Assembly (NCBI RefSeq): GCF_016765655.2 | Contig: NZ_CP086106.1 | Span: 2,166,501-2,230,500, forward strand | Length of the DNA stretch: 64,000 bases | Source of the DNA: Skermanella mucosa | GTDB lineage: Bacteria > Pseudomonadota > Alphaproteobacteria > Azospirillales > Azospirillaceae | Direction: 5' to 3' | Shown here: positions 1 to 64,000 of the stretch, piece after piece | Numbering within the stretch: the stretch's first letter is position 1 | Layout of the letters: each line of letters begins with the position of its first letter | The notes under the pieces: model-generated | The model's database searches: none | What the model saw: the letters and a program-made list of their open reading frames with translations, nothing else | What the model was told of the DNA's origin: nothing | Position numbers and translations under genes: made by a program

Positions 1-1
1 G

Positions 2-2026
2 CTGGCCCATGGCTCGGCTTCGGCGCCGTCCGATCCGCCGGTCGGTTCGAAAGTCGCGGATCATCCCCTGATCGCCACCATGCTGGCGAGCGCCGACGGC
101 AGCGTGGAATCCCCCGATCTCTCCGGCGTCAGCCGCTTGTTCGCCCATGTGGCGCTTCCCGGAACGGACGCGAGGCTGGCGGTGGGAATCGAGCGCCACG
201 CCATCCTGGCCCAGGTCGACCGGCAGCGCACCATCAGCCTCGTGACGCTGCTTCTGGTGACGGCGGCGTCCCTGACGGCCGCGGCCCTGGCCGGAGAGGT
301 GCTGGTGCTGCGCTGGCTCAATCGCCTGCGGGAGGCGGCGGCAAGGCTGGGGCGGGGCGACCTGTCGGTCCGGGCGCCGCTGCCTCCCGGCGGGGAGCTA
401 AGGGAGTTGGCCGGCGCCTTCAACGACATGGGCGACAGCCTGGAACAGCGTGAGCAGAGCCGCAGCGAATCGGAAGCCCGGTTTCGCGACATGGCCGAAG
501 TGTCCAGCGACTGGTTCTGGGAAACCGGTACGGACCACCGGTTTACCTATATTTCCAAAGGCATCAGCCTGACCGGGGCCGGACAGGATCTTTTCGTCGG
601 CGCGCTGAGGGAGGAGCTCGCGGCGCAGCCGACCGACGACGCCGACCGCGGGAACTGGGACCGCTACAAGGCGGATTTGCTGGCCCGCCGTCCATTCCGC
701 GACTTCACCTACCGGATCATCATGCCGGACGGATCGGTGCGGCACCTGTCCACCAGCGGCAAGCCCGTCTTCGACCGGGCGGGCCGGTTCAAGGGTTACC
801 GCGGCGTCGGGCGGGACGTTACCCGCGAGGTGGAGGCGGAGCAGGCGGTAAGGAAGGCCCGGGAAGCGGCCGAAGCGGCGAACCAGGCCAAGTCGCAGTT
901 CCTGGCGATCATGAGTCATGAACTGAGAACACCCATGACTGGCGTCCTCGGCACGATCGACCTGCTGTCCGACACCGGCCTGACGACCGAACAGGCCCAG
1001 TGGCTGGCCATCATGCGGACCTCGGCCGAGACGCTGATGACCGTGCTGAACGACATCCTGGATTTCTCGAAGATCGAGGCGGGCCAACTCCAGTTCGAGC
1101 AGGTCGAAATTCGGCTCGGTGCCGTGACCCGCGAAGTCACCGACCTGTATGCCCGGCTGGCGGCCGACAAGGGGCTGTCCTTCACGGTCCTCCTGGACGG
1201 ACTGCGGACGGACGAGGTGCGCGGTGACCCGGTGCGGCTGCGCCAGGTACTGTTCAATCTGGTCGGAAACGCCGTCAAGTTCACCGACCGGGGACGGATC
1301 GAGATCCGGGTCTCGGAAGTGCCGTCCGACACGGCCGGCCTGATCGTCCGATTCGAGGTGGAGGACACCGGGATCGGCCTCAGCCAGGAGGAACGCGGGC
1401 ACCTGTTCAAGGCGTTCTCGCAGGCCGACGCGACCACGACCCGCCGATTCGGGGGGACCGGCCTTGGCCTTGCCATATGCAAGCGGCTGGTCGAGGCGAT
1501 GGGCGGCGACATCGGGGTCGAGAGCGTGCCCGGCACGGGGTCGACCTTCTGGTTCACGGTCAGCCTTGCACGTTCCGCCGTACCCGCGCCGGCCTCCCGT
1601 CCGGTTGAGGGCATTCCGGAAACCGCTCCCAGGCGCGTGCTGCTCGCCGAGGACGACGATCTCAACCGCCTGCTTATCGCGACCATGATCCGGCGCATGG
1701 GGCACGACGTCCAGACCGTCGAGGACGGCGCGCGGGCCGTGGAGGCGGCTGGCGAAGGCAACTTCGATATCGCCATCCTGGATCTCCAGATGCCGGTGAT
1801 GACCGGGCTGGAGGCCGCCCGGCGGATTCGGGAGATGCCGGGGCACGTCGCGGAACTGCCCCTGGTGGCGCTCACCGCCGACGCCATGCCCGAACGGCAC
1901 GCGGAACTTCAGGCGGCCGGCTTCGATCGGTGCCTGACCAAACCGGTAGACCTGCGCAAGCTGGCCCAGGCGATCGGCGAACTGGCGCGGGTGGCGGACG
2001 AACTGCCCTCCCGGGCGGTTCGATGA
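2..2026 (+). CDS. Hybrid sensor histidine kinase (5' truncated by window edge)
   Basis: Membrane-bound two-component hybrid kinase that senses an unknown extracytoplasmic signal and passes phosphate to its own receiver. The frame is open to the left edge, so the N-terminus lies outside the window. Visible in order: the end of a periplasmic Cache-like domain (ARLAVGIERHAI), a TM helix near residues 79-101, HAMP, a PAS domain with PAC end (FKGYRGVGRDVTRE), HisKA with His306 in MSHELRTP, HATPase with DTGIGL and GGTGLGL boxes, and a C-terminal receiver with phosphoacceptor Asp594 in ILDLQMP and Lys in LTKP (residues counted from position 2). No partner regulator lies beside it. An internal start near 80 is possible, but the upstream frame continues the domain. 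Confidence 0.93.
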   Translation: MAHGSASAPSDPPVGSKVADHPLIATMLASADGSVESPDLSGVSRLFAHVALPGTDARLAVGIERHAILAQVDRQRTISLVTLLLVTAASLTAAALAGEVLVLRWLNRLREAAARLGRGDLSVRAPLPPGGELRELAGAFNDMGDSLEQREQSRSESEARFRDMAEVSSDWFWETGTDHRFTYISKGISLTGAGQDLFVGALREELAAQPTDDADRGNWDRYKADLLARRPFRDFTYRIIMPDGSVRHLSTSGKPVFDRAGRFKGYRGVGRDVTREVEAEQAVRKAREAAEAANQAKSQFLAIMSHELRTPMTGVLGTIDLLSDTGLTTEQAQWLAIMRTSAETLMTVLNDILDFSKIEAGQLQFEQVEIRLGAVTREVTDLYARLAADKGLSFTVLLDGLRTDEVRGDPVRLRQVLFNLVGNAVKFTDRGRIEIRVSEVPSDTAGLIVRFEVEDTGIGLSQEERGHLFKAFSQADATTTRRFGGTGLGLAICKRLVEAMGGDIGVESVPGTGSTFWFTVSLARSAVPAPASRPVEGIPETAPRRVLLAEDDDLNRLLIATMIRRMGHDVQTVEDGARAVEAAGEGNFDIAILDLQMPVMTGLEAARRIREMPGHVAELPLVALTADAMPERHAELQAAGFDRCLTKPVDLRKLAQAIGELARVADELPSRAVR

Positions 2027-2201
2027 ACGATCGGGGATGCGGAGCGGGACCGAGGGAACAGGAGCGGATGCGGACCGTTAGGGACGGACGATCCGGCGGT
2101 CGCGGCGGAAAACACCTGCCGGCGGTCTTCAGCTTTCTTGTGCGGCGCCGTGATAGCCTTGATATGATTGCCGGAAACCGGCAAAGGGAGATCCAGGGGA
2201 A

Positions 2202-2609
2202 ATGAGCCTGTTCGACGACGTTGAAAAGCGGGTGAGACAACGCGCCTACGAGATCTGGCAGCGCGAGGGGTGCCCGGAGGGACGGGAGGCGGACCATTGG
2301 GCGCTGGCCAAGGAAGAGATCGCGATCGAGGACAACCAGACCCAGACGCTGGCGCCGAATCCGTCGCAGGGTGGCGACGATACCGTCGTCCATTCCGAGC
2401 CCGTCGAACCGCTGCTGGCGGCGGAGAGCCTGGAGGAGGATATCGGCGGTCCGACCAACCAGTCGGATGAGCAGCCCCTGCCCAAACGCACCCGGACCCG
2501 CCGCTCGTCCGCTGCCGCCGGCGATACCGCCGCAACGGCCGACGCCCCATCGGGAGCAGCCGGTACGACCAAGGCGCCCCGGACGCGGAAAGCCAAGTCC
2601 AAGGAATAG
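2202..2609 (+). CDS. DUF2934 domain protein
   Basis: Small 135-residue protein. The N-terminal 45 residues match the DUF2934 signature (RQRAYEIWQREGCPEGREADHW), common in alphaproteobacteria and without an assigned biochemical function. The rest is low-complexity, acidic then Ala/Thr/Arg-rich, ending in a basic tail (PRTRKAKSKE) that could bind nucleic acid. A purine-rich ribosome binding site (GGGAGATCCAGGGG) precedes the ATG, which supports this start. It stands alone between the kinase and a convergent small gene. Confidence 0.8.
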   Translation: MSLFDDVEKRVRQRAYEIWQREGCPEGREADHWALAKEEIAIEDNQTQTLAPNPSQGGDDTVVHSEPVEPLLAAESLEEDIGGPTNQSDEQPLPKRTRTRRSSAAAGDTAATADAPSGAAGTTKAPRTRKAKSKE

Positions 2610-2611
2610 GG

Positions 2612-2827
2612 TCAGGCCGCGTCGCTTACGGCGATCAGGCCACCCAGCGCGCCGTAAGCCTTGCGATCGGCGCGCATCAGTTCCAGCAGTTCGCGCAGGC
2701 TTTCCTGCGCGAAGGTGCAGGTCTGCCGGTCCAGTTCGGCGCGGGTCAGTTCGATGAAGCTATCCAGCAGACGGGCATGCACCCGGCAGGCGGAGCGGAG
2801 TTCGGTGGCAATGATCGGGGTGCGCAT
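2612..2827 (-). CDS. Small hypothetical protein (71 aa)
   Basis: Unrecognised short protein, probably all-helical: MRTPIIATELRSACRVHARL at the start, then an amphipathic stretch with many Leu, Arg and Glu. No signal peptide or membrane segment is visible. Its stop lies 2 bp from that of the DUF2934 gene, a compact convergent arrangement. Base composition is host-like with strong third-position GC. It resembles the small orphan proteins scattered in this window rather than a known family. Confidence 0.45.
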   Translation of the reverse strand: MRTPIIATELRSACRVHARLLDSFIELTRAELDRQTCTFAQESLRELLELMRADRKAYGALGGLIAVSDAA

Positions 2828-2968
2828 GTCGACTGGCCCTTCGGCTCATGTTGAACGTGCCCCCATTACGCTATTTGCCGGTTAATGACCGGTAAAAGAA
2901 TGTATCTCGCGAGCGATTTCAGACGAACTACCCCTTTTGAGAAAACAAGCCGCGTGGCTTCGCGGTAT

Positions 2969-4759
2969 TCAAGGGGCCTTATGGTCCTGAAAACGCCCAT
3001 GTTGTCCTGGCTGCATTTTTTCATCTGTTGATGGCACAGACATAAGCCGATCCGATCTGGGGGGGATCAGGTTGGTCAGCTTCGCGTAAGCCTCCAGCCG
3101 GAACTCTTCCAGCTGTTCCGCGACTTCATCGGGCGAGCGGCCTAGCGAGCGAAGCAGCAAGCCGCCGAGACGGAGACTGCCTTCCATCATCTCCGGAACC
3201 ACGTGGGTCGCACCGGCCTCGCGCAGATGGGCCTGATGCTCATGATCCCGCGCGCGCGCATGGATGTCGAGCAGGGGGCACAGCCGCCGGATCGCCTCGA
3301 CCGCCTTTTCGGCCGCCTGGGGCTGGTCGAGCGTCACCACGGCGGCTCGGGCCCGGTTGACGCCGGCCGCCTTCAGGACCTCGGCCCGGCTGGCATCGCC
3401 GTAATAGATCGGCAGGCCGCGCGCCCTGCCTTCCGCGACCCGCGAAGGTTCCAGGTCGAAGGCCATGTAGGGCAGGCGCTGCGCTTCCAGCAGCCTGGCG
3501 ATGGTCTGTCCGACCCGCCCGAACCCGGCGATGATCACGTGGCCCTTGAAGTCGCGCGCGTCCTCCTCCAGCCGGTGGAGTTCGGCCGGACCGACCCGCG
3601 GCGTCAGCAGCACGGCGAGCCAGCGGCCGCCCACCATCAGGAACGGCGTCAGCGCCATGGTGAGCGCCACGACCGCGAGCATGAGCTGGCCTACCTGGCC
3701 CCCCAGCACGCCCAAGGCCATCGCGAGGCTGAACAGGACGAAGGCGAACTCGCCGCCCTGGCCGAGGCTGAGCCCGACCTGCGCCGACACCGCCGTGGGG
3801 AAGCCGAAGGCGCGGCACAGCACGGTCAGCACGACCGCCTTGCCGAGCACCAGCGCCGCGACCAGCGACAGCACCAGCGGCGCTTCCCGGACAACCAGTC
3901 CCAGGTCGATCGTCATCCCGACGGTCATGAAGAACAGGGCGAGCAGGATTCCGCGGAACGGCTCGATGTCGCCCTCGACCTGATGGCGGTACTCCGTCTC
4001 GGCGATCAGCAAACCGGCCAGGAAGGCGCCCAGCGCCATCGACAGCCCGGCGATCTCCGTCACGTAGCTGACGCCGAGCACGACCAGCAGCGTCACGCCG
4101 GTGAACAGCTCCGGCGACTTCGCCGCGGCGACCGCGCGCAACGCCGGCCGCAGGATCAGCCGCCCCACGATCAGGATCAGGAGGAGCGCCGCGACAGCCT
4201 TCAGCGCGGCGATGCCGAGCGCTCCGGCCAGCCGGGTGCCGCCGGCGGCCAGCAGCGGCACCAGGGTCAGCAGCGGAACCACGGCCAAATCCTGGAGCAG
4301 CAGGATTGCGAAGGCCACGCGGCCGTGCCGGGTCGGCAATTCGCCGCGTTCCACCAGGATCTGCAGCACGATGGCGGTGGACGAGAGCGCCAGGCCGCCG
4401 GCCAGGATCGCCGCCGCCTCGCGCGGCTGGCCCAGCCAGCGGGCGGCGAAATAGAACAGCGCCGCGGTGACGACGACCTGGAGCGTTCCCAGACCGAAGA
4501 CGTGGAATCGGATCGCCTTCAGCCGCTCGATCGACAGTTCGAGCCCGATGGTGAAGAGGAGGAATACGACTCCGAAGTTGGCCAGCACGGTCATGCCGGA
4601 AACGTCGGAGACGATCGCCAGCCCGGCCGGGCCGATCAGCATTCCCGCCACGAGATATCCCAGCACCGGGCTGGAGCGCAGCCGCTGGAAGATCGGCACC
4701 ACCAGGATGGCGGCGGCGAGGACGATCAGGACATCGTGAAGGTCTTGGGTGGCGTGCAT
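2969..4759 (-). CDS. CPA2-family monovalent cation:proton antiporter with TrkA-N domain (KefB/KefC-like)
   Basis: Inner-membrane K+ (or Na+)/H+ antiporter. About 12-13 hydrophobic helices fill residues 1-390, including the CPA2-typical segments SSPVLGYLVAGMLIGP and LSLGQGGEFAFVLF. A cytoplasmic Rossmann TrkA-N/RCK domain begins near residue 404 (HVIIAGFGRVGQTIARLLE) and would bind NAD(H) or a related ligand to gate transport. The 596-residue length is normal for KefB/KefC. No KefF/KefG-type oxidoreductase is adjacent, so glutathione gating is not supported. The Crp-family regulator lies 37 bp upstream on the same strand and could be cotranscribed. Confidence 0.93.
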   Translation of the reverse strand: MHATQDLHDVLIVLAAAILVVPIFQRLRSSPVLGYLVAGMLIGPAGLAIVSDVSGMTVLANFGVVFLLFTIGLELSIERLKAIRFHVFGLGTLQVVVTAALFYFAARWLGQPREAAAILAGGLALSSTAIVLQILVERGELPTRHGRVAFAILLLQDLAVVPLLTLVPLLAAGGTRLAGALGIAALKAVAALLLILIVGRLILRPALRAVAAAKSPELFTGVTLLVVLGVSYVTEIAGLSMALGAFLAGLLIAETEYRHQVEGDIEPFRGILLALFFMTVGMTIDLGLVVREAPLVLSLVAALVLGKAVVLTVLCRAFGFPTAVSAQVGLSLGQGGEFAFVLFSLAMALGVLGGQVGQLMLAVVALTMALTPFLMVGGRWLAVLLTPRVGPAELHRLEEDARDFKGHVIIAGFGRVGQTIARLLEAQRLPYMAFDLEPSRVAEGRARGLPIYYGDASRAEVLKAAGVNRARAAVVTLDQPQAAEKAVEAIRRLCPLLDIHARARDHEHQAHLREAGATHVVPEMMEGSLRLGGLLLRSLGRSPDEVAEQLEEFRLEAYAKLTNLIPPRSDRLMSVPSTDEKMQPGQHGRFQDHKAP

Positions 4760-4796
4760 GCGCGGCTCTGCAGGAGGGGCTTTTCAGGCGGGCGGT

Positions 4797-5576
4797 TCAC
4801 TCGCCCCGGACTTCCTCCACCATATCGACCAGCCGCGAATAATCCTTAACGACGAGCGCATGGCTGCGTCGCTCGACGATCCCGCTGCGGGCGAGGTCGC
4901 TGAGCACGCGGGCGACCGTCTCCCGGGTCGTGCTGACCCGGCTCGCGATGTCGCCATGGACGGGAATCGGGGAGATCTCCGCGGTGTTGTCGGGTTTCAG
5001 CCCGGGCTTGGCAAGGCGGACCAATTCGGCATGGACCCGGTTGTTGGCCCCGAGCGTGCTAAGATCCATGATCCGGCCGGTGGCGCTTCGGATGACCGCG
5101 GCCATCCGCTGCATCAGCATCAGCGCCACCTTGGGATGGGTCGTCACGATCTCCTGGAACAGGCGGGGCGGGACGAAGGCGATCAGCGTGTCGGTCAGCG
5201 CCACCACGGTCGCGGACCGCGGGTCGCCGTCCAGGGCCGAAAGCTCGCCCATGTAACCCCCGGCGGAAACGTCGTCGAAGCTGATCTCCCGCCCGGACAA
5301 GGAAAACATCACGACGCGCACCCGGCCTTCGACCACCAGGCAGGCGTCCCTCGTCCCGCTGAGATGGTCGATGATCTGCTCGTCCGCCTTGTAGCGGCGC
5401 CAGCTGCACTGGCGGACGATGGCGGCGCGTTCTTCCGGCGTCAGGGACGCGAGCAGATCGATCCGGTCTAGCGAGGCGGCCTGCACTTCCGACACGGTTG
5501 GATACTCCAGCAAGCAAGGGGCCTGATCGAACGAGGCGGCGAACGAGGAGAGAAGGCTTGGCCGAGGATAGCCCAC
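4797..5576 (-). CDS. Crp/Fnr-family transcriptional regulator
   Basis: Cyclic-nucleotide-binding-type effector domain (about residues 38-150, with a GELSALDGDPRSATVVAL cap region) followed by a Crp-type winged helix. The recognition region SRVSTTRETVARVLSDLARSGIVERR is near residues 210-235. No FNR-type cysteine cluster is visible. The PBC segment SALDGDPRSATV has Arg-Ser as in cAMP-binding CRPs, but the effector is not established. The first 27 residues are atypical and an internal GTG near 5495 (VSEVQAASLD) may be the true start. It lies just upstream of the antiporter gene, hinting at regulation of ion homeostasis. Confidence 0.9.
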   Translation of the reverse strand: MGYPRPSLLSSFAASFDQAPCLLEYPTVSEVQAASLDRIDLLASLTPEERAAIVRQCSWRRYKADEQIIDHLSGTRDACLVVEGRVRVVMFSLSGREISFDDVSAGGYMGELSALDGDPRSATVVALTDTLIAFVPPRLFQEIVTTHPKVALMLMQRMAAVIRSATGRIMDLSTLGANNRVHAELVRLAKPGLKPDNTAEISPIPVHGDIASRVSTTRETVARVLSDLARSGIVERRSHALVVKDYSRLVDMVEEVRGE

Positions 5577-5822
5577 GGTGGTTTCGCCCGCGACCCCTCC
5601 TGAGGCTCTCCACCCGATCCGAAATCGTTTCGCACAGGCGAAATGACGTATTGTATGCTTTCAGATAGAACCGATTTCAGTAGGAGCGGCCGACAAGGCC
5701 CAACAAGTCATTGTGCCCCCGCCGGCTTCGGCCCATCATCAACCAGCGTGTCAGCCCAGGTTCCGCCCGTGCTCCCCCAAGAAGATCCCGACCAGCCCGC
5801 ATCCTCTCCAGCATCTCCGGCC

Positions 5823-6518
5823 ATGGGCGGCAAGCCCCTGCGGATCGGCCTGATGGGTCGGCTCCGGGCTTATTTCCTGGCAGGCATCCTGGTGACCGCG
5901 CCGGTCGCCATCACGCTCTATCTCGCCTGGGCGGTGATCAACCTGATCGATACCGCCGTGTCCCAGCTCCTTCCGGCGCAGTACAATCCGGAAAACTACC
6001 TGCCGTTCAGCATCCCCGGCCTGGGCGTGGTGATCGTCATCATGGCCCTCACGCTGACGGGCGCGCTGACGGCCGGTGTCATCGGCAGGCTGGTGGTCCG
6101 CGCCGGCGAGGCGGTGCTGGCCCGCATGCCGGTGGTGCGCAGCGTCTACGGCGCCACGAAGCAGATCCTGGAGACCGTGCTGGCCAACCAGTCGGCCGCC
6201 TTCCGGGAGGTCGTCCTGATAGAATATCCGAGGCGCGGGATCTGGACCCTGGGCTTCATCACCGGGCATACCCAGGGCGAGGTCCAGGACCTCACGGTGG
6301 ACGACGTGGTGAACGTCTTCATCCCGACCACGCCGAACCCGACCTCGGGCTTCCTGCTGTTCGTTCCCCGCTCCGACCTGCACGTGCTGGAGATGACCGT
6401 GGAGGAGGGTATCAAGATGGTCGTCTCCGGCGGGATCGTCACGCCGCCGGACCGGCGCCCGGTCGCGCGGCGCGGCGACGTGGGGGAGCACGCCCGGGTG
6501 CCTGAAACCGTCGACTAG
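5823..6518 (+). CDS. DUF502 family membrane protein
   Basis: Membrane protein of the DUF502 family, without a firmly assigned function. From the internal ATG it begins MGGKPLRIGLMGRLRAYFLAG and has TM helices near residues 12-40 and 65-90. A conserved cytosolic part follows (MPVVRSVYGATKQILE, then FIPTTPNPTSGFLLFVPR, the family hallmark). An ATG at 5643 gives a 60-residue extension of low-complexity Pro/Ser-rich sequence that does not look like family sequence. I prefer 5823, though a start in between, such as the GTG at 5751, cannot be excluded. Confidence 0.85.
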   Translation: MGGKPLRIGLMGRLRAYFLAGILVTAPVAITLYLAWAVINLIDTAVSQLLPAQYNPENYLPFSIPGLGVVIVIMALTLTGALTAGVIGRLVVRAGEAVLARMPVVRSVYGATKQILETVLANQSAAFREVVLIEYPRRGIWTLGFITGHTQGEVQDLTVDDVVNVFIPTTPNPTSGFLLFVPRSDLHVLEMTVEEGIKMVVSGGIVTPPDRRPVARRGDVGEHARVPETVD

Positions 6519-6641
6519 GGCGGCGGAAGTCCGGATGCCTCGATCTCCCCGGGGCCGCTTGAGGGACTTGGGTGTTAAGGCTGGAGCTATCCCGTTTCCG
6601 GTTCGGCCGGGCAAACCCACCGAGTGCCGCGTTCCCCTCCC

Positions 6642-8513
6642 ATGTCCGAAGCCACACGCCAAACGTCCGGCGCCAAGACGCAGGATGCCAAGTCCAAGTC
6701 CGGATCGCCGTCCGGGCAGGCTGACCAGTCCCGGCTGGGCCGCCGCCTGAGCCTGTCGATCCCGACGCGGAAGCTGCGCAACAGCGAACTCGTCCTGATC
6801 CTGGTCAGCGGCCTGCTGGGCGGCGTGGTCGGTTTCGGGGTCATGCTGCTCCATGATTTCGTCGGATTCCTGCATCACCTGGTCTTCGACCTCGAAGAGG
6901 GGCGCTATCTGAGCGAGGGTGTCGGCATCGCTCCCGCCACCATGCTGCTGGTCCCCGCCCTGGGGGGTCTGCTGGTCGGGACCCTGATGTTCTTCGTACG
7001 CCGCTGGCGTCCCGGCGAAATCGTCGACCCGATCGAGGCGAACGCCCTGTTCGGCGGCAAGATGTCGTTGGTCGACAGCTTCCGCCTGACCGTCTCGACC
7101 CTGATCTCCAACGGCTGCGGGGCGTCGGTCGGCATGGAGGCGGCCTATACCCAGACCGGCTCGGGGCTTTCGTCCACGGTCGGGCAGGTGATGCGGCTGC
7201 GCCGGGGCGACTTGCGCATCCTGACCGGCTGCGGCGCCGCGGCGGCGATCGCCGCCGCGTTCAACGCTCCCCTGGCCGGCGCCTTCTACGCGTTCGAACT
7301 GGTGATCGGAAGCTATACCCTGGCGGCCCTGGCCCCCGTCGCGGTCGCCGCCGTCACGGCGACGCTGGTCGCGCGGATGACCCTCGGGGTTGCCCCGATC
7401 TTCACGGTCGATGTCACCCGGATCGGCGTGGAGGCGTTCGACTACGCCGCCTTCGCTCTGGTCGGGTTCGCCTCCGGCTGGCTCGGCATCCTGACCATGC
7501 AGGCGGTCACCGTCTCCGAACGGCTGTTCCGGATGATGGCGCCCCAGATCTGGCTGCGCCCGGCGGTCGGCGGGTTCTGCGTCGGCCTGCTCGCCATCGC
7601 GGTTCCGCAGGTGCTGGGCAGCGGCCACGGCGCCCTACAATTGAGCCTGGACGGCCAGATCGCCCTGCCGGTTCTGCTGGCGCTGCTGTCGGCGAAGATC
7701 CTGGCATCCGCCATATCCCTCGGGTCGGGGTTCCGCGGCGGGCTGTTCAGTTCGTCGCTGTTCCTGGGCAGCCTGTTCGGCGGCGTCCTGGCCGAGGTGA
7801 CCATGAGCCTGTATCCCCAGCTGACGGTCAGCGATACCGCCTTCATGCTGGTCGGCATGGGATCGGTGGCGGCGGCGATCATCGGCGCGCCGATCACCAT
7901 GGTCATGCTGGTGCTGGAGATCACCGCCGACTTTCCGGCGACGCTGGGCGTGCTGACGGGCGTGGTGGTCTCCAGCGTGGTGGTCCGCAAGGCGTTCGGA
8001 TACTCCTTCGCGACCTGGCGCTTCCACCTGCGCGGCGTGCCGATCCGCGGCGCCCACGATGTCGGCTGGATCGAGGACCTGACCGTCGGCCGGCTGATGC
8101 GGCGCGACCAGAAGATCGTCACCGAGGACATGAAGGTCGCGGCGCTGCGCCGGATCTATCCGCTGGGCAGCGTCAAGCAGGTCTTCGTCGTGGACGAGTC
8201 GGGCCAGTACATGGGGCTGGTCGACATGGCCGCGGTCCACAACCCGGACCTGGACGAGCGGGCGGAGGATGTCCAGATATCGGAGCTTGCCCGGAACATC
8301 CGCTATTTCCTGCTGCCCCGGACCAATGTCCGGACCGCCCTGAAGCATTTCAGCGAGGCGGAGGAGGAGACCCTTCCCGTGCTGGACGGACCGACCACCC
8401 GCAAGATCGCCGGCTACCTGACGGAGGCCTATGCGCTGCGCCGCTACAACCAGGAACTGGAGAAGCAGCGCAGCGACGAGCTGGGCATGAAGAACCTGTA
8501 CGGCGCGGACTGA
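6642..8513 (+). CDS. ClC-family chloride channel/transporter with CBS domains
   Basis: Anion channel or Cl-/H+ antiporter. After a polar N-tail, ten or more hydrophobic segments fill residues 50-450, then a cytosolic region with two CBS-like repeats. Family landmarks are present but divergent. The gating-glutamate motif G(K/R)EGP appears as VGMEAAY with Glu166 in position, and the filter region reads GSGFRGGLFSSSLFLG instead of GxFxP. NAPLAGAFYAFE is a good match to the helix H/I hallmark. ATG 6642 was chosen over the GTG at 6624. It follows the DUF502 gene by about 120 bp. Confidence 0.92.
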   Translation: MSEATRQTSGAKTQDAKSKSGSPSGQADQSRLGRRLSLSIPTRKLRNSELVLILVSGLLGGVVGFGVMLLHDFVGFLHHLVFDLEEGRYLSEGVGIAPATMLLVPALGGLLVGTLMFFVRRWRPGEIVDPIEANALFGGKMSLVDSFRLTVSTLISNGCGASVGMEAAYTQTGSGLSSTVGQVMRLRRGDLRILTGCGAAAAIAAAFNAPLAGAFYAFELVIGSYTLAALAPVAVAAVTATLVARMTLGVAPIFTVDVTRIGVEAFDYAAFALVGFASGWLGILTMQAVTVSERLFRMMAPQIWLRPAVGGFCVGLLAIAVPQVLGSGHGALQLSLDGQIALPVLLALLSAKILASAISLGSGFRGGLFSSSLFLGSLFGGVLAEVTMSLYPQLTVSDTAFMLVGMGSVAAAIIGAPITMVMLVLEITADFPATLGVLTGVVVSSVVVRKAFGYSFATWRFHLRGVPIRGAHDVGWIEDLTVGRLMRRDQKIVTEDMKVAALRRIYPLGSVKQVFVVDESGQYMGLVDMAAVHNPDLDERAEDVQISELARNIRYFLLPRTNVRTALKHFSEAEEETLPVLDGPTTRKIAGYLTEAYALRRYNQELEKQRSDELGMKNLYGAD

Positions 8514-8519
8514 TCGAAT

Positions 8520-10601
8520 TCATCCCGACCTGAGATACTTCACCGCCTGGTCCCGCTCGAACAGGTAGAGCAGCACGCGGAGCGCCTTGCCGCGCTCGGT
8601 CTGCAGCTCCGGGTCCCGCTCCAGGATCAAGCGGGCATCGTCGCGGGCGACCGCCAGCAGGTCGCCATGGACGGCGAGGTCGGCCATGCGGAATTCCGGC
8701 AGGCCGCTCTGCCGCGTGCCGAGCACCTCGCCGGCGCCGCGCAGGCGCAGGTCCTCCTCCGCGATCAGGAAACCGTCCTCGGTCTCCTTCATGATCGTCA
8801 GCCGCGCCTTGGAGGTCTGGCTGAGGGGGGTGTCGTAGAGCAGCAGGCAGGTCGAGGCGGCGGTGCCCCGGCCGATCCGTCCCCGGAGCTGGTGGAGCTG
8901 GGCGAGGCCGAACCGCTCGGCATGCTCGATCACCATGACGGAGGCCTCCGGCACGTTGACCCCGACCTCGATCACTGTCGTCGCCACCAGCACGTCCAGG
9001 TCGCCGCCCGCGAAGGCGGCCATGACGGCGTCCTTCTCAGTCGGCTTCATCTTGCCGTGGACCAGCCCGACCCGCTCGCCGATCTCCGCCCGCAGCAGCG
9101 CGTGGCGATCGGTCGCGGCGGCGAGGTCGACCAGCTCCGACTCCTCCACCAGCGGGCAGACCCAGTAGACCCGTGCGCCCTCGGCGATCTTGCGGCGGAC
9201 GCCGGCGATGACCTCCTCCAGCCGGTCGATCGGGATCGTGATGGTGGTGACCGGCTTGCGGCCGGGCGGCTTCTCGGTCAGGCGCGACACGTCCATGTCG
9301 CCATAGGCCGTCAAGGTCAGCGTCCGCGGGATCGGGGTCGCGGTCATCACCAGGACGTCGACGCCCCGGCCCTTGGACGAGAGCTGGAGCCGCTGGTGGA
9401 CGCCGAACCGGTGCTGCTCGTCGATCACCGCGACGGCGAGGTCCCGGAACGCGACGTCCTCCTGGAACAGGGCATGGGTGCCGACGATGATGTCGATCTC
9501 CCCGGCCGCCAGCCGCTCGTAGATCGCCGCACGGGCCTTGCCCTTGTCTCGCCCGGTCAGCACGCCGAGCCGCACCCCGGCGGCCTCCGCCAGCGGCCCC
9601 AGCGTCTCGAAATGCTGCCGGGCCAGGATCTCGGTCGGGGCCATCAGCGCCGCCTGGGCGCCCGCCTCGACGGCGTTGAGCATGGCGAGCAGCGCCACGA
9701 CGGTCTTGCCGCTGCCGACGTCGCCCTGGAGCAGGCGCAGCATGCGCCGGTCCGCCTGCATGTCGGCGTAGATCTCCTCCAGCGCCCCGGCCTGGGCGCC
9801 GGTCAGGGCGAATGGCAGGGCCGCGACCACCCTGGCCCGCAGCCGGCCGTCCCCCTTGACCGAGCGGCCCGACAGCTTGCGCTGGTGCTGGCGGATCAGG
9901 GCCAGCGCCAGCTGGTTGGACAGCAGCTCGTCGAAGGCGAGCCGGCAGCGCGGCGGCGCCAGGCCGGACAGGTCGGATTCGTCCTGAGGGTTGTGGACGG
10001 TGCCGAGGGCGGCACGCCACGACGGCCAGCCGCGCCGCGCCAGCCACGCGGGGTCCTGCCATTCCGGCAGTTCCCTGGCACTGGCCAGAGCGGAGGCCAT
10101 TGCCTTGCGCAGCACCTTGGAGGCGAGGCCGGCGGTCATGGGGTAGACCGGCTCGACCGGCTCGAACTCTCCCTTGGCGTCGGCCGGGACGATATGGTCC
10201 GGATGCGCCATCTGGGGCATGCCGTTGAACCACTCGACCTTGCCGCTGACGACGACCTGCTGCTCGAGCGGGAGCTGCTTCAGCAGCCACTCGCCGCGGG
10301 CATGGAAGAATACCAGGTCGATCTCCCCGCTGTCGTCGCGGCAGCGGACTTTGTAGGGGTGGCGCGGGTTCAGCGGGGCGGAATGGTGCTCCACCCGGAC
10401 CGTCAGCGTCGCGATGGCATTGTCCGGGGCGTTCGCCACGTCGGGCGCGAAGCGGCGGTCGATGATGCCGGTCGGCAGGTGCCACAGCAGGTCCGCCACA
10501 TGGGGGCCGACCAGCTTCTCGGTCAGCTTGCCGAGCTTCGGCCCGAGCCCCTTCAGCGTCGTGACGGGAGCGAACAGGGGGAACAGGATGTCTGGCCGCA
10601 A
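8520..10601 (-). CDS. recG: ATP-dependent DNA helicase RecG
   Basis: Superfamily 2 helicase that remodels stalled replication forks and branched recombination intermediates. Visible: the N-terminal wedge/OB region (VTTLKGLGPKLGKL; then VRVEHHSAPLNPRHPYKVR), Walker A GDVGSGKT near residue 294, Walker B/DEXH box VIDEQHRFGV, motif III TATPIPRT, and helicase C with ATTVIEVGVNVPEA and HQLRGRIGRG. The TRG motif region ends the protein. The 693-residue length fits the family. The stop lies 6 bp from the convergent ClC gene. Confidence 0.98.
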   Translation of the reverse strand: MRPDILFPLFAPVTTLKGLGPKLGKLTEKLVGPHVADLLWHLPTGIIDRRFAPDVANAPDNAIATLTVRVEHHSAPLNPRHPYKVRCRDDSGEIDLVFFHARGEWLLKQLPLEQQVVVSGKVEWFNGMPQMAHPDHIVPADAKGEFEPVEPVYPMTAGLASKVLRKAMASALASARELPEWQDPAWLARRGWPSWRAALGTVHNPQDESDLSGLAPPRCRLAFDELLSNQLALALIRQHQRKLSGRSVKGDGRLRARVVAALPFALTGAQAGALEEIYADMQADRRMLRLLQGDVGSGKTVVALLAMLNAVEAGAQAALMAPTEILARQHFETLGPLAEAAGVRLGVLTGRDKGKARAAIYERLAAGEIDIIVGTHALFQEDVAFRDLAVAVIDEQHRFGVHQRLQLSSKGRGVDVLVMTATPIPRTLTLTAYGDMDVSRLTEKPPGRKPVTTITIPIDRLEEVIAGVRRKIAEGARVYWVCPLVEESELVDLAAATDRHALLRAEIGERVGLVHGKMKPTEKDAVMAAFAGGDLDVLVATTVIEVGVNVPEASVMVIEHAERFGLAQLHQLRGRIGRGTAASTCLLLYDTPLSQTSKARLTIMKETEDGFLIAEEDLRLRGAGEVLGTRQSGLPEFRMADLAVHGDLLAVARDDARLILERDPELQTERGKALRVLLYLFERDQAVKYLRSG

Positions 10602-10701
10602 GGAGCGCCCTCGTTACGCGGGATGGGATGGCGGACTTAGCCGCAGCCGGCCCGTTGTCGCAAGTTCCGCGTCGTGCTTCAATCCCGACGGACGGAACGG
10701 G

Positions 10702-11556
10702 ATGAGGAGTGCCGGCGTGACGGTCAGGACCATGAGCCGGGGCGATGTGGATCAGGTGATCGAGTGGGCGGCCGAAGAGGGCTGGAACCCCGGGCTGGGC
10801 GACGCGGTGCCGTTCCACGCCGCCGACCCGGCCGGCTTCCTGATAGCGGAGGCGGACGACGGCCAGCCGGCCGCGGCGGTGTCCGTGGTGCGCTATGGCG
10901 AGGATCTGGGTTTCCTGGGGCTCTACATCGCCCGGCCGGAGTACCGGGGGCGCGGGTACGGCATGGCGGTGTGGCGGGCCGGGATGGAGCGTCTGGCGGG
11001 ACGCACGGTCGGGCTCGACGGCGTCGTGGCCCAGCAGGACAACTACCGGAAGTCCGGCTTCGTCCTGGCGCACCGCAATGTGCGCTACCAGGGAACCGTG
11101 CCGGCGACCGGCGCGCCGGAAGGATTGACCGATCTGGCCGCGGTACCGTTCGATCGCCTGCTGGCCTATGACCGGCCGCTGTTCGGCGCGCCGCGCGCCG
11201 CCTTCCTGTCGGCCTGGACCGGCATGCCCGGAGTCGTCGGCTTGGCCGCCGCGGGAGTTGCCGGGAGCCTCGGCGGCTATGCCGTGGCGCGGCCTTGCCG
11301 GGTCGGCTGGAAGATCGGGCCGCTGTTCGCCGACGATGCGGAAAATGCTGACAAGCTGTTCCGCGGCTTGTGCGCCGCCATCCCCGGGGGCGAACAGGTG
11401 ATCCTGGACGTGCCGGAGCCGAATCGCGAGGCCATGGCGCTTGCCGCGCGGTACGGCCTCGCCCCGGTGTTCGAGACCGCCCGCATGTATGCCGGTCCGC
11501 CGCCCGGCCTCGATCTCGGCCGGATCTTCGGCATCACGTCGTTCGAGCTGGGATGA
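10702..11556 (+). CDS. GNAT-family N-acetyltransferase with C-terminal extra domain
   Basis: Predicted acetyl-CoA-dependent N-acyltransferase of unknown substrate. GNAT fold in residues 5-130, with the acetyl-CoA loop visible as ARPEYRGRGYGMAVW (R-x-x-G-x-G/A). The C-terminal half (DRLLAYDRPLFGAPRAAFLSAW onward) resembles the second domain of two-domain GNATs (Acetyltransf_18-like). The frame continues upstream into recG, but ATG 10702 with a preceding GGAACGGG is the sensible start. Divergent from recG; its stop is 6 bp from the polyamine transporter operon. Confidence 0.88.
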   Translation: MRSAGVTVRTMSRGDVDQVIEWAAEEGWNPGLGDAVPFHAADPAGFLIAEADDGQPAAAVSVVRYGEDLGFLGLYIARPEYRGRGYGMAVWRAGMERLAGRTVGLDGVVAQQDNYRKSGFVLAHRNVRYQGTVPATGAPEGLTDLAAVPFDRLLAYDRPLFGAPRAAFLSAWTGMPGVVGLAAAGVAGSLGGYAVARPCRVGWKIGPLFADDAENADKLFRGLCAAIPGGEQVILDVPEPNREAMALAARYGLAPVFETARMYAGPPPGLDLGRIFGITSFELG

Positions 11557-11562
11557 CCGGGC

Positions 11563-12420
11563 TCAAACCCCGACGCCGGCATCCGACCCCTGCCGCGCCC
11601 GGCGGCGCTGGACCAGCAGCACGGCGCCCAAGGCTCCCAGGATCACCAGGAAGGAGAGCGCGGTCGTCAGGGTGCCAAGCGCGTACAGCACCGGCGTCGT
11701 GACGTTGGTGGTCATGCCGTAGATCTCCAGCGGCAGCGTGTTGAAGCTGCCGGCCGTCATCAGGGTCCGGGCGAACTCGTCATAGGACAGGGTGAAGCCG
11801 AACAGCGCGATGCCGATGACGCTGGGGGCGATGATCGGCAGCACGACGAAGCGGATCGTCTGCCAGGGCGTGGCGCCCAGGTCGCGGGCCGCTTCCTCGT
11901 AGGCCCGGTTGAAGCGGTTGAAGATCGCGAACATGATCAGCAGGCCGAAGGGCAGGGTCCAGGTCAGGTGGGCGCCCAGCGCGGAGCTGTTCCAGTTCGG
12001 CTCGAACCCGACGATGTTGAACATCAGGCCGATGCCGAGGCTGACCAGGATCGACGGCACGATCAGGCTGGCCACCGCGACGTAGAAGATAACGCCCGAG
12101 CCCCGGAAGCGATGGCGGAAGCCCAGTCCGGCCGCGACCGAGAACAGCACGGTCACCACCATGACGATCAGCCCCAGGATGAGCGATCGGGTCAGCGCGC
12201 CGCCGAAGTCGCCGACCGCCTGCTGCTCGAACAGGTTGTGGAACCAGTGTGTCGAGACGCCGTTCATCGGGAAGGTCAACCCGCCGTTCGGACCCTGGAA
12301 AGACAGGATCACGATGGTCGCGATCGGGCCGTAGAGGAACAGCACGAACAGCCCGAAGAAGGCGGCCAGCAGGTAGAAGCCGAGCGGGCGGGGTTCCCGT
12401 CCGCGCCGTGGTTTCGCCAT
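11563..12420 (-). CDS. potC: ABC transporter permease, spermidine/putrescine type (PotC-like)
   Basis: Inner-membrane permease of a polyamine-type (or related) importer. 285 residues, six predicted TM helices, and the binding-protein-dependent transport motif EEAARDLGATPWQTIRFVVLPIIAP (EAA loop) that docks the ATPase. Last gene of the minus-strand operon potA-(binding protein)-potB-potC. It starts 3 bp after the potB stop, implying cotranscription and translational coupling. Substrate is inferred from family resemblance only; opine, mannopine or thiamine relatives share this architecture. Confidence 0.9.
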   Translation of the reverse strand: MAKPRRGREPRPLGFYLLAAFFGLFVLFLYGPIATIVILSFQGPNGGLTFPMNGVSTHWFHNLFEQQAVGDFGGALTRSLILGLIVMVVTVLFSVAAGLGFRHRFRGSGVIFYVAVASLIVPSILVSLGIGLMFNIVGFEPNWNSSALGAHLTWTLPFGLLIMFAIFNRFNRAYEEAARDLGATPWQTIRFVVLPIIAPSVIGIALFGFTLSYDEFARTLMTAGSFNTLPLEIYGMTTNVTTPVLYALGTLTTALSFLVILGALGAVLLVQRRRARQGSDAGVGV

Positions 12421-12423
12421 GGC

Positions 12424-13347
12424 TCACAGCTCCTTTCGGATATCGACGATGCGCAGCATCAGCGCCACCATGATCAGCACGACCAGCAGCAGCACGACCG
12501 CGTTGGCCGCCGCGGCGGGGTATTGCAGCAGGGAGATCTGGTTCGCCATCATCAGGCCGACCGAGGCGCTCTGGCCGCCGCTCATCAGGCGCACCGTGAT
12601 GAAGTCGCCCATGACGAGCGTCACCACGAAGATCGACCCGATCGCGATTCCCGGCTTGCTCAGCGGGATGATGACGTTGGTCAGCACCTGCCAGCCCGAG
12701 GCCCCGGCATCGACCGCCGCCTCGACCAGGGCCCGGTCGATCCGCATCATGGAATTGAAGATCGGCACGACCATGAACAGCACGTAGAGATGCACGAAGG
12801 CCAGCACCACGGAGAAGTCCGAGAACAGCAGGAACTCCAGCGGCTCGTCGATCACGCCCATGGCGAGCAGGGTCGAGTTGAGCAACCCGTTGCGGCCGAG
12901 GAACGGGATCCACGAGATCATGCGGATGATGTTCGACGTCCAGAACGGGATGGTGCAGACCATGAACAGGGTGATCTGCCAGGTCAGCGACCGGACATGG
13001 AAGGCCACGAAATAGGCGACGGTGAAGCCGATGCCCAAGGTCAGCGCCCAGGTCAGCGCCGCGTATTTCAGCGTGTTCAGGTAGATCTGCCAGGTGACCG
13101 GCGAGGTCAGCAGCTCCTCGTAATTGAGCAGCATGAAATCCGGGATCACCCGGATCGAATCGTAATCCCAGAAGCTGACGACGACGATGGTGGCGATCGG
13201 GACGAGCAGGAACACGGCGAAGGTGAGCGTGAGCGGCGCCACCTGGAGATAGGGGGCGACCGCCGCTGCCAGACGTGTCCGGTCCAGGCGCTTCGACGTC
13301 GCCCCCTCCCGGCGCTGGGCCGGGAGGGTTTGGGTCTGGCCGGTCAT
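12424..13347 (-). CDS. potB: ABC transporter permease, spermidine/putrescine type (PotB-like)
   Basis: Second permease of the importer, with six TM helices and EAA loop ALVEAAVDAGASGWQVLTNVIIPLS. I set the start at the ATG overlapping the stop of the binding-protein gene (ATGA at 13344-13347). Seven further codons upstream in frame look less likely. This overlap matters because the binding-protein gene is frameshifted: a ribosome leaving the correct downstream frame would reach this junction, whereas one reading the shifted frame would stop about 85 bp earlier, at 13432. Confidence 0.92.
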   Translation of the reverse strand: MTGQTQTLPAQRREGATSKRLDRTRLAAAVAPYLQVAPLTLTFAVFLLVPIATIVVVSFWDYDSIRVIPDFMLLNYEELLTSPVTWQIYLNTLKYAALTWALTLGIGFTVAYFVAFHVRSLTWQITLFMVCTIPFWTSNIIRMISWIPFLGRNGLLNSTLLAMGVIDEPLEFLLFSDFSVVLAFVHLYVLFMVVPIFNSMMRIDRALVEAAVDAGASGWQVLTNVIIPLSKPGIAIGSIFVVTLVMGDFITVRLMSGGQSASVGLMMANQISLLQYPAAAANAVVLLLVVLIMVALMLRIVDIRKEL

Positions 13348-14655
13348 GCGGCGATGAACTCGTTCCACTTGCGGAGCATGTAGCGATCCTCGTCCATGAC
13401 GGCGTTCCAGCAGGCCACGGCGCCCATGCGGTCATAGAAGGAGCCGCCGTCGCGGACCGCGCCGGCCTTCTCCATCACTTTGCCCTCCGGGCTGAGGATG
13501 TCGGTCGCGGCCGGCTTGCCTTCCATCCAGAAGGCCCATTCCTCGGCGCTCATATGCTCCTTCGCGGTGTCGAGCACGGCGCTGTAGTAGCCCTGGCGGT
13601 TCAGGTAGGCGCCGACCCAGCCGGACAGGTACCAGTTGATGTACTCGTAGGCCGCTTCCAGCTCCAGCCCGCTGACATGCTTGGCGATGCCCAGGCCGCC
13701 GCCCCCGGGCGCGGTATCCTTCCTTGAGCGGCTGGTAGGTGCAGGGGATGCCCTTGGCGCGGACGGCGGCGACCGCGGGCGACCACATGGACTGGATCAC
13801 GACCTCGCCCGACGCCATCAGGTTGACGCTCTCGTCGAAGGTCTTCCAGAAGGCGCGGAACTGGCCGGCCTTCTTGGCCTCGATCAGCAAGGCGATGGTC
13901 TTGTCGATCTCCGCCTTGGTCATGTTGCCCTTGTCGCCGTACTTCATCTCACCCATGGACTCCGCGACCATGGCGGCGTCCATGATGCCGATCGACGGGA
14001 TGTTGAGGATCGACGCCTTGCCCTTGAAGGCGGGGTCGAGCAGGTCTTTCCACTGGGTGATCGGCTTGCCGACCAGGTCGGGGCGGATGCCCAGGGTGTC
14101 GGCGTTGTAGATGGTCGGGATCAGCGTCATCCACTGGGTCTGCGACTTGGCGAAGCTGGTGGAGTCCTTGCCCTCGACGAAGCCCACTGTGTGCGGCGCC
14201 GTGCCTTGCGCGATGGACGATTCGGGAGTCAGCTTGCCCGTGATGAAGAGCGGGACGATCTTGTCGAAGTTCTTGATCTTGCCGACGTCCATCGGCTGCA
14301 TGACGCCGGCCGGGAAGACCTTCTTGCAGATCCAGTATTCGATGTCGGCGATATCGTAGGACTTGGGCTGGGTGACCGCGCGCTGGGACACCGCGTCGCT
14401 GTCCAGCGCCGTCATCTGGAGGGTGAAGCCCAGGTCCTGCTTCACCTTCTCGGCGACCGCGTTGAGGTTGGAAACGCCGGTGCCGAACTGGCGCAGCGTC
14501 ACGTTCTTGATGTTCTGCGCCCAGATCGTCGGGAACCCGGTGATGGCGCCGCTGCCGACGGCGAGGCCTGCCGCCGCCGCTGTCCCCTTCAGCGCCTGCC
14601 GGCGGGTGATGCCATGGGTCGCCGGCTTCGGCGGATTGGTGGAGTCGCTGCTCAT
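13344..14655 (-). pseudogene. ABC transporter substrate-binding protein, PotD-like, interrupted by a +1 frameshift
   Basis: Periplasmic solute-binding protein with a Tat-type signal (TRRQALKGTAAAAGLAVGSG, then WAQ). The N-terminal part is intact to LKEGYRAR (about residue 316), then the frame breaks. The correct C-terminal part continues in the next frame as GGGLGIAKHVSGLELEAAY, then GWVGAYLNRQGYYSAVLDTAKEH, ending NEFIAA at 13344. Removing one G from the five-G run (five C on the plus strand, 13702-13706) restores one reading frame of about 436 codons. This is either a homopolymer sequencing/assembly error or a recent true lesion. The rest of the operon is intact, which favours error or very recent mutation. 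Confidence 0.85.
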
Positions 14656-14718
14656 CTCTGAAGCCTCTCGGTTTTCTTGTTTGTCGGTGTCGTTTGTCGG
14701 GATGCCCGCCCTACGGGA

Positions 14719-15726
14719 TCAGGCGGCGAGCGGGTGCATGTCTTCCCCGGCCCAGACGGCGGTTACCCTGTCGCCGGCGTTGAGAGGGGCCGCGAAGAAG
14801 GCCTGTTCGGTGACGGTCACGGCGAATTCCTCGACGCCCGGGGACGCCAGGCGCAGATGGACCATCGGCCCCTGGTACTCGACCAGACGGACCGTGCCGG
14901 TGAAGCTGTTGGGTCCGGCCGTGGACTGGTCGTGCAGGAGGCGGATCTTGTCGGTCCGGACGGCGAACTGCCGGCCGGCGGCGCCGTCGAGGAACGACAG
15001 GACGTTGTGGCCGCCGATGAAGCGGGCGACGAAGGCGTCGCGCGGCCGGTTGAACACCTCGCGCGGGGAGCCGGCCTGGGCGATCCGCCCGTTGTTCATC
15101 ACGACGACCAGGTCGGCCAGCGCCAGGGCTTCCTCCTGGCCGTGGGTGACGTGGATGAAGCTGATCCCAAGCTCGCGCTGGAGGCGCTTCAGCTCCTCCC
15201 GCATCTTGACCCGCAGGAAGGGGTCGAGCGCAGACAGCGGCTCATCCAGCAGCAGGGCGCTGGGGTTGGTGATCAGCGCCCGGGCGAGGGCGACCCGCTG
15301 CTGCTGGCCGCCGGAAAGCTGGGCGGGCAGCCGCTCGGCATACTTGTCCATCTGGACCAGTCCGAGCAGGTCCATCGCCTTGGCCCGGCGCTCGGGCTTG
15401 GAGACCCCCTTCAGCTTCAGGCTGAAGGCGACGTTGTCCACGCAGGTGAGGTGCGGGAACAGCGCGTAGCTCTGGAACATCATCGCCGTGCCGCGCCGGG
15501 CCGGCGGCAGGTCGTTGATGTGCGTATCGCCGAGAAGTATGTCGCCGTCGGTTACGGATTCATGTCCCGCGATCATCCGGAGCGTCGAAGTCTTGCCGCA
15601 GCCGCTGGGTCCCAGGAGGCAGCAATAGGTTCCCGCCGGAATGCGAAGGTCGATCGAGTCGACCGCCGTTACCGGCCCATACATCTTGGTGACCGCAGCG
15701 AGTTCGATATCCGCCGGTCCGGCCAT
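14719..15726 (-). CDS. potA: ABC transporter ATP-binding protein, spermidine/putrescine type (PotA-like)
   Basis: ATPase of the polyamine-type importer. 335 residues: Walker A GPSGCGKT (about 39-46), Q-loop MFQSYALFPHL, ABC signature LSGGQQQR, Walker B ALLLDEPLSALD and switch His in HVTHGQEE. A C-terminal TOBE_2 domain follows (about 250-330). First gene of the operon, 63 bp upstream of the binding-protein gene. It reads divergently from the HpnG-like gene, so the 178-bp gap 15727-15904 probably holds both promoters. Confidence 0.93.
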   Translation of the reverse strand: MAGPADIELAAVTKMYGPVTAVDSIDLRIPAGTYCCLLGPSGCGKTSTLRMIAGHESVTDGDILLGDTHINDLPPARRGTAMMFQSYALFPHLTCVDNVAFSLKLKGVSKPERRAKAMDLLGLVQMDKYAERLPAQLSGGQQQRVALARALITNPSALLLDEPLSALDPFLRVKMREELKRLQRELGISFIHVTHGQEEALALADLVVVMNNGRIAQAGSPREVFNRPRDAFVARFIGGHNVLSFLDGAAGRQFAVRTDKIRLLHDQSTAGPNSFTGTVRLVEYQGPMVHLRLASPGVEEFAVTVTEQAFFAAPLNAGDRVTAVWAGEDMHPLAA

Positions 15727-15904
15727 TCGTCTCTACTCCACCCTGTCTCTTTGACTTGCCGATCATCAGCAGGCCACTCTTCAGCAATTTGGGTGCCAGG
15801 GAGGGCGGATGGGCGGATACGGAGCCGGATGCCTGTGAAGCCGGAGGAGAATGGTCAAATTGTATTCAAATCAGGATCTATTGCATGATTTTTAGGCAAA
15901 CCCG

Positions 15905-16510
15905 ATGACCTTCGGCATCGTGGTCGGCATGGAGGCCGAGGCCCGTATCGCCCGCCGGTCGGGCTTGCCGGTGGCGTTGGCCGGTGGAGCGCCGCGACTG
16001 CTCGCCGAAGGTGCCGACGGCCTGATCAGCTTCGGCATCGCAGGGGGCTTGGCACCCGGTCTCGCCCCCGGGACGCTCGTGGTCGCGTCCGAGGTGATCC
16101 TGGAGGGCGGCGACCGCCTGCCGGCCGGCCTGCCGCCGGGATACGCGGTGCCGAAGGCAGCCCTGCGGGCGCCGGTCGCCGAAGCGGCGATGATCGTGGC
16201 GGGCATCGGGGCGAAGCGGGATCTCCACCGCCGCACCGGCGCCGCCGCGGTCGATCTGGAAAGCGGGCAGGTGGCCCGGCTCTGCGCCGATGCCGGGGTG
16301 CCGTTCGCGGTGATCCGGGCCATCGCCGACCCGGCGGAGCGGGAGTTGCCTCCCGCGGCGCTGGTAGGCATGGGACCCGGCGGGCGTGTGGCGCTCGGCG
16401 CCGTCCTCGCGAGCGTCGCGGCCCGGCCCGGCCAGATACCGGCCCTGGTCCGGGTGGCCCTGGACACCCGGAAGGCGTTTCGCGCGCTCGCCGCCGTCAG
16501 GCTGGGTTGA
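15905..16510 (+). CDS. hpnG: Nucleoside phosphorylase-family protein, probably hopanoid-associated nucleosidase HpnG
   Basis: Member of the PNP/MTAN fold. It begins MTFGIVVGMEAEARIARR, with the SFGIAGGLAPGLAPGTLVVAS core that lines the ribose/phosphate site and an AVDLESGQVARLC segment carrying the catalytic-type Glu. The pattern (loss of the classic MTAN start, 201 residues) fits the hopanoid-associated phosphorylase family that removes adenine from adenosylhopane. No other hopanoid gene (hpnH, shc) is in the window, so the assignment rests on sequence alone. Its last 14 bp overlap the convergent GST gene. Confidence 0.7.
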   Translation: MTFGIVVGMEAEARIARRSGLPVALAGGAPRLLAEGADGLISFGIAGGLAPGLAPGTLVVASEVILEGGDRLPAGLPPGYAVPKAALRAPVAEAAMIVAGIGAKRDLHRRTGAAAVDLESGQVARLCADAGVPFAVIRAIADPAERELPPAALVGMGPGGRVALGAVLASVAARPGQIPALVRVALDTRKAFRALAAVRLG

Positions 16511-17180
16511 CGTAGTTCTGCGGGAACAGCGAGCGGAGCGTCACCTCGTCGAAATCGCGCTTGAAGGGGATGTCCTGCACGAACCGGCGGACCCTGGCGA
16601 CGGCGGGGCGGGAGTCGATGGCCTGGAACCACCGTTTCAGGTTGGGCGTGGCGTCCAGCGGCGTGTCGCTGCTGTTCATGACAAAGGGTGCGCGCTCGAT
16701 CCAACCCCAGGCCGCCATGTCGACGATGGTGAATTCGCCGCCGACCAGATAATCGCGATCGGCCAGCCGGTCGTCGAGGACCCGGTAGTGGCGCTCGGCC
16801 TCCCGGCGATAGCGGTTGGTCGCGTAGGCGCTCTCCGTATGGGTGCGCTGGAAATGGACGGCCTGGCCGGAATAGGGACCCAGCCCGGTCGCGACGAACA
16901 TCAGCCACGACAGGAGGCTGCCCCGGTCCTCCGGCTTTCCGCCGAGCTTGCCGGTTTTTTCCGACAGGTAGAGCAGGATCGCGTTGGAATCGAAAACCGG
17001 CACGCCGTCGTCCTCGATCGCCGGCAGCTTGCCGTTGGGGTTCACCTTGAGGAAGTCGGGGGAATGCTGCTCGCCCTTGAAGGTGTCGACCGGAACGACC
17101 TCGTAGTCGAGTCCGGCCTCCTCCAGGAAGAGGGCGACCTTCATCGGATTCGGCGTGTAATGGAAGTAGAGGCGTATCAT
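16497..17180 (-). CDS. Glutathione S-transferase family protein
   Basis: Two-domain GST of 228 residues. The N-terminal thioredoxin fold runs from MIRLYFHYTPNPMKVALFLEE through NPNGKLPAIEDDG (cis-Pro) to FDSNAILLYLSEK (Glu/Ser glutathione contacts). The helical C-domain includes FTIVDMAAWGWI. It resembles the bacterial Nu/YfcG-like class with an N-terminal Thr/Pro rather than a catalytic Tyr. Glutathione-dependent peroxidase or disulfide-bond activity is possible but not shown. Start at 17180 (MIRLYFHY); a longer upstream frame is unrelated sequence. Confidence 0.92.
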   Translation of the reverse strand: MIRLYFHYTPNPMKVALFLEEAGLDYEVVPVDTFKGEQHSPDFLKVNPNGKLPAIEDDGVPVFDSNAILLYLSEKTGKLGGKPEDRGSLLSWLMFVATGLGPYSGQAVHFQRTHTESAYATNRYRREAERHYRVLDDRLADRDYLVGGEFTIVDMAAWGWIERAPFVMNSSDTPLDATPNLKRWFQAIDSRPAVARVRRFVQDIPFKRDFDEVTLRSLFPQNYVNPA

Positions 17181-17245
17181 GTCGATTCTTCCCGGAATGT
17201 TGCCCTGTAGTATCGCGGTTCGGCACCGGTTTGTGCCGTGCCCGG

Positions 17246-18028
17246 TCACCCGCTGCGCGCCGCGACGAGGTTCATGACGACGTCGATCCACTCCAGCCCG
17301 ACCTGGATCTTGACCGGGACCTGGGGTTCGCCGGGCAGGGGAGCGGCGAACCAGGCCGTCGCGGTGCGGTCCACGCCGTACTGGAAGAACTCGCCCTCGT
17401 CGCGGTCGCGCTCGAAGCCGGCGACGGGATGGATGCGGATGGTGCATCTCTCGGCGGCGCCCTGGTGCATGTTGCGCGACGATTTCAGGAGGGTATCGGG
17501 ACCCTCCGATGTCACGGTGACGTCGTAGCGGCGCCGGCCGTCGAAGACCGGGAAGGTGCCGGTGCATCCGGTCTCGCCGCCCGCGGCGATGATCCCGACG
17601 GCGGCGCTGACCGGGTCCAGGGTGTTGGGGCGGAACTCCGGCGCGACCGCGCCGGAGGCCAGCTCGGACTGGGGCGGCTCGGCCGTCACGGACACGTTGC
17701 CGGCACCGTCATAGTCCAGGGCCAGGGTTCTGTGGCGCTTACGTTGCCGGCGGTCGGAGCGGAACTGCTCGGGCTCGACGCGGACGCCCTCCTCCATCCG
17801 GCCGTCGGCGGAAGCCCGGTAGGACCAGCGGGACAGCAGGTCGACCAGCCGGCCGCCCTTCGCCTCGACGCCGGCGGAGTAGCGGTCGCCCGCGATATCC
17901 AAGGTCATCGCGCCGCTGACCAGGAACAGGCCGCCGGCATAGACGTCGTAGTCCAGCGTCATGGCTCCCGCCTGGAGAGGAAGCGCGCACAGGACGACGG
18001 CAGCGGCGCAGGTGCGGAACGGTGCCAT
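17246..18028 (-). CDS. DUF3108 family exported protein
   Basis: 260-residue secreted protein with a Sec signal peptide (MAPFRTCAAAVVLCALPLQAGA) and mature start at MTLDYDVYAGG. The body is predicted beta-rich and matches DUF3108, whose members have envelope-associated but unresolved roles. Two cysteines (GETGCTGTF and AERCTIRI) could form a periplasmic disulfide. It sits between the GST and polyphosphate kinase genes on the same strand, with gaps of 65 and 83 bp. Confidence 0.83.
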   Translation of the reverse strand: MAPFRTCAAAVVLCALPLQAGAMTLDYDVYAGGLFLVSGAMTLDIAGDRYSAGVEAKGGRLVDLLSRWSYRASADGRMEEGVRVEPEQFRSDRRQRKRHRTLALDYDGAGNVSVTAEPPQSELASGAVAPEFRPNTLDPVSAAVGIIAAGGETGCTGTFPVFDGRRRYDVTVTSEGPDTLLKSSRNMHQGAAERCTIRIHPVAGFERDRDEGEFFQYGVDRTATAWFAAPLPGEPQVPVKIQVGLEWIDVVMNLVAARSG

Positions 18029-18111
18029 GGTGATTCCCCCGGCTCTGGAGAGTGCGGATGATGGTCAAACGCATTCTCCAGGCCCGAGTGGCGACACCAT
18101 GGCGGAAAAAA

Positions 18112-20274
18112 TCAGCCCCGGCTGCCGCTCCGGGCGCTGCCCCGGCCGGACAGGCTGGGGTTCTGCATGAAATAGGTATGCGCGTTCGGGGCGCCCGGCT
18201 CGGCCTCCATCCGGGTGAAGCCGCCGTCCGCCCCCATCAGCCAGCTCTGCGCCCGGTCGCGCAGGTTGGTGCCCATGATCTGCTCGACGATCTGCTCGTG
18301 GACCGTGGCGTTCTCGATCGGCACCAGGGTCTCGATCCGGCGGTCCAGGTTGCGCGGCATCCAGTCGGCCGAGGAGATGTAGACCTTCGCCTTGGGGGAA
18401 GGCAGGCCGTGGCCGTCGCCGAAGCACATGATGCGGCTGTGCTCCAGGAAGCGACCGACGATGCTCTTGACCCGGATATTCTCGGACAGGCCGGGCACGC
18501 CGGGACGCAGGCAGCAGATGCCGCGGATGATCATGTCGATCTGCACGCCGGCATGGGAGGCCTCGTACAGCTTGTCGATGATGTCGGGATCGACGAGGGA
18601 GTTGAGCTTGATCCAGATCGCCGCCTTGCGGCCGGCGCGGGCGTGGGCGATCTCCCGGTCGATCATCTCGACGATCCGGCTGCGCAGCGTCAGCGGCGCG
18701 ATCGCCAGCTTCTCCAGGTGCTGGGGCTTGGCATAGCCGGTCATGTAGTTGAACATGACCGAGGCGTCATGGCACAGCGCCGGGTCGCAGGTGAAGAACG
18801 ACAGGTCGGTGTAGATCTTGGCCGTGATCGGATGGTAGTTGCCGGTTCCGAAATGGACGTAGCTGTGCAGCCCGTCCGCCTCGCGCCGCATCACCAGAGA
18901 CACCTTGGCGTGGGTCTTCAGGTCGACGAAGCCGTAGACCACATGGACGCCGGCGCGCTCCAGGTCGCGCGCCCACTGGATGTTGGCCTCCTCGTCGAAC
19001 CGGGCCTTCAGCTCGACCATGGCGGTGACCGACTTGCCGGCCTCCGCCGCCTCGATCATGGCCGCGACGATGGGGGAGTTCTTGCTGGTCCGGTACAGCG
19101 TCTGCTTGATCGCGACCACCGCCGGGTCGCGCGCCGCCTGGAGCAGGAACTGCACCACCACGTCGAAGCTCTCGTACGGATGGTGGACCAGGATGTCCTT
19201 GTGCCGGATCGCCGCGAAGCAGTTGCCGCCGAAATCCCGGATCCGCTCGGGAAAACGGGCGGTGAAGGGCGGGAACAGCAGGTCGCTGCGCTCGTCCAGG
19301 ATGAGCTGCTTGACGTCGCCCAGCGCGATCAGCCCCTTCTGGACGAAGACGTCGCCGGGAGAAACGCGCAGCTCGCTGACCAGGAACTCGCGAAGATCGT
19401 GGGTCGTCTCCGCCTCGACGGCGAGGCTGATGACCTTGCCGCGCCGGCGGCGCTTAAGGGCGCTCTCGAAGGTGCGGACCAGATCCTCCGACTCCTCGTC
19501 GATGTCGATCTCGCTGTCGCGCAGCACGCGGAACAGGCCGTGGCCGGTCAGCTTGAGCGGCGAAGGGAACAGGCGGTCGAGGAACATCAGCACCAGGTCT
19601 TCCAGCAGCAGGAAGCGGGTGCCCGTCCCCGGCAGCCGCACGAAGCGCTCCAGCTGGTTGGGAAGCGGGATCAGCGCGTCGAGCGGCTCGGTCTTCTCCG
19701 GGTCCTTGAGCTGGAGGACGAGGGCCACGCCCCGGTTGGCGATGAACGGGAAGGGGTGGGCCGGATCGACGGCGATGGGGGTCAGGACGGGAAAGATCTC
19801 GCGCAGGAAGCGGGCCTCCGCCCAGGCGCGATCCTCCTGGGACAGCTCCCTCGGCGCCACGACCCAGATGCCGGCCTCCCTCAGTTCCTCCAGCAGGGCG
19901 TTGGCGCAGTCCTGCTGCTGGTCGTTCAGCTGGATGATGGCCTGGTTGATCAGCGCGAGCTGTTGTTCCGGCAGGAGATTGTCGGGCGTGAGGGCCTTGA
20001 CGCCGGCGCGTTCCTGGGCTTTCAGGGCCGCGACCCGGACCATGATGAACTCGTCCAGGTTGCTGGCCGAGATCGACAGGAAACGCAGCCGCTCCAGCAG
20101 CGGGTGGTTGGTGTTGTGGGCCTCGCCCAGCACCCTGTCATTGAAGGCGAGCCAGGACAGTTCCCGGTTGATGAAACGGTCGGGCGGCAGCTCCAGCGGC
20201 TCGGCTTTCGGCTGCGGCTCGGGCTTGTTCGCGCGCGCCGGCTTCTGGCCGGTCGCTTCCACGGTCGTGTCCAT
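18112..20274 (-). CDS. ppk: Polyphosphate kinase 1
   Basis: Reversible polymerisation of ATP gamma-phosphate into polyphosphate. 720 residues with the four Ppk1 domains: N-terminal helical ([16 protein letters not shown]), head, and two PLD-like catalytic domains. The autophosphorylated His is His455 in [13 protein letters not shown], followed by HFGTGNYHP, and a second catalytic segment reads [16 protein letters not shown] proline/lysine-rich N-terminal extension of about 30 residues precedes the core. Divergent from creA; an ATGTTA-type direct repeat lies in the intergenic region. Confidence 0.98.
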
Positions 20275-20352
20275 GTTCCATCCCCCAGGTGCTTTTCGTC
20301 AGCCGTGCCGGTCATCCGCGGCGCAACATGCGGCAACATTCAAGGCTGCCGC

Positions 20353-20372
20353 ATGTAACATTTGTTAACATT
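20353..20372 (-). promoter_or_regulatory. Direct repeat upstream of ppk (Pho-box-like, weak)
   Basis: On the minus strand this reads AATGTTAACAAATGTTACAT, two ATGTTA units 10 bp apart in an AT-rich island. It sits about 80 bp upstream of the ppk start. ppk is a PhoB target in other bacteria, but the match to the CTGTCAT Pho-box repeat is partial, so this is only a candidate operator. Confidence 0.25.
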
Positions 20373-20474
20373 TTGTGTCGATAGCCGTCCTGTGTCATAT
20401 CGCCCCGGCGATCCTTGACTTCGGCGGTGGTTCCGCGTGTCTGTTGCCGCGTGTGTCCATGACGGAGAACAGAG

Positions 20475-20948
20475 ATGATCCGGTACAGTTTCGCTGGGGC
20501 GCTGGTCGGTGCAGCCTTCGGCCTGGTTGCGGCGGCTCCGGCGGGGGCGGAAGAGGTGGGCTGCGTCACGACGGCCTGGAAGCTCCTGGGGGCCAATCAC
20601 AGGGTCTGCGTCGAGGCGTTCGACGATCCGAAGGTCCCGGGCGTCGCCTGCCATCTGAGCCAGGCCCGGACGGGCGGGGTCTCGGGCAGCCTGGGGCTGG
20701 CGGAGGACCCCTCGCGCTTCTCCATCGCGTGCCGGCAGGTCGGCCCGATCACGATGCCCGACAAGCTGCGCGACAACGAGGAGGTCTTCACCGCCGACAC
20801 CTCGATCCTGTTCAAGGAGACCCGAGTCGTGCGCATGTTCGACCGCAAGCGCAATACCCTGGTTTATCTGAGCTACAGCACCAAGATGGTGGACGGATCG
20901 CCGATGAACGCCGTCTCGACCGTGCCGATCATGCCTTGGCGGGAGTAG
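20475..20948 (+). CDS. creA: CreA family protein
   Basis: 157-residue periplasmic protein of the CreA family, with signal peptide MIRYSFAGALVGAAFGLVAA and cleavage after PAGA. The conserved body includes DPKVPGVACHLSQARTGG and EDPSRFSIACRQVGPI, with paired cysteines that may form disulfides. Family function is unresolved; E. coli creA neighbours the CreBC system, absent here. It is followed by the dihydrouridine synthase gene on the same strand after about 45 bp. Confidence 0.9.
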   Translation: MIRYSFAGALVGAAFGLVAAAPAGAEEVGCVTTAWKLLGANHRVCVEAFDDPKVPGVACHLSQARTGGVSGSLGLAEDPSRFSIACRQVGPITMPDKLRDNEEVFTADTSILFKETRVVRMFDRKRNTLVYLSYSTKMVDGSPMNAVSTVPIMPWRE

Positions 20949-20994
20949 GGGCGGGCACGCCGGTTGAGTGACGATTTGAGTGACGAGACTTGAC

Positions 20995-21993
20995 GTGAGC
21001 ACACAGACATATCCCATTTCCGTCGCCCCCATGATGGACTGGACGGACCGGCACTGCCGGTACTTCCTGCGCCAGATCAGCCGGCACGCGCTGCTGTACA
21101 CCGAGATGGTGACGACCGGGGCGATCCTGCACGGCCCGCGGGAGCGGCTGCTGGCCTTCCACCCGCACGAGCACCCGGTGGCCTTGCAACTGGGCGGCAG
21201 CGACCCGCAGGCCCTGGCGGAGTGCGCGCGGATCGCGGAAGGGTTCGGCTATGACGAGATCAACCTGAATGTCGGCTGCCCGAGCGATAGGGTGCAGTCC
21301 GGGCGGTTCGGCGCCTGCCTGATGGCGGAGCCGGACCTCGTCGCCGACTTGGTTGGCACGATGCGGTCGGCCGTGTCGATCCCCGTGACCGTCAAGTCGC
21401 GGATCGCCATCGACGAGATGGAGGAGTGGCCGACGCTGGACGGCTTCATCGCGACCGTGCGGGCCGCCGGCTGCACCCGGTTCATCGTCCATGCCCGCAA
21501 GGCCTGGCTGAAGGGGCTGAGCCCCCAGGAGAACCGCGACATCCCGCCGCTGCGCTACGATCTGGTCCACCGGCTGAAGCGGGAGAATCCCGACCTGGAC
21601 ATTACCATCAACGGCGGCATCCCGGACCTGGACTCGGCGGCCGAGCATCTCCAGGTGGTGGACGGGGTCATGCTGGGCCGGGCGGCGTACAAGAACCCCT
21701 ACGTGCTGGCCGGCGTCGACCGGCGGTTCCACGGCGGTACCGAACCGGTCCCGACTCGGGAGGATGTGGTGCGTCGGATGCTGCCCTATATCGAGGCCAG
21801 GAGGGTCGAAGGCGTGCCCCTGAACGCCATCACCCGACACATGACAGGTCTGTTCCAAGGGCAACGCGGCGGCCGCGCGTGGCGGCGGCATTTGAGTGAA
21901 TTTGCTCACAAGACCGGCGCGGGGCCTGAGGTTGTCGAGGCTGCGATGGCCCGGATCGATCCCCTGAAGGGATTTCCGCAGGCCGCCGAATAA
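20995..21993 (+). CDS. dusA: tRNA-dihydrouridine synthase DusA-type
   Basis: FMN- and NADPH-dependent reduction of uridines in the tRNA D-loop. TIM-barrel landmarks: SVAPMMDWTDRHCR at the N-terminus, YTEMVTTGAIL, the catalytic Cys in NVGCPSDRVQSGRFGACLM, IVHARKAWLKGLSPQENR (DusA-type helix) and NGGIPDL near the phosphate site. 333 residues from the GTG at 20995 (VSTQTYPIS), or 338 from GTG 20980. Both are weak starts. Confidence 0.95.
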   Translation: MSTQTYPISVAPMMDWTDRHCRYFLRQISRHALLYTEMVTTGAILHGPRERLLAFHPHEHPVALQLGGSDPQALAECARIAEGFGYDEINLNVGCPSDRVQSGRFGACLMAEPDLVADLVGTMRSAVSIPVTVKSRIAIDEMEEWPTLDGFIATVRAAGCTRFIVHARKAWLKGLSPQENRDIPPLRYDLVHRLKRENPDLDITINGGIPDLDSAAEHLQVVDGVMLGRAAYKNPYVLAGVDRRFHGGTEPVPTREDVVRRMLPYIEARRVEGVPLNAITRHMTGLFQGQRGGRAWRRHLSEFAHKTGAGPEVVEAAMARIDPLKGFPQAAE

Positions 21994-22243
21994 AGGGGCG
22001 CGACAAAACGGCCTGTACCGTGTTGTCTGGAATTCGCGGTTTAGCCCTTGACAAACTGCCCGTAAAGACCGAAATGGCCGGCCGTTCACCGATCGGAAAT
22101 AGCTGTGTCAGATTTTGGTAACGTGAGCGGTGCCGCGAGACGAAGGCGGTGCCGCGACAATGGTTTCCGAAACGAGTGAATTTCTATTCCTCCGCCTCGG
22201 CAGGGGTCGGCGGGACTGAGTTGGAAATCCGAGGACAATCGTT

Positions 22244-23848
22244 ATGACCGCCCTTGAAATCACGGCGCACCCTGTCGCCGACGCCGATCGCGCCACTGCG
22301 GTGCGCAACGAGACCGCGGGAGCCCGCGGCAACATCGCCTTTGCCGAGCATTCGACCGACCCGGTCCGGCTGTACCTGCGTGACGTGGCGCAGCACCCGC
22401 TGCTGACGCGTGAGCAGGAGGTGACGCTTGCCCAGCGCATGGAGGCCGCCCGTGCGGCCATCGATGACGTGATCGCGGCCAGCCCCTTCACCTGCACCCG
22501 GCTCATGCGGAGCCTTCACGGCCTGCGCGACGGCTCCGTCAACGTCGGCACCGTCGTGGACCTGGAGCGCTTCGCCCGCATGGGGGCCGAAGCCGAGAGC
22601 GAGGACGCGGCGCTGGACGACGACCTCGCCGAGGTCGCCGATGCGGATACGGAAGTAGCGGAGGCCGTGGCGGTTCCGGCCATATCCGCTGCCGAACTGG
22701 CCGCGTCGGTGGTCGAGGCGCTGGAGCGGATCGAGGCGGTCCAACTGACCGACGCCGCGGCTGCCGCCGCGCTGATTCGCGAACTGCCGCTGTCGATCGA
22801 CCTGCGCACCGAACTGATCAACACCATGCGCGACGTCAACCGGCGCATCGTCGGCGTCGATGGCCGCCTGGCCCGCGTCGTCATGGCCGGCGGCGTGAAG
22901 CGCGAGGCCTTCCTGGAAGCCTATCTCGGCTCCGAGGACGAGCAGGGTTGGCTGGCCAAGCGGGCCGCCAAGGGCGGTGCCTGGGCCAAGCTGGCCGAGC
23001 GCAAGGGCCAGGAAGTCGATGCCCTGTTCGCCGAGTTGGCCGAGATCGGCCAGACCGTCGGGCTGCCGATCAGCCAGTTCCGCGAGCTGTCCGCCCGCCT
23101 GCAGCGGTCGCAGAACGACCAGATCCGCACCAAGGAGTCCTTCGCCAAGGCGAACCTCCGTCTGGTCGCGGCCCTGGCCCGCAAGCATCTGAACCGGGGC
23201 CTGCCGTTCCTGGACCTGGTCCAGGAGGGCAATATCGGCCTGATGACCGCGATCGAGAAGTTCGACTGGCGGCGCGGCTACAAGTTCTCGACCTATGCTA
23301 CCTGGTGGATCCGGCAATCGATGACCCGGGCGCTGGCCGACCAGGGCCGCACGATCCGCATGCCGGCCCATGCCTGCGAGGCGCTGACCAAGATCCGCCG
23401 CTGCGCGGTCCAGCTTCGCCTGCGCCGGGGCATCGAGCCGACCAACGAGGATATCGCGACCGCGCTGGCGATGCCTGTCGAGAAGGTCGCCGAACTGCTG
23501 CGCATGGCGGCCGACGCGGTCAGCCTGGACGCTCCGGTCGGCGATGACGACGACGGCGCTCGGCTGGGCGACTTCCTGGAGGACAGCGCCACGACCGGCG
23601 CGTTCGACGCGATCGCCGCCGGCTCGCTGCGCGAGAAGCTGTCGGAGATCCTGGACGACCTCACCCCGCGCGAGGCCGACATCATCCGCCGCCGCTTCGG
23701 CCTTGCCGGGACCGAGGAGACGCTCGAGGATATCGGCCGCGACTACAACGTGACCCGCGAGCGCATCCGCCAGGTCGAGGCGAAGGCGCTGCAGCGGCTC
23801 GGCCGGGCCAAGCATGCCCGGGTGCTGAAGACCTTCCTGGAAGGCTGA
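22244..23848 (+). CDS. RpoD-like sigma-70 factor lacking region 1.1
   Basis: RNA polymerase sigma subunit. After about 36 variable residues it begins directly at region 1.2 ([23 protein letters not shown]). A long acidic non-conserved insert (about 120-260) follows, then region 2 from about residue 299 ([40 protein letters not shown]). Regions 3 and 4 end in the helix-turn-helix [24 protein letters not shown]. At 534 residues without region 1.1 it is shorter than the usual housekeeping RpoD. It could be a second group 1/group 2 factor for stress or stationary phase (inference). Its stop codon lies in the first copy of a 16-bp tandem repeat. Confidence 0.92.
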
Positions 23849-23884
23849 GGCCCTGGAAGGCTGAGGCCCTGGAAGGCTGAGGCC
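23837..23884. repeat. Three exact tandem copies of a 16-bp unit
   Basis: Unit CTGGAAGGCTGAGGCC repeated at 23837-23852, 23853-23868 and 23869-23884 with no mismatches. The first copy contains the last sense codons and the TGA of the sigma factor gene, so the array duplicates the gene end. Probably a slipped-strand expansion; copy number may vary between strains. Confidence 0.95.
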
Positions 23885-23902
23885 GGTCCGGGAGTTCAGG
23901 CG

Positions 23903-23950
23903 AACGAAAAGCGCCGGCGGGAGATCGATCTCCCGCCGGCGCTTTTCGTT
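23903..23950. terminator. Perfect 48-nt palindrome, bidirectional rho-independent terminator
   Basis: Both 24-nt arms are exactly complementary, centred between 23926 and 23927 (GATCGATC). Each arm begins AACGAAAAGCGCCGGCGGGA, so the transcript from either strand ends in a U-rich CUUUUCGUU stretch. It lies between the convergent sigma factor and DapA-family genes and can serve both. Confidence 0.88.
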
Positions 23951-23964
23951 TCTGCCTCCGAGGC

Positions 23965-24891
23965 TCAGCCGCCCAGCCTGACCTCCAGCCGCGCCATCAG
24001 GCTGTCCAGCTCCTTGTGGTCGTCGGCGTTGAGCCTGGGACCGGGGGCGCGGACCGCGGCGGAGGCCAGGACGCCGCGCCGGCGCAGGATCTCCTTGCGG
24101 ATGGCGAGGCCGATGCCGGCCTGCTGTTCGTGGCGGACGATCGGCAGGTAGGTGTCGAACAGATCCTCGGCCCCGTCGGCGTCGCCGGCGAAGAAGCGAC
24201 GGCAGACCTGGACCAGCATCTCCGGGTAGGCGAAGCCGGTCATGGCGCCGTCGGCGCCGCGCCTGAGTTCCTGGGGCAGGTGGAGCCCGCCGTTGCCGAC
24301 CAGGATGCTGATGCGGCGCCCGCCGGTGTCGGGCCAGGTGCGAATCTGGCTGAGCTTGCGCAGGCCCGGCGCGTCCTCGTGCTTCAGCATCACGATCTGC
24401 GGATGGTCGTCGAACACCCGCCGCAGCGTCGCGACCGACACGGGGACCTGCGTCACCTGCGGATAATCCTGGAACACCACCGGCACGTCGGGGCCGAGGA
24501 TGCGCAGGGTCTCCGCGAAGTAGTTGATCACCTGTTCCTCGGTCTTCAGGCCGGACAGGGGGGCGATCATGACGCCGGCGGCGCCGGTATCCAGGGCGGA
24601 GTGGGCGAACGCCGCGAGGTTGTTGCTTCCCGGATTGCTGACGCCCACGATCACCGGGATGCGGCCGGCGATCCGGTCGAACACGCGGCGCATGAAGCTC
24701 TGCTGCTCGTCCGGAGTCAGCTTCGGCGCCTCGCCCATGATGCCGAGGATCGTCATGCCGTCGACGCCGCACTCCAGGTAGAAATCCACCATCCGGTCGG
24801 TGCTGGCAAGGTCCAGCTTGCCGTCGTCCTCGAACGGCGTGGCGGCGATGATGTATACGCCGCTCGCCCGTTCGTTCAGCTTTTCGCCCAT
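23965..24891 (-). CDS. Dihydrodipicolinate synthase (DapA)-family aldolase/lyase
   Basis: Class I aldolase superfamily enzyme (TIM barrel, Schiff-base lysine). Core features: GIMGEAPKLT in place of GTTGE near 50-59, Tyr143 in QDYP, and Schiff-base Lys170 in IVMLKHEDAP. 308 residues. The carboxylate-binding motif is altered and no lysine-pathway gene is adjacent, so it is more likely a DapA paralogue acting on a sugar acid or hydroxy-keto acid than the biosynthetic enzyme. The substrate cannot be read from the sequence. Confidence 0.85.
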   Translation of the reverse strand: MGEKLNERASGVYIIAATPFEDDGKLDLASTDRMVDFYLECGVDGMTILGIMGEAPKLTPDEQQSFMRRVFDRIAGRIPVIVGVSNPGSNNLAAFAHSALDTGAAGVMIAPLSGLKTEEQVINYFAETLRILGPDVPVVFQDYPQVTQVPVSVATLRRVFDDHPQIVMLKHEDAPGLRKLSQIRTWPDTGGRRISILVGNGGLHLPQELRRGADGAMTGFAYPEMLVQVCRRFFAGDADGAEDLFDTYLPIVRHEQQAGIGLAIRKEILRRRGVLASAAVRAPGPRLNADDHKELDSLMARLEVRLGG

Positions 24892-24939
24892 TCCTTTTCC
24901 TCCCTGCGACTGCGGATCAGCGGACCGGAGGCCAGCCTA

Positions 24940-25119
24940 TCACCGGTCCGCCGGCTTTTCCTGGTCGGCGGGCTTTTCGCCGCCTTCTCCGGTCCAATCG
25001 TCGGTGATCATGGACTGGGCTTCGCTGATCTGGTCCACCTCCTCCTTGGACGGCGGGCGTGGAATGCGGGGGCTCTTGGGGCTGGTCGGGGTCTCGCCCG
25101 GGCGCTGCTCGTCGGCCAT
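24940..25119 (-). CDS. Small acidic hypothetical protein
   Basis: 59 residues beginning MADEQRPGETPTSPKSPRIP, very rich in Pro, Glu, Asp and Lys, with no hydrophobic core and probably disordered. An AGGAGGA-type ribosome binding site precedes the chosen start at 25119 (cctcctct on the plus strand), which is the main support for it being real. It lies between the ZIP transporter and the DapA-family gene on the same strand. Confidence 0.5.
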   Translation of the reverse strand: MADEQRPGETPTSPKSPRIPRPPSKEEVDQISEAQSMITDDWTGEGGEKPADQEKPADR

Positions 25120-25171
25120 GGTCATCCTCCTCTGGGGGTTCACCATGACTAACAAGAAAGGGGGCTGATGA

Positions 25172-25921
25172 TCACCCGAGCGAGACGTCCAGGTACAGCA
25201 TGATGACGAACCCCAGCATCAGGCCGACGCTCGCCGCCTTCTCCAGCCCGGCGCGGTGGGTTTCCGGGATGATCTCGTTGCTGACGACGAAAATCATGGC
25301 GCCGGCGGCGAAGGCGAGGCCCCAGGGCAGCAGGGGGGCGGCCAAGGACACGGCGAGAAGCCCCAGGAGGGCGCCCAGCGGCTCGACCAGCCCGGTCGCC
25401 AGGGCGATGGCGACGGCCTTGCCGCGCTGGTAACCGATGCTGTGGAGCGCCACGGCCACGGCCAAGCCTTCCGGCATGTTCTGGAGGCCGATCCCGAAGG
25501 CGAGGGGAAGCCCGGTCGCGGTACTGCCGGTGCCGAATCCGACGCCGACCGCCAGTCCCTCCGGGATGTTGTGCAGGGTGATCGCGATCACGAACAGCCA
25601 GATGCGCCGGAAGGTATCTGTCTCCGGCCCCTGGCGGCCCTTGATGAAATGCTCGTGCGGGGTGAGCAGGTCGAGCGCCCAGAGGCAGGTGGCGCCGAGC
25701 AGGATTCCGGCGCCGACCACGGCCGGGCCGGCGCCGGTCTCCAGTGCGGGCAGGATCAGCGAGAAGAACGAGGCCGCCAGCATTACGCCGGCGGCGAAGC
25801 CCAGCAGCCCGTTCTGGAGGCGGCTGGAGACCTTGCGCAGGAACAGCAGGGGCACGGCCCCGAGGCCGGTGGCGGAACCGGCGGCGAGGCTGGCAAGGAA
25901 ACCGATGAGAACTATGGACAC
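25172..25921 (-). CDS. ZIP-family divalent metal transporter
   Basis: Membrane transporter for Zn2+, Fe2+ or similar ions, resembling ZupT. About eight TM helices in 249 residues. Metal-site motifs are TM4 HNIPEGLAVGVGF and TM5 LQNMPEGLAVAVAL; the second has Gln-Asn where His-Asn is usual in ZupT, which may change selectivity. A cytosolic loop THEHFIKGRQGPETDT-like segment (LLTPHEHFIKGRQ) sits before TM4. GTG start at 25921 with GGAATAGG upstream, 10 bp after the stop of the symporter-kinase gene, so likely the last gene of that operon. Confidence 0.88.
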   Translation of the reverse strand: MSIVLIGFLASLAAGSATGLGAVPLLFLRKVSSRLQNGLLGFAAGVMLAASFFSLILPALETGAGPAVVGAGILLGATCLWALDLLTPHEHFIKGRQGPETDTFRRIWLFVIAITLHNIPEGLAVGVGFGTGSTATGLPLAFGIGLQNMPEGLAVAVALHSIGYQRGKAVAIALATGLVEPLGALLGLLAVSLAAPLLPWGLAFAAGAMIFVVSNEIIPETHRAGLEKAASVGLMLGFVIMLYLDVSLG

Positions 25922-25931
25922 GCCTATTCCG

Positions 25932-28712
25932 TCAATCGTCGGCTGCGGCCGCCACCGTCTCGGCGCCCGGGGGAGAAGTGGTTGAAGAAGCGCTCTGGTA
26001 AGGGATGACGAAGGCGAAGGTTGCACCTTGGCCCGGCGCGGTTTCCACCCAGATGCGACCGCCCAGATGTTCGACGATGCGCTTGCAGATGGCAAGGCCC
26101 AAGCCGGTGCCCTGCGGCTTGTCGGTCATGGTGTTGCCGACCTGGCGGAACTTGTCGAAGACGATCTCCGCGTCGCCCGGTGCTATGCCCGGGCCGTTGT
26201 CGGCGACGGCGACGCGGACTCCTTCCGCGACCGGCTCGACGCTGACGACCACCCGGCCGGTCCCCGACGGGGTGAACTTGGCGGCGTTGGACAGCAGGTT
26301 CATCGCGACCTGCGTCAGGCGGTCGTGGTCCCCCCGGACCGGCGGCACGTCGGCCGGGATGCGCTGTTCCAGCGCGACGTCCTTGTCCTTGAACACCTGC
26401 GCGGTGGTCGCCGCCGCGTCGCGCATGATCGCGGCGAGATCGATCGGGCCGATCGTCCAGTCGATCTCGCCGGCCTCGATCTTCGCCATGTCGAGCACCT
26501 GGTTGATCAGGCGGGTCAGCCGCTCGCTCTCGCGGATGATCAGGCCCAGGAACTCCTGCGACTGCTCAAGGTCGATGTCGGGGTTGTCGTGCAGGATCTC
26601 GGCGAAGGCGCGGATCGACGTCAGGGGGGTCCGCAGCTCATGGGTCACCGTCGACAGGAAATCGTCCTTGAGCCGGTCAAGCTCCAGGAGCTTCTCGTTG
26701 GCGGCCCGCAGCGCGATGGACGTGCGCTCCAGCTCGGCGGACTTCTGTTCGAGCTGCCGGCTGTATTCCAGCACCTGGCTGGTCTCGTCCAGCATGCGCA
26801 GCAGCTCGGCCATGGTGACCTCGCCGCCCTTGACGGCGGAGGCGAGGGCCACGCGGGCCGACGCGGCGCCGACCGCGCCGGCCATCAGCCGCTCGCCGAA
26901 CCGGACCAACTCGGCGGTCGCCTGCCGGTCGCGGCGCAGGTCGATGTTGCGGCCGCGGGCGAAGCCGGCGAAGGCCTGCTCGGCCCGCTGCGGCCCGAGG
27001 AATCGCCCGACCAGGTCGACGAGGTCGCCGACCGTCGTGCTGCCCCGCCAGGTGCCGCCCTCGATCGAACGTTCGGTCTGGCGGAACACATCGACGAAGG
27101 CGTGGGCCTGGACCCGCTCCCCGACGCTGGGCCGGTCGAACAGCGACACGCCGACATAAAGGCCGAGATTGGCGAGCATGCTCCAGAACAGCGCGTGCGA
27201 CAGCGGGTCGAGCCCTTCGAGGCCGAACAGGGCATAGGGGCGCAGCAGGGAGATCCCGGCGGGACCGTCGGTCAGGAAGCCGGGGTCGAGCCAGCCCGAC
27301 CGCGCGAAGGAGGGCAGGAGCAGCGTGTAGGTCCAGGCGGCGATGCCGGCGACCAGCCCGGCGATGGCGCCGCGCCGGGTCGCCCGGCTCCAGAAGATGC
27401 CGCCGATCAGGGCCGGGGCGAACTGGGCGACCGCGGTGAAGGAGATCAGCCCGATGGCTCCCAACGCATAGGCGCTGCCGGCGAACCGGAAATAGGCGTA
27501 GCCCAGCAGCAGGATCGTCAGGATGGCGACTCGCCGGATCGCCAGCAGCAGGGGCGTCAGGTCCGGGTGGCGGTCCAGCTTCAGGAGGCGCAGGTTGAGA
27601 AGCGCCGGGATGACGAGATCGTTGGAGACCATGGTGCTGAGCGCCACCGTCTCCACGATGATCATGCTGGTGGCGGCCGACAGGCCTCCCAGGAAGGCGA
27701 ACAGGGCGAGTGCGCGCCAGCCTTCCGACAGCGGCACGGCGAGGACGAACATGTCGGGATCGACCGTGCCGGCGGGGAACAGCAGCATGCCGGCCACCGC
27801 CACCGGCAGCACGAACAGGTTGATCAGCAGCATGTAGAGCGGGAACAGCCAGACCGCGCGGCGCAGGTGCGACTCCCGCATGTTCTCCACCACCGTCACC
27901 TGGAACTGCCGCGGCAGGCAGATGATCGCCGCCATGGAGAGCAGCGTGACCGTGATCCAGCTGCCGTCCGCCAGGGCCGGGTCGGCGGTCAGCAGGCGCG
28001 CGGTCCTGGGGTCGGCCGCAGCATTATCGAACAGGTCGGTGAAGCCGTCGTGCAGGCCCCACACGACCATGATGCCGACCGCCAGGAAGGAGACCAGCTT
28101 GACCACGCTCTCGAACGCGACCGCCGCGACCATGCCCTGGTGGTGCTCGGTGGCGTCGATGTTGCGGGTGCCGAACACGATGGCGAAGGCGGCCATCAGC
28201 AGGGCAACGTAGAACGCCTTGTCCGCGAGCAGGGCCGCCTGCGGCCCCGTCCCGAAGCCGGAGGGATCGGTGCCGGCCAGCACGTCGAAGCTGACCGACA
28301 CCGCCTTGAGCTGGAGCGCGATATAGGGCGTGATGCCGACGATCGCGACGGCGGCGACCAGCCCGCCGAGCAGGTGGCTCTTGCCGTAGCGGGACGCGAT
28401 GAAATCGGCGATCGAGGTGCTGCGCTGCTTGCGGGCGATCCGCAGGATCTTGGCGATCACGAGATACCCCAGCACCATGACCAGGGTCGGCCCGAGATAG
28501 ACCGGCAGGAACCCGATGCCCAGCGTCGCCGCCCGCCCGACGCTGCCGTAGAAGGTCCATGTGGTGCAGAAGACGCCGAGGGACAGGGCGTAGACATAGG
28601 GGCTCGCGATGACGCTTCGGCCCCGGTCGGCCCTGCGGTCGGCCACCCAGGCGATCGCGAACAGCAGGAACAGGTAGGAGAAGGATGCGACGGCGATCAG
28701 CGAGGCCGGCAT
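25932..28712 (-). CDS. Sodium:solute symporter / histidine kinase fusion (CbrA-like)
   Basis: A PutP/SSS-type transporter domain joined to a histidine kinase. Residues 1 to about 500 hold 12-13 TM helices with SSS landmarks (SPYVYALSLGVFCTTWTFYGSVGRAA near the start; GGLSAATSMIIVETVALSTMVSNDL). A linker with a coiled coil (EYSRQLEQKSAELERTSIALRAANEKL) leads to HisKA with His691 in TVTHELRTPLTS and a HATPase domain with NLLSNAAKF, DNGPGI and GTGLGLAI. No receiver is attached, but a single-domain regulator is encoded upstream in the same operon. Start ATG at 28712 overlaps the stop of the preceding small gene (TGATG). The sensed solute is unknown; CbrA in Pseudomonas takes up histidine and controls carbon/nitrogen use. 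Confidence 0.95.
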   Translation of the reverse strand: MPASLIAVASFSYLFLLFAIAWVADRRADRGRSVIASPYVYALSLGVFCTTWTFYGSVGRAATLGIGFLPVYLGPTLVMVLGYLVIAKILRIARKQRSTSIADFIASRYGKSHLLGGLVAAVAIVGITPYIALQLKAVSVSFDVLAGTDPSGFGTGPQAALLADKAFYVALLMAAFAIVFGTRNIDATEHHQGMVAAVAFESVVKLVSFLAVGIMVVWGLHDGFTDLFDNAAADPRTARLLTADPALADGSWITVTLLSMAAIICLPRQFQVTVVENMRESHLRRAVWLFPLYMLLINLFVLPVAVAGMLLFPAGTVDPDMFVLAVPLSEGWRALALFAFLGGLSAATSMIIVETVALSTMVSNDLVIPALLNLRLLKLDRHPDLTPLLLAIRRVAILTILLLGYAYFRFAGSAYALGAIGLISFTAVAQFAPALIGGIFWSRATRRGAIAGLVAGIAAWTYTLLLPSFARSGWLDPGFLTDGPAGISLLRPYALFGLEGLDPLSHALFWSMLANLGLYVGVSLFDRPSVGERVQAHAFVDVFRQTERSIEGGTWRGSTTVGDLVDLVGRFLGPQRAEQAFAGFARGRNIDLRRDRQATAELVRFGERLMAGAVGAASARVALASAVKGGEVTMAELLRMLDETSQVLEYSRQLEQKSAELERTSIALRAANEKLLELDRLKDDFLSTVTHELRTPLTSIRAFAEILHDNPDIDLEQSQEFLGLIIRESERLTRLINQVLDMAKIEAGEIDWTIGPIDLAAIMRDAAATTAQVFKDKDVALEQRIPADVPPVRGDHDRLTQVAMNLLSNAAKFTPSGTGRVVVSVEPVAEGVRVAVADNGPGIAPGDAEIVFDKFRQVGNTMTDKPQGTGLGLAICKRIVEHLGGRIWVETAPGQGATFAFVIPYQSASSTTSPPGAETVAAAADD

Positions 28713-28960
28713 CACCGCTTGTCCTCGTCACGCTGGCGCCGTTCCATCGCCAGCCCCAGCAGGATGATCACCAGCGCCCAGGCGGCGAAGATGTAGACCA
28801 GCAGCGCCGGCCAGCCGAACAGGGTGCCCGGAGCCCCGAACGCCTTCAGCAGCGGCGGGTTGAACAGCACCAGCGCCAGCAGGAACAGCGCGACGAGGCG
28901 TTCACCGGACGGTGATCCCGGGGATCCCCCGGGCGGCGCCCTGTCGCGCCGGGCGGTCAA
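28712..28960 (-). CDS. Small two-helix membrane protein of the symporter-kinase operon
   Basis: 82 residues: a polar Arg/Pro/Gly-rich N-tail, then two TM helices (LVALFLLALVLFNPPLLKAF; ALLVYIFAAWALVIILLGLA) and a charged C-tail. The position just before an SSS-type transporter, with 1-nt (TGATG) and 4-nt (28957-28960) overlaps to its neighbours, parallels the small DUF4212/YhdT-like subunits that accompany SSS permeases. It may be an accessory subunit of the symporter-kinase (inference). Confidence 0.75.
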   Translation of the reverse strand: MTARRDRAPPGGSPGSPSGERLVALFLLALVLFNPPLLKAFGAPGTLFGWPALLVYIFAAWALVIILLGLAMERRQRDEDKR

Positions 28961-31059
28961 AACGCCCGCTCCCGCGCGTGCAGTTCGACCAGGATGTTGG
29001 CGCTTCGGATCGCGTCGTCGAGCGTGATGACGTTCTGTTCCCGCAGCATGTCGACGAACCGCAGGAAGATCGCCGCGGTCAGCAGGCTGTCGCCCAGGGC
29101 GGTGTGGCGGTCGACCACCTGGATGCCCAGCCGCTTGGCGATGCCGTCCAGCGTGTGGTCGGCATCCGGCCCCTGGAGCTGGCGCGACAGCAGCATGGTG
29201 TCGAGCACGGGATGGTCGAACCGGACCCCGCTGACCTTCTCCTTCATCTTGAGGAACTTGAGGTCGAAGGCGGCATTGTGGGCGACCAGCACGGCGCCCG
29301 ACACGAACAGGTGGAACTGCGGCAGCACGACCGATGCCCGCGGCTTGCCGCGCACCATGTCGTCGGTGACGCCGTGGAACTGGATGGTCTCCGGCGGGAT
29401 CATTCGGCCGGGATCGACCAGCTGGCTGAAGGTCTCGCCGGTCAGGATGCGCCCGTTGACGATCCGCACGCCGGCGATCTGGATGATCTCGTCACCGTCC
29501 GACGGGCGGAGGCCGGTCGTTTCGGTATCGAAAACGACGAAGGTCAGCTTGTCGAGCGGCGTCCGGCCCAACTCGGCCGTGGCGATCGGCTGGTGCAGCA
29601 GGGAGAAATCGAAGAATTCCGGCCGGGCCGAGGGCGGCGCGCGGTCGGCATGGCCGTGGAGCTGTTCGGTCGGCGGCAGCGGCACGCGCATGCGAGCCAG
29701 CCCGGGCCGGGGAGCGTCGCACCACAGTTCGCTCCGGTGATGCTGCAGGACGTCGGTGACGGTCAGGCCGCCCAGCGCGTCGGGCAGGGCCTGTTCCATC
29801 CAGCCGTCCACGACGGAGGAGGCGACCGGCGTGCCGCTCCACGAGATGTCGACGAAGACCCAGGAGCCCCCGGTCTCCGCCGAAAGGTCGAAGTTCCCGG
29901 CGCCGGTGACCTCGCCCAGCCGCCGCACCAGATGGTCGAGCAGCACGACGAGGCTGTAGCTGTCGCCGTGCAGCCATTGCGGCAGCCCGGTCAGCGTGAT
30001 GGCCGGCCCGCCGGCGGCGGCGACCCGGGCGATCACAAGGTTGATCAGGTTGCCGGAGTGGATGTCGCTCATCGGCCAGGCGCCGGTGATGATGCTGCGG
30101 TAGTCGCCGGTCACGCGCTCCAGGCGGTTGGACAGGGCCGCGCATTCCTCCAGGATCACCTGTTCGAACGCCCGGCGCGACTCCCTGTCCAGGTCGGGGT
30201 TGTCGGACAGGGTCTCGGCCGCGGCCAGCAGGTTGGCGACCGGCGGCCGGAATCCCTCGGTCGCGGCCCGAAGGACCGCGTCGCGCTTGCCCAGCGCCGC
30301 CAGTTCTGCGGTGACGTCGTCGAAGGTGACCACATAGCCGGTTATGATGTCCTCCTCCTGGAGAATCAGGCTCATGCGCCCCTGGAGCAGGTAGCGCCCG
30401 TCGGTGGTGGCGGCGACGAACTCGGCGGTGACGCCCATGGGGTGGCTGTGGTGGCGCCCATCCTTGACCCGCAGGGTCAGCCGCTCCAGCGTGTGGAGCA
30501 CGGGAGCCCGGGTCACCACCTGCAGCAGGTTCCGGCCGAGGCCCAGGTCGCCGGTCAGGTGGAGCAGGGTCAGGGCCGCCTGGTTGTAGAGCAGGATCTG
30601 GTGCTGCTGGTTGCACACCAGCACGCCCTCGTGCAGGTCGCGCAGCAGGGTGGAAAGCCGGCTCTTCTGTTCCTGCACCACCGCGGTCGAGGAGGCGACC
30701 GCCTCGTCTATGTCGGACCGCGCGGCGGCCAGTTTCTCGCCAAGCTCGTTGATCGCCTGGGGCAGGGGGGAGAGCGCCGCGTACCGCTCCGGCGGGACCC
30801 GGGCCGCCACGGTGCCGTGGCCGATCACCCGGGCCTCTCCGGCCAGCGCCGCCAGGGACCGCAGGATGCTCCCGTCGACGATCCGCCACAGGGCGAACAC
30901 GGCTGCCAGCGCGATGGCGGCCCCGCCGACGGCCTGGGTCACCAGCGGGTTGCCGGCCCCGTCGGCGTTGGCCATCGCCGACGGCAGCAGGATCATCAGG
31001 ACGGCGGCGACCGCACCGACCGACGCGAACAGGAGGGCCATTCTGCGGCGTCCGTCCAT
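28957..31059 (-). CDS. Membrane-anchored HAMP-PAS-pseudokinase fused to a DEDDh 3'-5' exonuclease
   Basis: Unusual fusion of 700 residues. TM helices at about 7-27 and 42-60, HAMP about 60-110, and a PAS domain about 135-250. A degenerate histidine-kinase-like region follows, about 251-465, where the HELRTP box reads TEGFRPPV and the phosphoacceptor His is missing. A DnaQ/epsilon-type exonuclease occupies about 504-675 with ExoI Asp511/Glu513 (VVFDTETTG), ExoII Asp599 (HNAAFD) and ExoIII His652/Asp657 (RHTALGDS), all catalytic residues present. The exonuclease should act on DNA or RNA ends or small nucleotides at the membrane under control of the sensor part (inference). It lies in an operon with a response regulator and a symporter-kinase. 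Confidence 0.9.
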   Translation of the reverse strand: MDGRRRMALLFASVGAVAAVLMILLPSAMANADGAGNPLVTQAVGGAAIALAAVFALWRIVDGSILRSLAALAGEARVIGHGTVAARVPPERYAALSPLPQAINELGEKLAAARSDIDEAVASSTAVVQEQKSRLSTLLRDLHEGVLVCNQQHQILLYNQAALTLLHLTGDLGLGRNLLQVVTRAPVLHTLERLTLRVKDGRHHSHPMGVTAEFVAATTDGRYLLQGRMSLILQEEDIITGYVVTFDDVTAELAALGKRDAVLRAATEGFRPPVANLLAAAETLSDNPDLDRESRRAFEQVILEECAALSNRLERVTGDYRSIITGAWPMSDIHSGNLINLVIARVAAAGGPAITLTGLPQWLHGDSYSLVVLLDHLVRRLGEVTGAGNFDLSAETGGSWVFVDISWSGTPVASSVVDGWMEQALPDALGGLTVTDVLQHHRSELWCDAPRPGLARMRVPLPPTEQLHGHADRAPPSARPEFFDFSLLHQPIATAELGRTPLDKLTFVVFDTETTGLRPSDGDEIIQIAGVRIVNGRILTGETFSQLVDPGRMIPPETIQFHGVTDDMVRGKPRASVVLPQFHLFVSGAVLVAHNAAFDLKFLKMKEKVSGVRFDHPVLDTMLLSRQLQGPDADHTLDGIAKRLGIQVVDRHTALGDSLLTAAIFLRFVDMLREQNVITLDDAIRSANILVELHARERAF

Positions 31060-31084
31060 GGATTGCAGGCTCCCGTGCGAACGG

Positions 31085-31456
31085 TCAGGCGGCGGCGAGG
31101 TGCTTGCGCACCGTTTCGACCAGGTCGCGGGTGGAGAAGGGCTTGGTGATGTAGTCCGTCGCCCCGAGCGCCATGCCCTTCTGCCGTTCGACGTCGCGGC
31201 TCTTGGCGGTCAGCATGATCACCGGCAGCCGCTGCCAGGCGGGGTTGGCCCGTATGGTCTGGCAGACGTCGAAGCCGTCGCGCTTGGGCATCATGGCGTC
31301 GAGAAGGATCAGGTCCGGGACCGCCTGCTCGACCGCCTGGATGACCTCCTCGCCGTTCCTGGCGAGACGGACTTCGTAGCCCGCCTTCTGGAGCAGGAAC
31401 TGGAGCGAGAGCAGGATGCTCGGCTCGTCGTCGGCGATCAGGATGGATTGGCTCAT
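31085..31456 (-). CDS. Single-domain response regulator (CheY-like)
   Basis: 123-residue stand-alone receiver with acidic pocket Asp9/Asp10 (LIADDEPS), phosphoacceptor Asp53 in LILLDAMMPK, switch Thr in MLTAK and Lys in YITKPF. No output domain. It is the first gene of the operon, 25 bp before the exonuclease gene, and a natural phosphoryl partner of the symporter-kinase downstream, which lacks a receiver of its own. Start at 31456 (MSQSILIADDE); the longer upstream frame is unlikely. Confidence 0.93.
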   Translation of the reverse strand: MSQSILIADDEPSILLSLQFLLQKAGYEVRLARNGEEVIQAVEQAVPDLILLDAMMPKRDGFDVCQTIRANPAWQRLPVIMLTAKSRDVERQKGMALGATDYITKPFSTRDLVETVRKHLAAA

Positions 31457-31587
31457 GAACGGCGTTTCCTCCGGCGCCCAACCCCGCGGCCGGGGCTGTT
31501 TCTTATTAGTTATGGTCAACACCAGTGGCGCCCAATGTACCCAGAGGGCTTCTACCCGATCAACAGCGACTATAAGAAAATTGTGAT

Positions 31588-32532
31588 TTAGCGGACGCGA
31601 ATGACATTACCGCGAAGATTTGCCGCACTGCGGAGTTCATCGGAGGCATCGGCCGCCTCCTTCTCCGTGCCGTAGCGGCCGACCCGGACCACCTTCCAGG
31701 CCTTGCCCGCGCCGTTTGTCCAGTCCGAGACGAAGGCGTCCCAGCCCTTGCCCGAAAGCTCGCGCGCGAGGCTGGCGGCGTTCGCCGGATCCTGGAAGCT
31801 GCCGACCTGGACCGTGTAATAGCGGCTGGGGATGGAATCCGCCTGCCGATCCCTTCCGGACCGCTCGGGCACCGGCAGGGTCGCGGACACGCCGGGGACG
31901 GGGGCGGCATCGCGCGGCTTCGACACCAGATCGCTGAGCGCCGCGATCGCCGGATCGATGGCCGGCTCGGCGGGGGGGGCCGGCTTCTCCGGCGGCGGTT
32001 CGGTCACCGCCTCCGGCGGCGGTTCGGCCACCGCCTCGGGCGGCGGTGCTTCCACCGGGGCCGCCAAGGCGGGAGGCGGCTCCATGGGAGCGGGCGGCGC
32101 ATCCGGAACGGCCGCCGCCGTCATCTCCGCCGGCGGGGGCGGCTCGGGTGGCTGCGGCTCCGGCGTGATCTCGGTGGGCGCCTGCGGCTCCGGCGCGATC
32201 ACGGCGGGCGGCTGCGGAGCGGGCGCGGCTTCCTCGGCCACCTGCGGCGGCGCATCCCGCATCGGCGCCGGTTGCGGGACCGGAGGCGCCGAAGGCGGCA
32301 TCGGCGGGAGAATCGATGAGGGCGGCGGCGGATCGGCGGCGACCTGAGGGGACGGGCTCACCGACGGAGGCGGGGGAGAAGCGGGCACGGGGGGGTTGGG
32401 CGGCTCTGCCGCCGGCTCGACGGTTACCGTGGTGGTGCGCGGCGGAGGAGCGAGCATCACCGTGCTGACCCAGGCTCCGGCCGCGAAGGTCAGTACCAGT
32501 CCCACGGCCATGGCGGTGGATTTGAAGTTCAT
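31588..32532 (-). CDS. Proline-rich SPOR-domain envelope protein
   Basis: 314 residues: an N-terminal signal anchor (AVGLVLTFAAGAWVSTVML), a long Pro/Ala/Glu-rich linker (about 35-215) with PEPQPPEPPPP-type repeats, and a C-terminal SPOR domain (RYYTVQVGSFQDPANAASLA through NLRGNVIRV). SPOR domains bind denuded glycan strands at the division septum. The linker could span the periplasm, giving a DamX/FtsN-like layout, though it lacks FtsN essential motifs that I can recognise. Confidence 0.88.
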   Translation of the reverse strand: MNFKSTAMAVGLVLTFAAGAWVSTVMLAPPPRTTTVTVEPAAEPPNPPVPASPPPPSVSPSPQVAADPPPPSSILPPMPPSAPPVPQPAPMRDAPPQVAEEAAPAPQPPAVIAPEPQAPTEITPEPQPPEPPPPAEMTAAAVPDAPPAPMEPPPALAAPVEAPPPEAVAEPPPEAVTEPPPEKPAPPAEPAIDPAIAALSDLVSKPRDAAPVPGVSATLPVPERSGRDRQADSIPSRYYTVQVGSFQDPANAASLARELSGKGWDAFVSDWTNGAGKAWKVVRVGRYGTEKEAADASDELRSAANLRGNVIRVR

Positions 32533-32641
32533 CGAGCACTATCCGGCCCGGGCGCGTCGAGCCCTCCAGGCCAGCTCCGTTTATTTTTCTGTCCTTCGGT
32601 CGAATAGGCGCCCGGAGGTCTTAAGGGCTCGTAAATCAAAA

Positions 32642-32684
32642 TGCGGGGGATCCACCGCCCTGGTCGCGCGGTGGATCCCCCGCA
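32642..32684 (-). terminator. Rho-independent terminator after tatA
   Basis: A perfect 17-bp stem (32642-32658 with 32668-32684) and a 9-nt loop, followed on the minus strand by TTTTGATTT. It lies 28 bp past the tatA stop and insulates tatA from the SPOR gene. Confidence 0.85.
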
Positions 32685-32711
32685 GTCCGAAAAGACCGTG
32701 CGGCGTCGCGG

Positions 32712-32924
32712 TCAGGTGCGCGAAACGCTATCACGGGGCAGCTCAGCCGTGCGGCCGGCGGGGGCCGCCGGGACTTCCGGGGATTCGTCCTCCCGAAGTC
32801 CGCTCCGGAACTGCTTCATGCCGCGGGCGATGTCGCCCATAGCCTGGGGAATCCGCTTGGTGCCGAACAGCAGCATGACGGCTGCCAGAACGACGATCCA
32901 GTGGAAGAGGCTGAAGGAACCCAT
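32712..32924 (-). CDS. tatA: Sec-independent protein translocase subunit TatA
   Basis: 70 residues. A short N-terminal TM helix (MGSFSLFHWIVVLAAVMLLFG) with the hinge Gly and a following amphipathic helix TKRIPQAMGDIARGMKQFR are diagnostic. The remainder is a charged, disordered tail. tatB and tatC are not adjacent, so this is either a scattered tat locus or a second TatA. It is relevant to the Tat-type signal seen on the frameshifted binding protein. Start at 32924. Confidence 0.92.
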   Translation of the reverse strand: MGSFSLFHWIVVLAAVMLLFGTKRIPQAMGDIARGMKQFRSGLREDESPEVPAAPAGRTAELPRDSVSRT

Positions 32925-33211
32925 AATCTTGTCTCCAGTGAGGCCCCGCCTTGCCGGCAGTTCCCGGTTGAGTGATTGTCCGCTGCTAGCTTGCCGCGCT
33001 TGAAGGATGGACGGCAAGCCATCCGCTTCCGACCTGTCTGCCGCCGCCAAGCATGATCCGATACTCAGTATAGATGCTCCGGTCGGCACATAACAGCATT
33101 AGCTTTATAAGCTTTATTTGCGGCTTGTCGCGCGCGACCGCTGATGATAGCGAAGATGCGCCACTGAAGCCCGCATCCCGCGACCGGCCCCCGCGCCATT
33201 TCCGGAGTCCG

Positions 33212-34993
33212 ATGTCCGCCCTCACTTTCCAGACCATCGTGGTGTTCGCGCTGCTTGTCGGCGTATTCATCGCCTTTATCCGCGAGTGGGTGCCGCCGGA
33301 CATCGTTGCGCTGACGACGGCGGCCATCCTGCTTCTGACCGGCGTCCTGGGCACGGACGAGGTGCTGGCCGTCTTCAGCAACAATGCGGTCGCGACGGTG
33401 GCGGCGATGTTCGTGCTGAGCGCCGCGCTGGAGCGGACCGGCGTCGTGGAGGCTTTGGGCAATGCCGCCATGCGGGTGGTGGGGCGCGACCGGATGCTGG
33501 CTTTCGTGATGCTGGTCGGGCTGGCCGTGGTCACCTCGGCCTTCATCAACAACACGCCCGTGGTGGTGATCCTCACGCCGGTCGCGGTCCGGCTCTGCCT
33601 CCATCTCGGGATGGCACCCAGCAAGCTGCTGATCCCGCTGTCGTTCGCCGCGATCTTCGGCGGCACCTGCACGCTCATCGGAACCTCGACCAACCTGCTG
33701 GTGGACGGCGTCGCCCAGCGCATGGGCATGGAAGCCTTCGGCATCTTCGAGATCACCGGCTTCGGCGTGATCATGGCCCTGATCGGCATCGCCTATCTGG
33801 TGCTGGTCGGGTACCGGCTGCTGCCGGACCGCGAGACCACGGGCGAGTTGCTGTCCAACCAGCCCCAGCGTCAGTACCTGACCGAGGTGGTGGTGCCTCC
33901 GGGCAGCCCGGTGATGGGCATGACCCTGAAGGAGGCCAAGCTCGTCAACCTTTCCAACGCCCGGGTCATCGACGTTGTGAGGCAGGATGAATCGCTGCGC
34001 CGGGAACTGGACACCGTGGTGCTGCGCGCGGGCGACCGCATCCTGATGAAGAGCGGGATGGAAGGCGTGATGGGCCTGCGCGAGCATGCCGGGTTCGCCT
34101 TCGATCCGCAGGTGGACCTGCAGGAGATGTCGACGCGGAGCACCCGTGTGGTGGAAGGCATCATCGGCCCGCGCTCCGGTTTCGTCGACCACCGTCTGGC
34201 GGAATTCAATCTGCGGCGGCGGTACGGCCTCTACATGATTGCGGTACACCGGCAAGGCATCAATCTGCGCGAAAAGTTCGAGGAGGTCCGCCTCGAAGTC
34301 GGCGACATGGTGATCCTGGAGGGGCCGGAAGAAGGCATCCGGCGGCTGGTCGAGTCGGGCGACCTGATCAACCTGACGGAGCCGGTCCACAACCCGATGC
34401 GCCGCGCCAAGGCGCCGATCGCGATCGGCGCGGTCTTGGCCGTGGTCATACTCGCGGCCCTGGACATCATGCCGATCGCGGGTCTGGCGCTGATCGCGGC
34501 GGTGGGCGTCGTGCTCACGGGCTGCCTTGACCGGGACGAGGCCTACCGCTCGATCGAGTGGCGTATCCTGTTCCTGATCCTGGGCATGCTGACCCTCGGC
34601 GCCGCCATGGAGAAGACGGGGGCGGTCCAGCTTGTGGCGGGAACCGTGGTCGATGCGGTCGGCCGCAGCGAACCGCTGATCATGCTGTCGCTCGTCTACT
34701 TCCTGGCGTCCGCCCTGACGGAAATCGTCAGCAACAATGCCGTCGCCGTGCTGCTGACACCGATAGCCATAGGGATCGCGCAGCAGCTCGGCGTCGATCC
34801 GAGGCCCTTCGTGGTCGCCGTGATGTTCGGCGCCTCCGCGAGCTTCGCGACGCCGATCGGCTATCAGACGAACACGTTCGTCTATGGCGCGGGGGGATAC
34901 AAGTACATGGACTTCGTCAAGGTAGGGCTGCCGCTCAACCTGCTTTTCTGGGCCGTCGCGACCTTCCTGATACCGCTTTTCTGGCCGTTCTGA
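33212..34993 (+). CDS. SLC13/DASS-type anion symporter with two TrkA-C domains
   Basis: 593-residue inner-membrane transporter of the SLC13/ArsB-NhaD superfamily, probably for sulfate or dicarboxylates. Two membrane halves each carry an SNN motif and re-entrant hairpins (FSNNAVATVAAMF, INNTPVVVILTPV; TEIVSNNAVAVLLTPIAIG). A pair of TrkA-C (RCK_C) domains lies between them, roughly 215-390, with VVVPPGSPVMGMTLKEAKL and GFVDHRLAEFNLRRRYG. GTCTLIGTSTNLLV marks the substrate region. The ATG at 33212 is preferred over the one at 33074, whose extension is polar and non-homologous. Confidence 0.92.
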   Translation: MSALTFQTIVVFALLVGVFIAFIREWVPPDIVALTTAAILLLTGVLGTDEVLAVFSNNAVATVAAMFVLSAALERTGVVEALGNAAMRVVGRDRMLAFVMLVGLAVVTSAFINNTPVVVILTPVAVRLCLHLGMAPSKLLIPLSFAAIFGGTCTLIGTSTNLLVDGVAQRMGMEAFGIFEITGFGVIMALIGIAYLVLVGYRLLPDRETTGELLSNQPQRQYLTEVVVPPGSPVMGMTLKEAKLVNLSNARVIDVVRQDESLRRELDTVVLRAGDRILMKSGMEGVMGLREHAGFAFDPQVDLQEMSTRSTRVVEGIIGPRSGFVDHRLAEFNLRRRYGLYMIAVHRQGINLREKFEEVRLEVGDMVILEGPEEGIRRLVESGDLINLTEPVHNPMRRAKAPIAIGAVLAVVILAALDIMPIAGLALIAAVGVVLTGCLDRDEAYRSIEWRILFLILGMLTLGAAMEKTGAVQLVAGTVVDAVGRSEPLIMLSLVYFLASALTEIVSNNAVAVLLTPIAIGIAQQLGVDPRPFVVAVMFGASASFATPIGYQTNTFVYGAGGYKYMDFVKVGLPLNLLFWAVATFLIPLFWPF

Positions 34994-35017
34994 GGCCGGC
35001 CGGAACGCGGATGAGGG

Positions 35018-35197
35018 TCAGCGGGCGAAGCGCGGCATCTTCGATCCGCACAACAGGTCGTCGAGCCGGTAGGCCATGTCCATCGCCATCTGGAAGGTGG
35101 GCTTGTCGAAGATCGGTTGCGGTCCGGCTTCATAGCAGAGAAGGCGCGCGTTCCGGATGGCGGAGTTGATGCTGGCGGGCTGGAGGTGGTGGTTCAT
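35018..35197 (-). CDS. Small hypothetical protein (59 aa)
   Basis: Begins MNHHLQPASINSAIRNARLL and ends GSKMPRFAR; one Cys pair-like feature (LLCYEAG and DDLLCGS). No domain recognised and no membrane segment. It sits alone between the SLC13 gene and the xylose transporter, with its stop 24 bp from the convergent SLC13 stop. A longer start at 35275 is possible. Confidence 0.42.
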   Translation of the reverse strand: MNHHLQPASINSAIRNARLLCYEAGPQPIFDKPTFQMAMDMAYRLDDLLCGSKMPRFAR

Positions 35198-35309
35198 GGC
35201 GCGTATCCCGATCTGTGGCGGCGGTCCGGCATCGCATCGGACCGCCTCTTCTACCCACAGGGTACGTGCGCTCACCGTGAAGGAATAGCAAAAAGCTTTT
35301 GATGATATA

Positions 35310-35325
35310 TCAAGGGATCCCTTGA
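35310..35325. promoter_or_regulatory. 16-bp perfect palindrome downstream of xylG
   Basis: TCAAGGGATCCCTTGA with no loop, in a 146-bp gap (35198-35343), next to a shorter AAAAGCTTTT palindrome at 35291-35300. The AT-rich surroundings suggest either an operator for the small upstream gene or part of a terminator for xylG. The sequence alone does not decide. Confidence 0.35.
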
Positions 35326-35343
35326 GGAACCGGCTTCGCCGCC

Positions 35344-36123
<780 letters not shown>

Positions 36124-36136
36124 CTCTCGGGCCCTC

Positions 36137-37369
36137 CTAGCGGCGGCGTTTCTGGTAGACGGTATCGAGCCAGACGGCGACGATCAGCACCAGGCCGATG
36201 ACGACCGGCTGCATCGGCGTCGAGATGTCCAGCAGGATCATCCCGCTCTGCAGGCTCTGCATGATCAGCGCGCCCAGGATCGCGCCCGCGATCGTGCCGA
36301 CGCCGCCGGCCAGCGAGGTTCCGCCGATCACCGCCGCGGCGATGACGGACAGTTCCAGCAGCGAGCCGGTGGAGTTGAGGCCGGCATTGAGCCGCGCGGT
36401 CTGGATCGCGCCGGCGATCGCCGCGAGCACGCCCATCAGCACGAAGATCATCACCGTGACCTTGCGCACGTTGATGCCGCCCAGCTCGGCGGCCTCGGGA
36501 TTGCCGCCGATGGCGAAGACGTAGCGGCCGAACTTGGTGACCTTGGTCAGCGCCGACATGGCGACCGCCACGACGATCAGGATCAGCACGGGGATGGGAA
36601 TGCCCTGCGGCACCTGGGTGCGCGGCCGGTAATAGGAGTTCATCACCATCACGAAGGCCACGATCAGGGCCACGGAGACCGCCAGGATCAGCGCCTCGGC
36701 CCACAGCGGCCGGACGGGAAAATTGAACCGGTTGCGCCGCTGGCGCGTGCGGACCGTCTTGAACAGCACGGCGGCGATGAACATCGCGCCGACGACCCAG
36801 CTCCAGAAGGCGCCGATCGAGCCGTCCAGGCCGCCGCCCAGGAGCTGGAAGGTCGGGTCCATGGGGGCGACGGTCCGGCCTTCGGTGATCCACCAGGCGA
36901 GCCCGCGGAAGATCAGCAGGCCGCCCAGCGTGACGATGAAGGCGGGAACGGCGCGGTAGGCCACCCACCATCCCTGGAAGGCGCCGATCAGGGCGCCCAT
37001 GGCGAGGCCGGCGACCAGGGATACCACCCAGGTCCAGGAGGTGCCGATCGGCAGCACCTCGACCTGGAGGACGGCCATCACCATGCCGACGAATCCCAGG
37101 ACGGAGCCGACCGACAGGTCGATGTGGCGGGCGACGATCACCAGGACCATGCCGGTCGCCATGATGCCGACGACGCTGGTCTGGACCGACAGGTTCCACA
37201 GGTTGCGCGCCGTCAGGAAGATGCCGCCCGTCATGATGTCGAGCCCGATCCAGATCACCGCCAGGGCCGCCGCCATGGCCAGCAGCCTGGTGTCGATCTC
37301 CAGGGCCGCGATCAGGTTGCGGGCGCCCTGCGGCCGCGCCGAGCCGGGCGATTCAACGACAGTCGTCAT
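36137..37369 (-). CDS. xylH: Sugar ABC transporter permease (xylose type)
   Basis: 410-residue permease of the RbsC/XylH family with about ten TM segments. Characteristic stretches: [23 protein letters not shown] and [26 protein letters not shown], plus [25 protein letters not shown] near the C-terminus. Middle gene of the operon with xylF upstream (about 90 bp) and xylG downstream. Confidence 0.92.
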
Positions 37370-37455
37370 TGTCAGGTTCCCTCATGCGGAAATCGCGGAC
37401 CCCCGGCATGACCGGAGGACCGCGATCGCCGTTCAACGATCCGGGAGGCGGCGGC

Positions 37456-38502
<1,047 letters not shown>

Positions 38503-38716
38503 TGAGTTCCGCCTCCCCCATAGGTTCATTCTTGTTGGCCCGGCATGTACCGTGGCGAGCTTTTGAAACCGGCTTGTGTCAACGTCCGGGCCACCAGACG
38601 CTGCGGCATTGTCGCTCTGCTACACACTGCCGCTGCCCAACGATGCCATGGCGCAAAAGCCAAATCAATCGACCTCGCCGGACTTCGCCGCCGCGGGCAT
38701 AGCGCGGCCGCCGATG

Positions 38717-38740
38717 CCCTCTCCCGTGGCCGGGAGAGGG
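38717..38740 (-). terminator. Hairpin after the cyclophilin gene
   Basis: 10-bp stem CCCTCTCCCG/CGGGAGAGGG with a TGGC loop, 13 bp past the stop of the minus-strand cyclophilin gene. No T tract follows on either strand, so termination efficiency is uncertain. Confidence 0.45.
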
Positions 38741-38752
38741 CTGGGCCGGCGC

Positions 38753-39301
38753 TTACTTGGCGTCGGCGGCGACCTGCATCTTGACGATGCGGTCGGGATC
38801 GGTCACCGCGCCGTTGCGCATGGACGACCCCTTCTTGATGTTGTCGACGAACTCCATGCCCTCGACCACCTGGCCCCAGACCGTGTACTGCCGGTCCAGA
38901 TGGGGAGAGGGTCCGAACATGATGTAGAACTGGCTGTCGCCGCTGTTCGGATCCTGGGCCCGCGCCATGGAGACGGTGCCGCGGACATGCTTGTAGTTCG
39001 AGAACTCGGACTTCAGCTTCTGGCCGGACCCGCCGGTGCCGTCGCCCCTCGGGTCGCCGGTCTGGGCCATGAAGCCGTCGATCACCCGATGGAACACGAG
39101 GCCGTCGTAGAAACCTTGGCGGGTCAGTTCCTTGATCCGCGCGACGTGGTTGGGAGCCAGATCGGGCTTCAGCTCGATCACGACTCGGCCATCCTTCAGG
39201 TCGAGATAGAGGGTGTTTTCAGGATCCAAGGCAAAAGCCTCCCCACTCCAGAGAAAGGCGCCCATCAGGGTCGCCATGATTAGGGTCTTCAACCAGCGCA
39301 T
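38753..39301 (-). CDS. Periplasmic cyclophilin-type peptidyl-prolyl cis-trans isomerase
   Basis: 182 residues with signal peptide MRWLKTLIMATLMGAFLWSG, mature from about LDPENTL. Cyclophilin core: active-site segment YDGLVFHRVIDGFMAQTGDPRGDGTGG, then GTVSMARAQDPNSGDSQFYIMF and VWGQVVEGMEFVD. Resembles PpiA and would assist folding in the periplasm. Monocistronic. A longer upstream frame has no signal peptide and was rejected. Confidence 0.95.
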   Translation of the reverse strand: MRWLKTLIMATLMGAFLWSGEAFALDPENTLYLDLKDGRVVIELKPDLAPNHVARIKELTRQGFYDGLVFHRVIDGFMAQTGDPRGDGTGGSGQKLKSEFSNYKHVRGTVSMARAQDPNSGDSQFYIMFGPSPHLDRQYTVWGQVVEGMEFVDNIKKGSSMRNGAVTDPDRIVKMQVAADAK

Positions 39302-39399
39302 CGTTGCTTCCACAGTGCAGGTCGGTGACGCGGCGACCATAGTGGAAGCCGTGGCGGGAAGAAAGCCGTGCCTCGCGAACACCCGTCGGCGGCCGGTGG

Positions 39400-40947
39400 T
39401 CAGCTCGCCTGCGCCAGCGACCCCGACCCGGCGAGCCGCTGGGTCAGCCAATGGGCAAGGCGCTCGGCGCCCTCGGCCGGGACATGGAGGCCAAGCTTGG
39501 TCCGGCGCCACAGGATGTCGTCGGCGGTGCGCGCCCATTCCCGCTCGACCAGCCAGGCGGCCTCCCGCTCATACAGGCCGCCTCCGAAATCGGTGCCCAT
39601 GTCCTGGAGCGAGCCGGCGTCGCCGACGACCCCCTCGGCCATGGTGCCGTAGAGCCGGCACAGGCGTTGCGCCACCGCGTCCGGCAGCCAGGGCCGTCGT
39701 GCCTTGAAGGCGGCCGTGAACGGTTCGAACCGGGCGTCCGGCATGTCGCCGCCGGGCAGCGGCGCCTTGGCGGTCCAGGACGGCGCCAGGCCGGGGATGA
39801 AGCCCGCCAGCTTGTCCATGGCATGCTCGGCCAAGCGGCGGTACGTGGTGATCTTGCCGCCGTAGATCGACAGGAGCGGCGCTTCCCCGGTCTCGCCCGA
39901 CAGGTCGAAGACATAGTCGCGCGTGACGGTGGATGGGTTCGCGGCGCTGTCGTCGTCGTAGAGCGGGCGGACTCCGGAATAGCTGCGGACCACGTCGTCC
40001 GGCCCGATCTGCGTCCTGAAATAGCGGTTCACCGCGTCGCACAGGTAGGCGGTCTCCTCCGGATCGATCCGCACGTCCGAGGCGTCGCCCTGGAACGGGA
40101 TGTCGGTGGTGCCGATCAGGGTGAAGCGGTGCTCGTAGGGGATCGCGAAGATCACCCGGCGGTCGGTGTTCTGGAGGATGTAGGCGTGGTCGCCCTCGTA
40201 CAGCCGCGGGACGACGATGTGGCTGCCCTTGACCAGCCGCATGTGGGCATTGCCCTTCTGGCCGGCGATCCCGTGCAGGAACCGTTCGACCCAGGGGCCG
40301 GCGGCGTTGACCAGGATCCGGGCGGTCACCACCCGTTCGGCGCCGGTCGCCAGGTCCTTCAGCCGCGCGGTCCAGCGGTCGCCCTGGCGGCGCGCCTCGA
40401 CGCAACGGGTGCGCGGCAGGATCTCGGCGCCGCGCGCTCGGGCGTCCATGGCGTTGAGCACCACCAGCCGGCTGTCCTCGACCCAGCAGTCGGAATAGGC
40501 GAAGCCGCGGGCGAGTTCCGGCTTCAGCGGCGCCCCCTCCGCCCGGTCGGTCCGGAAATCGAGGCTCCGGGTGCCCGGCAGGCTGCGCCGTCCTCCAATA
40601 TGGTCGTAGAGGAACAGGCCCAGCCTGATCATCCAGGCCGGGCGGAGAAGCCGGTTGTGCGGCAGCACGAACCGCATCGGCCAGATGATGTGGGGAGCGA
40701 TCCGCAGAAGCACCTCGCGCTCCGCCAGGGCCTCGCGGACCAGGCGGAATTCGTACTGTTCGAGATAGCGGAGGCCGCCGTGGATCAGCTTGCTGCTGGA
40801 GGAGGAGGTGGCGCTGGCGAGATCGGCCTGTTCGCACAGGATCACGGAAAGCCCGCGGCCGGCCGCATCGCGCGCGATGCCCGCGCCGTTGATGCCGCCG
40901 CCGATCACCAGAAGATCCACAGCCGATTCCCGCCGATCCATCTCCAT
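39400..40947 (-). CDS. glpD: Aerobic glycerol-3-phosphate dehydrogenase
   Basis: FAD-dependent membrane-peripheral enzyme that oxidises glycerol-3-phosphate to DHAP and feeds the quinone pool. 515 residues: N-terminal dinucleotide motif DLLVIGGGINGAGIARDAAGRG, then SSSSSKLIHGGLRYLEQYEF (DAO hallmark), ILVNAAGPWVERFL and the C-terminal DAO_C region GDAGSLQDMGTDFGGGLYEREAAWL. Two GlpR-like operators sit 20-70 bp upstream of the start, so induction by glycerol-3-phosphate is likely. No glpF, glpK or glpR is in the window. Confidence 0.96.
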   Translation of the reverse strand: MEMDRRESAVDLLVIGGGINGAGIARDAAGRGLSVILCEQADLASATSSSSSKLIHGGLRYLEQYEFRLVREALAEREVLLRIAPHIIWPMRFVLPHNRLLRPAWMIRLGLFLYDHIGGRRSLPGTRSLDFRTDRAEGAPLKPELARGFAYSDCWVEDSRLVVLNAMDARARGAEILPRTRCVEARRQGDRWTARLKDLATGAERVVTARILVNAAGPWVERFLHGIAGQKGNAHMRLVKGSHIVVPRLYEGDHAYILQNTDRRVIFAIPYEHRFTLIGTTDIPFQGDASDVRIDPEETAYLCDAVNRYFRTQIGPDDVVRSYSGVRPLYDDDSAANPSTVTRDYVFDLSGETGEAPLLSIYGGKITTYRRLAEHAMDKLAGFIPGLAPSWTAKAPLPGGDMPDARFEPFTAAFKARRPWLPDAVAQRLCRLYGTMAEGVVGDAGSLQDMGTDFGGGLYEREAAWLVEREWARTADDILWRRTKLGLHVPAEGAERLAHWLTQRLAGSGSLAQAS

Positions 40948-40966
40948 CTCCCGAAAAGCCCCTCGG

Positions 40967-40986
40967 TATGTTCGAAAACGAACATA
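40967..40986. promoter_or_regulatory. GlpR-type operator, site 1
   Basis: Perfect inverted repeat with core ATGTTCGAAAACGAACAT, matching the known E. coli glp operator pattern (ATGTTCG-NNNN-CGAACAT). It lies 20 bp upstream of the glpD ATG, where a bound DeoR-family repressor would block transcription. Confidence 0.75.
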
Positions 40987-40998
40987 ATGCGCGTTCTG

Positions 40999-41018
40999 AA
41001 TTTTCGCAAACGAACATT
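40999..41018. promoter_or_regulatory. GlpR-type operator, site 2 (imperfect)
   Basis: AATTTTCGCAAACGAACATT: the right half matches site 1 exactly and the left half is degenerate. Its centre is 32 bp, about three helical turns, from site 1, so cooperative binding on one DNA face is plausible. Confidence 0.6.
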
Positions 41019-41099
41019 CCCGAATGTCCTTTTTCTGACACGACGGAGTGCTAGCTTCGGTCGGGTGGAACGTTTCGTCGGGTGGAAGGTAAGGACGCG

Positions 41100-42956
41100 A
41101 TGGCGCGTCGCTGGACGTGGGTGCTTTTGACGGTGATCGCCGTGGCCGGGACCGGGGTGCTGGGCCTGCCGTTCCTGGTCGAATGGCAGGGCGAGCGGAT
41201 GCTGCGCGATTACGGCTGGCCGGGCGCGCGGGTGGACGTCGCGCGGATGGACCTGTCCGGTGCCGATATCGACATCTGGAACGACTCGGCCCGGGAGCGT
41301 CGGATCGGCCGGATCGAGCTGGCCTATTCCTTCGCCGCGGGGATCGGCGGCCGACTGGACCTGGATATGCCGCTGTCCGGACTGGTTCCGGAGGGCATCG
41401 AGTTGAAGGACGCCGCCTTGCGTACCGCCGGGACGATCCGGTCGGAGGACGGCCGGTGGAGCTATGTCCCCGACGGATGCGTCACGGTGACCGCCGCCGG
41501 TGCCGCCGCCGGGCAGGTAAGGGTGAGCGAACCGACTTCGCTGTGCCTGGAGTCCGTCCCCGGCAGGACCTTCCTCGACTACAGCCTTGCCGATGGCGTG
41601 ACCCTGGCTTTCGCGGTCAAGCCCGCGCCTCTCAGGCTGACGGTCCAGGGAACGCCGGTTGCCGGCCGGCTCCCCGCCCTGGCGGTAGATGCGAGGCTGG
41701 CGGCGACCGGGGATCCCATGGGCATCGACCTCGCGTGGCGGCAGGGGATGATCTCGCTGCCCCGGCAGGCGGTCGTGGGCGAGGGCCTGTCCGGCAAGGC
41801 GACTTTCGATCCGGCACTGGAACACCCCTTCGCGGCCGATTACGCCATCGCGACCATCCGCCATGATCAGCGGAAGCCCTTCGTGGCGCCGCTCCGGGCG
41901 CAGGGCCGCGCCGAGGGAGATCTCCTCGGATCGGTACTTTTCGATGCTCGGCTGACGGACGCCGCCGGAACGATCTCCGTCGATATCTCGGGCGAGCAGG
42001 ACGTTCCGGCCGGGGCGGGATCGGCCGAGGTGAAGATGGCGCCCGTCCGGTTCACGCCCGGCGATCCGGGGCTCACCGGCCTGTTCCCCTTCCTTGGCGA
42101 CTGGGTCGAGACCGTCACCGGGACCTTCGGCCTGGACGGGCGATTCGCCTGGGGCGAGGGGAGCGGAAAAGGGAACGCATCGCTCCTGATCGAGAATGCG
42201 GCGGTCGAGACCGGCGGGGTAACGGCACGGGGCATCAACGCTGTGCTGGCCGCCGACAGCCTGGCGCCGCTTCGCCTGCCGCCGGGACAGGTCCTGTCGG
42301 TCGCGCTGATGGATGTCGGCCTTCCCCTGACGAACGCCGTCGTCGAATTCGGGATCGCGGCGGACAGGCTTTCCGTTGCCCGGGCCGAATGGCAGTGGGC
42401 CGGCGGCTTCGTCAGGGCCGTTCCGTTCGATCTCGGGCTCGACGATTTCGATCCGGGAGGCGAGGAGCGGACGATCGAACTGGAAGCGACGGGAATCGAC
42501 CTTCAGAGACTCCTCTCGGTCGCGGCGGTCGAGGGGCTGTCGGCCACGGGGTCCCTGGGTGGGCGCCTGCCGGTCCGGGTCGGCCAGGGCTCCGTGACCG
42601 TCACCGACGGCAAGCTGGAGACTCTGGGTCCCGGCACCCTGCGTTACGACCCGGCGGCGCCCCCGGCCTTCCTGGAGGGCGATCCCGGCAGCAGCACGGA
42701 CATGCTGCTCCAGGCGCTGACCGACTTCCGGTACGAATCGATGGAGCTGACGGTCAACGGGACTGCGGGCGGCGAGATGGCGATCGGTTTCGCGATCCGC
42801 GGGTCCAATCCCGATTTCTATGATGGATATCCGGTGGCGCTTAATCTTAATGTCGACGGCGCGCTCGACACGATCCTGCGGCGCGGCATCACAACCTATC
42901 GGATCCCGGAAGCGGTACGCGACCGGATCCTGGAATTCCAGGCCCAGGACAAATAA
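41100..42956 (+). CDS. ydbH: YdbH-family envelope-spanning protein (AsmA-like)
   Basis: 618 residues with an N-terminal anchor (RRWTWVLLTVIAVAGTGVLGLPFLVEW) and a very long beta-rich periplasmic part. It resembles YdbH, one of the AsmA-like bridges (with TamB and YhdP) that move phospholipids between inner and outer membranes in E. coli. A C-terminal Dicarb/YdbH signature is seen around FRYESMELTVNGTAGGEM and GFAIRGSNPDFYDGYPVALNLNVDG. Its stop overlaps the next gene (TAATG), giving the ydbH-ynbE-ydbL order known from enterobacteria. ATG 41100 chosen over one 18 bp upstream. Confidence 0.87.
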   Translation: MARRWTWVLLTVIAVAGTGVLGLPFLVEWQGERMLRDYGWPGARVDVARMDLSGADIDIWNDSARERRIGRIELAYSFAAGIGGRLDLDMPLSGLVPEGIELKDAALRTAGTIRSEDGRWSYVPDGCVTVTAAGAAAGQVRVSEPTSLCLESVPGRTFLDYSLADGVTLAFAVKPAPLRLTVQGTPVAGRLPALAVDARLAATGDPMGIDLAWRQGMISLPRQAVVGEGLSGKATFDPALEHPFAADYAIATIRHDQRKPFVAPLRAQGRAEGDLLGSVLFDARLTDAAGTISVDISGEQDVPAGAGSAEVKMAPVRFTPGDPGLTGLFPFLGDWVETVTGTFGLDGRFAWGEGSGKGNASLLIENAAVETGGVTARGINAVLAADSLAPLRLPPGQVLSVALMDVGLPLTNAVVEFGIAADRLSVARAEWQWAGGFVRAVPFDLGLDDFDPGGEERTIELEATGIDLQRLLSVAAVEGLSATGSLGGRLPVRVGQGSVTVTDGKLETLGPGTLRYDPAAPPAFLEGDPGSSTDMLLQALTDFRYESMELTVNGTAGGEMAIGFAIRGSNPDFYDGYPVALNLNVDGALDTILRRGITTYRIPEAVRDRILEFQAQDK

Positions 42957-43237
42957 TGGACATCCCGCTCGCGCGCCGGCGCCTGCTTCTCGGAACGGCG
43001 CTGGCCGGTCTCACCCCGGTGCTCGCGGCGTGCAGCCCGACGGTCAAGGTGGAGGCTCCCGACAAGCCGATCGAGATCAACCTGAACATCCGCATCGAGC
43101 AGGAGGTCCGCATCAAGGTCGAGCGCGACCTGGAGCAGGTTTTCGCCGACGATCCCGAGCTCTTCGGATTGCCGCCCGGCGGCGTGCCGGGGAGCGGCGG
43201 CCAGGGTGTCGGCAGAAAGGGTAACGGTACGAAATGA
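42956..43237 (+). CDS. ynbE: YnbE-family lipoprotein
   Basis: 93-residue lipoprotein with lipobox LTPVLAAC (cysteine about residue 26). The family core is VEAPDKPIEINLNIRIEQEVRIKVERDLE. In E. coli YnbE is an outer-membrane lipoprotein that completes the YdbH bridge by beta-strand stacking. A Gly-rich tail follows. It overlaps ydbH by 1 nt and ydbL by 4 nt (ATGA at 43234-43237). Confidence 0.88.
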   Translation: MDIPLARRRLLLGTALAGLTPVLAACSPTVKVEAPDKPIEINLNIRIEQEVRIKVERDLEQVFADDPELFGLPPGGVPGSGGQGVGRKGNGTK

Positions 43238-43569
43238 GACGCTTATTGATGGCGGCTGCGCTGGCCCTGTGGACCGGGGTCGCGGCTCCGGCGGCGGCGC
43301 AGGCTCCCCTGGACCAGGCCAAGCAGGCGGGATTGGTCGGCGAACGGCCCGACGGGCTGATAGGCTACGTCGCCGGCACCGTTCCCGCCGACATCCGCGC
43401 CCTGGTGGACCGGATCAACGCGCAGCGGCTCGACCGGTATGCCCAGGTCGCCCGGACCAACGGGACGTCGGTCGAAAGCGTGCAGGCCGTCGCCGGCCGC
43501 CAGCTGATCGAGCGGACGCCGGGCGGGCAGTATGTCATGACGGGATCGGGCGATTGGCGGCGCAAATAG
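43234..43569 (+). CDS. ydbL: YdbL-family (DUF1318) periplasmic protein
   Basis: 111 residues with signal peptide MRRLLMAAALALWTGVAAPAAAQ. The DUF1318 core runs QAKQAGLVGERPDGLIGYVA and VDRINAQRLDRYAQVA to the end. In E. coli YdbL modulates the YdbH-YnbE interaction. Third gene of the operon with a 4-nt overlap, supporting one transcript. Confidence 0.88.
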   Translation: MRRLLMAAALALWTGVAAPAAAQAPLDQAKQAGLVGERPDGLIGYVAGTVPADIRALVDRINAQRLDRYAQVARTNGTSVESVQAVAGRQLIERTPGGQYVMTGSGDWRRK

Positions 43570-43700
43570 GAACAATCCGTCGTGGTTGTTTTTCTATCCT
43601 TCGGCACGATCCCGTGATACGATTTAGGGGTATGTAAACTTCCGCCGCCAGGATACCGTCCCGGCGTCCGAAGACAGGGCTCCAGAAAGGAGTTTCGGCC

Positions 43701-44540
43701 ATGGTGACGATATCCAGCTTCCTGTCCGCCTACTCGACGACGAGTGCGACCAGCACCGCCAGGACATCGGCGGCGACGACAAGTCCGGCCGCGACCACGG
43801 CGGCTTCGGAGAAGGCGTCGCCGACGACCCGGTCCAGCGGTGCCGCGGGGGCGATCAAGCTGGAGTTCGACCAGGCCAAGCCGCGTACCGCCGACAGCCT
43901 GCGGGACCAGCTGCGGACCAAGCTGGACGACGTATTGGGCGGGATCTACAAGGACAAGGACCAGCGCGCCAAGGCGACGGAGGAATCCCTGAAATCCCTG
44001 TCGTCGCAGATCGACAAGGCGGCGTCTTCAAAGGACGTCAAGGGCGTCGAGATCCGGGTCGGTTCTGTCAGCACCAACTACGGTTCCTCCTCCAGCGTGC
44101 GTTCGATCGGAATCGAGGTCGGGCTCGTGCGGGACAAGAAGGTATCGTCGTCCGACACGACCGTGCTCGACTACCAAGGGAAGACGGTCGGGCTGTCGGC
44201 GGGGGAGGTCGCATCCGGACTGGCCAAGGGCGCGTACTCGACCACGGGCCAGCTGCCGGCCGACGCGTCGAGCGCCGGGTCGGCCGCCCTGGAGAAGGCC
44301 CGGACGGCGCTGACGAAGGTGCAGCAGACCTCCGACGCCCTGAAGGCCTTCCGCAACGGCGACAGCGGCCCGCTGGACGAACTGCGGGCGCAGATGCAGG
44401 GCGGCAAGTCCTCGGCCTCGGCGGCGACCCAGTCGGTTTCCTCCGATCCCACGGCGGCACTGATGAGCAGGGACCCGAAGGTCCGCCAGCAGATGCTGTC
44501 CCAGATGATGGCCAACCATTACGGCCAGTTCGTCCGCTGA
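43701..44540 (+). CDS. Hypothetical Ser/Thr/Ala-rich protein
   Basis: 279 residues, unrecognised. The first 50 residues are Ser/Thr/Ala low complexity, the middle (about 60-110) is helical and charged (LRDQLRTKLDDVLGGIYKDKDQR), and the end (about 195-279) is helical with Gln/Ser. No signal peptide or TM segment. The N-terminal MVTISSFLSAYSTTSATSTA style recalls rod/hook or flagellar-associated cytosolic proteins of this group, but this is only a resemblance. Good ribosome binding site AGAAAGGAG before the ATG supports expression. Confidence 0.7.
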   Translation: MVTISSFLSAYSTTSATSTARTSAATTSPAATTAASEKASPTTRSSGAAGAIKLEFDQAKPRTADSLRDQLRTKLDDVLGGIYKDKDQRAKATEESLKSLSSQIDKAASSKDVKGVEIRVGSVSTNYGSSSSVRSIGIEVGLVRDKKVSSSDTTVLDYQGKTVGLSAGEVASGLAKGAYSTTGQLPADASSAGSAALEKARTALTKVQQTSDALKAFRNGDSGPLDELRAQMQGGKSSASAATQSVSSDPTAALMSRDPKVRQQMLSQMMANHYGQFVR

Positions 44541-44638
44541 TCGGCGGGACGGTGATCCTTTATCCAGGGCTTGGTTATTCCCGATGGGACGGCTAAGTGT
44601 CGCCGTTCCGACGGACGATCGCGACTGGGGAAGAGACC

Positions 44639-45157
44639 ATGACCGCCTTGATCATGCCGCACCACGGCAAGTCACCTGTCATCCATGAAAGTGCCTTCAT
44701 CGCGGATACCGCGGTGGTCATCGGCGACGTCGAGATCGGCGAGGACTCCGGGATCTGGTTCGGCTGCGTGATCCGGGGCGACGTCAACGTCGTCCGTATC
44801 GGCGCGCGCACCAACATCCAGGACGGCGTGGTGATCCATGTCGCGTCGCGAGGGCAGGGAACCTATATCGGCGACGACATCACCATCGGCCACATGGCCC
44901 TGCTGCATGCCTGCACCCTGGAAAGCGGCTGCTTCGTCGGGATGAAAGCCTGCCTGATGGACGGCTCCTATGTCGAAGGCGGCGGCATGGTCGCCGCGGG
45001 CGCCTTGCTGACACCTGGCAAGCGGGTGCGCAAAGGGGAGCTTTGGGCGGGAACGCCCGCCCGCTTCATGCGCGACGTCACTCCGGAAGAAATCGCCTTC
45101 TTTCCGCAGTCGGCACGTCAGTATGTCGACCTGGCTGCCAGCTATCGTCGGCCGTGA
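44639..45157 (+). CDS. Gamma-class carbonic anhydrase-like hexapeptide-repeat protein
   Basis: 172-residue left-handed beta-helix protein of the gamma-CA/YrdA/PaaY family. Hexapeptide repeats run from about 15 to 140. The three zinc-ligand histidines are in VVIHVASR, IGHMALLHACTL (GH and LLH), as in the family. Forms trimers; may hydrate CO2 or have lost activity, as many YrdA-type proteins have. Start 44639 (MTALIMPHHGKSP) with GGGGAAGAG upstream. Stands alone, convergent with phaC. Confidence 0.93.
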   Translation: MTALIMPHHGKSPVIHESAFIADTAVVIGDVEIGEDSGIWFGCVIRGDVNVVRIGARTNIQDGVVIHVASRGQGTYIGDDITIGHMALLHACTLESGCFVGMKACLMDGSYVEGGGMVAAGALLTPGKRVRKGELWAGTPARFMRDVTPEEIAFFPQSARQYVDLAASYRRP

Positions 45158-45180
45158 CCGCCGGGGGGCGGCGGGGCGCG

Positions 45181-45201
45181 CCGTGCGCCCGCGCCGCACG
45201 G
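45181..45201. terminator. Short GC hairpin between convergent genes
   Basis: 7-bp stem CCGTGCG/CGCACGG with a 7-nt loop in the 51-bp gap between the carbonic anhydrase and phaC stops. No clear U tract, so this is a tentative terminator. Confidence 0.35.
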
Positions 45202-45208
45202 TTCCTCA

Positions 45209-47023
45209 TCAGGTGATCCTGACCGCGACGTAGGACCCCGGCGCGTCCTCGATCACCGGCAGCCCGCCGGCGCCGGGAATGCGGGCCGCCACCTTGCCGC
45301 CGCCGTGCTTGGACAGCCAGCGCTGCCATTCCGGCCACCAGGAACCCGGGTTCTGCTTGGCGGTCGCCAACCAGTCGTCCGGGGCCTTCGGCAGCTTGGC
45401 GTTGGTCCAGTAGCAGTATTTCTCCGCGGCCGGCGGATTGACCACGCCGGCGATATGGCCCGACGCCGACAGGACGAACTTGATCGGGCCGGAGAAGGTC
45501 TGCGTCCCGGCATAGGTCGATTTCCACGGCGCGATGTGGTCCTCGCGGGTGGACAGCATGAACACGGGGGTCTTGATCTTCCGCAGGTCGATCGGCTCGC
45601 CCTTCAGGCTGATGCCGCCGGGCTGGATCAGCAGGTTCTTCTGGTACATGTTGCGCAGGTAGAAGCTGTGCATCCGCGCCGGCATGCGGGTCGAATCCGA
45701 GTTCCAGTACAGCAGGTCGAACGGGAACGGGTCCTTGCCCAGCAGGTAGTTGTTGACCACGAACGACCAGATCAGGTCGTTGGCGCGCAGCATGTTGAAG
45801 CTGGTCGCCATGGTGCTGCCGTCCAGGTAGCCTTTCTCGTTCATCTTCTCCTCGAGCATCTGGAGCTGCTCTTCGTCGATGAACACGGACAGCTCGCCGG
45901 ACTCGGAGAAATCGGTCATGGTCGTGAAGAAGGTGGCGCTGGTGATCCGCTCGTCGCCCTTGGCCGCCATGTAGGCCAGGGTGGAGGCGAGCAGGGTGCC
46001 GCCCAGGCAGTAGCCTATGGCGTTGACCTCCGCCTCGCCGGTCGCGAGCTTGATCTGGTCGAGTGCTGCCAGCGGCCCCTCGACCATGTAGTCCTCGAAG
46101 CTCTTGGCGGCCAGTTCCTCGTCCGGGTTGACCCAGGATATCATGAAGACCGTGATTCCCTGGTCCACCGCCCACTTGATGAAGGAGTTCTTCGCGCGCA
46201 GGTCGAGGATGTAGTACTTGTTGATCCACGGCGGCACTATGAGCAGCGGGCGCCGCAGCACCTGCTCCGTCGTCGGGCTGTACTGGATCAGCTGCATCAG
46301 GTCGTTCTGGTAGACCACCTTGCCCGGGGTCGAGGCGATGTTCCTGCCCACCTGGAAGGCGTCGTAATCGGTCATCCGGATGCTGAGCTGGCCCTTGCCG
46401 CGCTCCAGGTCGTCCAGCAGGTGCTCCAGCCCCTTGACCAGGTTCTCGCCGCCGGACTCCATGGTGGCGCGCAGAACCTCCGGGTTCGTCATGACGAAGT
46501 TGCTGGGCGCCATCGCGTCCACGAACTGGCGGGTGTAGAAATCGACCTTCATGGCCGTCTTGTCGTCGAGGCCGTCGACGCCGCGGACGCTCGACTGCAT
46601 GAAACGGGCGGTCAGCAGATAGGACTGCTTGATGAAGTCGAACAGCGTGTTCTCGTCCCAGGCGCTGTCCTTGAACCGGCGGTCGTCCTTGGCGGGCAGG
46701 ATCACCGGGTCGGCCTCCTGGCCCAGGAACCGCTGGGTCGTGCGCTGCCACAGGGTCATGTAGTCCTGCCACAGCGACATCTGGGCCTGCATCAGCTTGA
46801 CCGGGTCGGCCATCATCCGCGTGGTCATCTCGATGAAGGCGTGGCCGATGTTCAGCGGATCGGTCGACGGTGCATGGTTGCCGTCATGGACCTGCCGGGC
46901 CAGGAACTCGGACACCAGATGCTGGCTGTGCTCGGCGATCCGGGCCATCGCCCGGCTCAGTTCGACGGGATCGGGGAACTTCACGTCGGAGCCATGCGTT
47001 TCGGCTCCATGCGTTTCAGCCAT
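45209..47023 (-). CDS. phaC: Class I poly(3-hydroxyalkanoate) synthase
   Basis: Polymerises hydroxyacyl-CoA into PHA granules. 604 residues: N-terminal PhaC_N domain, then alpha/beta hydrolase core with lipase-like box GYCLGG carrying nucleophile Cys339, catalytic Asp495 in REDHIAPW and His523 in SASGHIAG. The length and spacing fit class I enzymes, which act without PhaE or PhaR. phaA, phaB and phasins are not adjacent. The gene reads away from a 259-bp AT-rich gap shared with the lipoprotein gene. Confidence 0.97.
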   Translation of the reverse strand: MAETHGAETHGSDVKFPDPVELSRAMARIAEHSQHLVSEFLARQVHDGNHAPSTDPLNIGHAFIEMTTRMMADPVKLMQAQMSLWQDYMTLWQRTTQRFLGQEADPVILPAKDDRRFKDSAWDENTLFDFIKQSYLLTARFMQSSVRGVDGLDDKTAMKVDFYTRQFVDAMAPSNFVMTNPEVLRATMESGGENLVKGLEHLLDDLERGKGQLSIRMTDYDAFQVGRNIASTPGKVVYQNDLMQLIQYSPTTEQVLRRPLLIVPPWINKYYILDLRAKNSFIKWAVDQGITVFMISWVNPDEELAAKSFEDYMVEGPLAALDQIKLATGEAEVNAIGYCLGGTLLASTLAYMAAKGDERITSATFFTTMTDFSESGELSVFIDEEQLQMLEEKMNEKGYLDGSTMATSFNMLRANDLIWSFVVNNYLLGKDPFPFDLLYWNSDSTRMPARMHSFYLRNMYQKNLLIQPGGISLKGEPIDLRKIKTPVFMLSTREDHIAPWKSTYAGTQTFSGPIKFVLSASGHIAGVVNPPAAEKYCYWTNAKLPKAPDDWLATAKQNPGSWWPEWQRWLSKHGGGKVAARIPGAGGLPVIEDAPGSYVAVRIT

Positions 47024-47282
47024 GTTTTTCGGTCCTCTGCGACTCTACAATGATCTTGCGGTCGGCCGCTCCTCGCCGTGGAAATGCCGAACGCGGAATG
47101 CCGGGCTTGATGGAACGCGCACTTTGATACAACATCGGCGTAATTTTTTCAGCGCCGTGATACTGCGGCGTATGGTTCCGGCGAGTTTCGTCCGCGCCCA
47201 ATCGACGCACGGGGATGCCAAAACCTCCGCCATGGGAGACTATGACGGCAATGGGTGACAGAAAATATAAAATGGCTACGCA

Positions 47283-47735
47283 ATGACCAGCCCAGGCCCG
47301 AACCAGCATCCGCAAACCCGTCCGCGCCGGGCGGCCCCCTGGCGTATCCTGGCCGCCGCAGCCCTGCTGGCCGGCACGGCGGGATGCGCCGACAGTCCCG
47401 TGCTCGACCTGCTGGGCGGCGGCGCCGGCCTGCCGCCCGAGGGGGCGGAGCAGGGGCTGATCCGGCGCGCCACCGACCAGGACAAGACCTGGCCGAACCT
47501 CGCCAGCGTGCCGCCGCGGCCGACCGCCTTCAGCAAGCCGGCGGAGCGGCAGGCACTACTGGACCGGCTGAAGATCGAGAGGGGCGAGGACCTGGCGTCG
47601 GGTGCCGACCTGGACGCCCGGGCGCCGGTCGCCCCGGCGCGGCAGGCACCGCCGACGCTTCCCGCGATGGGCGGCGAGGTTCCGCCGCCGGTCAGCGCCA
47701 TCCAGATCCCGCAGGCCCCGCCCGCGGCTCCCTGA
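47283..47735 (+). CDS. Hypothetical lipoprotein
   Basis: 150 residues with a basic N-tail, hydrophobic stretch and lipobox LAGTAGC (Cys about residue 35). It contains the segment TWPNLASVPPRPTAFS, a motif seen in alphaproteobacterial envelope lipoproteins that bind other cell-envelope components, and a Pro/Ala-rich C-terminus. No enzymatic domain. Probably outer-membrane or periplasmic. Confidence 0.75.
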   Translation: MTSPGPNQHPQTRPRRAAPWRILAAAALLAGTAGCADSPVLDLLGGGAGLPPEGAEQGLIRRATDQDKTWPNLASVPPRPTAFSKPAERQALLDRLKIERGEDLASGADLDARAPVAPARQAPPTLPAMGGEVPPPVSAIQIPQAPPAAP

Positions 47736-47930
47736 GGTACGGCGCGGCGCCGGCGACCTGTATCCTTCGGCCCGTATCTTTTGGGGTGAAGCCGCCGCCG
47801 AAAAATCTCGATTCCGGAGCGTCGGGGCGGTACATACTGGCTCCCCGCTCCGGTCCGGCCGAAATGCCGCGGCCGGACAGGGCGGCGCGCATTTTTCAGG
47901 CGCCCGTATCTCCAGGTTTTCGGGGCACCC

Positions 47931-49181
47931 ATGACGGATAGCGAATTCCACCGGATCAAGAGATTACCGCCGTATGTGTTCGCGGAAGTGAACGCCATGA
48001 AGGCGCGAGCCCGAGCCGCAGGCGAGGACATCATCGATTTCGGCATGGGCAATCCGGATCTGCCGACTCCTCCGCACATCGTGGAAAAGCTGATCGAGGC
48101 GGTTCAGGACCCGAAGACCCACCGCTATTCCAATTCGCGGGGCATCCCCGGCCTGCGGCGGGCGATCTGCTCCTACTACAAGAAGCGCTTCAACGTGACG
48201 CTCGACCCGGAGAGCGAGGCGATCGTCACGATCGGATCGAAGGAAGGGCTGGCCAACCTGGCGCAGGCGATCACCAGCCCGGGCGACATCATGCTGGTGC
48301 CCAATCCCAGCTATCCGATCCATCCCTTCGGCTTCATCCTGGCCGGCGCCGCGATCCGCCACCTGCCGATCGGGCAGGGCTACAGCTTCATGGAATCGCT
48401 GGAACGCGCGGTGAAGCACAGCGTGCCCAAGCCGCTGGCGGTCGTGCTGAACTATCCGTCCAACCCGACGGCCGAGGTCGTCGACCTGGACTTCTACCGG
48501 CCGATCGTGGAGTTCTGCCTGAAGCACGGGATCTACATCCTGTCCGACCTGGCCTACTCCGAGATCTATTTCGACGACGTGCCGCCGCCGTCGATCCTGG
48601 AGATCCCGGAGGCTCGGGAGATCGCGGTCGAGTTCACCTCGATGAGCAAGACCTATTCCATGCCCGGCTGGCGCATCGGCTTCGCCACCGGCAACAAGAA
48701 GCTGATCACGGCCCTGGCGCGCATCAAGTCCTACCTGGACTACGGCGCCTTCACCCCCATCCAGGTCGCCGCGGCCGCGGCACTCAACGGTCCGCAGGAC
48801 TGCGTCGCCGAGGCTCGGGCGATCTACAAGGCCCGCCGCGACGTCCTGATCGAGGGTCTGGCCGCGGCGGGATGGCAGGTGCCCAGCCCGCCGGCCAGCA
48901 TGTTCGCCTGGGCGCCGATCCCGGCCCAGTTCGCCCACCTGGGCAGCCTGGAGTTCAGCAAGCTGCTGCTCCAGGAGGCGAAGGTCGCCGTGGCGCCCGG
49001 CATCGGCTTCGGCGAGTACGGCGACGGCCATGTCCGGTTGGCGCTGGTCGAGAACCAGCACCGCATCCGGCAGGCCTGCCGCAACATCCGCCTGTTCTTC
49101 CAGGAAGCGGGGATCGCGCCGCAGGGCGCCGCGCGCCGCGCCCCGGTTCCCGCCGGCGCCAAGCAGCGGGCCGCGTCGTGA
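47931..49181 (+). CDS. alaC: AlaC-like PLP-dependent aminotransferase
   Basis: Class I/II fold-type I aminotransferase, 416 residues. Hallmarks: FHRIKRLPPYVFAEVNAMK and GEDIIDFGMGNPDLPTPPHIVEKL at the start, strikingly like E. coli AlaC; NYPSNPTAEV (cofactor pocket); and PLP-lysine in FTSMSKTYSMPGWRIGF. Expected to transaminate alanine/pyruvate or a related pair; automated annotation often labels this group LL-diaminopimelate aminotransferase. A GTGA overlap (49178-49181) couples it to hom. Confidence 0.92.
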   Translation: MTDSEFHRIKRLPPYVFAEVNAMKARARAAGEDIIDFGMGNPDLPTPPHIVEKLIEAVQDPKTHRYSNSRGIPGLRRAICSYYKKRFNVTLDPESEAIVTIGSKEGLANLAQAITSPGDIMLVPNPSYPIHPFGFILAGAAIRHLPIGQGYSFMESLERAVKHSVPKPLAVVLNYPSNPTAEVVDLDFYRPIVEFCLKHGIYILSDLAYSEIYFDDVPPPSILEIPEAREIAVEFTSMSKTYSMPGWRIGFATGNKKLITALARIKSYLDYGAFTPIQVAAAAALNGPQDCVAEARAIYKARRDVLIEGLAAAGWQVPSPPASMFAWAPIPAQFAHLGSLEFSKLLLQEAKVAVAPGIGFGEYGDGHVRLALVENQHRIRQACRNIRLFFQEAGIAPQGAARRAPVPAGAKQRAAS

Positions 49182-50470
49182 CGGCCCCGTTGAAGATCGG
49201 GGTCGCCGGCCTGGGAACCGTCGGCGGCGGCGTCCTGAAGCTGCTGGACGGCCATGCCGACCTGCTGGCCGGGCGGAGCGGCCGGCGCATGATCGTCACC
49301 GCGGTCAGCGCACGGACGCGGGGCCGTGACCGCGGCGTGGATCTCAGCGGCGCCCGCTGGTACGAGGACGCGACCGCGCTGGCCGCCGATCCCGACGTCG
49401 ACGTCGTGGTCGAACTGATCGGCGGGTCCGAGGGAATCGCCCGCGAGCTGTGCGAGACCGCGCTGACGCGGGGCAAGCACGTGGTCACCGCCAACAAGGC
49501 GCTGCTGGCGCTCCACGGCACCGGCCTGGCCCGGCTGGCCGAGGAGAACGGGGTGGCGCTCGCCTTCGAGGCGGCCGTGGCCGGCGGCATCCCGGTGATC
49601 AAGGGACTCCGCGAGGGGCTGGCGGCCAACGGGATCAAGGAAGTCCACGGCATCCTGAACGGCACCTGCAACTATATCCTGACCGAGATGCGGGAAACCG
49701 GGCGAGAGTTCGGCGACGTACTCGCCGAAGCGCAGAAGCTGGGCTACGCCGAGGCGGACCCGAGCTTCGACATCGACGGCGTGGACGCGGCCCACAAGCT
49801 GGCGATACTGACCTCCGTGGCGTTCGGCTGCGCGGTCGACTTCGAGTCCGTCCACATCGAAGGCATCCGGCATATATCCGCGCTGGACATCGACTATGCC
49901 CGCGAATTGGGCTACCGGATCAAGCTGCTGGGCATCGCCCGGCGCTACAACGGCAATGTCGAGCAGCGCGTCCATCCGGCCATGGTGCCGGTCGATTCGC
50001 CGATCGCGTCGGTCGACGGCGTGTTCAACGCGGTGGTGGCGGACGGGGATTTCGTCGAGAAGGTCACCTTCGTCGGCCGCGGCGCCGGCGCCGGCCCGAC
50101 AGCGTCGGCCGTCGTCGCCGACCTCGTGGACGTGGCGCGGGGCCGGATCTCCCCGGCGTTCGGCGTCCCGTCCGATCGGCTTGAAAGCGTCCGAGCCGCC
50201 CCGCCCGAGGAACGCCGAGGAGCGTACTACCTGCGCCTCATGGTGGTCGACCGCCCCGGCGTGATAGCAGAGGTGGCGGCGGCGTTGCGCGACGAGAATG
50301 TTTCGATGGAATCGTTCCTGCAGCGCGGCCGTGCGCCGGGCGAAGCGGTTCCCGTCGTGTTGACCACCCACGACACCGATGAAGCGTCCATGCAGCGGGC
50401 GCTGGTGTCGCTGTCGCGGTTGGAAGCGGTGATGGAAGCGCCGCGGATGATTCGCATCGAGCAGTTCTGA
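49178..50470 (+). CDS. hom: Homoserine dehydrogenase
   Basis: NAD(P)-dependent reduction of aspartate semialdehyde to homoserine for threonine, methionine and isoleucine synthesis. 430 residues: Rossmann domain (KIGVAGLGTVGGGVLKLL), catalytic region TANKALLALHG, NGTCNYILTEM and EADPSFDIDGVDAAHKLAIL, and a C-terminal ACT domain (about 350-430; RLMVVDRPGVIAEVAAAL), allowing feedback inhibition by threonine. GTG start overlapping the alaC stop. Confidence 0.97.
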   Translation: MTAPLKIGVAGLGTVGGGVLKLLDGHADLLAGRSGRRMIVTAVSARTRGRDRGVDLSGARWYEDATALAADPDVDVVVELIGGSEGIARELCETALTRGKHVVTANKALLALHGTGLARLAEENGVALAFEAAVAGGIPVIKGLREGLAANGIKEVHGILNGTCNYILTEMRETGREFGDVLAEAQKLGYAEADPSFDIDGVDAAHKLAILTSVAFGCAVDFESVHIEGIRHISALDIDYARELGYRIKLLGIARRYNGNVEQRVHPAMVPVDSPIASVDGVFNAVVADGDFVEKVTFVGRGAGAGPTASAVVADLVDVARGRISPAFGVPSDRLESVRAAPPEERRGAYYLRLMVVDRPGVIAEVAAALRDENVSMESFLQRGRAPGEAVPVVLTTHDTDEASMQRALVSLSRLEAVMEAPRMIRIEQF

Positions 50471-50562
50471 GTCAGGTCCGACGGGCCGGGTGTCCGGAAA
50501 ACCGGGCTCCGGAAAGAGTTCAATCGATTGAGGAAATGGGGAAGAACCCCAGGGGGAAAACG

Positions 50563-51555
50563 ATGGTAGAGCAAGCAGCGCGTCAGATGGACCGCAACCT
50601 GGCCCTCGAGGTCGTACGCGTGACCGAGGCGGCCGCCCTGTCGGCATCGCTGCTGATCGGCCGCGGCGACGAGAAGCTGGCCGACCAGGCCGCCGTGGAC
50701 GCGATGCGCCAGGCGCTGAACAGCCTGGCGATCGAAGGCACCGTCGTGATCGGCGAGGGCGAGCGGGACGAGGCGCCGATGCTGTATATCGGCGAGAAGG
50801 TCGGCACCGGCGGCCCGAAGGTCGATATCGCCCTCGATCCGCTGGAAGGCACCACCATCACCGCGACGGGTGGCCCGAACGCGCTGGCCGTGGTTGCGAT
50901 GGCGGAGGAAGGCGGCTTCCTGAACGCGCCCGATGTCTACATGGACAAGATCGCGGTCGGCGGCAACCTGCCCGAAAATGTCGTGGACCTGGACGAGACG
51001 GTCGCCAACAACCTGAAGAACCTGGCCAAGGCCAAGGGCGCCGAAGTCTCCGAGCTGCTCGTCTGCATCCTGGACCGGCCGCGTCACTCGGAGCTGATCG
51101 CCAAGGTCCGCGAGGCCGGAGCCCGGATCATGCTGATCTCCGACGGCGACGTGTCCGGCGTGATCGCCACGTCCCAGCCGGAAAGCGGCGTGGACATGTA
51201 CATGGGCAGCGGCGGCGCCCCCGAAGGCGTGTTGGCGGCCGCGGCCCTGCGCTGCATCGGCGGCCAGTTCCAGGGCCGGCTGCTGTTCCGCAACGACGAC
51301 GAGAAGGCCCGGGCGGCGCGCTGGGGCGTCACCGACCTGACCCGCAAGTACGAGTTGAACGACTTGGCCAGCGGCAACGTGATGTTCGCCGCCACCGGCG
51401 TCACCACCGGCACCATGCTGCGGGGCGTTCGCCGCTTCGCCGGCGGGGCCGTGACCCACTCCATCGTCATGCGCTCGAAGAGCGGCACCGTCCGCATCGT
51501 CGAGGCGCACCACAACTTCCGCCGCAAGACCGGCTTCGGTCCCGCGGATAAGTGA
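50563..51555 (+). CDS. glpX: Class II fructose-1,6-bisphosphatase
   Basis: Gluconeogenic hydrolysis of fructose-1,6-bisphosphate (or bifunctional FBPase/SBPase in the Calvin cycle). GlpX landmarks: VIGEGERDEAPMLYIGEKVG, IALDPLEGTTITATGGPNALAV (metal and phosphate sites), GSGGAPEGVLAAAALRCIGG. Two starts are possible; ATG 50563 has a strong AGGGGGAAA site and was chosen over 50536. Overlaps recJ by 4 nt. Confidence 0.95.
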   Translation: MVEQAARQMDRNLALEVVRVTEAAALSASLLIGRGDEKLADQAAVDAMRQALNSLAIEGTVVIGEGERDEAPMLYIGEKVGTGGPKVDIALDPLEGTTITATGGPNALAVVAMAEEGGFLNAPDVYMDKIAVGGNLPENVVDLDETVANNLKNLAKAKGAEVSELLVCILDRPRHSELIAKVREAGARIMLISDGDVSGVIATSQPESGVDMYMGSGGAPEGVLAAAALRCIGGQFQGRLLFRNDDEKARAARWGVTDLTRKYELNDLASGNVMFAATGVTTGTMLRGVRRFAGGAVTHSIVMRSKSGTVRIVEAHHNFRRKTGFGPADK

Positions 51556-53342
51556 GTTCGCAACAGGCCTTCCTGAACGTTACCCGCTCGCTCGGGGGCC
51601 GGCGCTGGATCGCCCGGCCGTCCGACGAGCGGACTGCCCTGGCGCTCGCCCAGAGCCACGGCCTGCCGGAACTGGTGGGCCGCGTCCTCTCGGCGCGCGG
51701 CGTCGATCTGCCCACGGCGGAAAATTTCCTGTCGCCGACGCTCAAGGCGTTGCTGCCCGACCCCAGCCACCTGAAGGACATGGACGCCGCGGCCGACCGG
51801 ATCGCGCGCGCGATCCGGTCCGGCGAACGGGTGGCGGTGTTCGGCGACTATGACGTGGACGGCGCCACTTCGTCGGCCCTGCTTCGCCGTTTCTTCCGGG
51901 CGGCGGGGGCGGACCTGTCCGTCTACATCCCCGACCGGATCGCGGAGGGCTACGGCCCCAACGCGCCGGCGCTGATCCGCCTGAAGGAAAAGGGCATCAG
52001 CCTGGTGGTCACGGTCGATTGCGGCGTTACCGCCTTCGATCCGCTGGCCGCCGCCGCCGCTGCGGGGCTCGACGTGGTCGTGGTCGACCACCACGCCGCG
52101 GAGCCGCGCCTGCCGCAGGCGGTCGCGGTGGTGAACCCCAACCGGGTGGACGACGCCTCGCCGCACAAGACCCTGGCGGCGGTCGGCGTCACCTTCCTGC
52201 TGGTCGTGGCGCTCAACCGCGCGCTGCGGGATGCCGGCTGGTGGTCGGCGGGCCGGCCGCAGCCGGACTTGCTGGGCTGGCTCGACATCGTTGCCCTGGG
52301 GACGGTATGCGACGTGGTGCCGCTGGTCGGCCTCAACCGCGCCCTGGTGAGCCAGGGGCTCAGGGTGATGGCGCGGCGGTCCAATCCGGGCATCACCGCC
52401 CTTTCCGACTTGTGCAAGCTGGCGGAGAAGCCGGACGCCTGGCATGCCGGCTATATCCTGGGGCCACGGGTTAACGCCGGCGGCCGGGTCGGCGCGTCCG
52501 ACCTGGGTGCCCGGCTGCTCTCGACCGACGATCCGGCCGAGGCCGCCGATCTGGCGCGCATCCTCGACCAGCACAATACCGAGCGCCGCGCCATCGAGGC
52601 GGCCGTGGTCGAGGAGGCCATGGTCCAGGTCGAGGCGGCGCTGGAGGATCTGGGCGGGCTGGTCTTCGCCGTCGGCGAGGGCTGGCACCCGGGGGTGATC
52701 GGCATCGTCGCCGCCCGCCTGAAGGAGCGTTACAACCGCGCGGCCTGCGTCGTGGCGCTGGACAAGGGCATCGGCAAGGCTTCGGGACGGTCGGTGCGCG
52801 GCGTCGACCTGGGAGCGGCGGTGATCGCCGCGCGCCATGCCGGCCTGCTGATCGCCGGCGGCGGCCACCGCATGGCGGCGGGCTTCACCGCGGCGGCCGA
52901 GCGGCTGCCGGAGCTGAAACGATTCCTGTCCGACCGCATCGCCGCCCAGCAGGAGGGCGGACCGCTTGCCCCGACCCTGGAGCTGGACGGCGTGCTGTCG
53001 GTGGGGGGAGCCACGCCCGGCTTGGTCGGTACGCTGGCCAAGCTGGGTCCCTTTGGCACAGGCAATTCCGAGCCCCGCTTCGCGCTGGCCGACGCCCGCA
53101 TCGCCCATGCCAGCGTGGTCGGCGAGAACCATGTCCGCTGCATCCTGACCAGCGGAGGCGGCGAGCGCCTGAAGGCCATCGCGTTCCGCGCGCTCGACAG
53201 CGACCTGGGCAAGGGCCTGCTCAAGAGCGGCGGCGCGCCGCTGCATGTCGCCGGCCATCTGCGCCCCGACAATTGGCAGGGCCGGAACGAGGTCCAGCTG
53301 ATGATCGAGGATGCCGCCCCGGTCTGGGGCACCGCTGGCTGA
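51552..53342 (+). CDS. recJ: Single-stranded-DNA-specific exonuclease RecJ
   Basis: 5'-3' ssDNA exonuclease in recombination and mismatch repair. 596 residues: DHH domain with motifs FGDYDVDGATSSAL, TVDCGVTAFD, VVVDHHAAEPRLP, then DHHA1 with GWHPGVIGIVAARLKERY and SGRSVRGVDLGAA, GGGHRMAAGFT, and the C-terminal OB-like RecJ domain (LGPFGTGNSEPRFAL). GTG start inside the glpX stop (GTGA), so alaC-hom-glpX-recJ reads as one cluster. Confidence 0.97.
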   Translation: MSSQQAFLNVTRSLGGRRWIARPSDERTALALAQSHGLPELVGRVLSARGVDLPTAENFLSPTLKALLPDPSHLKDMDAAADRIARAIRSGERVAVFGDYDVDGATSSALLRRFFRAAGADLSVYIPDRIAEGYGPNAPALIRLKEKGISLVVTVDCGVTAFDPLAAAAAAGLDVVVVDHHAAEPRLPQAVAVVNPNRVDDASPHKTLAAVGVTFLLVVALNRALRDAGWWSAGRPQPDLLGWLDIVALGTVCDVVPLVGLNRALVSQGLRVMARRSNPGITALSDLCKLAEKPDAWHAGYILGPRVNAGGRVGASDLGARLLSTDDPAEAADLARILDQHNTERRAIEAAVVEEAMVQVEAALEDLGGLVFAVGEGWHPGVIGIVAARLKERYNRAACVVALDKGIGKASGRSVRGVDLGAAVIAARHAGLLIAGGGHRMAAGFTAAAERLPELKRFLSDRIAAQQEGGPLAPTLELDGVLSVGGATPGLVGTLAKLGPFGTGNSEPRFALADARIAHASVVGENHVRCILTSGGGERLKAIAFRALDSDLGKGLLKSGGAPLHVAGHLRPDNWQGRNEVQLMIEDAAPVWGTAG

Positions 53343-53450
53343 CCCATTGCCGGGGCGGAGAAATTTCCCACAGAAACTTCGCCGCCCCAGCAGAATCCGC
53401 CTTGATTTACCCCCGTCGCCCGGCTATCCATCCACTCACTTCAGCGCCTC

Positions 53451-53526
<76 letters not shown>

Positions 53527-53532
53527 CTCAAA

Positions 53533-54077
53533 GTAGTGGCTTAGATCAAGGTTTTCCGGCGCCTACAGCAATCCGACAGGCACTGAAATCGTAGCAGGCT
53601 TCGTAGCAGAAGCCTAGCCTCTGGTGTGGTTAACGAGTTACACTGTATGGTGGCATTGACGGTGATGGATACGTTTTTCCGCCTCGGCGCCTATGTGTAT
53701 GGAAAAATTACAAGTCTTTCATGTATAATTCTTTTTTGGCAACCAATCTATGTACCGCTACCTGGTTGCTCGGCTCTGTGGTTTCCAAACCTGACAGGTC
53801 AATCTACACCGAGTGTGTGTACGGATGTCTGAGAGGGGGGCTTGGTCCCTGCCCCGGGGGAGGTAGCTGAAGGCCGAATTGCTTCATCGTGCGGTCTTTG
53901 CGGGCAGGTCAACCAGAGGCGGCTTAGAACCGCCGTCCGGCAGCCAGTTCCTTACGCCCATTGCTCCGCATCGGCGCGGTTGTACCTTCCTGGGCGGGAT
54001 GCTTCACCATGCCCTTGGGAGGCTTGCTGGGTGAGTCCCCAAGTTTTTCCGCTCCTTTCCCCTGCGGAGACCGAAAG
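53533..54077. other. Left end of the element, no convincing gene
   Basis: 545 bp without a gene I trust. It holds the arm-type site 53588-53608, an AT-rich block (53620-53790), and a GC-richer block (53840-54070) with a GGCGG/CCGCC hairpin at 53918-53934. Short frames exist on both strands (for example 53626-53832 plus and 53924-54166 minus) but have no ribosome binding site or recognisable content. Confidence 0.5.
53588..53608 (+). other. Putative integrase arm-type site, left
   Basis: 21 bp containing TCGTAGCA twice (ATCGTAGCAGG, TTCGTAGCA), repeated with one mismatch at 61719-61739 near the right end in the same orientation. Lies 55 bp inside the attL core. Paired tandem octamers flanking both cores fit arm-type integrase binding sites. 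Confidence 0.6.
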
Positions 54078-54647
54078 CTATCCTGTGGCCTTCTGGCGGG
54101 CTTCTGCAGCATCAAGGATGCGGTACACGCTCGCTCGTCCAATCCCAAGGCGCTTGGCGATTTCACCTGCCCCTAGCCCTCCGGCCTTAAGGGCGCGTAC
54201 CTGTACAGTGTCAATGCTGGCCTTCCGGCCCTTATAGACGCCTTCGGCCTTGGCTTTTGCGATCCCCTCTAACTGGCGCTCTTTCCTCAGGTTCGTCTCG
54301 AACTCCGCGAACACGCCTAGCATATCTAGGAACGCTTTACCGGCAGCCGTCCCGGTATCGATTGGTTGTTCCGTTGCCCTCAGGGTCACTCCCTTGGCCT
54401 TCAGTTCCCGAACGATATCCTGAAGGTCGCCGATGCTGCGGGCTAACCGGTCTACCCTGGTGACTACCAGCACGTCGTCAGACCGAAGGAACTGAAGCAG
54501 TGTGTCCAGCTCGGTCCGCCCTTGTCGGCTGGTGCCGCTCACCTTCTCCGATCGTACTACATCGCACCCAGCGGCTTTCAGCGCCGTGGTCTGGATGGAC
54601 AGGTCTTGGTCAATGGTGCTCACTCTGGCGTAGCCGTAGACGGTCAT
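54078..54647 (-). CDS. Serine recombinase (resolvase/invertase family)
   Basis: 189 residues, full length for a small resolvase/invertase. Catalytic Ser10 in YGYARVS; conserved Arg in LVVTRVDRLARSIGDLQ (R-x-x-R-L-x-R); long E helix (FLDMLGVFAEFETNLRKERQLEGIAKAKA); C-terminal HTH GLGAGEIAKRLGIGRASVYRIL. Would catalyse resolution or inversion at specific sites. The region just upstream has five GTCTC/GAGAC motifs that could be its res/crossover site. Confidence 0.95.
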   Translation of the reverse strand: MTVYGYARVSTIDQDLSIQTTALKAAGCDVVRSEKVSGTSRQGRTELDTLLQFLRSDDVLVVTRVDRLARSIGDLQDIVRELKAKGVTLRATEQPIDTGTAAGKAFLDMLGVFAEFETNLRKERQLEGIAKAKAEGVYKGRKASIDTVQVRALKAGGLGAGEIAKRLGIGRASVYRILDAAEARQKATG

Positions 54648-54664
54648 GCTCCGGTTCCCGATTG

Positions 54665-54777
54665 TGTCTCATATGGGTCTAGAACCTGAACTTTGCCTGT
54701 CTCGAAATCGATAATCAATCCAAATGAGACTCATAGATGCTGGGGCAAATGTCTCACGACCTATGTCTCGTATGGGT
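54665..54777. promoter_or_regulatory. Candidate res/crossover site of the serine recombinase
   Basis: TGTCTCATATGGGT (54665-54678) and TGTCTCGTATGGGT (54764-54777) differ at one position. Between them lie GTCTC at 54699 and 54751 and the inverse GAGAC at about 54726, giving five copies in 113 bp. The location directly upstream of the recombinase start is where resolvase res sites usually sit. Confidence 0.5.
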
Positions 54778-55046
54778 ATACATTAATGATGCAATGGTCG
54801 CCCAGCTTGTCGCCGTTCAGCGCTGCATTCATGTCGCTCGCCACCTTTGTTTGTGTCGGAGAGTACCGATCACCCGCCGAAGGCATGTGTTGTATCATTG
54901 TCACGGTGTGTGGCTTTGACCAGAGGAGAAGCATGGATGTTGTTGCAAGCCATGCCTTTCCCGGTATTTATACGACCAAGACGACAGCGGGGACGACAAG
55001 ATCGTGGCTGCGTCGGTTGAATGAATACTCGATAGGGGTAGCTTAA
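54778..55046. other. Leader region of the porin gene
   Basis: About 270 bp between the res-like site and the porin ATG. It ends with CGATAGGGGTAGCTTAA before the start, giving a modest ribosome binding site. No stable coding frame is convincing here. The long leader is typical for regulated outer-membrane protein messages, but no specific operator is recognised. Confidence 0.4.
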
Positions 55047-56174
55047 ATGAAAAAGATCCTTTTGGGGACCACCGCGATCGCCGCCGCCGCTTTGTATGCG
55101 CAGGCTGCACAGGCGCAGATCACCGTGTCCCTGGGCGGTTACACCGAGTTCTTCGGCGCCTACTACGATGACGATGCTCCCGGCCGTACCAGCCGCGAGT
55201 TCCAGCTCGAGACCGAGATCGTCGTCCGCGCCGACGGCAAGGCCGACAATGGCCTGCTCTACGGTGCCAAGGTCGAGCTGCAGAACTCCTCGGGTGCCAA
55301 CGCCGGCATCGTTACGGACGAAGCCTCGGTCTACCTCGGCGGCACCTGGGGCCGTATCGAGCTCGGTGACTTCGACGGCGCTGCCGACACGCTCGCCATC
55401 TACGCCCCGCTGATCGGTATCGAGCAGCTCGACGGCGACGCCTACGACTTCCTGGACACCGGCTCTACTTCGGTGCCCCGCTTCGGCGCCCAGCCTTTCT
55501 TCGGCACCATCAAGGCTCCGGACTCGGGTGACTCCACCAAGGTCATGTACCTGACCCCGCGGTTCGCCGGCATCCAGGCCGGCGTCAGCTACGCCACCCA
55601 GAACGGCAACGAGGGTCAGTCGGTCGTCGCCTTTAAGGAAGACACCACCTACCGGGACTTCTTCGAGTTCGGCGCCAACTACACCGGCACCTTCGCCGGC
55701 TTCTCGGTCGCCCTGGGCGCCACCGGTTCGACGGCCAGCGGCGAAGACGCCGTCGGCGCCACCGAGCTGGAAGACTTCTTCGCTTGGCAGGCCGGTGCCC
55801 AGGTCGGCTACGCCGGCTTCAAGTTCGGCGGCGGCTACATTGACGGCGACGACTTCGGCGCTACTGCCGGCACGAACGCCGGTGACGCAAGCGCTTGGCA
55901 CGTCGGCGCCAGCTACACGGCCGGTCCGTTCGCGGTCGGTATTAGCTATGCCGATGCCGAGGGTGCGAAGGGTGGCTTCACCACTTACACTCCGGACTAC
56001 AAGACCTACGGCGGTGGCTTCGCCTACACCCTGGCTCCGGGCTTCATCGTCCAGGCCGACCTGATGTTCGTGGATGAGGACGTCGTTCCCGTTACTGCTA
56101 CTGGTGTTGCTGCCGGACCTACGGTCAGCAATGAAGGTTACGTTGCCGTGCTGAGCACCCGCCTGAACTTCTAA
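55047..56174 (+). CDS. Outer-membrane porin (Rhodospirillales type)
   Basis: 375 residues. Signal peptide MKKILLGTTAIAAAALYAQAAQA, then a mature barrel start QITVSLGGYTEFFGAYYDDD. Alternating beta-strand pattern throughout (roughly 16 strands), acidic loops, and a C-terminal strand GYVAVLSTRLNF ending in Phe, the BAM recognition signal. Codon use is strongly GC-biased and host-like, unlike the regulator next door, so this cargo gene probably came from a related alphaproteobacterium. Could alter permeability or phage/antibiotic sensitivity (inference). Confidence 0.93.
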   Translation: MKKILLGTTAIAAAALYAQAAQAQITVSLGGYTEFFGAYYDDDAPGRTSREFQLETEIVVRADGKADNGLLYGAKVELQNSSGANAGIVTDEASVYLGGTWGRIELGDFDGAADTLAIYAPLIGIEQLDGDAYDFLDTGSTSVPRFGAQPFFGTIKAPDSGDSTKVMYLTPRFAGIQAGVSYATQNGNEGQSVVAFKEDTTYRDFFEFGANYTGTFAGFSVALGATGSTASGEDAVGATELEDFFAWQAGAQVGYAGFKFGGGYIDGDDFGATAGTNAGDASAWHVGASYTAGPFAVGISYADAEGAKGGFTTYTPDYKTYGGGFAYTLAPGFIVQADLMFVDEDVVPVTATGVAAGPTVSNEGYVAVLSTRLNF

Positions 56175-56210
56175 TCGAAGTGCGGACTGGGGCAACCGGG
56201 TCCAATGAAC

Positions 56211-56248
56211 ACGAAAGGGGCAGTGGCGAAAGCTGCTGCCCTTTTCGT
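56211..56248 (+). terminator. Rho-independent terminator of the porin gene
   Basis: Stem ACGAAAGGGGCAG/CTGCCCTTTTCGT (13 bp with one G-T pair) closing a 12-nt loop and ending in CTTTTCGT, 37 bp after the porin stop. Confidence 0.85.
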
Positions 56249-56304
56249 ATCCTAACCCATAACTGCAGAAGGATCTATCCTTCGACTTTTTACGCGTATT
56301 CCTT

Positions 56305-57090
56305 CTAGTCCTTCTGGCATTCGACGGGGCAGTAAAATGTAAATGTAGACACACCATCGAACGCTGAGAAGAGTTTCTGTAAAATATCAACGTTGCGGAC
56401 AAGTTTATTTGCAGCTCTGATATCTATACTGATGGTTGTTTGTTGACGTGAAAGCTTAACCGAAAATGTAGTATGCCGTTCGGATCTCATGTCTGTTTGG
56501 GAAACGATACAGTCGGGCAATTCAGGAAAGAATAAAGCAATAGCGTCCCGAATGTCTTGAAGGAACTCGTCACTTGGATCGTCGTTAAGATTAACGTGCC
56601 ACGTTGCTTCGTAAGGCGTCTCCATGCTTCTATTCAGCCCAAGAAAGCTTAAAACTTTCGACGCCAAGTCAAAGCTCAAAGCGCTCTCTCCGGAAAGCCA
56701 ACGTGATAACGCGGGTCTGTTAATGCCAAGGTCTTCAGCAACCTTTTTTATGCTCGAAGTTAGCTTTATCACCGATCGAATTTTTGTTCGCGTTCCTGGA
56801 TCATCAAGATCAATAGACGATTTGATGCCGTGCGATGCAATTATTTTAGCGACTTCGTCAAGCGATATATCCGTGTAAGTGCCGTTTGCTGTCATTCGTG
56901 CCAAGTGGGCTATCAGCACTGCCGATGGCCCCTCGCACTCTCGCTCACCTCTTGCCCATGCTTCAACCGTTCGCGGATTAACTCTGATCATTTGGGCCAC
57001 CCGATCAGCCCAGCCGCGACGCTGACCATCATTGATCAAGTATCCAAGTTCGCGTAGGAGTGCAGGGGGCAAAGTAAAGTTATTTGGCAT
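56305..57090 (-). CDS. Double helix-turn-helix regulator (AT-rich)
   Basis: 261 residues from ATG 57090 (MPNNFTLPPALLRELGYL). Two separate HTH regions: residues about 23-60 (ADRVAQMIRVNPRTVEAWAR) and an XRE-like one about 115-155 (KKVAEDLGINRPALSRWLSG). The C-terminal 100 residues are beta-rich and unrecognised. Base composition is clearly lower in GC than the host, pointing to foreign origin. Probably the element's own repressor/activator; targets unknown. A 25-codon longer start (57165) is His/Asn-rich and less likely. Confidence 0.8.
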   Translation of the reverse strand: MPNNFTLPPALLRELGYLINDGQRRGWADRVAQMIRVNPRTVEAWARGERECEGPSAVLIAHLARMTANGTYTDISLDEVAKIIASHGIKSSIDLDDPGTRTKIRSVIKLTSSIKKVAEDLGINRPALSRWLSGESALSFDLASKVLSFLGLNRSMETPYEATWHVNLNDDPSDEFLQDIRDAIALFFPELPDCIVSQTDMRSERHTTFSVKLSRQQTTISIDIRAANKLVRNVDILQKLFSAFDGVSTFTFYCPVECQKD

Positions 57091-57361
57091 GGATCTCGAA
57101 ACATTTCCTGTTTTTGAAGCGTTGTGATGGTGATTATGACTAATACCGAGATCGTCATGCACCAAAATCTGTGTGATCTCAGCGTGCTTACTCTGGTGAA
57201 GGACAAGAGCAAGGTTTGTGCTGCTCCACGGATCTGTAAAATCTACACTAGGACCGCAGGTCAGTTAGAAACATCGTGCAATGAGATGAGCTACATAGTG
57301 ATGCTCCGTGGCACCGATCACCGCGTCTTAAAGGTCGCTCATCGTTTTTGTTTCCACTGAC

Positions 57362-58316
57362 TGCCCGTTTTGAAAGTCATGGAGGTGGCAGGCGCTTTCG
57401 ATTTGGGTGGGCGAGGCGCTGTAGCATCATGCGAATGGCTGCGAGGGTGACCATGGCTTCGGAGACTTCTGGCAATTCTTCATAGTCTTTGGACAGGCGA
57501 CGCCATCGCCCGAACCAGCCGAATGTTCTTTCAACGATCCATCTGCGAGGGATGACGACGAAGCCAGTTGTCCCGGCGATCCGGCGGACGATGATCAGCG
57601 TCAGGCCGAGCAGGAAGCAGGCGAGCAGGACCGGCAACCGATTGTAGATGCTGTCGGCGAAGACGACCTGGAGCCAGCAGTAGAGGTGCTTAATCTTCTT
57701 CAGCAGATCCCAAGCGCTGTCGGCGTCCTGGATATCGGCAGCGTGAACGAGGACACCGAGCAGAAAGCCAGAGGTATCGACCCCGATATGGCGCTTGCGG
57801 CCCTTGACCTTCTTGGCGGCATCGTAGCCGCGAGAGCCCCTTTTTCCGTGGTTTTGACGGTCTGGGTGTCGATGATGACAGCCGTCGGGCTGGCCTCTCG
57901 ACCTTCGGTCTCGCGCAGAGTTATGACCAGATAGTGGCGGATGGTTTCCCACACACCACCCTCCAGGAAAGTTCGGAAATAGCCATAGACTGTTTGCCAC
58001 GGTGGAAAAGCGGGAGGCGGTGGCAGGTGGCGCCACTGACACCCGGTGCGCACGACATAGAACAGGCCATCCAGCATCTGCCGCATATCGGTGGTCCGGG
58101 GCCGACCGCCCGGCTTCGGCGGCGGGATGAACGGCTCGATCAGGCGGTACTGATCATCGCTCAAGGCCTGACCGGAACCATAATCCCCAACCAGCGCTCG
58201 ATCCTCGGGTGTCCACATTGCGGCCTCCAGAATGGGCATCTCCGCCCTTCCAAACAGCTATAGACGTGACCCTTCCCCCGCGCTCAATCGGACTGGCTGC
58301 ACTTTTAAAACGGGCA
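57362..58316 (-). mobile_element. IS5-family insertion sequence, 955 bp
   Basis: Terminal inverted repeats TGCCCGTTTTGAAAGT (57362-57377) and its complement at 58301-58316 match in 15 of 16 positions. They enclose a two-frame transposase of the IS5/IS427 type. No target-site duplication is evident in the flanking bases. It separates the regulator from the polymerase-like gene, so it may have inserted after the element was assembled. Confidence 0.88.
57377..58239 (-). CDS. IS5-family transposase, made by -1 frameshift (or inactivated)
   Basis: DDE transposase in two frames. The upstream frame (58239 to about 57840) has LSDDQYRLIEPFIPPPKPGGRP, TGCQWRHLP and VIIDTQTVKTTEKG. The downstream frame (from about 57840 to 57377) continues SRGYDAAKKVKGRKRHIGVDT, VFADSIYN and RRWIVERTFGWFGRWRRL. 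The switch is at an A5G4 run (TTTTT and CCCC at 57837-57845 on the plus strand), a plausible -1 slippery site as used by many IS5 relatives. Catalytic D-D-E residues are all present across the two parts. A length of about 287 residues fits the family. Confidence 0.9.
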
Positions 58317-58384
58317 ATGAAGTGGAATGCCTGGCGAGAAGTTGAAGCATCTGGAGTAACGTCATTCATGCATATGAGTCAAGT

Positions 58385-59815
58385 ATGTCAAGGCAAAATG
58401 GAGCCGCTACGCAGAAGCCACATGAGAGACGATTTGACAGCCATCGGTGGGCTGAGTCGCCTGCTCTGAACAGCTTAGTTGATCAGGTGGCCAGCGCGAT
58501 TGAGGCGTTGGAAGAGCGAATAAGGAGGCGCACCGAGGCAGAGGCATTCCGGTTCAGGACCGCAATCCGCGTGCTCCTGCTGAACCTGTTCACAGTCTGG
58601 TCGATTGATCCTAAGACCAAACTGGGCATTTCGTTGGATGCCAATGCCTACAGTGGTGCCTCACGGTACCGCAATCCGCACCTGACCTACCGTCAGTTTG
58701 AGGCTGCGTTTCGAGGTTTGGAAGCCTTGGGGTTCCTCAAGGTCACCAACCCTGGATACCAGTTCAAGGCGACTGGCGAAGGGCAGGTGACTAGGGTTGT
58801 TGGCACCGAGAAGTTGGGACTGCTGCTTCAGGAGGAGACCCAACTTTCACCGATCGATGTGGTTCCGTCACCGACACGGGAGACGATCCTGCTTCGTGAT
58901 AACAGCGGAAGGATGGTGGAGTACGACGACACCGAAGATACGACCCGGATGCGTAACAATCTTGGTCGGATCAACCACGTTCTTCGGCAGAACTGGCCGG
59001 ACATCGAGATCAGTCGTGACGAATGGGTTAACCTGCAGGAGCGGCTTGAGGCCAAGGAGGATCGGGTGCCAATTGATCTTGGTAGCCGGTATTTGAGCCG
59101 CATCTTCAACAATAACTCATTCCTGATGGGCGGACGGTTCTATGGCGGTTGGTGGCAGAATGTGCCCAGTGACCTCCGTCCCTACATCCGGATCAATGGC
59201 AAACTAACGGTGGAGATCGACTACTCTTCCATCCACCCCCGGATGTTGTTTGCTATGGAAGGGCTGGAAGCACCGGATGATCCGTACGACATTGGGCTTG
59301 ATCCACGGTTCAGGGAGGTGGTCAAGCAGACCTTCAACGCCCTGATTAACGCCAGCACTAATCGCATCAATCCGGTAAGCAGCTTCGACGCTGACGCTAT
59401 CGGCATGTCATGGCCTGAGTTCAAGAAAGTAGTGCGACAAGCGTTTGCCCCGATTGCCAAGTATTTTGGTACGGGTGAAGGCATCCGCCTGCAAAGGGTA
59501 GATAGTGACATTCTGGAAAAGGTACTGGTCTATTTTGCCGAGCGGGGCATTCCATGCCTTCCTATCCATGACAGTGTCATCATGCACCATGGTTACACCG
59601 ATGAACTTGAGGCCGTGATGACCCAGGCATTCGAGGAAGTGACCGGAATTGCTGGCAAGGTTAAAGGGACGCTGAGCGTTCAGCGTGCCAGGGAGGCCAG
59701 AGGAAATCCGGACGGGGCATGGGACATCGAGGATGTGCTTCGGCCTGATCCGAGTTTTCGGGACTATGATGATCGTCTGGCCGCATGGCATCGGAAGGGA
59801 TGGGGCAAGGCGTAG
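58385..59815 (+). CDS. Orphan right-hand polymerase-like protein (PolA/T7-RNAP superfamily candidate)
   Basis: 476 residues. The C-terminal half shows the three palm/fingers motifs of family A-like polymerases in order. Motif A: Asp279 in VEIDYSSIHPRMLFAM. A motif-B-like R-x3-K: Arg310/Lys314 in FREVVKQTFNALINAS. Motif C: His395-Asp396 in IPCLPIHDSVIMHH, preceded by the usual helix DILEKVLVYFAERG. HDS rather than HDE in motif C recalls single-subunit RNA polymerases. No 3'-5' exonuclease domain is present. Residues 55-140 look like a winged-helix region (FRGLEALGFLKVTNPGYQFKATG). Likely a replication or primer/transcript-making enzyme of the element. Identification rests on motifs only; the frame is intact and starts at ATG 58385. 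Confidence 0.6.
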   Translation: MSRQNGAATQKPHERRFDSHRWAESPALNSLVDQVASAIEALEERIRRRTEAEAFRFRTAIRVLLLNLFTVWSIDPKTKLGISLDANAYSGASRYRNPHLTYRQFEAAFRGLEALGFLKVTNPGYQFKATGEGQVTRVVGTEKLGLLLQEETQLSPIDVVPSPTRETILLRDNSGRMVEYDDTEDTTRMRNNLGRINHVLRQNWPDIEISRDEWVNLQERLEAKEDRVPIDLGSRYLSRIFNNNSFLMGGRFYGGWWQNVPSDLRPYIRINGKLTVEIDYSSIHPRMLFAMEGLEAPDDPYDIGLDPRFREVVKQTFNALINASTNRINPVSSFDADAIGMSWPEFKKVVRQAFAPIAKYFGTGEGIRLQRVDSDILEKVLVYFAERGIPCLPIHDSVIMHHGYTDELEAVMTQAFEEVTGIAGKVKGTLSVQRAREARGNPDGAWDIEDVLRPDPSFRDYDDRLAAWHRKGWGKA

Positions 59816-59842
59816 AGCATCCGCCCACGACTTCAGGGATAC

Positions 59843-59966
59843 CAAGGCCATGGATTAGGAGAGGGGGGAGGGGGTATTCCCCATTACCCATAACGGTTAA
59901 TTCTTAATCCATGGCCTTGAAGGGGAGGGGGAGGGAGGAGTTCCTCATTACCCATAACAGTTGATT
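59843..59966. repeat. G-rich repeat region with inverted and direct repeats
   Basis: Two tandem units each contain CCATGG, a GGGGGAGGG-type tract and CATTACCCATAAC(G/A)GTT. The 21-bp ends (59882-59902 and 59946-59966) match in 19 positions. A 15-bp perfect inverted repeat CAAGGCCATGGATTA pairs 59843-59857 with 59905-59919. It lies between the convergent polymerase-like and integrase genes. It might be an origin, a structured RNA, or a bidirectional terminator. Confidence 0.75.
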
Positions 59967-59980
59967 TGGTGACCGGGGTT

Positions 59981-61720
59981 CTACTCGGCCACGTGCAGAT
60001 GGCCCACGTCCAGATTGTCATACCGGACGCTTGCCATTGCCTCGGCCAATCGTGCCAGTGGGTAGCCTTGTCCATAGCGACGACTGACCGACGCACTGCT
60101 ATGCCCCATCAACGCGTCGAACACGGCCTCCTCGATACCAGCCGCCCGACAAGCGTCCTTGAAACCGTGCCGGAATGAGTGGAAGACTTTTCGGTTGTCC
60201 GTGATGCCGATGTCTCGGGCATACCGGCCCCACCACTTCGACCAGTTGCCGGTCAGATGGCCCTTGCAGTCCGGCTTCAGCTCGGAGAACACCCGATCGT
60301 GACCAGCTTGCTGTTGCTGATCCACATAGGCCAGGAACCCGCACCGGATCAGTTCGGGATGGAGGGGAACCTTCCTCCTGGACTCGTTGGTCTTGATTGT
60401 CTTGCCGTCGCCAACCGTGTTGATATCGATGTAGTGGATACCGTTATCCTGCCGCACATCGGCCACCTGAAGCTGTCCCAATTCGTTCAGCCGCGCTCCG
60501 GTGAAGGCGCCCAGCATCGGCAGCCAGAAGTCGGCATTACGGATGAGGGCAGGTCCGGGAACTGTAGAGCGTGCCAGCGACTTCCGGCCGCGATATACGG
60601 GTGAGTTAAAGATGGTACCCAAGTCCGCCGTGCTGTAGGGCAACCGTGTTTCGCTGCTGGTCTTGGACTCTCGAACCTTCATCCCGGAAAAGGGATTGGC
60701 CTCAAGGTAACCGTTCTGGACCGCCCAGCTGAGCAAGGTTCCTATCGATCCCAGGAGGGCATTAACGGACGATCCAGAAAGTCGCTCAAGATCGCTCCTG
60801 CCGTCAACCTGCGCCAGGACATCCCGAAGAGGGAGATCACGCAGAGGGCCGGGCAGGGCACGCGGCATCTTCAACATCGCAGCCTTGAACTCTCGCACAT
60901 GCGCTTTGGTGATGCTGTCGATCGGCATATCGCCGTGCAGGCTGTTGAACCGAGCTACGGCGGTATCGAACTTGGCGATGGTTTTGGCGGCGGGGCGACG
61001 CTCTGCCTTATACCTCTCGTAGATTTCCTGCAGTGTGGGCTGAGCTTCCGCCATGAAACCAGGGGCAGGCGTATTGCCAGCGATATTCAAGGCGACCACA
61101 GATCCAGCAGGGCAGGGAGCTACCACCGGGTCGGCCGGATCAGTGTCGAAAAGGCTATATGCCCGATCACGGGTTAGCTTCGCAATCTCCAGGTTGGCGC
61201 GAAGCGTGTAGTGGGCCAGCTTGCGCCACGCAGGGCTGTTCCGGTCAAGGACAATGCCGCTGGCGGTCAGGATAGCGTCCACGTCTTCGGCGACATGTCC
61301 CAGGCAATTCCGGTCCAGGTCATCCTGCGCGATGCCGACAACCTCATCATAGGTGTCCAACATCGCATCGTGCGGGTCCAAACGGTAATGGATGTCGGGA
61401 TCATGGGCCGGTATGCGCTGGCGCAGGCGCATGTCCTCAGCTTCGGCCATTGCTCGGTCGAAATGCTGGCGAGCAAGGTTCTTCACGTCGGCTTCGGTCA
61501 TCATCGCATTCGCTCTGGTTATGGCGAATAACCTAAGGCCGGCCGCTTTCATTATGGTTAATGAACGATGAGCTTCGGTTCGCCGGCTTGTCCGAAGGCT
61601 GCGGGTAATTTCCCGTCGACCGAAGCGGGGTACTAGATCGGATGGAACGAATAGGCGTACATAGAAGACGCCATTGGACCGGAGGTGCAGGTTTGCATTC
61701 GGCATGAAGGGGGCAGCCAT
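59981..61720 (-). CDS. int: Tyrosine-type site-specific integrase
   Basis: 579 residues from ATG 61720 (MAAPFMPNANLHLRSNGVFYVRL). Large integrase: N-terminal arm-binding-type domain, a SAM-like core-binding domain (AKTIAKFDTAVARFNSLHGD), and a catalytic domain with Arg in FTGARLNELGQL, His-x-x-Arg in HSFRHGFKD, His in MGHSS, and the Tyr nucleophile in SVSRRYGQGY. It should join attP with the tRNA-Glu attB. The frame extends past attR, which cannot be native to the free element, so starts beyond 61838 are excluded. The chosen start lies exactly on the right arm-type repeat, suggesting autoregulation. Confidence 0.95.
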   Translation of the reverse strand: MAAPFMPNANLHLRSNGVFYVRLFVPSDLVPRFGRREITRSLRTSRRTEAHRSLTIMKAAGLRLFAITRANAMMTEADVKNLARQHFDRAMAEAEDMRLRQRIPAHDPDIHYRLDPHDAMLDTYDEVVGIAQDDLDRNCLGHVAEDVDAILTASGIVLDRNSPAWRKLAHYTLRANLEIAKLTRDRAYSLFDTDPADPVVAPCPAGSVVALNIAGNTPAPGFMAEAQPTLQEIYERYKAERRPAAKTIAKFDTAVARFNSLHGDMPIDSITKAHVREFKAAMLKMPRALPGPLRDLPLRDVLAQVDGRSDLERLSGSSVNALLGSIGTLLSWAVQNGYLEANPFSGMKVRESKTSSETRLPYSTADLGTIFNSPVYRGRKSLARSTVPGPALIRNADFWLPMLGAFTGARLNELGQLQVADVRQDNGIHYIDINTVGDGKTIKTNESRRKVPLHPELIRCGFLAYVDQQQQAGHDRVFSELKPDCKGHLTGNWSKWWGRYARDIGITDNRKVFHSFRHGFKDACRAAGIEEAVFDALMGHSSASVSRRYGQGYPLARLAEAMASVRYDNLDVGHLHVAE

Positions 61721-61739
61721 CGTAGCAGGTTTCGTAGCA
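61719..61739 (+). other. Putative integrase arm-type site, right
   Basis: Same 21-bp motif as the left site (ATCGTAGCAGG, TTCGTAGCA) with one change, 76 bp inside the attR core and overlapping the integrase start codon. Confidence 0.6.
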
Positions 61740-61815
61740 ATGGCTTGTCGAACCGCTGACTTTGGCGACCAAAGCCCTTGATCTAGAAGCTTTCCGGCGA
61801 AGTTGGCGTCTCCCC

Positions 61816-61838
61816 TCCCGTAGGGGACGCCACTCAAA
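61816..61838 (+). other. attR core
   Basis: Right copy of the 23-bp tRNA-Glu 3' end core, followed by the GCCACT/AGTGGC hairpin (61829-61846), presumably the original downstream sequence of the tRNA gene. Confidence 0.9.
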
Positions 61839-62312
61839 ACAGTGGCTTGCCTGGAGTTTTTCCTGACAATCCGCACTATGGTTCACTGGCCGCCGAGCTT
61901 CGGGAAGTTACCTTAGCGCGACCGAAGGTTTGGCGCGTCGCGGCGGCTGGAGTGGCACGAAGGCCGATTACTTGGAAAGCAAGTAATCGGGCGGGCGATC
62001 ATCACGCAACATCCGGACATTTGCGCCATCCCGACATAGGCGGACAATGCCGGCTCGCGCTTCAATATGGATGCCAATTGGTCAGCCAGGGCCTTCGAGT
62101 ATCTTGATCATGCCGACGGGACCGGATTCCTCGACCCCCTCGACGTTCAAGGAAGTCGTTTCGGCCAGCTCCTTCAAGTCACCTATAGGATCGGGACTCT
62201 TCCGCGCGCGGCGCGCGGCGATGAACCTGTAACTTCCTTCAGGAAGAGGTTGGCGGCGGCATGGTCGATGCCGCCGCCCCTCATGCCACCCGTCACGGCG
62301 GTGATGGGCCGG
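61839..62312. other. Intergenic region right of the element
   Basis: 474 bp with no gene I can support. Apart from the att hairpin at its left end and the hairpin at 62252-62278, I see a CGCGCGCGGCGCGCGG stretch near 62205-62220 and nothing else structured. Short plus-strand frames (61847-62107, 62047-62232) lack ribosome binding sites. Confidence 0.5.
62252..62278 (-). terminator. Hairpin after the nuclease gene
   Basis: 11-bp perfect stem GGCGGCGGCAT/ATGCCGCCGCC with a 5-nt loop, 35 bp past the nuclease stop. No strong U tract. Confidence 0.5.
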
Positions 62313-64000
62313 TTACGCTCCGTAGATCGATTGCCGCACGGCCTCGATGTCGCCGGAGATCACCGTCACCGTGTCCAGCCCGGCGCCGATGCCGACCACC
62401 GGCACCAGGATCTGGCCGTTGGCGTCCGGTTCCAGCGCGGTCAGCGGCGCCAGCGCCTCGGCCACGTCCTCGCCGTCCTCGATGCCAGCGAGCAGGGATT
62501 GGAGCTGCGGGCTCAGGAGCCCGAGGTCGCCGTTCAGCAGATCGTCCACCTGCCCGAGGATCGGGGCGAAGTCGATGGTGTCCGCCGTCAGGTCGAGGTC
62601 GCGTCCGCCCTCGAACAGCATCGCGTCGCCATTGCCCAGGTCGGCGACCAAGGTCGTGTCCGCCTTGTCGTCGTCCAGCCAGCCCTTGGGGAACACGATC
62701 AGATCCTCGTCGGAACCGAGGAACACCGCGTCCCGGCCGGAGCCCGCCACGACCGTGTCGCTGCCCCGCCCGCCGGCCAGCAGGTCGATCCCGTCGCCGC
62801 TGGTCAGCAGGTCGGAGTCCGAGCCGCCGAACAGCGCGTTGGTGCCGGTGGTGCCGATCAGCCGGTCCGCACCGGCCCCGCCCAGGGCGATGTCCAAGCC
62901 GGTGCCGGTGCGGATCGTGTCGGCGCCGTCGCCGCCGGACATGATGTTGGTTCCGGCCTCGCCGTCGATCGCGTCGTCGCCGGCATTGCCCTCGGCGATG
63001 TCGGTGCCGTCGCCCAGCGCGATGAGGTCCGGCCCGCCAAGCGCCGCGATCCGGTTGTCGCCGTCGCCGGCCCGTATCACGTCCCGGCCGTCGGTGACCT
63101 CGAAGGTCTCGGGCAGGTCCAGGCCGACCACCAGCGGGTCGTGGTCGCTGGCCTGCTCGGTGAACTCGGCGTTGACATGGACCACGTCATAGTCGGTCTT
63201 CTCCGCCAGCGCGTCGCTCACCAGCGCGTGGTCGAGCGCCTGGGCGTTGCCTTCGAAGATATAGCTGTAGCGTTCCTCCTCCGGCAGGGTGAGCGTCAGG
63301 TTGTTCAGCACCTGCTCGTCGCCCTCGCCGGTGACGGCCGCCAGCGGCTCCAGGAACTGGAACTCGTTGAAATCGCCGAGAACCACCACGTTGGCGTCGG
63401 CGTCCTCTTCCAAAAGCTCGTCCACGAACGCGTTGATCGCCTTGCCCTGGGCGATCCGCTGTTCCTCGCCGCCGTTGACCGGCGGCTGGACCGCGCCGAA
63501 CAGCGGGGTGCCGCCGCCCTTCGACGTGTTGTGGACGGTGATCACGTCCACGGCGTTGCCGTTGAACTCGAATTGGGCGTAGAGCGGCACGCGGCTGTCG
63601 GTCCAGGGCTCCTCCCCGAACTCGCCGATCGCCTGCACGCTGTCCTCGACCAGATCGACCCGGTCGCCGTTGTAGAGCATGCCGACCCGGATGTTTCCGC
63701 CGGGCTGGCCGCCGGAGGTGCCGTCCTCGGGAGCCACCTCCACATAGGTGTAGGTCGGGCCGCCGGCCTCCTCGATGGCGTCGATCAGCGCCTGGGCGGT
63801 GGCCTCGCCGCTGACGGTCCCGTCGTCGGCCGAGCCGCTGCCGTCCTGGATCTCCTGGAGGGCGATGATGTCGGGCGACTTCAGGTTCGTGACGATCTGT
63901 TCGGCCTGGGCGTCGAACTTGCCGTCGGCCAAGTCGGTGTCGCCGTCATCGTCGTTGGGGTCCAGGTTCTCCACATTGTAGCCGGCGACGGTCAGGCGAT
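62313..64000 (-). CDS. ExeM/NucH-type extracellular nuclease with RTX-like repeats (start outside window)
   Basis: The C-terminal part of a large secreted protein; the frame is open to the right edge. The visible start RLTVAGYNVENLDPNDDDG is the endonuclease/exonuclease/phosphatase fold entry. It is followed by IALQEIQDGSGSADDG (metal Glu), VLGDFNEFQFLEPL (D-x-N) and ASDHDPLVVGL (catalytic His pair), spanning about 5-280. Then glycine/aspartate-rich RTX-like calcium-binding repeats (about 290-430; GDGDNRIAALGGPD, GGDGADTIRTG, GGRGSDTVVAGSG) and a C-terminal segment expected to carry a type I secretion signal. Probably degrades extracellular DNA for nutrient or biofilm turnover. Confidence 0.92.
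   Translation of the reverse strand, partial: RLTVAGYNVENLDPNDDDGDTDLADGKFDAQAEQIVTNLKSPDIIALQEIQDGSGSADDGTVSGEATAQALIDAIEEAGGPTYTYVEVAPEDGTSGGQPGGNIRVGMLYNGDRVDLVEDSVQAIGEFGEEPWTDSRVPLYAQFEFNGNAVDVITVHNTSKGGGTPLFGAVQPPVNGGEEQRIAQGKAINAFVDELLEEDADANVVVLGDFNEFQFLEPLAAVTGEGDEQVLNNLTLTLPEEERYSYIFEGNAQALDHALVSDALAEKTDYDVVHVNAEFTEQASDHDPLVVGLDLPETFEVTDGRDVIRAGDGDNRIAALGGPDLIALGDGTDIAEGNAGDDAIDGEAGTNIMSGGDGADTIRTGTGLDIALGGAGADRLIGTTGTNALFGGSDSDLLTSGDGIDLLAGGRGSDTVVAGSGRDAVFLGSDEDLIVFPKGWLDDDKADTTLVADLGNGDAMLFEGGRDLDLTADTIDFAPILGQVDDLLNGDLGLLSPQLQSLLAGIEDGEDVAEALAPLTALEPDANGQILVPVVGIGAGLDTVTVISGDIEAVRQSIYGA

Follow-up and report, generated by a model that had tools for sequence, protein, structure and literature searches.

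Which described systems come closest to a family A polymerase carried by a small integrated element? The TV-Pol family, predicted from sequence in 2008 (PMC2579912), consists of minimal cores in which an RRM-like family A palm with two metal-binding aspartates is preceded by a beta-hairpin with a conserved arginine, the thumb is two antiparallel helices, and the fingers carry a conserved aspartate and an RxxxK motif; a subset has an extra N-terminal domain, and the genes keep company with resolvases, lambda-type integrases, transposases and D5 helicases. A family of the same kind was predicted again in 2024 as divPolA2, described in phages in a preprint and an article (PMC11348598) with AUR84708 modelled as its representative. 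According to the available part of that article, divPolA2 has a palm core and a separate N-terminal domain said to resemble nothing known, lacks an exonuclease and a homologous thumb, and is extra to a regular polymerase; the same part cites TV-Pol only for small viruses and does not join divPolA2 to it. CcPol of the SCC elements is assigned to TV-Pol and needs its partner MP to prime DNA synthesis; as of 2020 it was the only biochemically studied TV-Pol known (PMC7581432, available part), and no further one turned up in later papers among those surveyed here. Finally, pipolins carry a family B polymerase, piPolB, together with a tyrosine recombinase, att repeats at a tRNA gene and restriction-modification genes (PMC7385651, available part).

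How does the present locus compare? The window, the whole 64,000-nucleotide stretch of Skermanella mucosa DNA analysed here, holds a polymerase gene on an 8.3-kb element (Table 1), and computation shows the product to be a compact family A polymerase of the divPolA2/TV-Pol kind with a winged-helix-like N-terminus. By its sequence the window protein belongs to the divPolA2 kind, PHROG 4756, a family annotated as of unknown function that it matches at E 4.6e-48 and that all 54 members of our alignment A2 match too. It is homologous to AUR84708 (24% over 421 aa, BLASTP E 3e-14 in a single comparison; tblastn E 6e-7), which is NVP1063O_041 of MG592441.1 and is among the relatives found here. Like divPolA2 it has, in the predicted model, a palm core, a separate N-terminal domain and no exonuclease, and it too is extra to a regular polymerase, since its own genome has PolA. 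Unlike the phage genes that the available part of PMC11348598 covers, the window gene lies on an integrated element. AUR84708 is atypical, with E, Y and E at three pocket positions and F-D-E in place of H-D-S.

The protein also fits TV-Pol (PMC2579912) by anatomy, gene company and taxa as described. The modelled RRM-like palm would hold the two metal-binding aspartates, the hairpin arginine is R251, the fingers carry D299 together with R310 and K314, and there is an extra N-terminal domain, as in a subset of TV-Pols; the neighbours (resolvase, lambda-type integrase, transposase) are of the same sorts and the taxa overlap. The D5 helicase company of TV-Pol, in contrast, was not seen on the window element. 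We infer from its neighbouring transposase and its motifs that gp030 of Ma-LMM01, which matches the family at E 2.2e-4, is the TV-Pol listed for Ma-LMM01. A sequence-only reading of the window had proposed that the protein perhaps represents an undescribed clade; instead, the clade was published as divPolA2 in 2024 and very probably belongs to the TV-Pol of 2008.

Like CcPol-MP, the locus pairs an exonuclease-less family A polymerase with an integrating element. CcPol retains counterparts of E710 and F762 (PMC7581432, available part), whereas the window protein has H284 and N318, and CcPol has an SSB partner and a helicase, whereas there is no adjacent OB-fold SSB gene at the window locus. An adjacent SSB partner is excluded because the gene sits between the IS5-type element and the convergent integrase with gaps of only 68 and 165 bp. 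The likeness to pipolins extends to the tyrosine recombinase, the att repeats at a tRNA gene and the restriction-modification genes, the last here near relatives, but the window polymerase is of family A rather than B. T7 RNA polymerase (RNAP) and DNA polymerase I share with the window protein motifs A, B and C in order, T7 RNAP having HDS in common with it and Pol I the GR..QN(I/V)P hairpin. The window protein is much shorter than either, its residues at the E710/Y766/E883 positions match neither as a set, and unlike Pol I it has no exonuclease.

Table 1. Features of the element and of the polymerase gene (window coordinates)
Feature	Coordinates	Strand	Evidence
tRNA-Glu(ttc), integration site	53451..53526	+	tRNA call; congener DNA identity ends at 53526 (two) or 53530 (one)
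attL core, 23-bp exact direct repeat	53510..53532	+	repeat search
Possible integrase arm site, 21 bp	53588..53608	+	repeat search; 95% copy at 61719-61739
Serine resolvase	54078..54647	-	PF00239, 1.4e-39
Porin gene between att repeats, probably cargo	55047..56174	+	PF13609, 7.8e-44
HTH protein, 286 aa, pointing away from polymerase	56305..57165	-	PF01381, 8.8e-10
IS5-type insertion between HTH gene and polymerase gene	57362..58316	-	PF13340; 16-nt end repeats, 94%; 100% identical genomic copy
Polymerase gene, 476 aa, PHROG 4756 / divPolA2 / TV-Pol type	58385..59815	+	ORF, PHROG match, structure model, conservation
N-terminal domain, residues 1-158, winged-helix-like	58385..58858	+	profile match 1xma_A; helix/strand order in model
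Palm/fingers core, residues 163-438	58871..59698	+	AF2 pLDDT 93.8; best 50 PDB matches are of family A DNA polymerases throughout
GGRFYGGWWQN hairpin (R251), counterpart of PolA TGRLSS..QNIP	59129..59161	+	alignment
Motif A, EIDYSSIHPR: D279; H284 at PolA E710 position	59213..59242	+	alignment
Motif B, R310-x3-K314 ... N322 at PolA Y766 position	59312..59350	+	alignment
Motif C, H395-D396-S397	59567..59575	+	alignment
Inverted repeat (18 nt, 94%) and two 46-nt direct repeats (80%), G-run-rich	59843..59966	.	repeat search
Tyrosine integrase, DUF6538 N-terminal domain	59981..61876	-	PF00589, 9.3e-10; PF20172, 6.1e-15
Possible arm site, second copy	61719..61739	+	repeat search
attR core, identical 23 bp	61816..61838	+	repeat search

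Motifs and predicted fold of the polymerase

The reading frame runs uninterrupted through 476 codons from an ATG, and the three ordered family A motifs that the sequence-only reading had named lie at the positions claimed: VEIDYSSIHPRM with D279, R310-x3-K314, and HDSV with D396. Their conservation among relatives, offered there as a check, is high. D279 is present in 87 of 87 aligned relatives and D396 in 86 (the remaining row is cut off), followed by K314 (84/87), R251 of the preceding hairpin (83/87), R310 (81/87) and D299 (75/87). In alignment A2 (54 rows), D279, K314, G250, R265 and E277 are invariant and H395-D396 is found in 53, the remaining row again being cut off. Judged from these aligned sequences, motif conservation across the 87 relatives exceeds chance. 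A2 omits the broken or cut rows L016, L023, L027 and L031 and the copies or near-copies L032, L053, L061, L064 and L065; the 87-row set, whose columns come from a single MAFFT alignment, omits the same rows as well as frames shorter than 380 aa, duplicates, L097 and L098. Three of the 87 rows, L084-L086 from genomes of about 1.4 Mb, have both aspartates without the motif B lysine and the motif C histidine, and in two of these rows the motif B arginine is missing as well; activity therefore need not be universal in the family.

The predicted structure is consistent with these assignments. AlphaFold2 run on A2 gave a pLDDT of 91.0 and a pTM of 0.90 for the whole protein and 93.8 and 0.91 for the core alone. 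In the model Asp279 is part of strand 275-280, and a turn joining strands 392-394 and 397-401 contains His395-Asp396. This placement is as expected for a PolA palm, and because of the predicted fold D279 and D396 would be expected to support two-metal catalysis. R251 lies within strand 249-254, and helices 184-202 and 211-223, a candidate counterpart of the two-helix TV-Pol thumb, come before the hairpin. Foldseek found 81 PDB matches to the whole protein and 97 to the core at E ≤0.001 (best E 2.1e-5 and 1.5e-5, respectively), and among the best 50 of either search there is no protein other than a family A DNA polymerase. Together with the models, these matches point to the family A palm and fingers without exonuclease that had been claimed. 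Normalised by query length, the TM-scores reach only 0.23-0.33 for the whole protein and 0.42-0.54 for the core, which makes the window protein a distant relative of the family A polymerases in the PDB. In a comparison with viral models, a group of eleven matches is set off from the rest (E ≤6.8e-16, TM 0.46-0.65); three of these are named, from Aeromonas and Rheinheimera phages, one of the three as DNA polymerase. The lower matches are mostly PolA-type or unnamed and include a phage RNA polymerase (rank 32) and a Zamilon virophage replication protein (rank 49).

In the profile comparisons, single-pair hhalign gave E 0.03-0.05 against PolA; for A2 (E 0.048) the alignment ran for 199 columns through the motifs in order, as against 26-51 columns for four reversed controls. 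The comparison of PolA with T7 RNAP scored below that of A2 with PolA, and we regard single-pair hhalign as insensitive because it also missed this link. A profile search of PDB sequences with alignments A1 and A5 found no polymerase. When the core profile was instead used to rank 90 proteins, family members from the KASIA, M1 and ICP1 phages took ranks 1-3, Ma-LMM01 gp030 rank 4 and a re-called copy of gp030 rank 5, followed by the KASIA phage RNA polymerase (879 aa; PF00940) at rank 6 and E. coli PolA at rank 7; T7 RNAP came 14th and T7 DNA polymerase 26th. As claimed earlier, the exonuclease domain is missing: Pfam gave no match over its cut-off and NCBIfam none at E 0.1. PF00476 (DNA polymerase I) did not match the window protein at E 1 and is not among the 20 Pfam families matched by any of the 54 members at E 0.1. 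Matches to glycosyl hydrolase 98 and other Pfam families were weak and were rejected as below cut-offs. We also rejected an inactive remnant, the motif residues being intact.

The N-terminal domain looks like a winged helix, as had been suggested, although the profile signal is weak. The best PDB match of profile A6 (residues 1-158, 52 rows) is the PadR-type 1xma_A at E 0.0013, followed at E 0.23-0.91 by AspA, PadR, SlyA and AdcR, which we take to be winged-helix regulators, interspersed with uS17, P-II and Top7. Against Pfam the domain gave 19 weak families, among them MarR, TrmB, PadR and CvfB_WH, each in one member and at E 0.026-0.095. This putative assignment differs from the account of the divPolA2 N-terminal domain in the available part of PMC11348598.

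The element, its relatives and their neighbourhoods

The small integrated element that had been proposed from the sequence is borne out as 8.3 kb of DNA with a tRNA-Glu target and 23-bp att repeats, the cores of which comprise the last 17 bases of the tRNA and 6 further bases and lie 8,306 bp apart. When three congeners are compared, matching DNA runs as far as 53526 in two of them and 53530 in the third. An empty integration site was not found among them, the right flank after the tRNA being unmatched in all three; in one congener the tRNA-Glu end recurs in part about 5.5 kb past the tRNA (L119: 3665, 9199-9265), and another element apparently occupies the site. Between the att repeats lie six larger genes (resolvase, porin, HTH, IS5-type, polymerase and integrase), none of them recognised as a helicase, D5 helicase included. 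The tyrosine integrase adjoins the polymerase gene as claimed, at the end of the element away from the tRNA; its frame overlaps attR, and its true start probably lies inside that frame. DNA of the element region matched no phage. Three further observations concern its contents. The porin gene, of which the genome holds another copy (90%) some 66 kb upstream, is apparently captured chromosomal cargo; the IS5-type insertion may have removed or replaced the polymerase promoter; and the repeats between the convergent polymerase and integrase genes are a possible terminator or origin.

The protein is no orphan, as it had been called. Relatives were found at 30 genome loci (24 of them alphaproteobacterial by their titles), at 31 viral-contig (IMG/VR) loci, in 234 of 50,697 phage records and in 4 of 72,556 plasmids. 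Their occurrence is sporadic: with its own genome counted each time, the gene is carried across the genus by 1 genome in 5, across the family by 3 in 82 and across the class by 22 in 289. The core tree (86 rows, midpoint-rooted) places the window protein among 31 rows that form a clade with support 0.83; all of them come from genomes or IMG/VR, none from an isolate phage. The surrounding 45-row clade (support 0.95) holds 1 of the 10 phage rows, and some inner branches are poorly supported (0.45-0.50).

The gene recurs beside tyrosine integrases at other tRNA genes and in other genera, a recurrence that the sequence-only reading had put forward as a check. Around the 30 genome loci, many of which are cut at contig ends, 169 neighbouring ORFs were picked at distances of up to 5 kb and 167 of them scanned; among the first 25 families tallied, a depth that a lone helicase could escape, there are 12 phage integrase, 7 DUF6538 and 3 resolvase matches, and restriction-modification families rank near the top. 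At least one resolvase (L002:7511-8065) escaped the greedy ORF picking. No common partner gene near the polymerase appeared among the neighbours compared. A tRNA gene is present in 9 of 19 loci scanned (Val, Met, two Leu, two Phe, Pro, Gly and Thr). An integrase frame starts 47-67 bp from the tRNA in seven (L003, L007, L009, L016, L019, L023 and L026), Pfam recognising only the DUF6538 part in L023; L017 has a weak integrase match ending about 105 bp from the tRNA, and in L002 the tRNA overlaps the integrase frame. In four of the nine (L002, L003, L007 and L023), the tRNA end is repeated exactly over 17-21 nt on the far side, delimiting elements of about 5.5-10.6 kb; the other five, some of them cut, show no such repeat of 12 nt or more. 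Locus L003 also encodes a HATPase-domain protein beside a calcineurin-like phosphoesterase (7186-11006), element cargo that is perhaps defensive, and L014:4035-4892 is a 286-aa frame with an N-terminal family match only, close to a polymerase gene that the contig end truncates.

A further relative lies on a repeated unit. Of the 21,261 bases of one contig (G105:C14, L257), the first 20,000 are made up of tandem repeats, two near-identical units of 8,841 and 8,949 bp plus part of a third. They encode RepA, a ParA-type ATPase, a resolvase, a D12 methylase and a family member of 597 aa that carries an HTH_3 domain in addition. This unit of about 8.9 kb is probably a small plasmid assembled as a multimer; its DNA matched none of the plasmids compared.

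Candidate roles of the polymerase

What might such a protein do? Y766 and E883 of Pol I have roles in ribose selection, and in T7 RNAP ribose is selected by G542 and Y639. The positions aligned to E. coli Pol I E710/Y766/E883 are H/N/S in 57 of 87 rows and E/Y/E only in AUR84708, the one row with Glu at the E710 position; with the ribose-discriminating residues of Pol I missing, DNA synthesis itself is not assured. The T7 RNAP G542 and Y639 positions are Gly in 0 and Tyr in 2 of the 87 rows, and His and Asn in the window protein. On these alignments the pocket appears neither DNA-type nor T7 RNA-type, and sugar choice could be relaxed or unusual. The stretch from R251 to D279 is 28 residues long (27-35 across 54 rows) as against 37 in E. 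coli PolA; we infer that it corresponds to the last thumb helix, a shortened form of which is linked with de novo initiation in the available part of PMC10061031.

The phage carriers constrain the role further. Of nine phage records with a relative, eight have a separate PolA match at E ≤0.001 (seven over the Pfam cut-off) and the ninth is a barbavirus, a group with a reported PolB (PMC11348598, available part), so that the family protein is unlikely to be the replicase there. Six of the nine have a Toprim_2 match, which may be a primase, and the KASIA phage has an annotated primase; priming is therefore unlikely to be the sole use in phages. ICP1 gp100 (L249:11011-12684), annotated as hypothetical, is a family member, and a literature search found no paper on it, the one match concerning a Caulobacter phage.

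We propose, at slightly less than even confidence, that the protein serves the element as an accessory polymerase for initiation or priming. We do not regard it as a complete replisome, since none of the six larger genes was recognised as a helicase. The integrase would excise the element as a circle, the N-terminal domain would bring the polymerase to element DNA, the core would make or extend the first strand by two-metal chemistry at D279 and D396, needing either a short primer or no conventional one, and the copying would be completed by enzymes of the host. In favour of this role are the predicted fold and catalytic residues, the rank control, the company of integrase, resolvase, tRNA and att sites, the RepA/ParA unit, the short R251-D279 stretch (PMC10061031, available part) and, by analogy, the priming by CcPol with MP (PMC7581432, available part). 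Against it are the lack of a recognised helicase and of room for an SSB partner, both unlike CcPol-MP, the missing ribose-discriminating residues of Pol I, the RepA that would be expected to initiate on the 8.9-kb unit, the separate PolA in 8 of 9 phages, the weak single-pair profile scores and the failure of A1 and A5 to find a polymerase in the PDB.

The same pocket and phage data bear on the alternatives. A single-subunit RNA polymerase, whose N-terminal domain would recognise promoters while the core transcribed element or phage genes, is unlikely in our view: the T7 RNAP pocket residues are nearly absent from the family, the best 50 PDB matches of each search are DNA polymerases, a PHROG DNA polymerase model matches one member (E 0.0031), and the KASIA phage already encodes an RNA polymerase four genes upstream of its family member. 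A repair or gap-filling polymerase, completing junctions left by integration, excision or damage, is one option suggested in the available part of PMC11348598 and accords with the coexistence of phage members with replicative polymerases and with the lack of a fixed replication partner among the neighbours scanned; we think it rather improbable, as it leaves the winged-helix-like domain, the short R251-D279 stretch and the recurrence on small integrating elements unexplained. That the gene is a passenger with no present role in the window genome seems very unlikely: the IS5-type insertion ending 68 bp before the ATG and the presence of the gene in one of five genomes of the genus would suit it, but the frame is open and full-length and all motif residues are intact.

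Finally, we note what the initiator or priming reading might mean more broadly. It is possible, although we would not call it probable, that small mobile DNAs, tRNA-integrating elements as well as plasmids, encode a family A prim-pol of their own and so form a PolA counterpart of the pipolins; the enzyme could then start strands itself and have relaxed or unusual sugar choice. The family itself is widespread, little studied and already in print. What the present analysis adds is the 8.3-kb att-bounded element, the recurrence with integrases and tRNA genes, the 8.9-kb RepA/ParA unit, the winged-helix-like N-terminus and the H/N/S pocket, and it joins two literatures, that of TV-Pol in elements and that of divPolA2 in phages. 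Because the element is small and its polymerase gene intact, whether such a protein acts as a primase, a DNA polymerase or an RNA polymerase can be asked simply at the bench.
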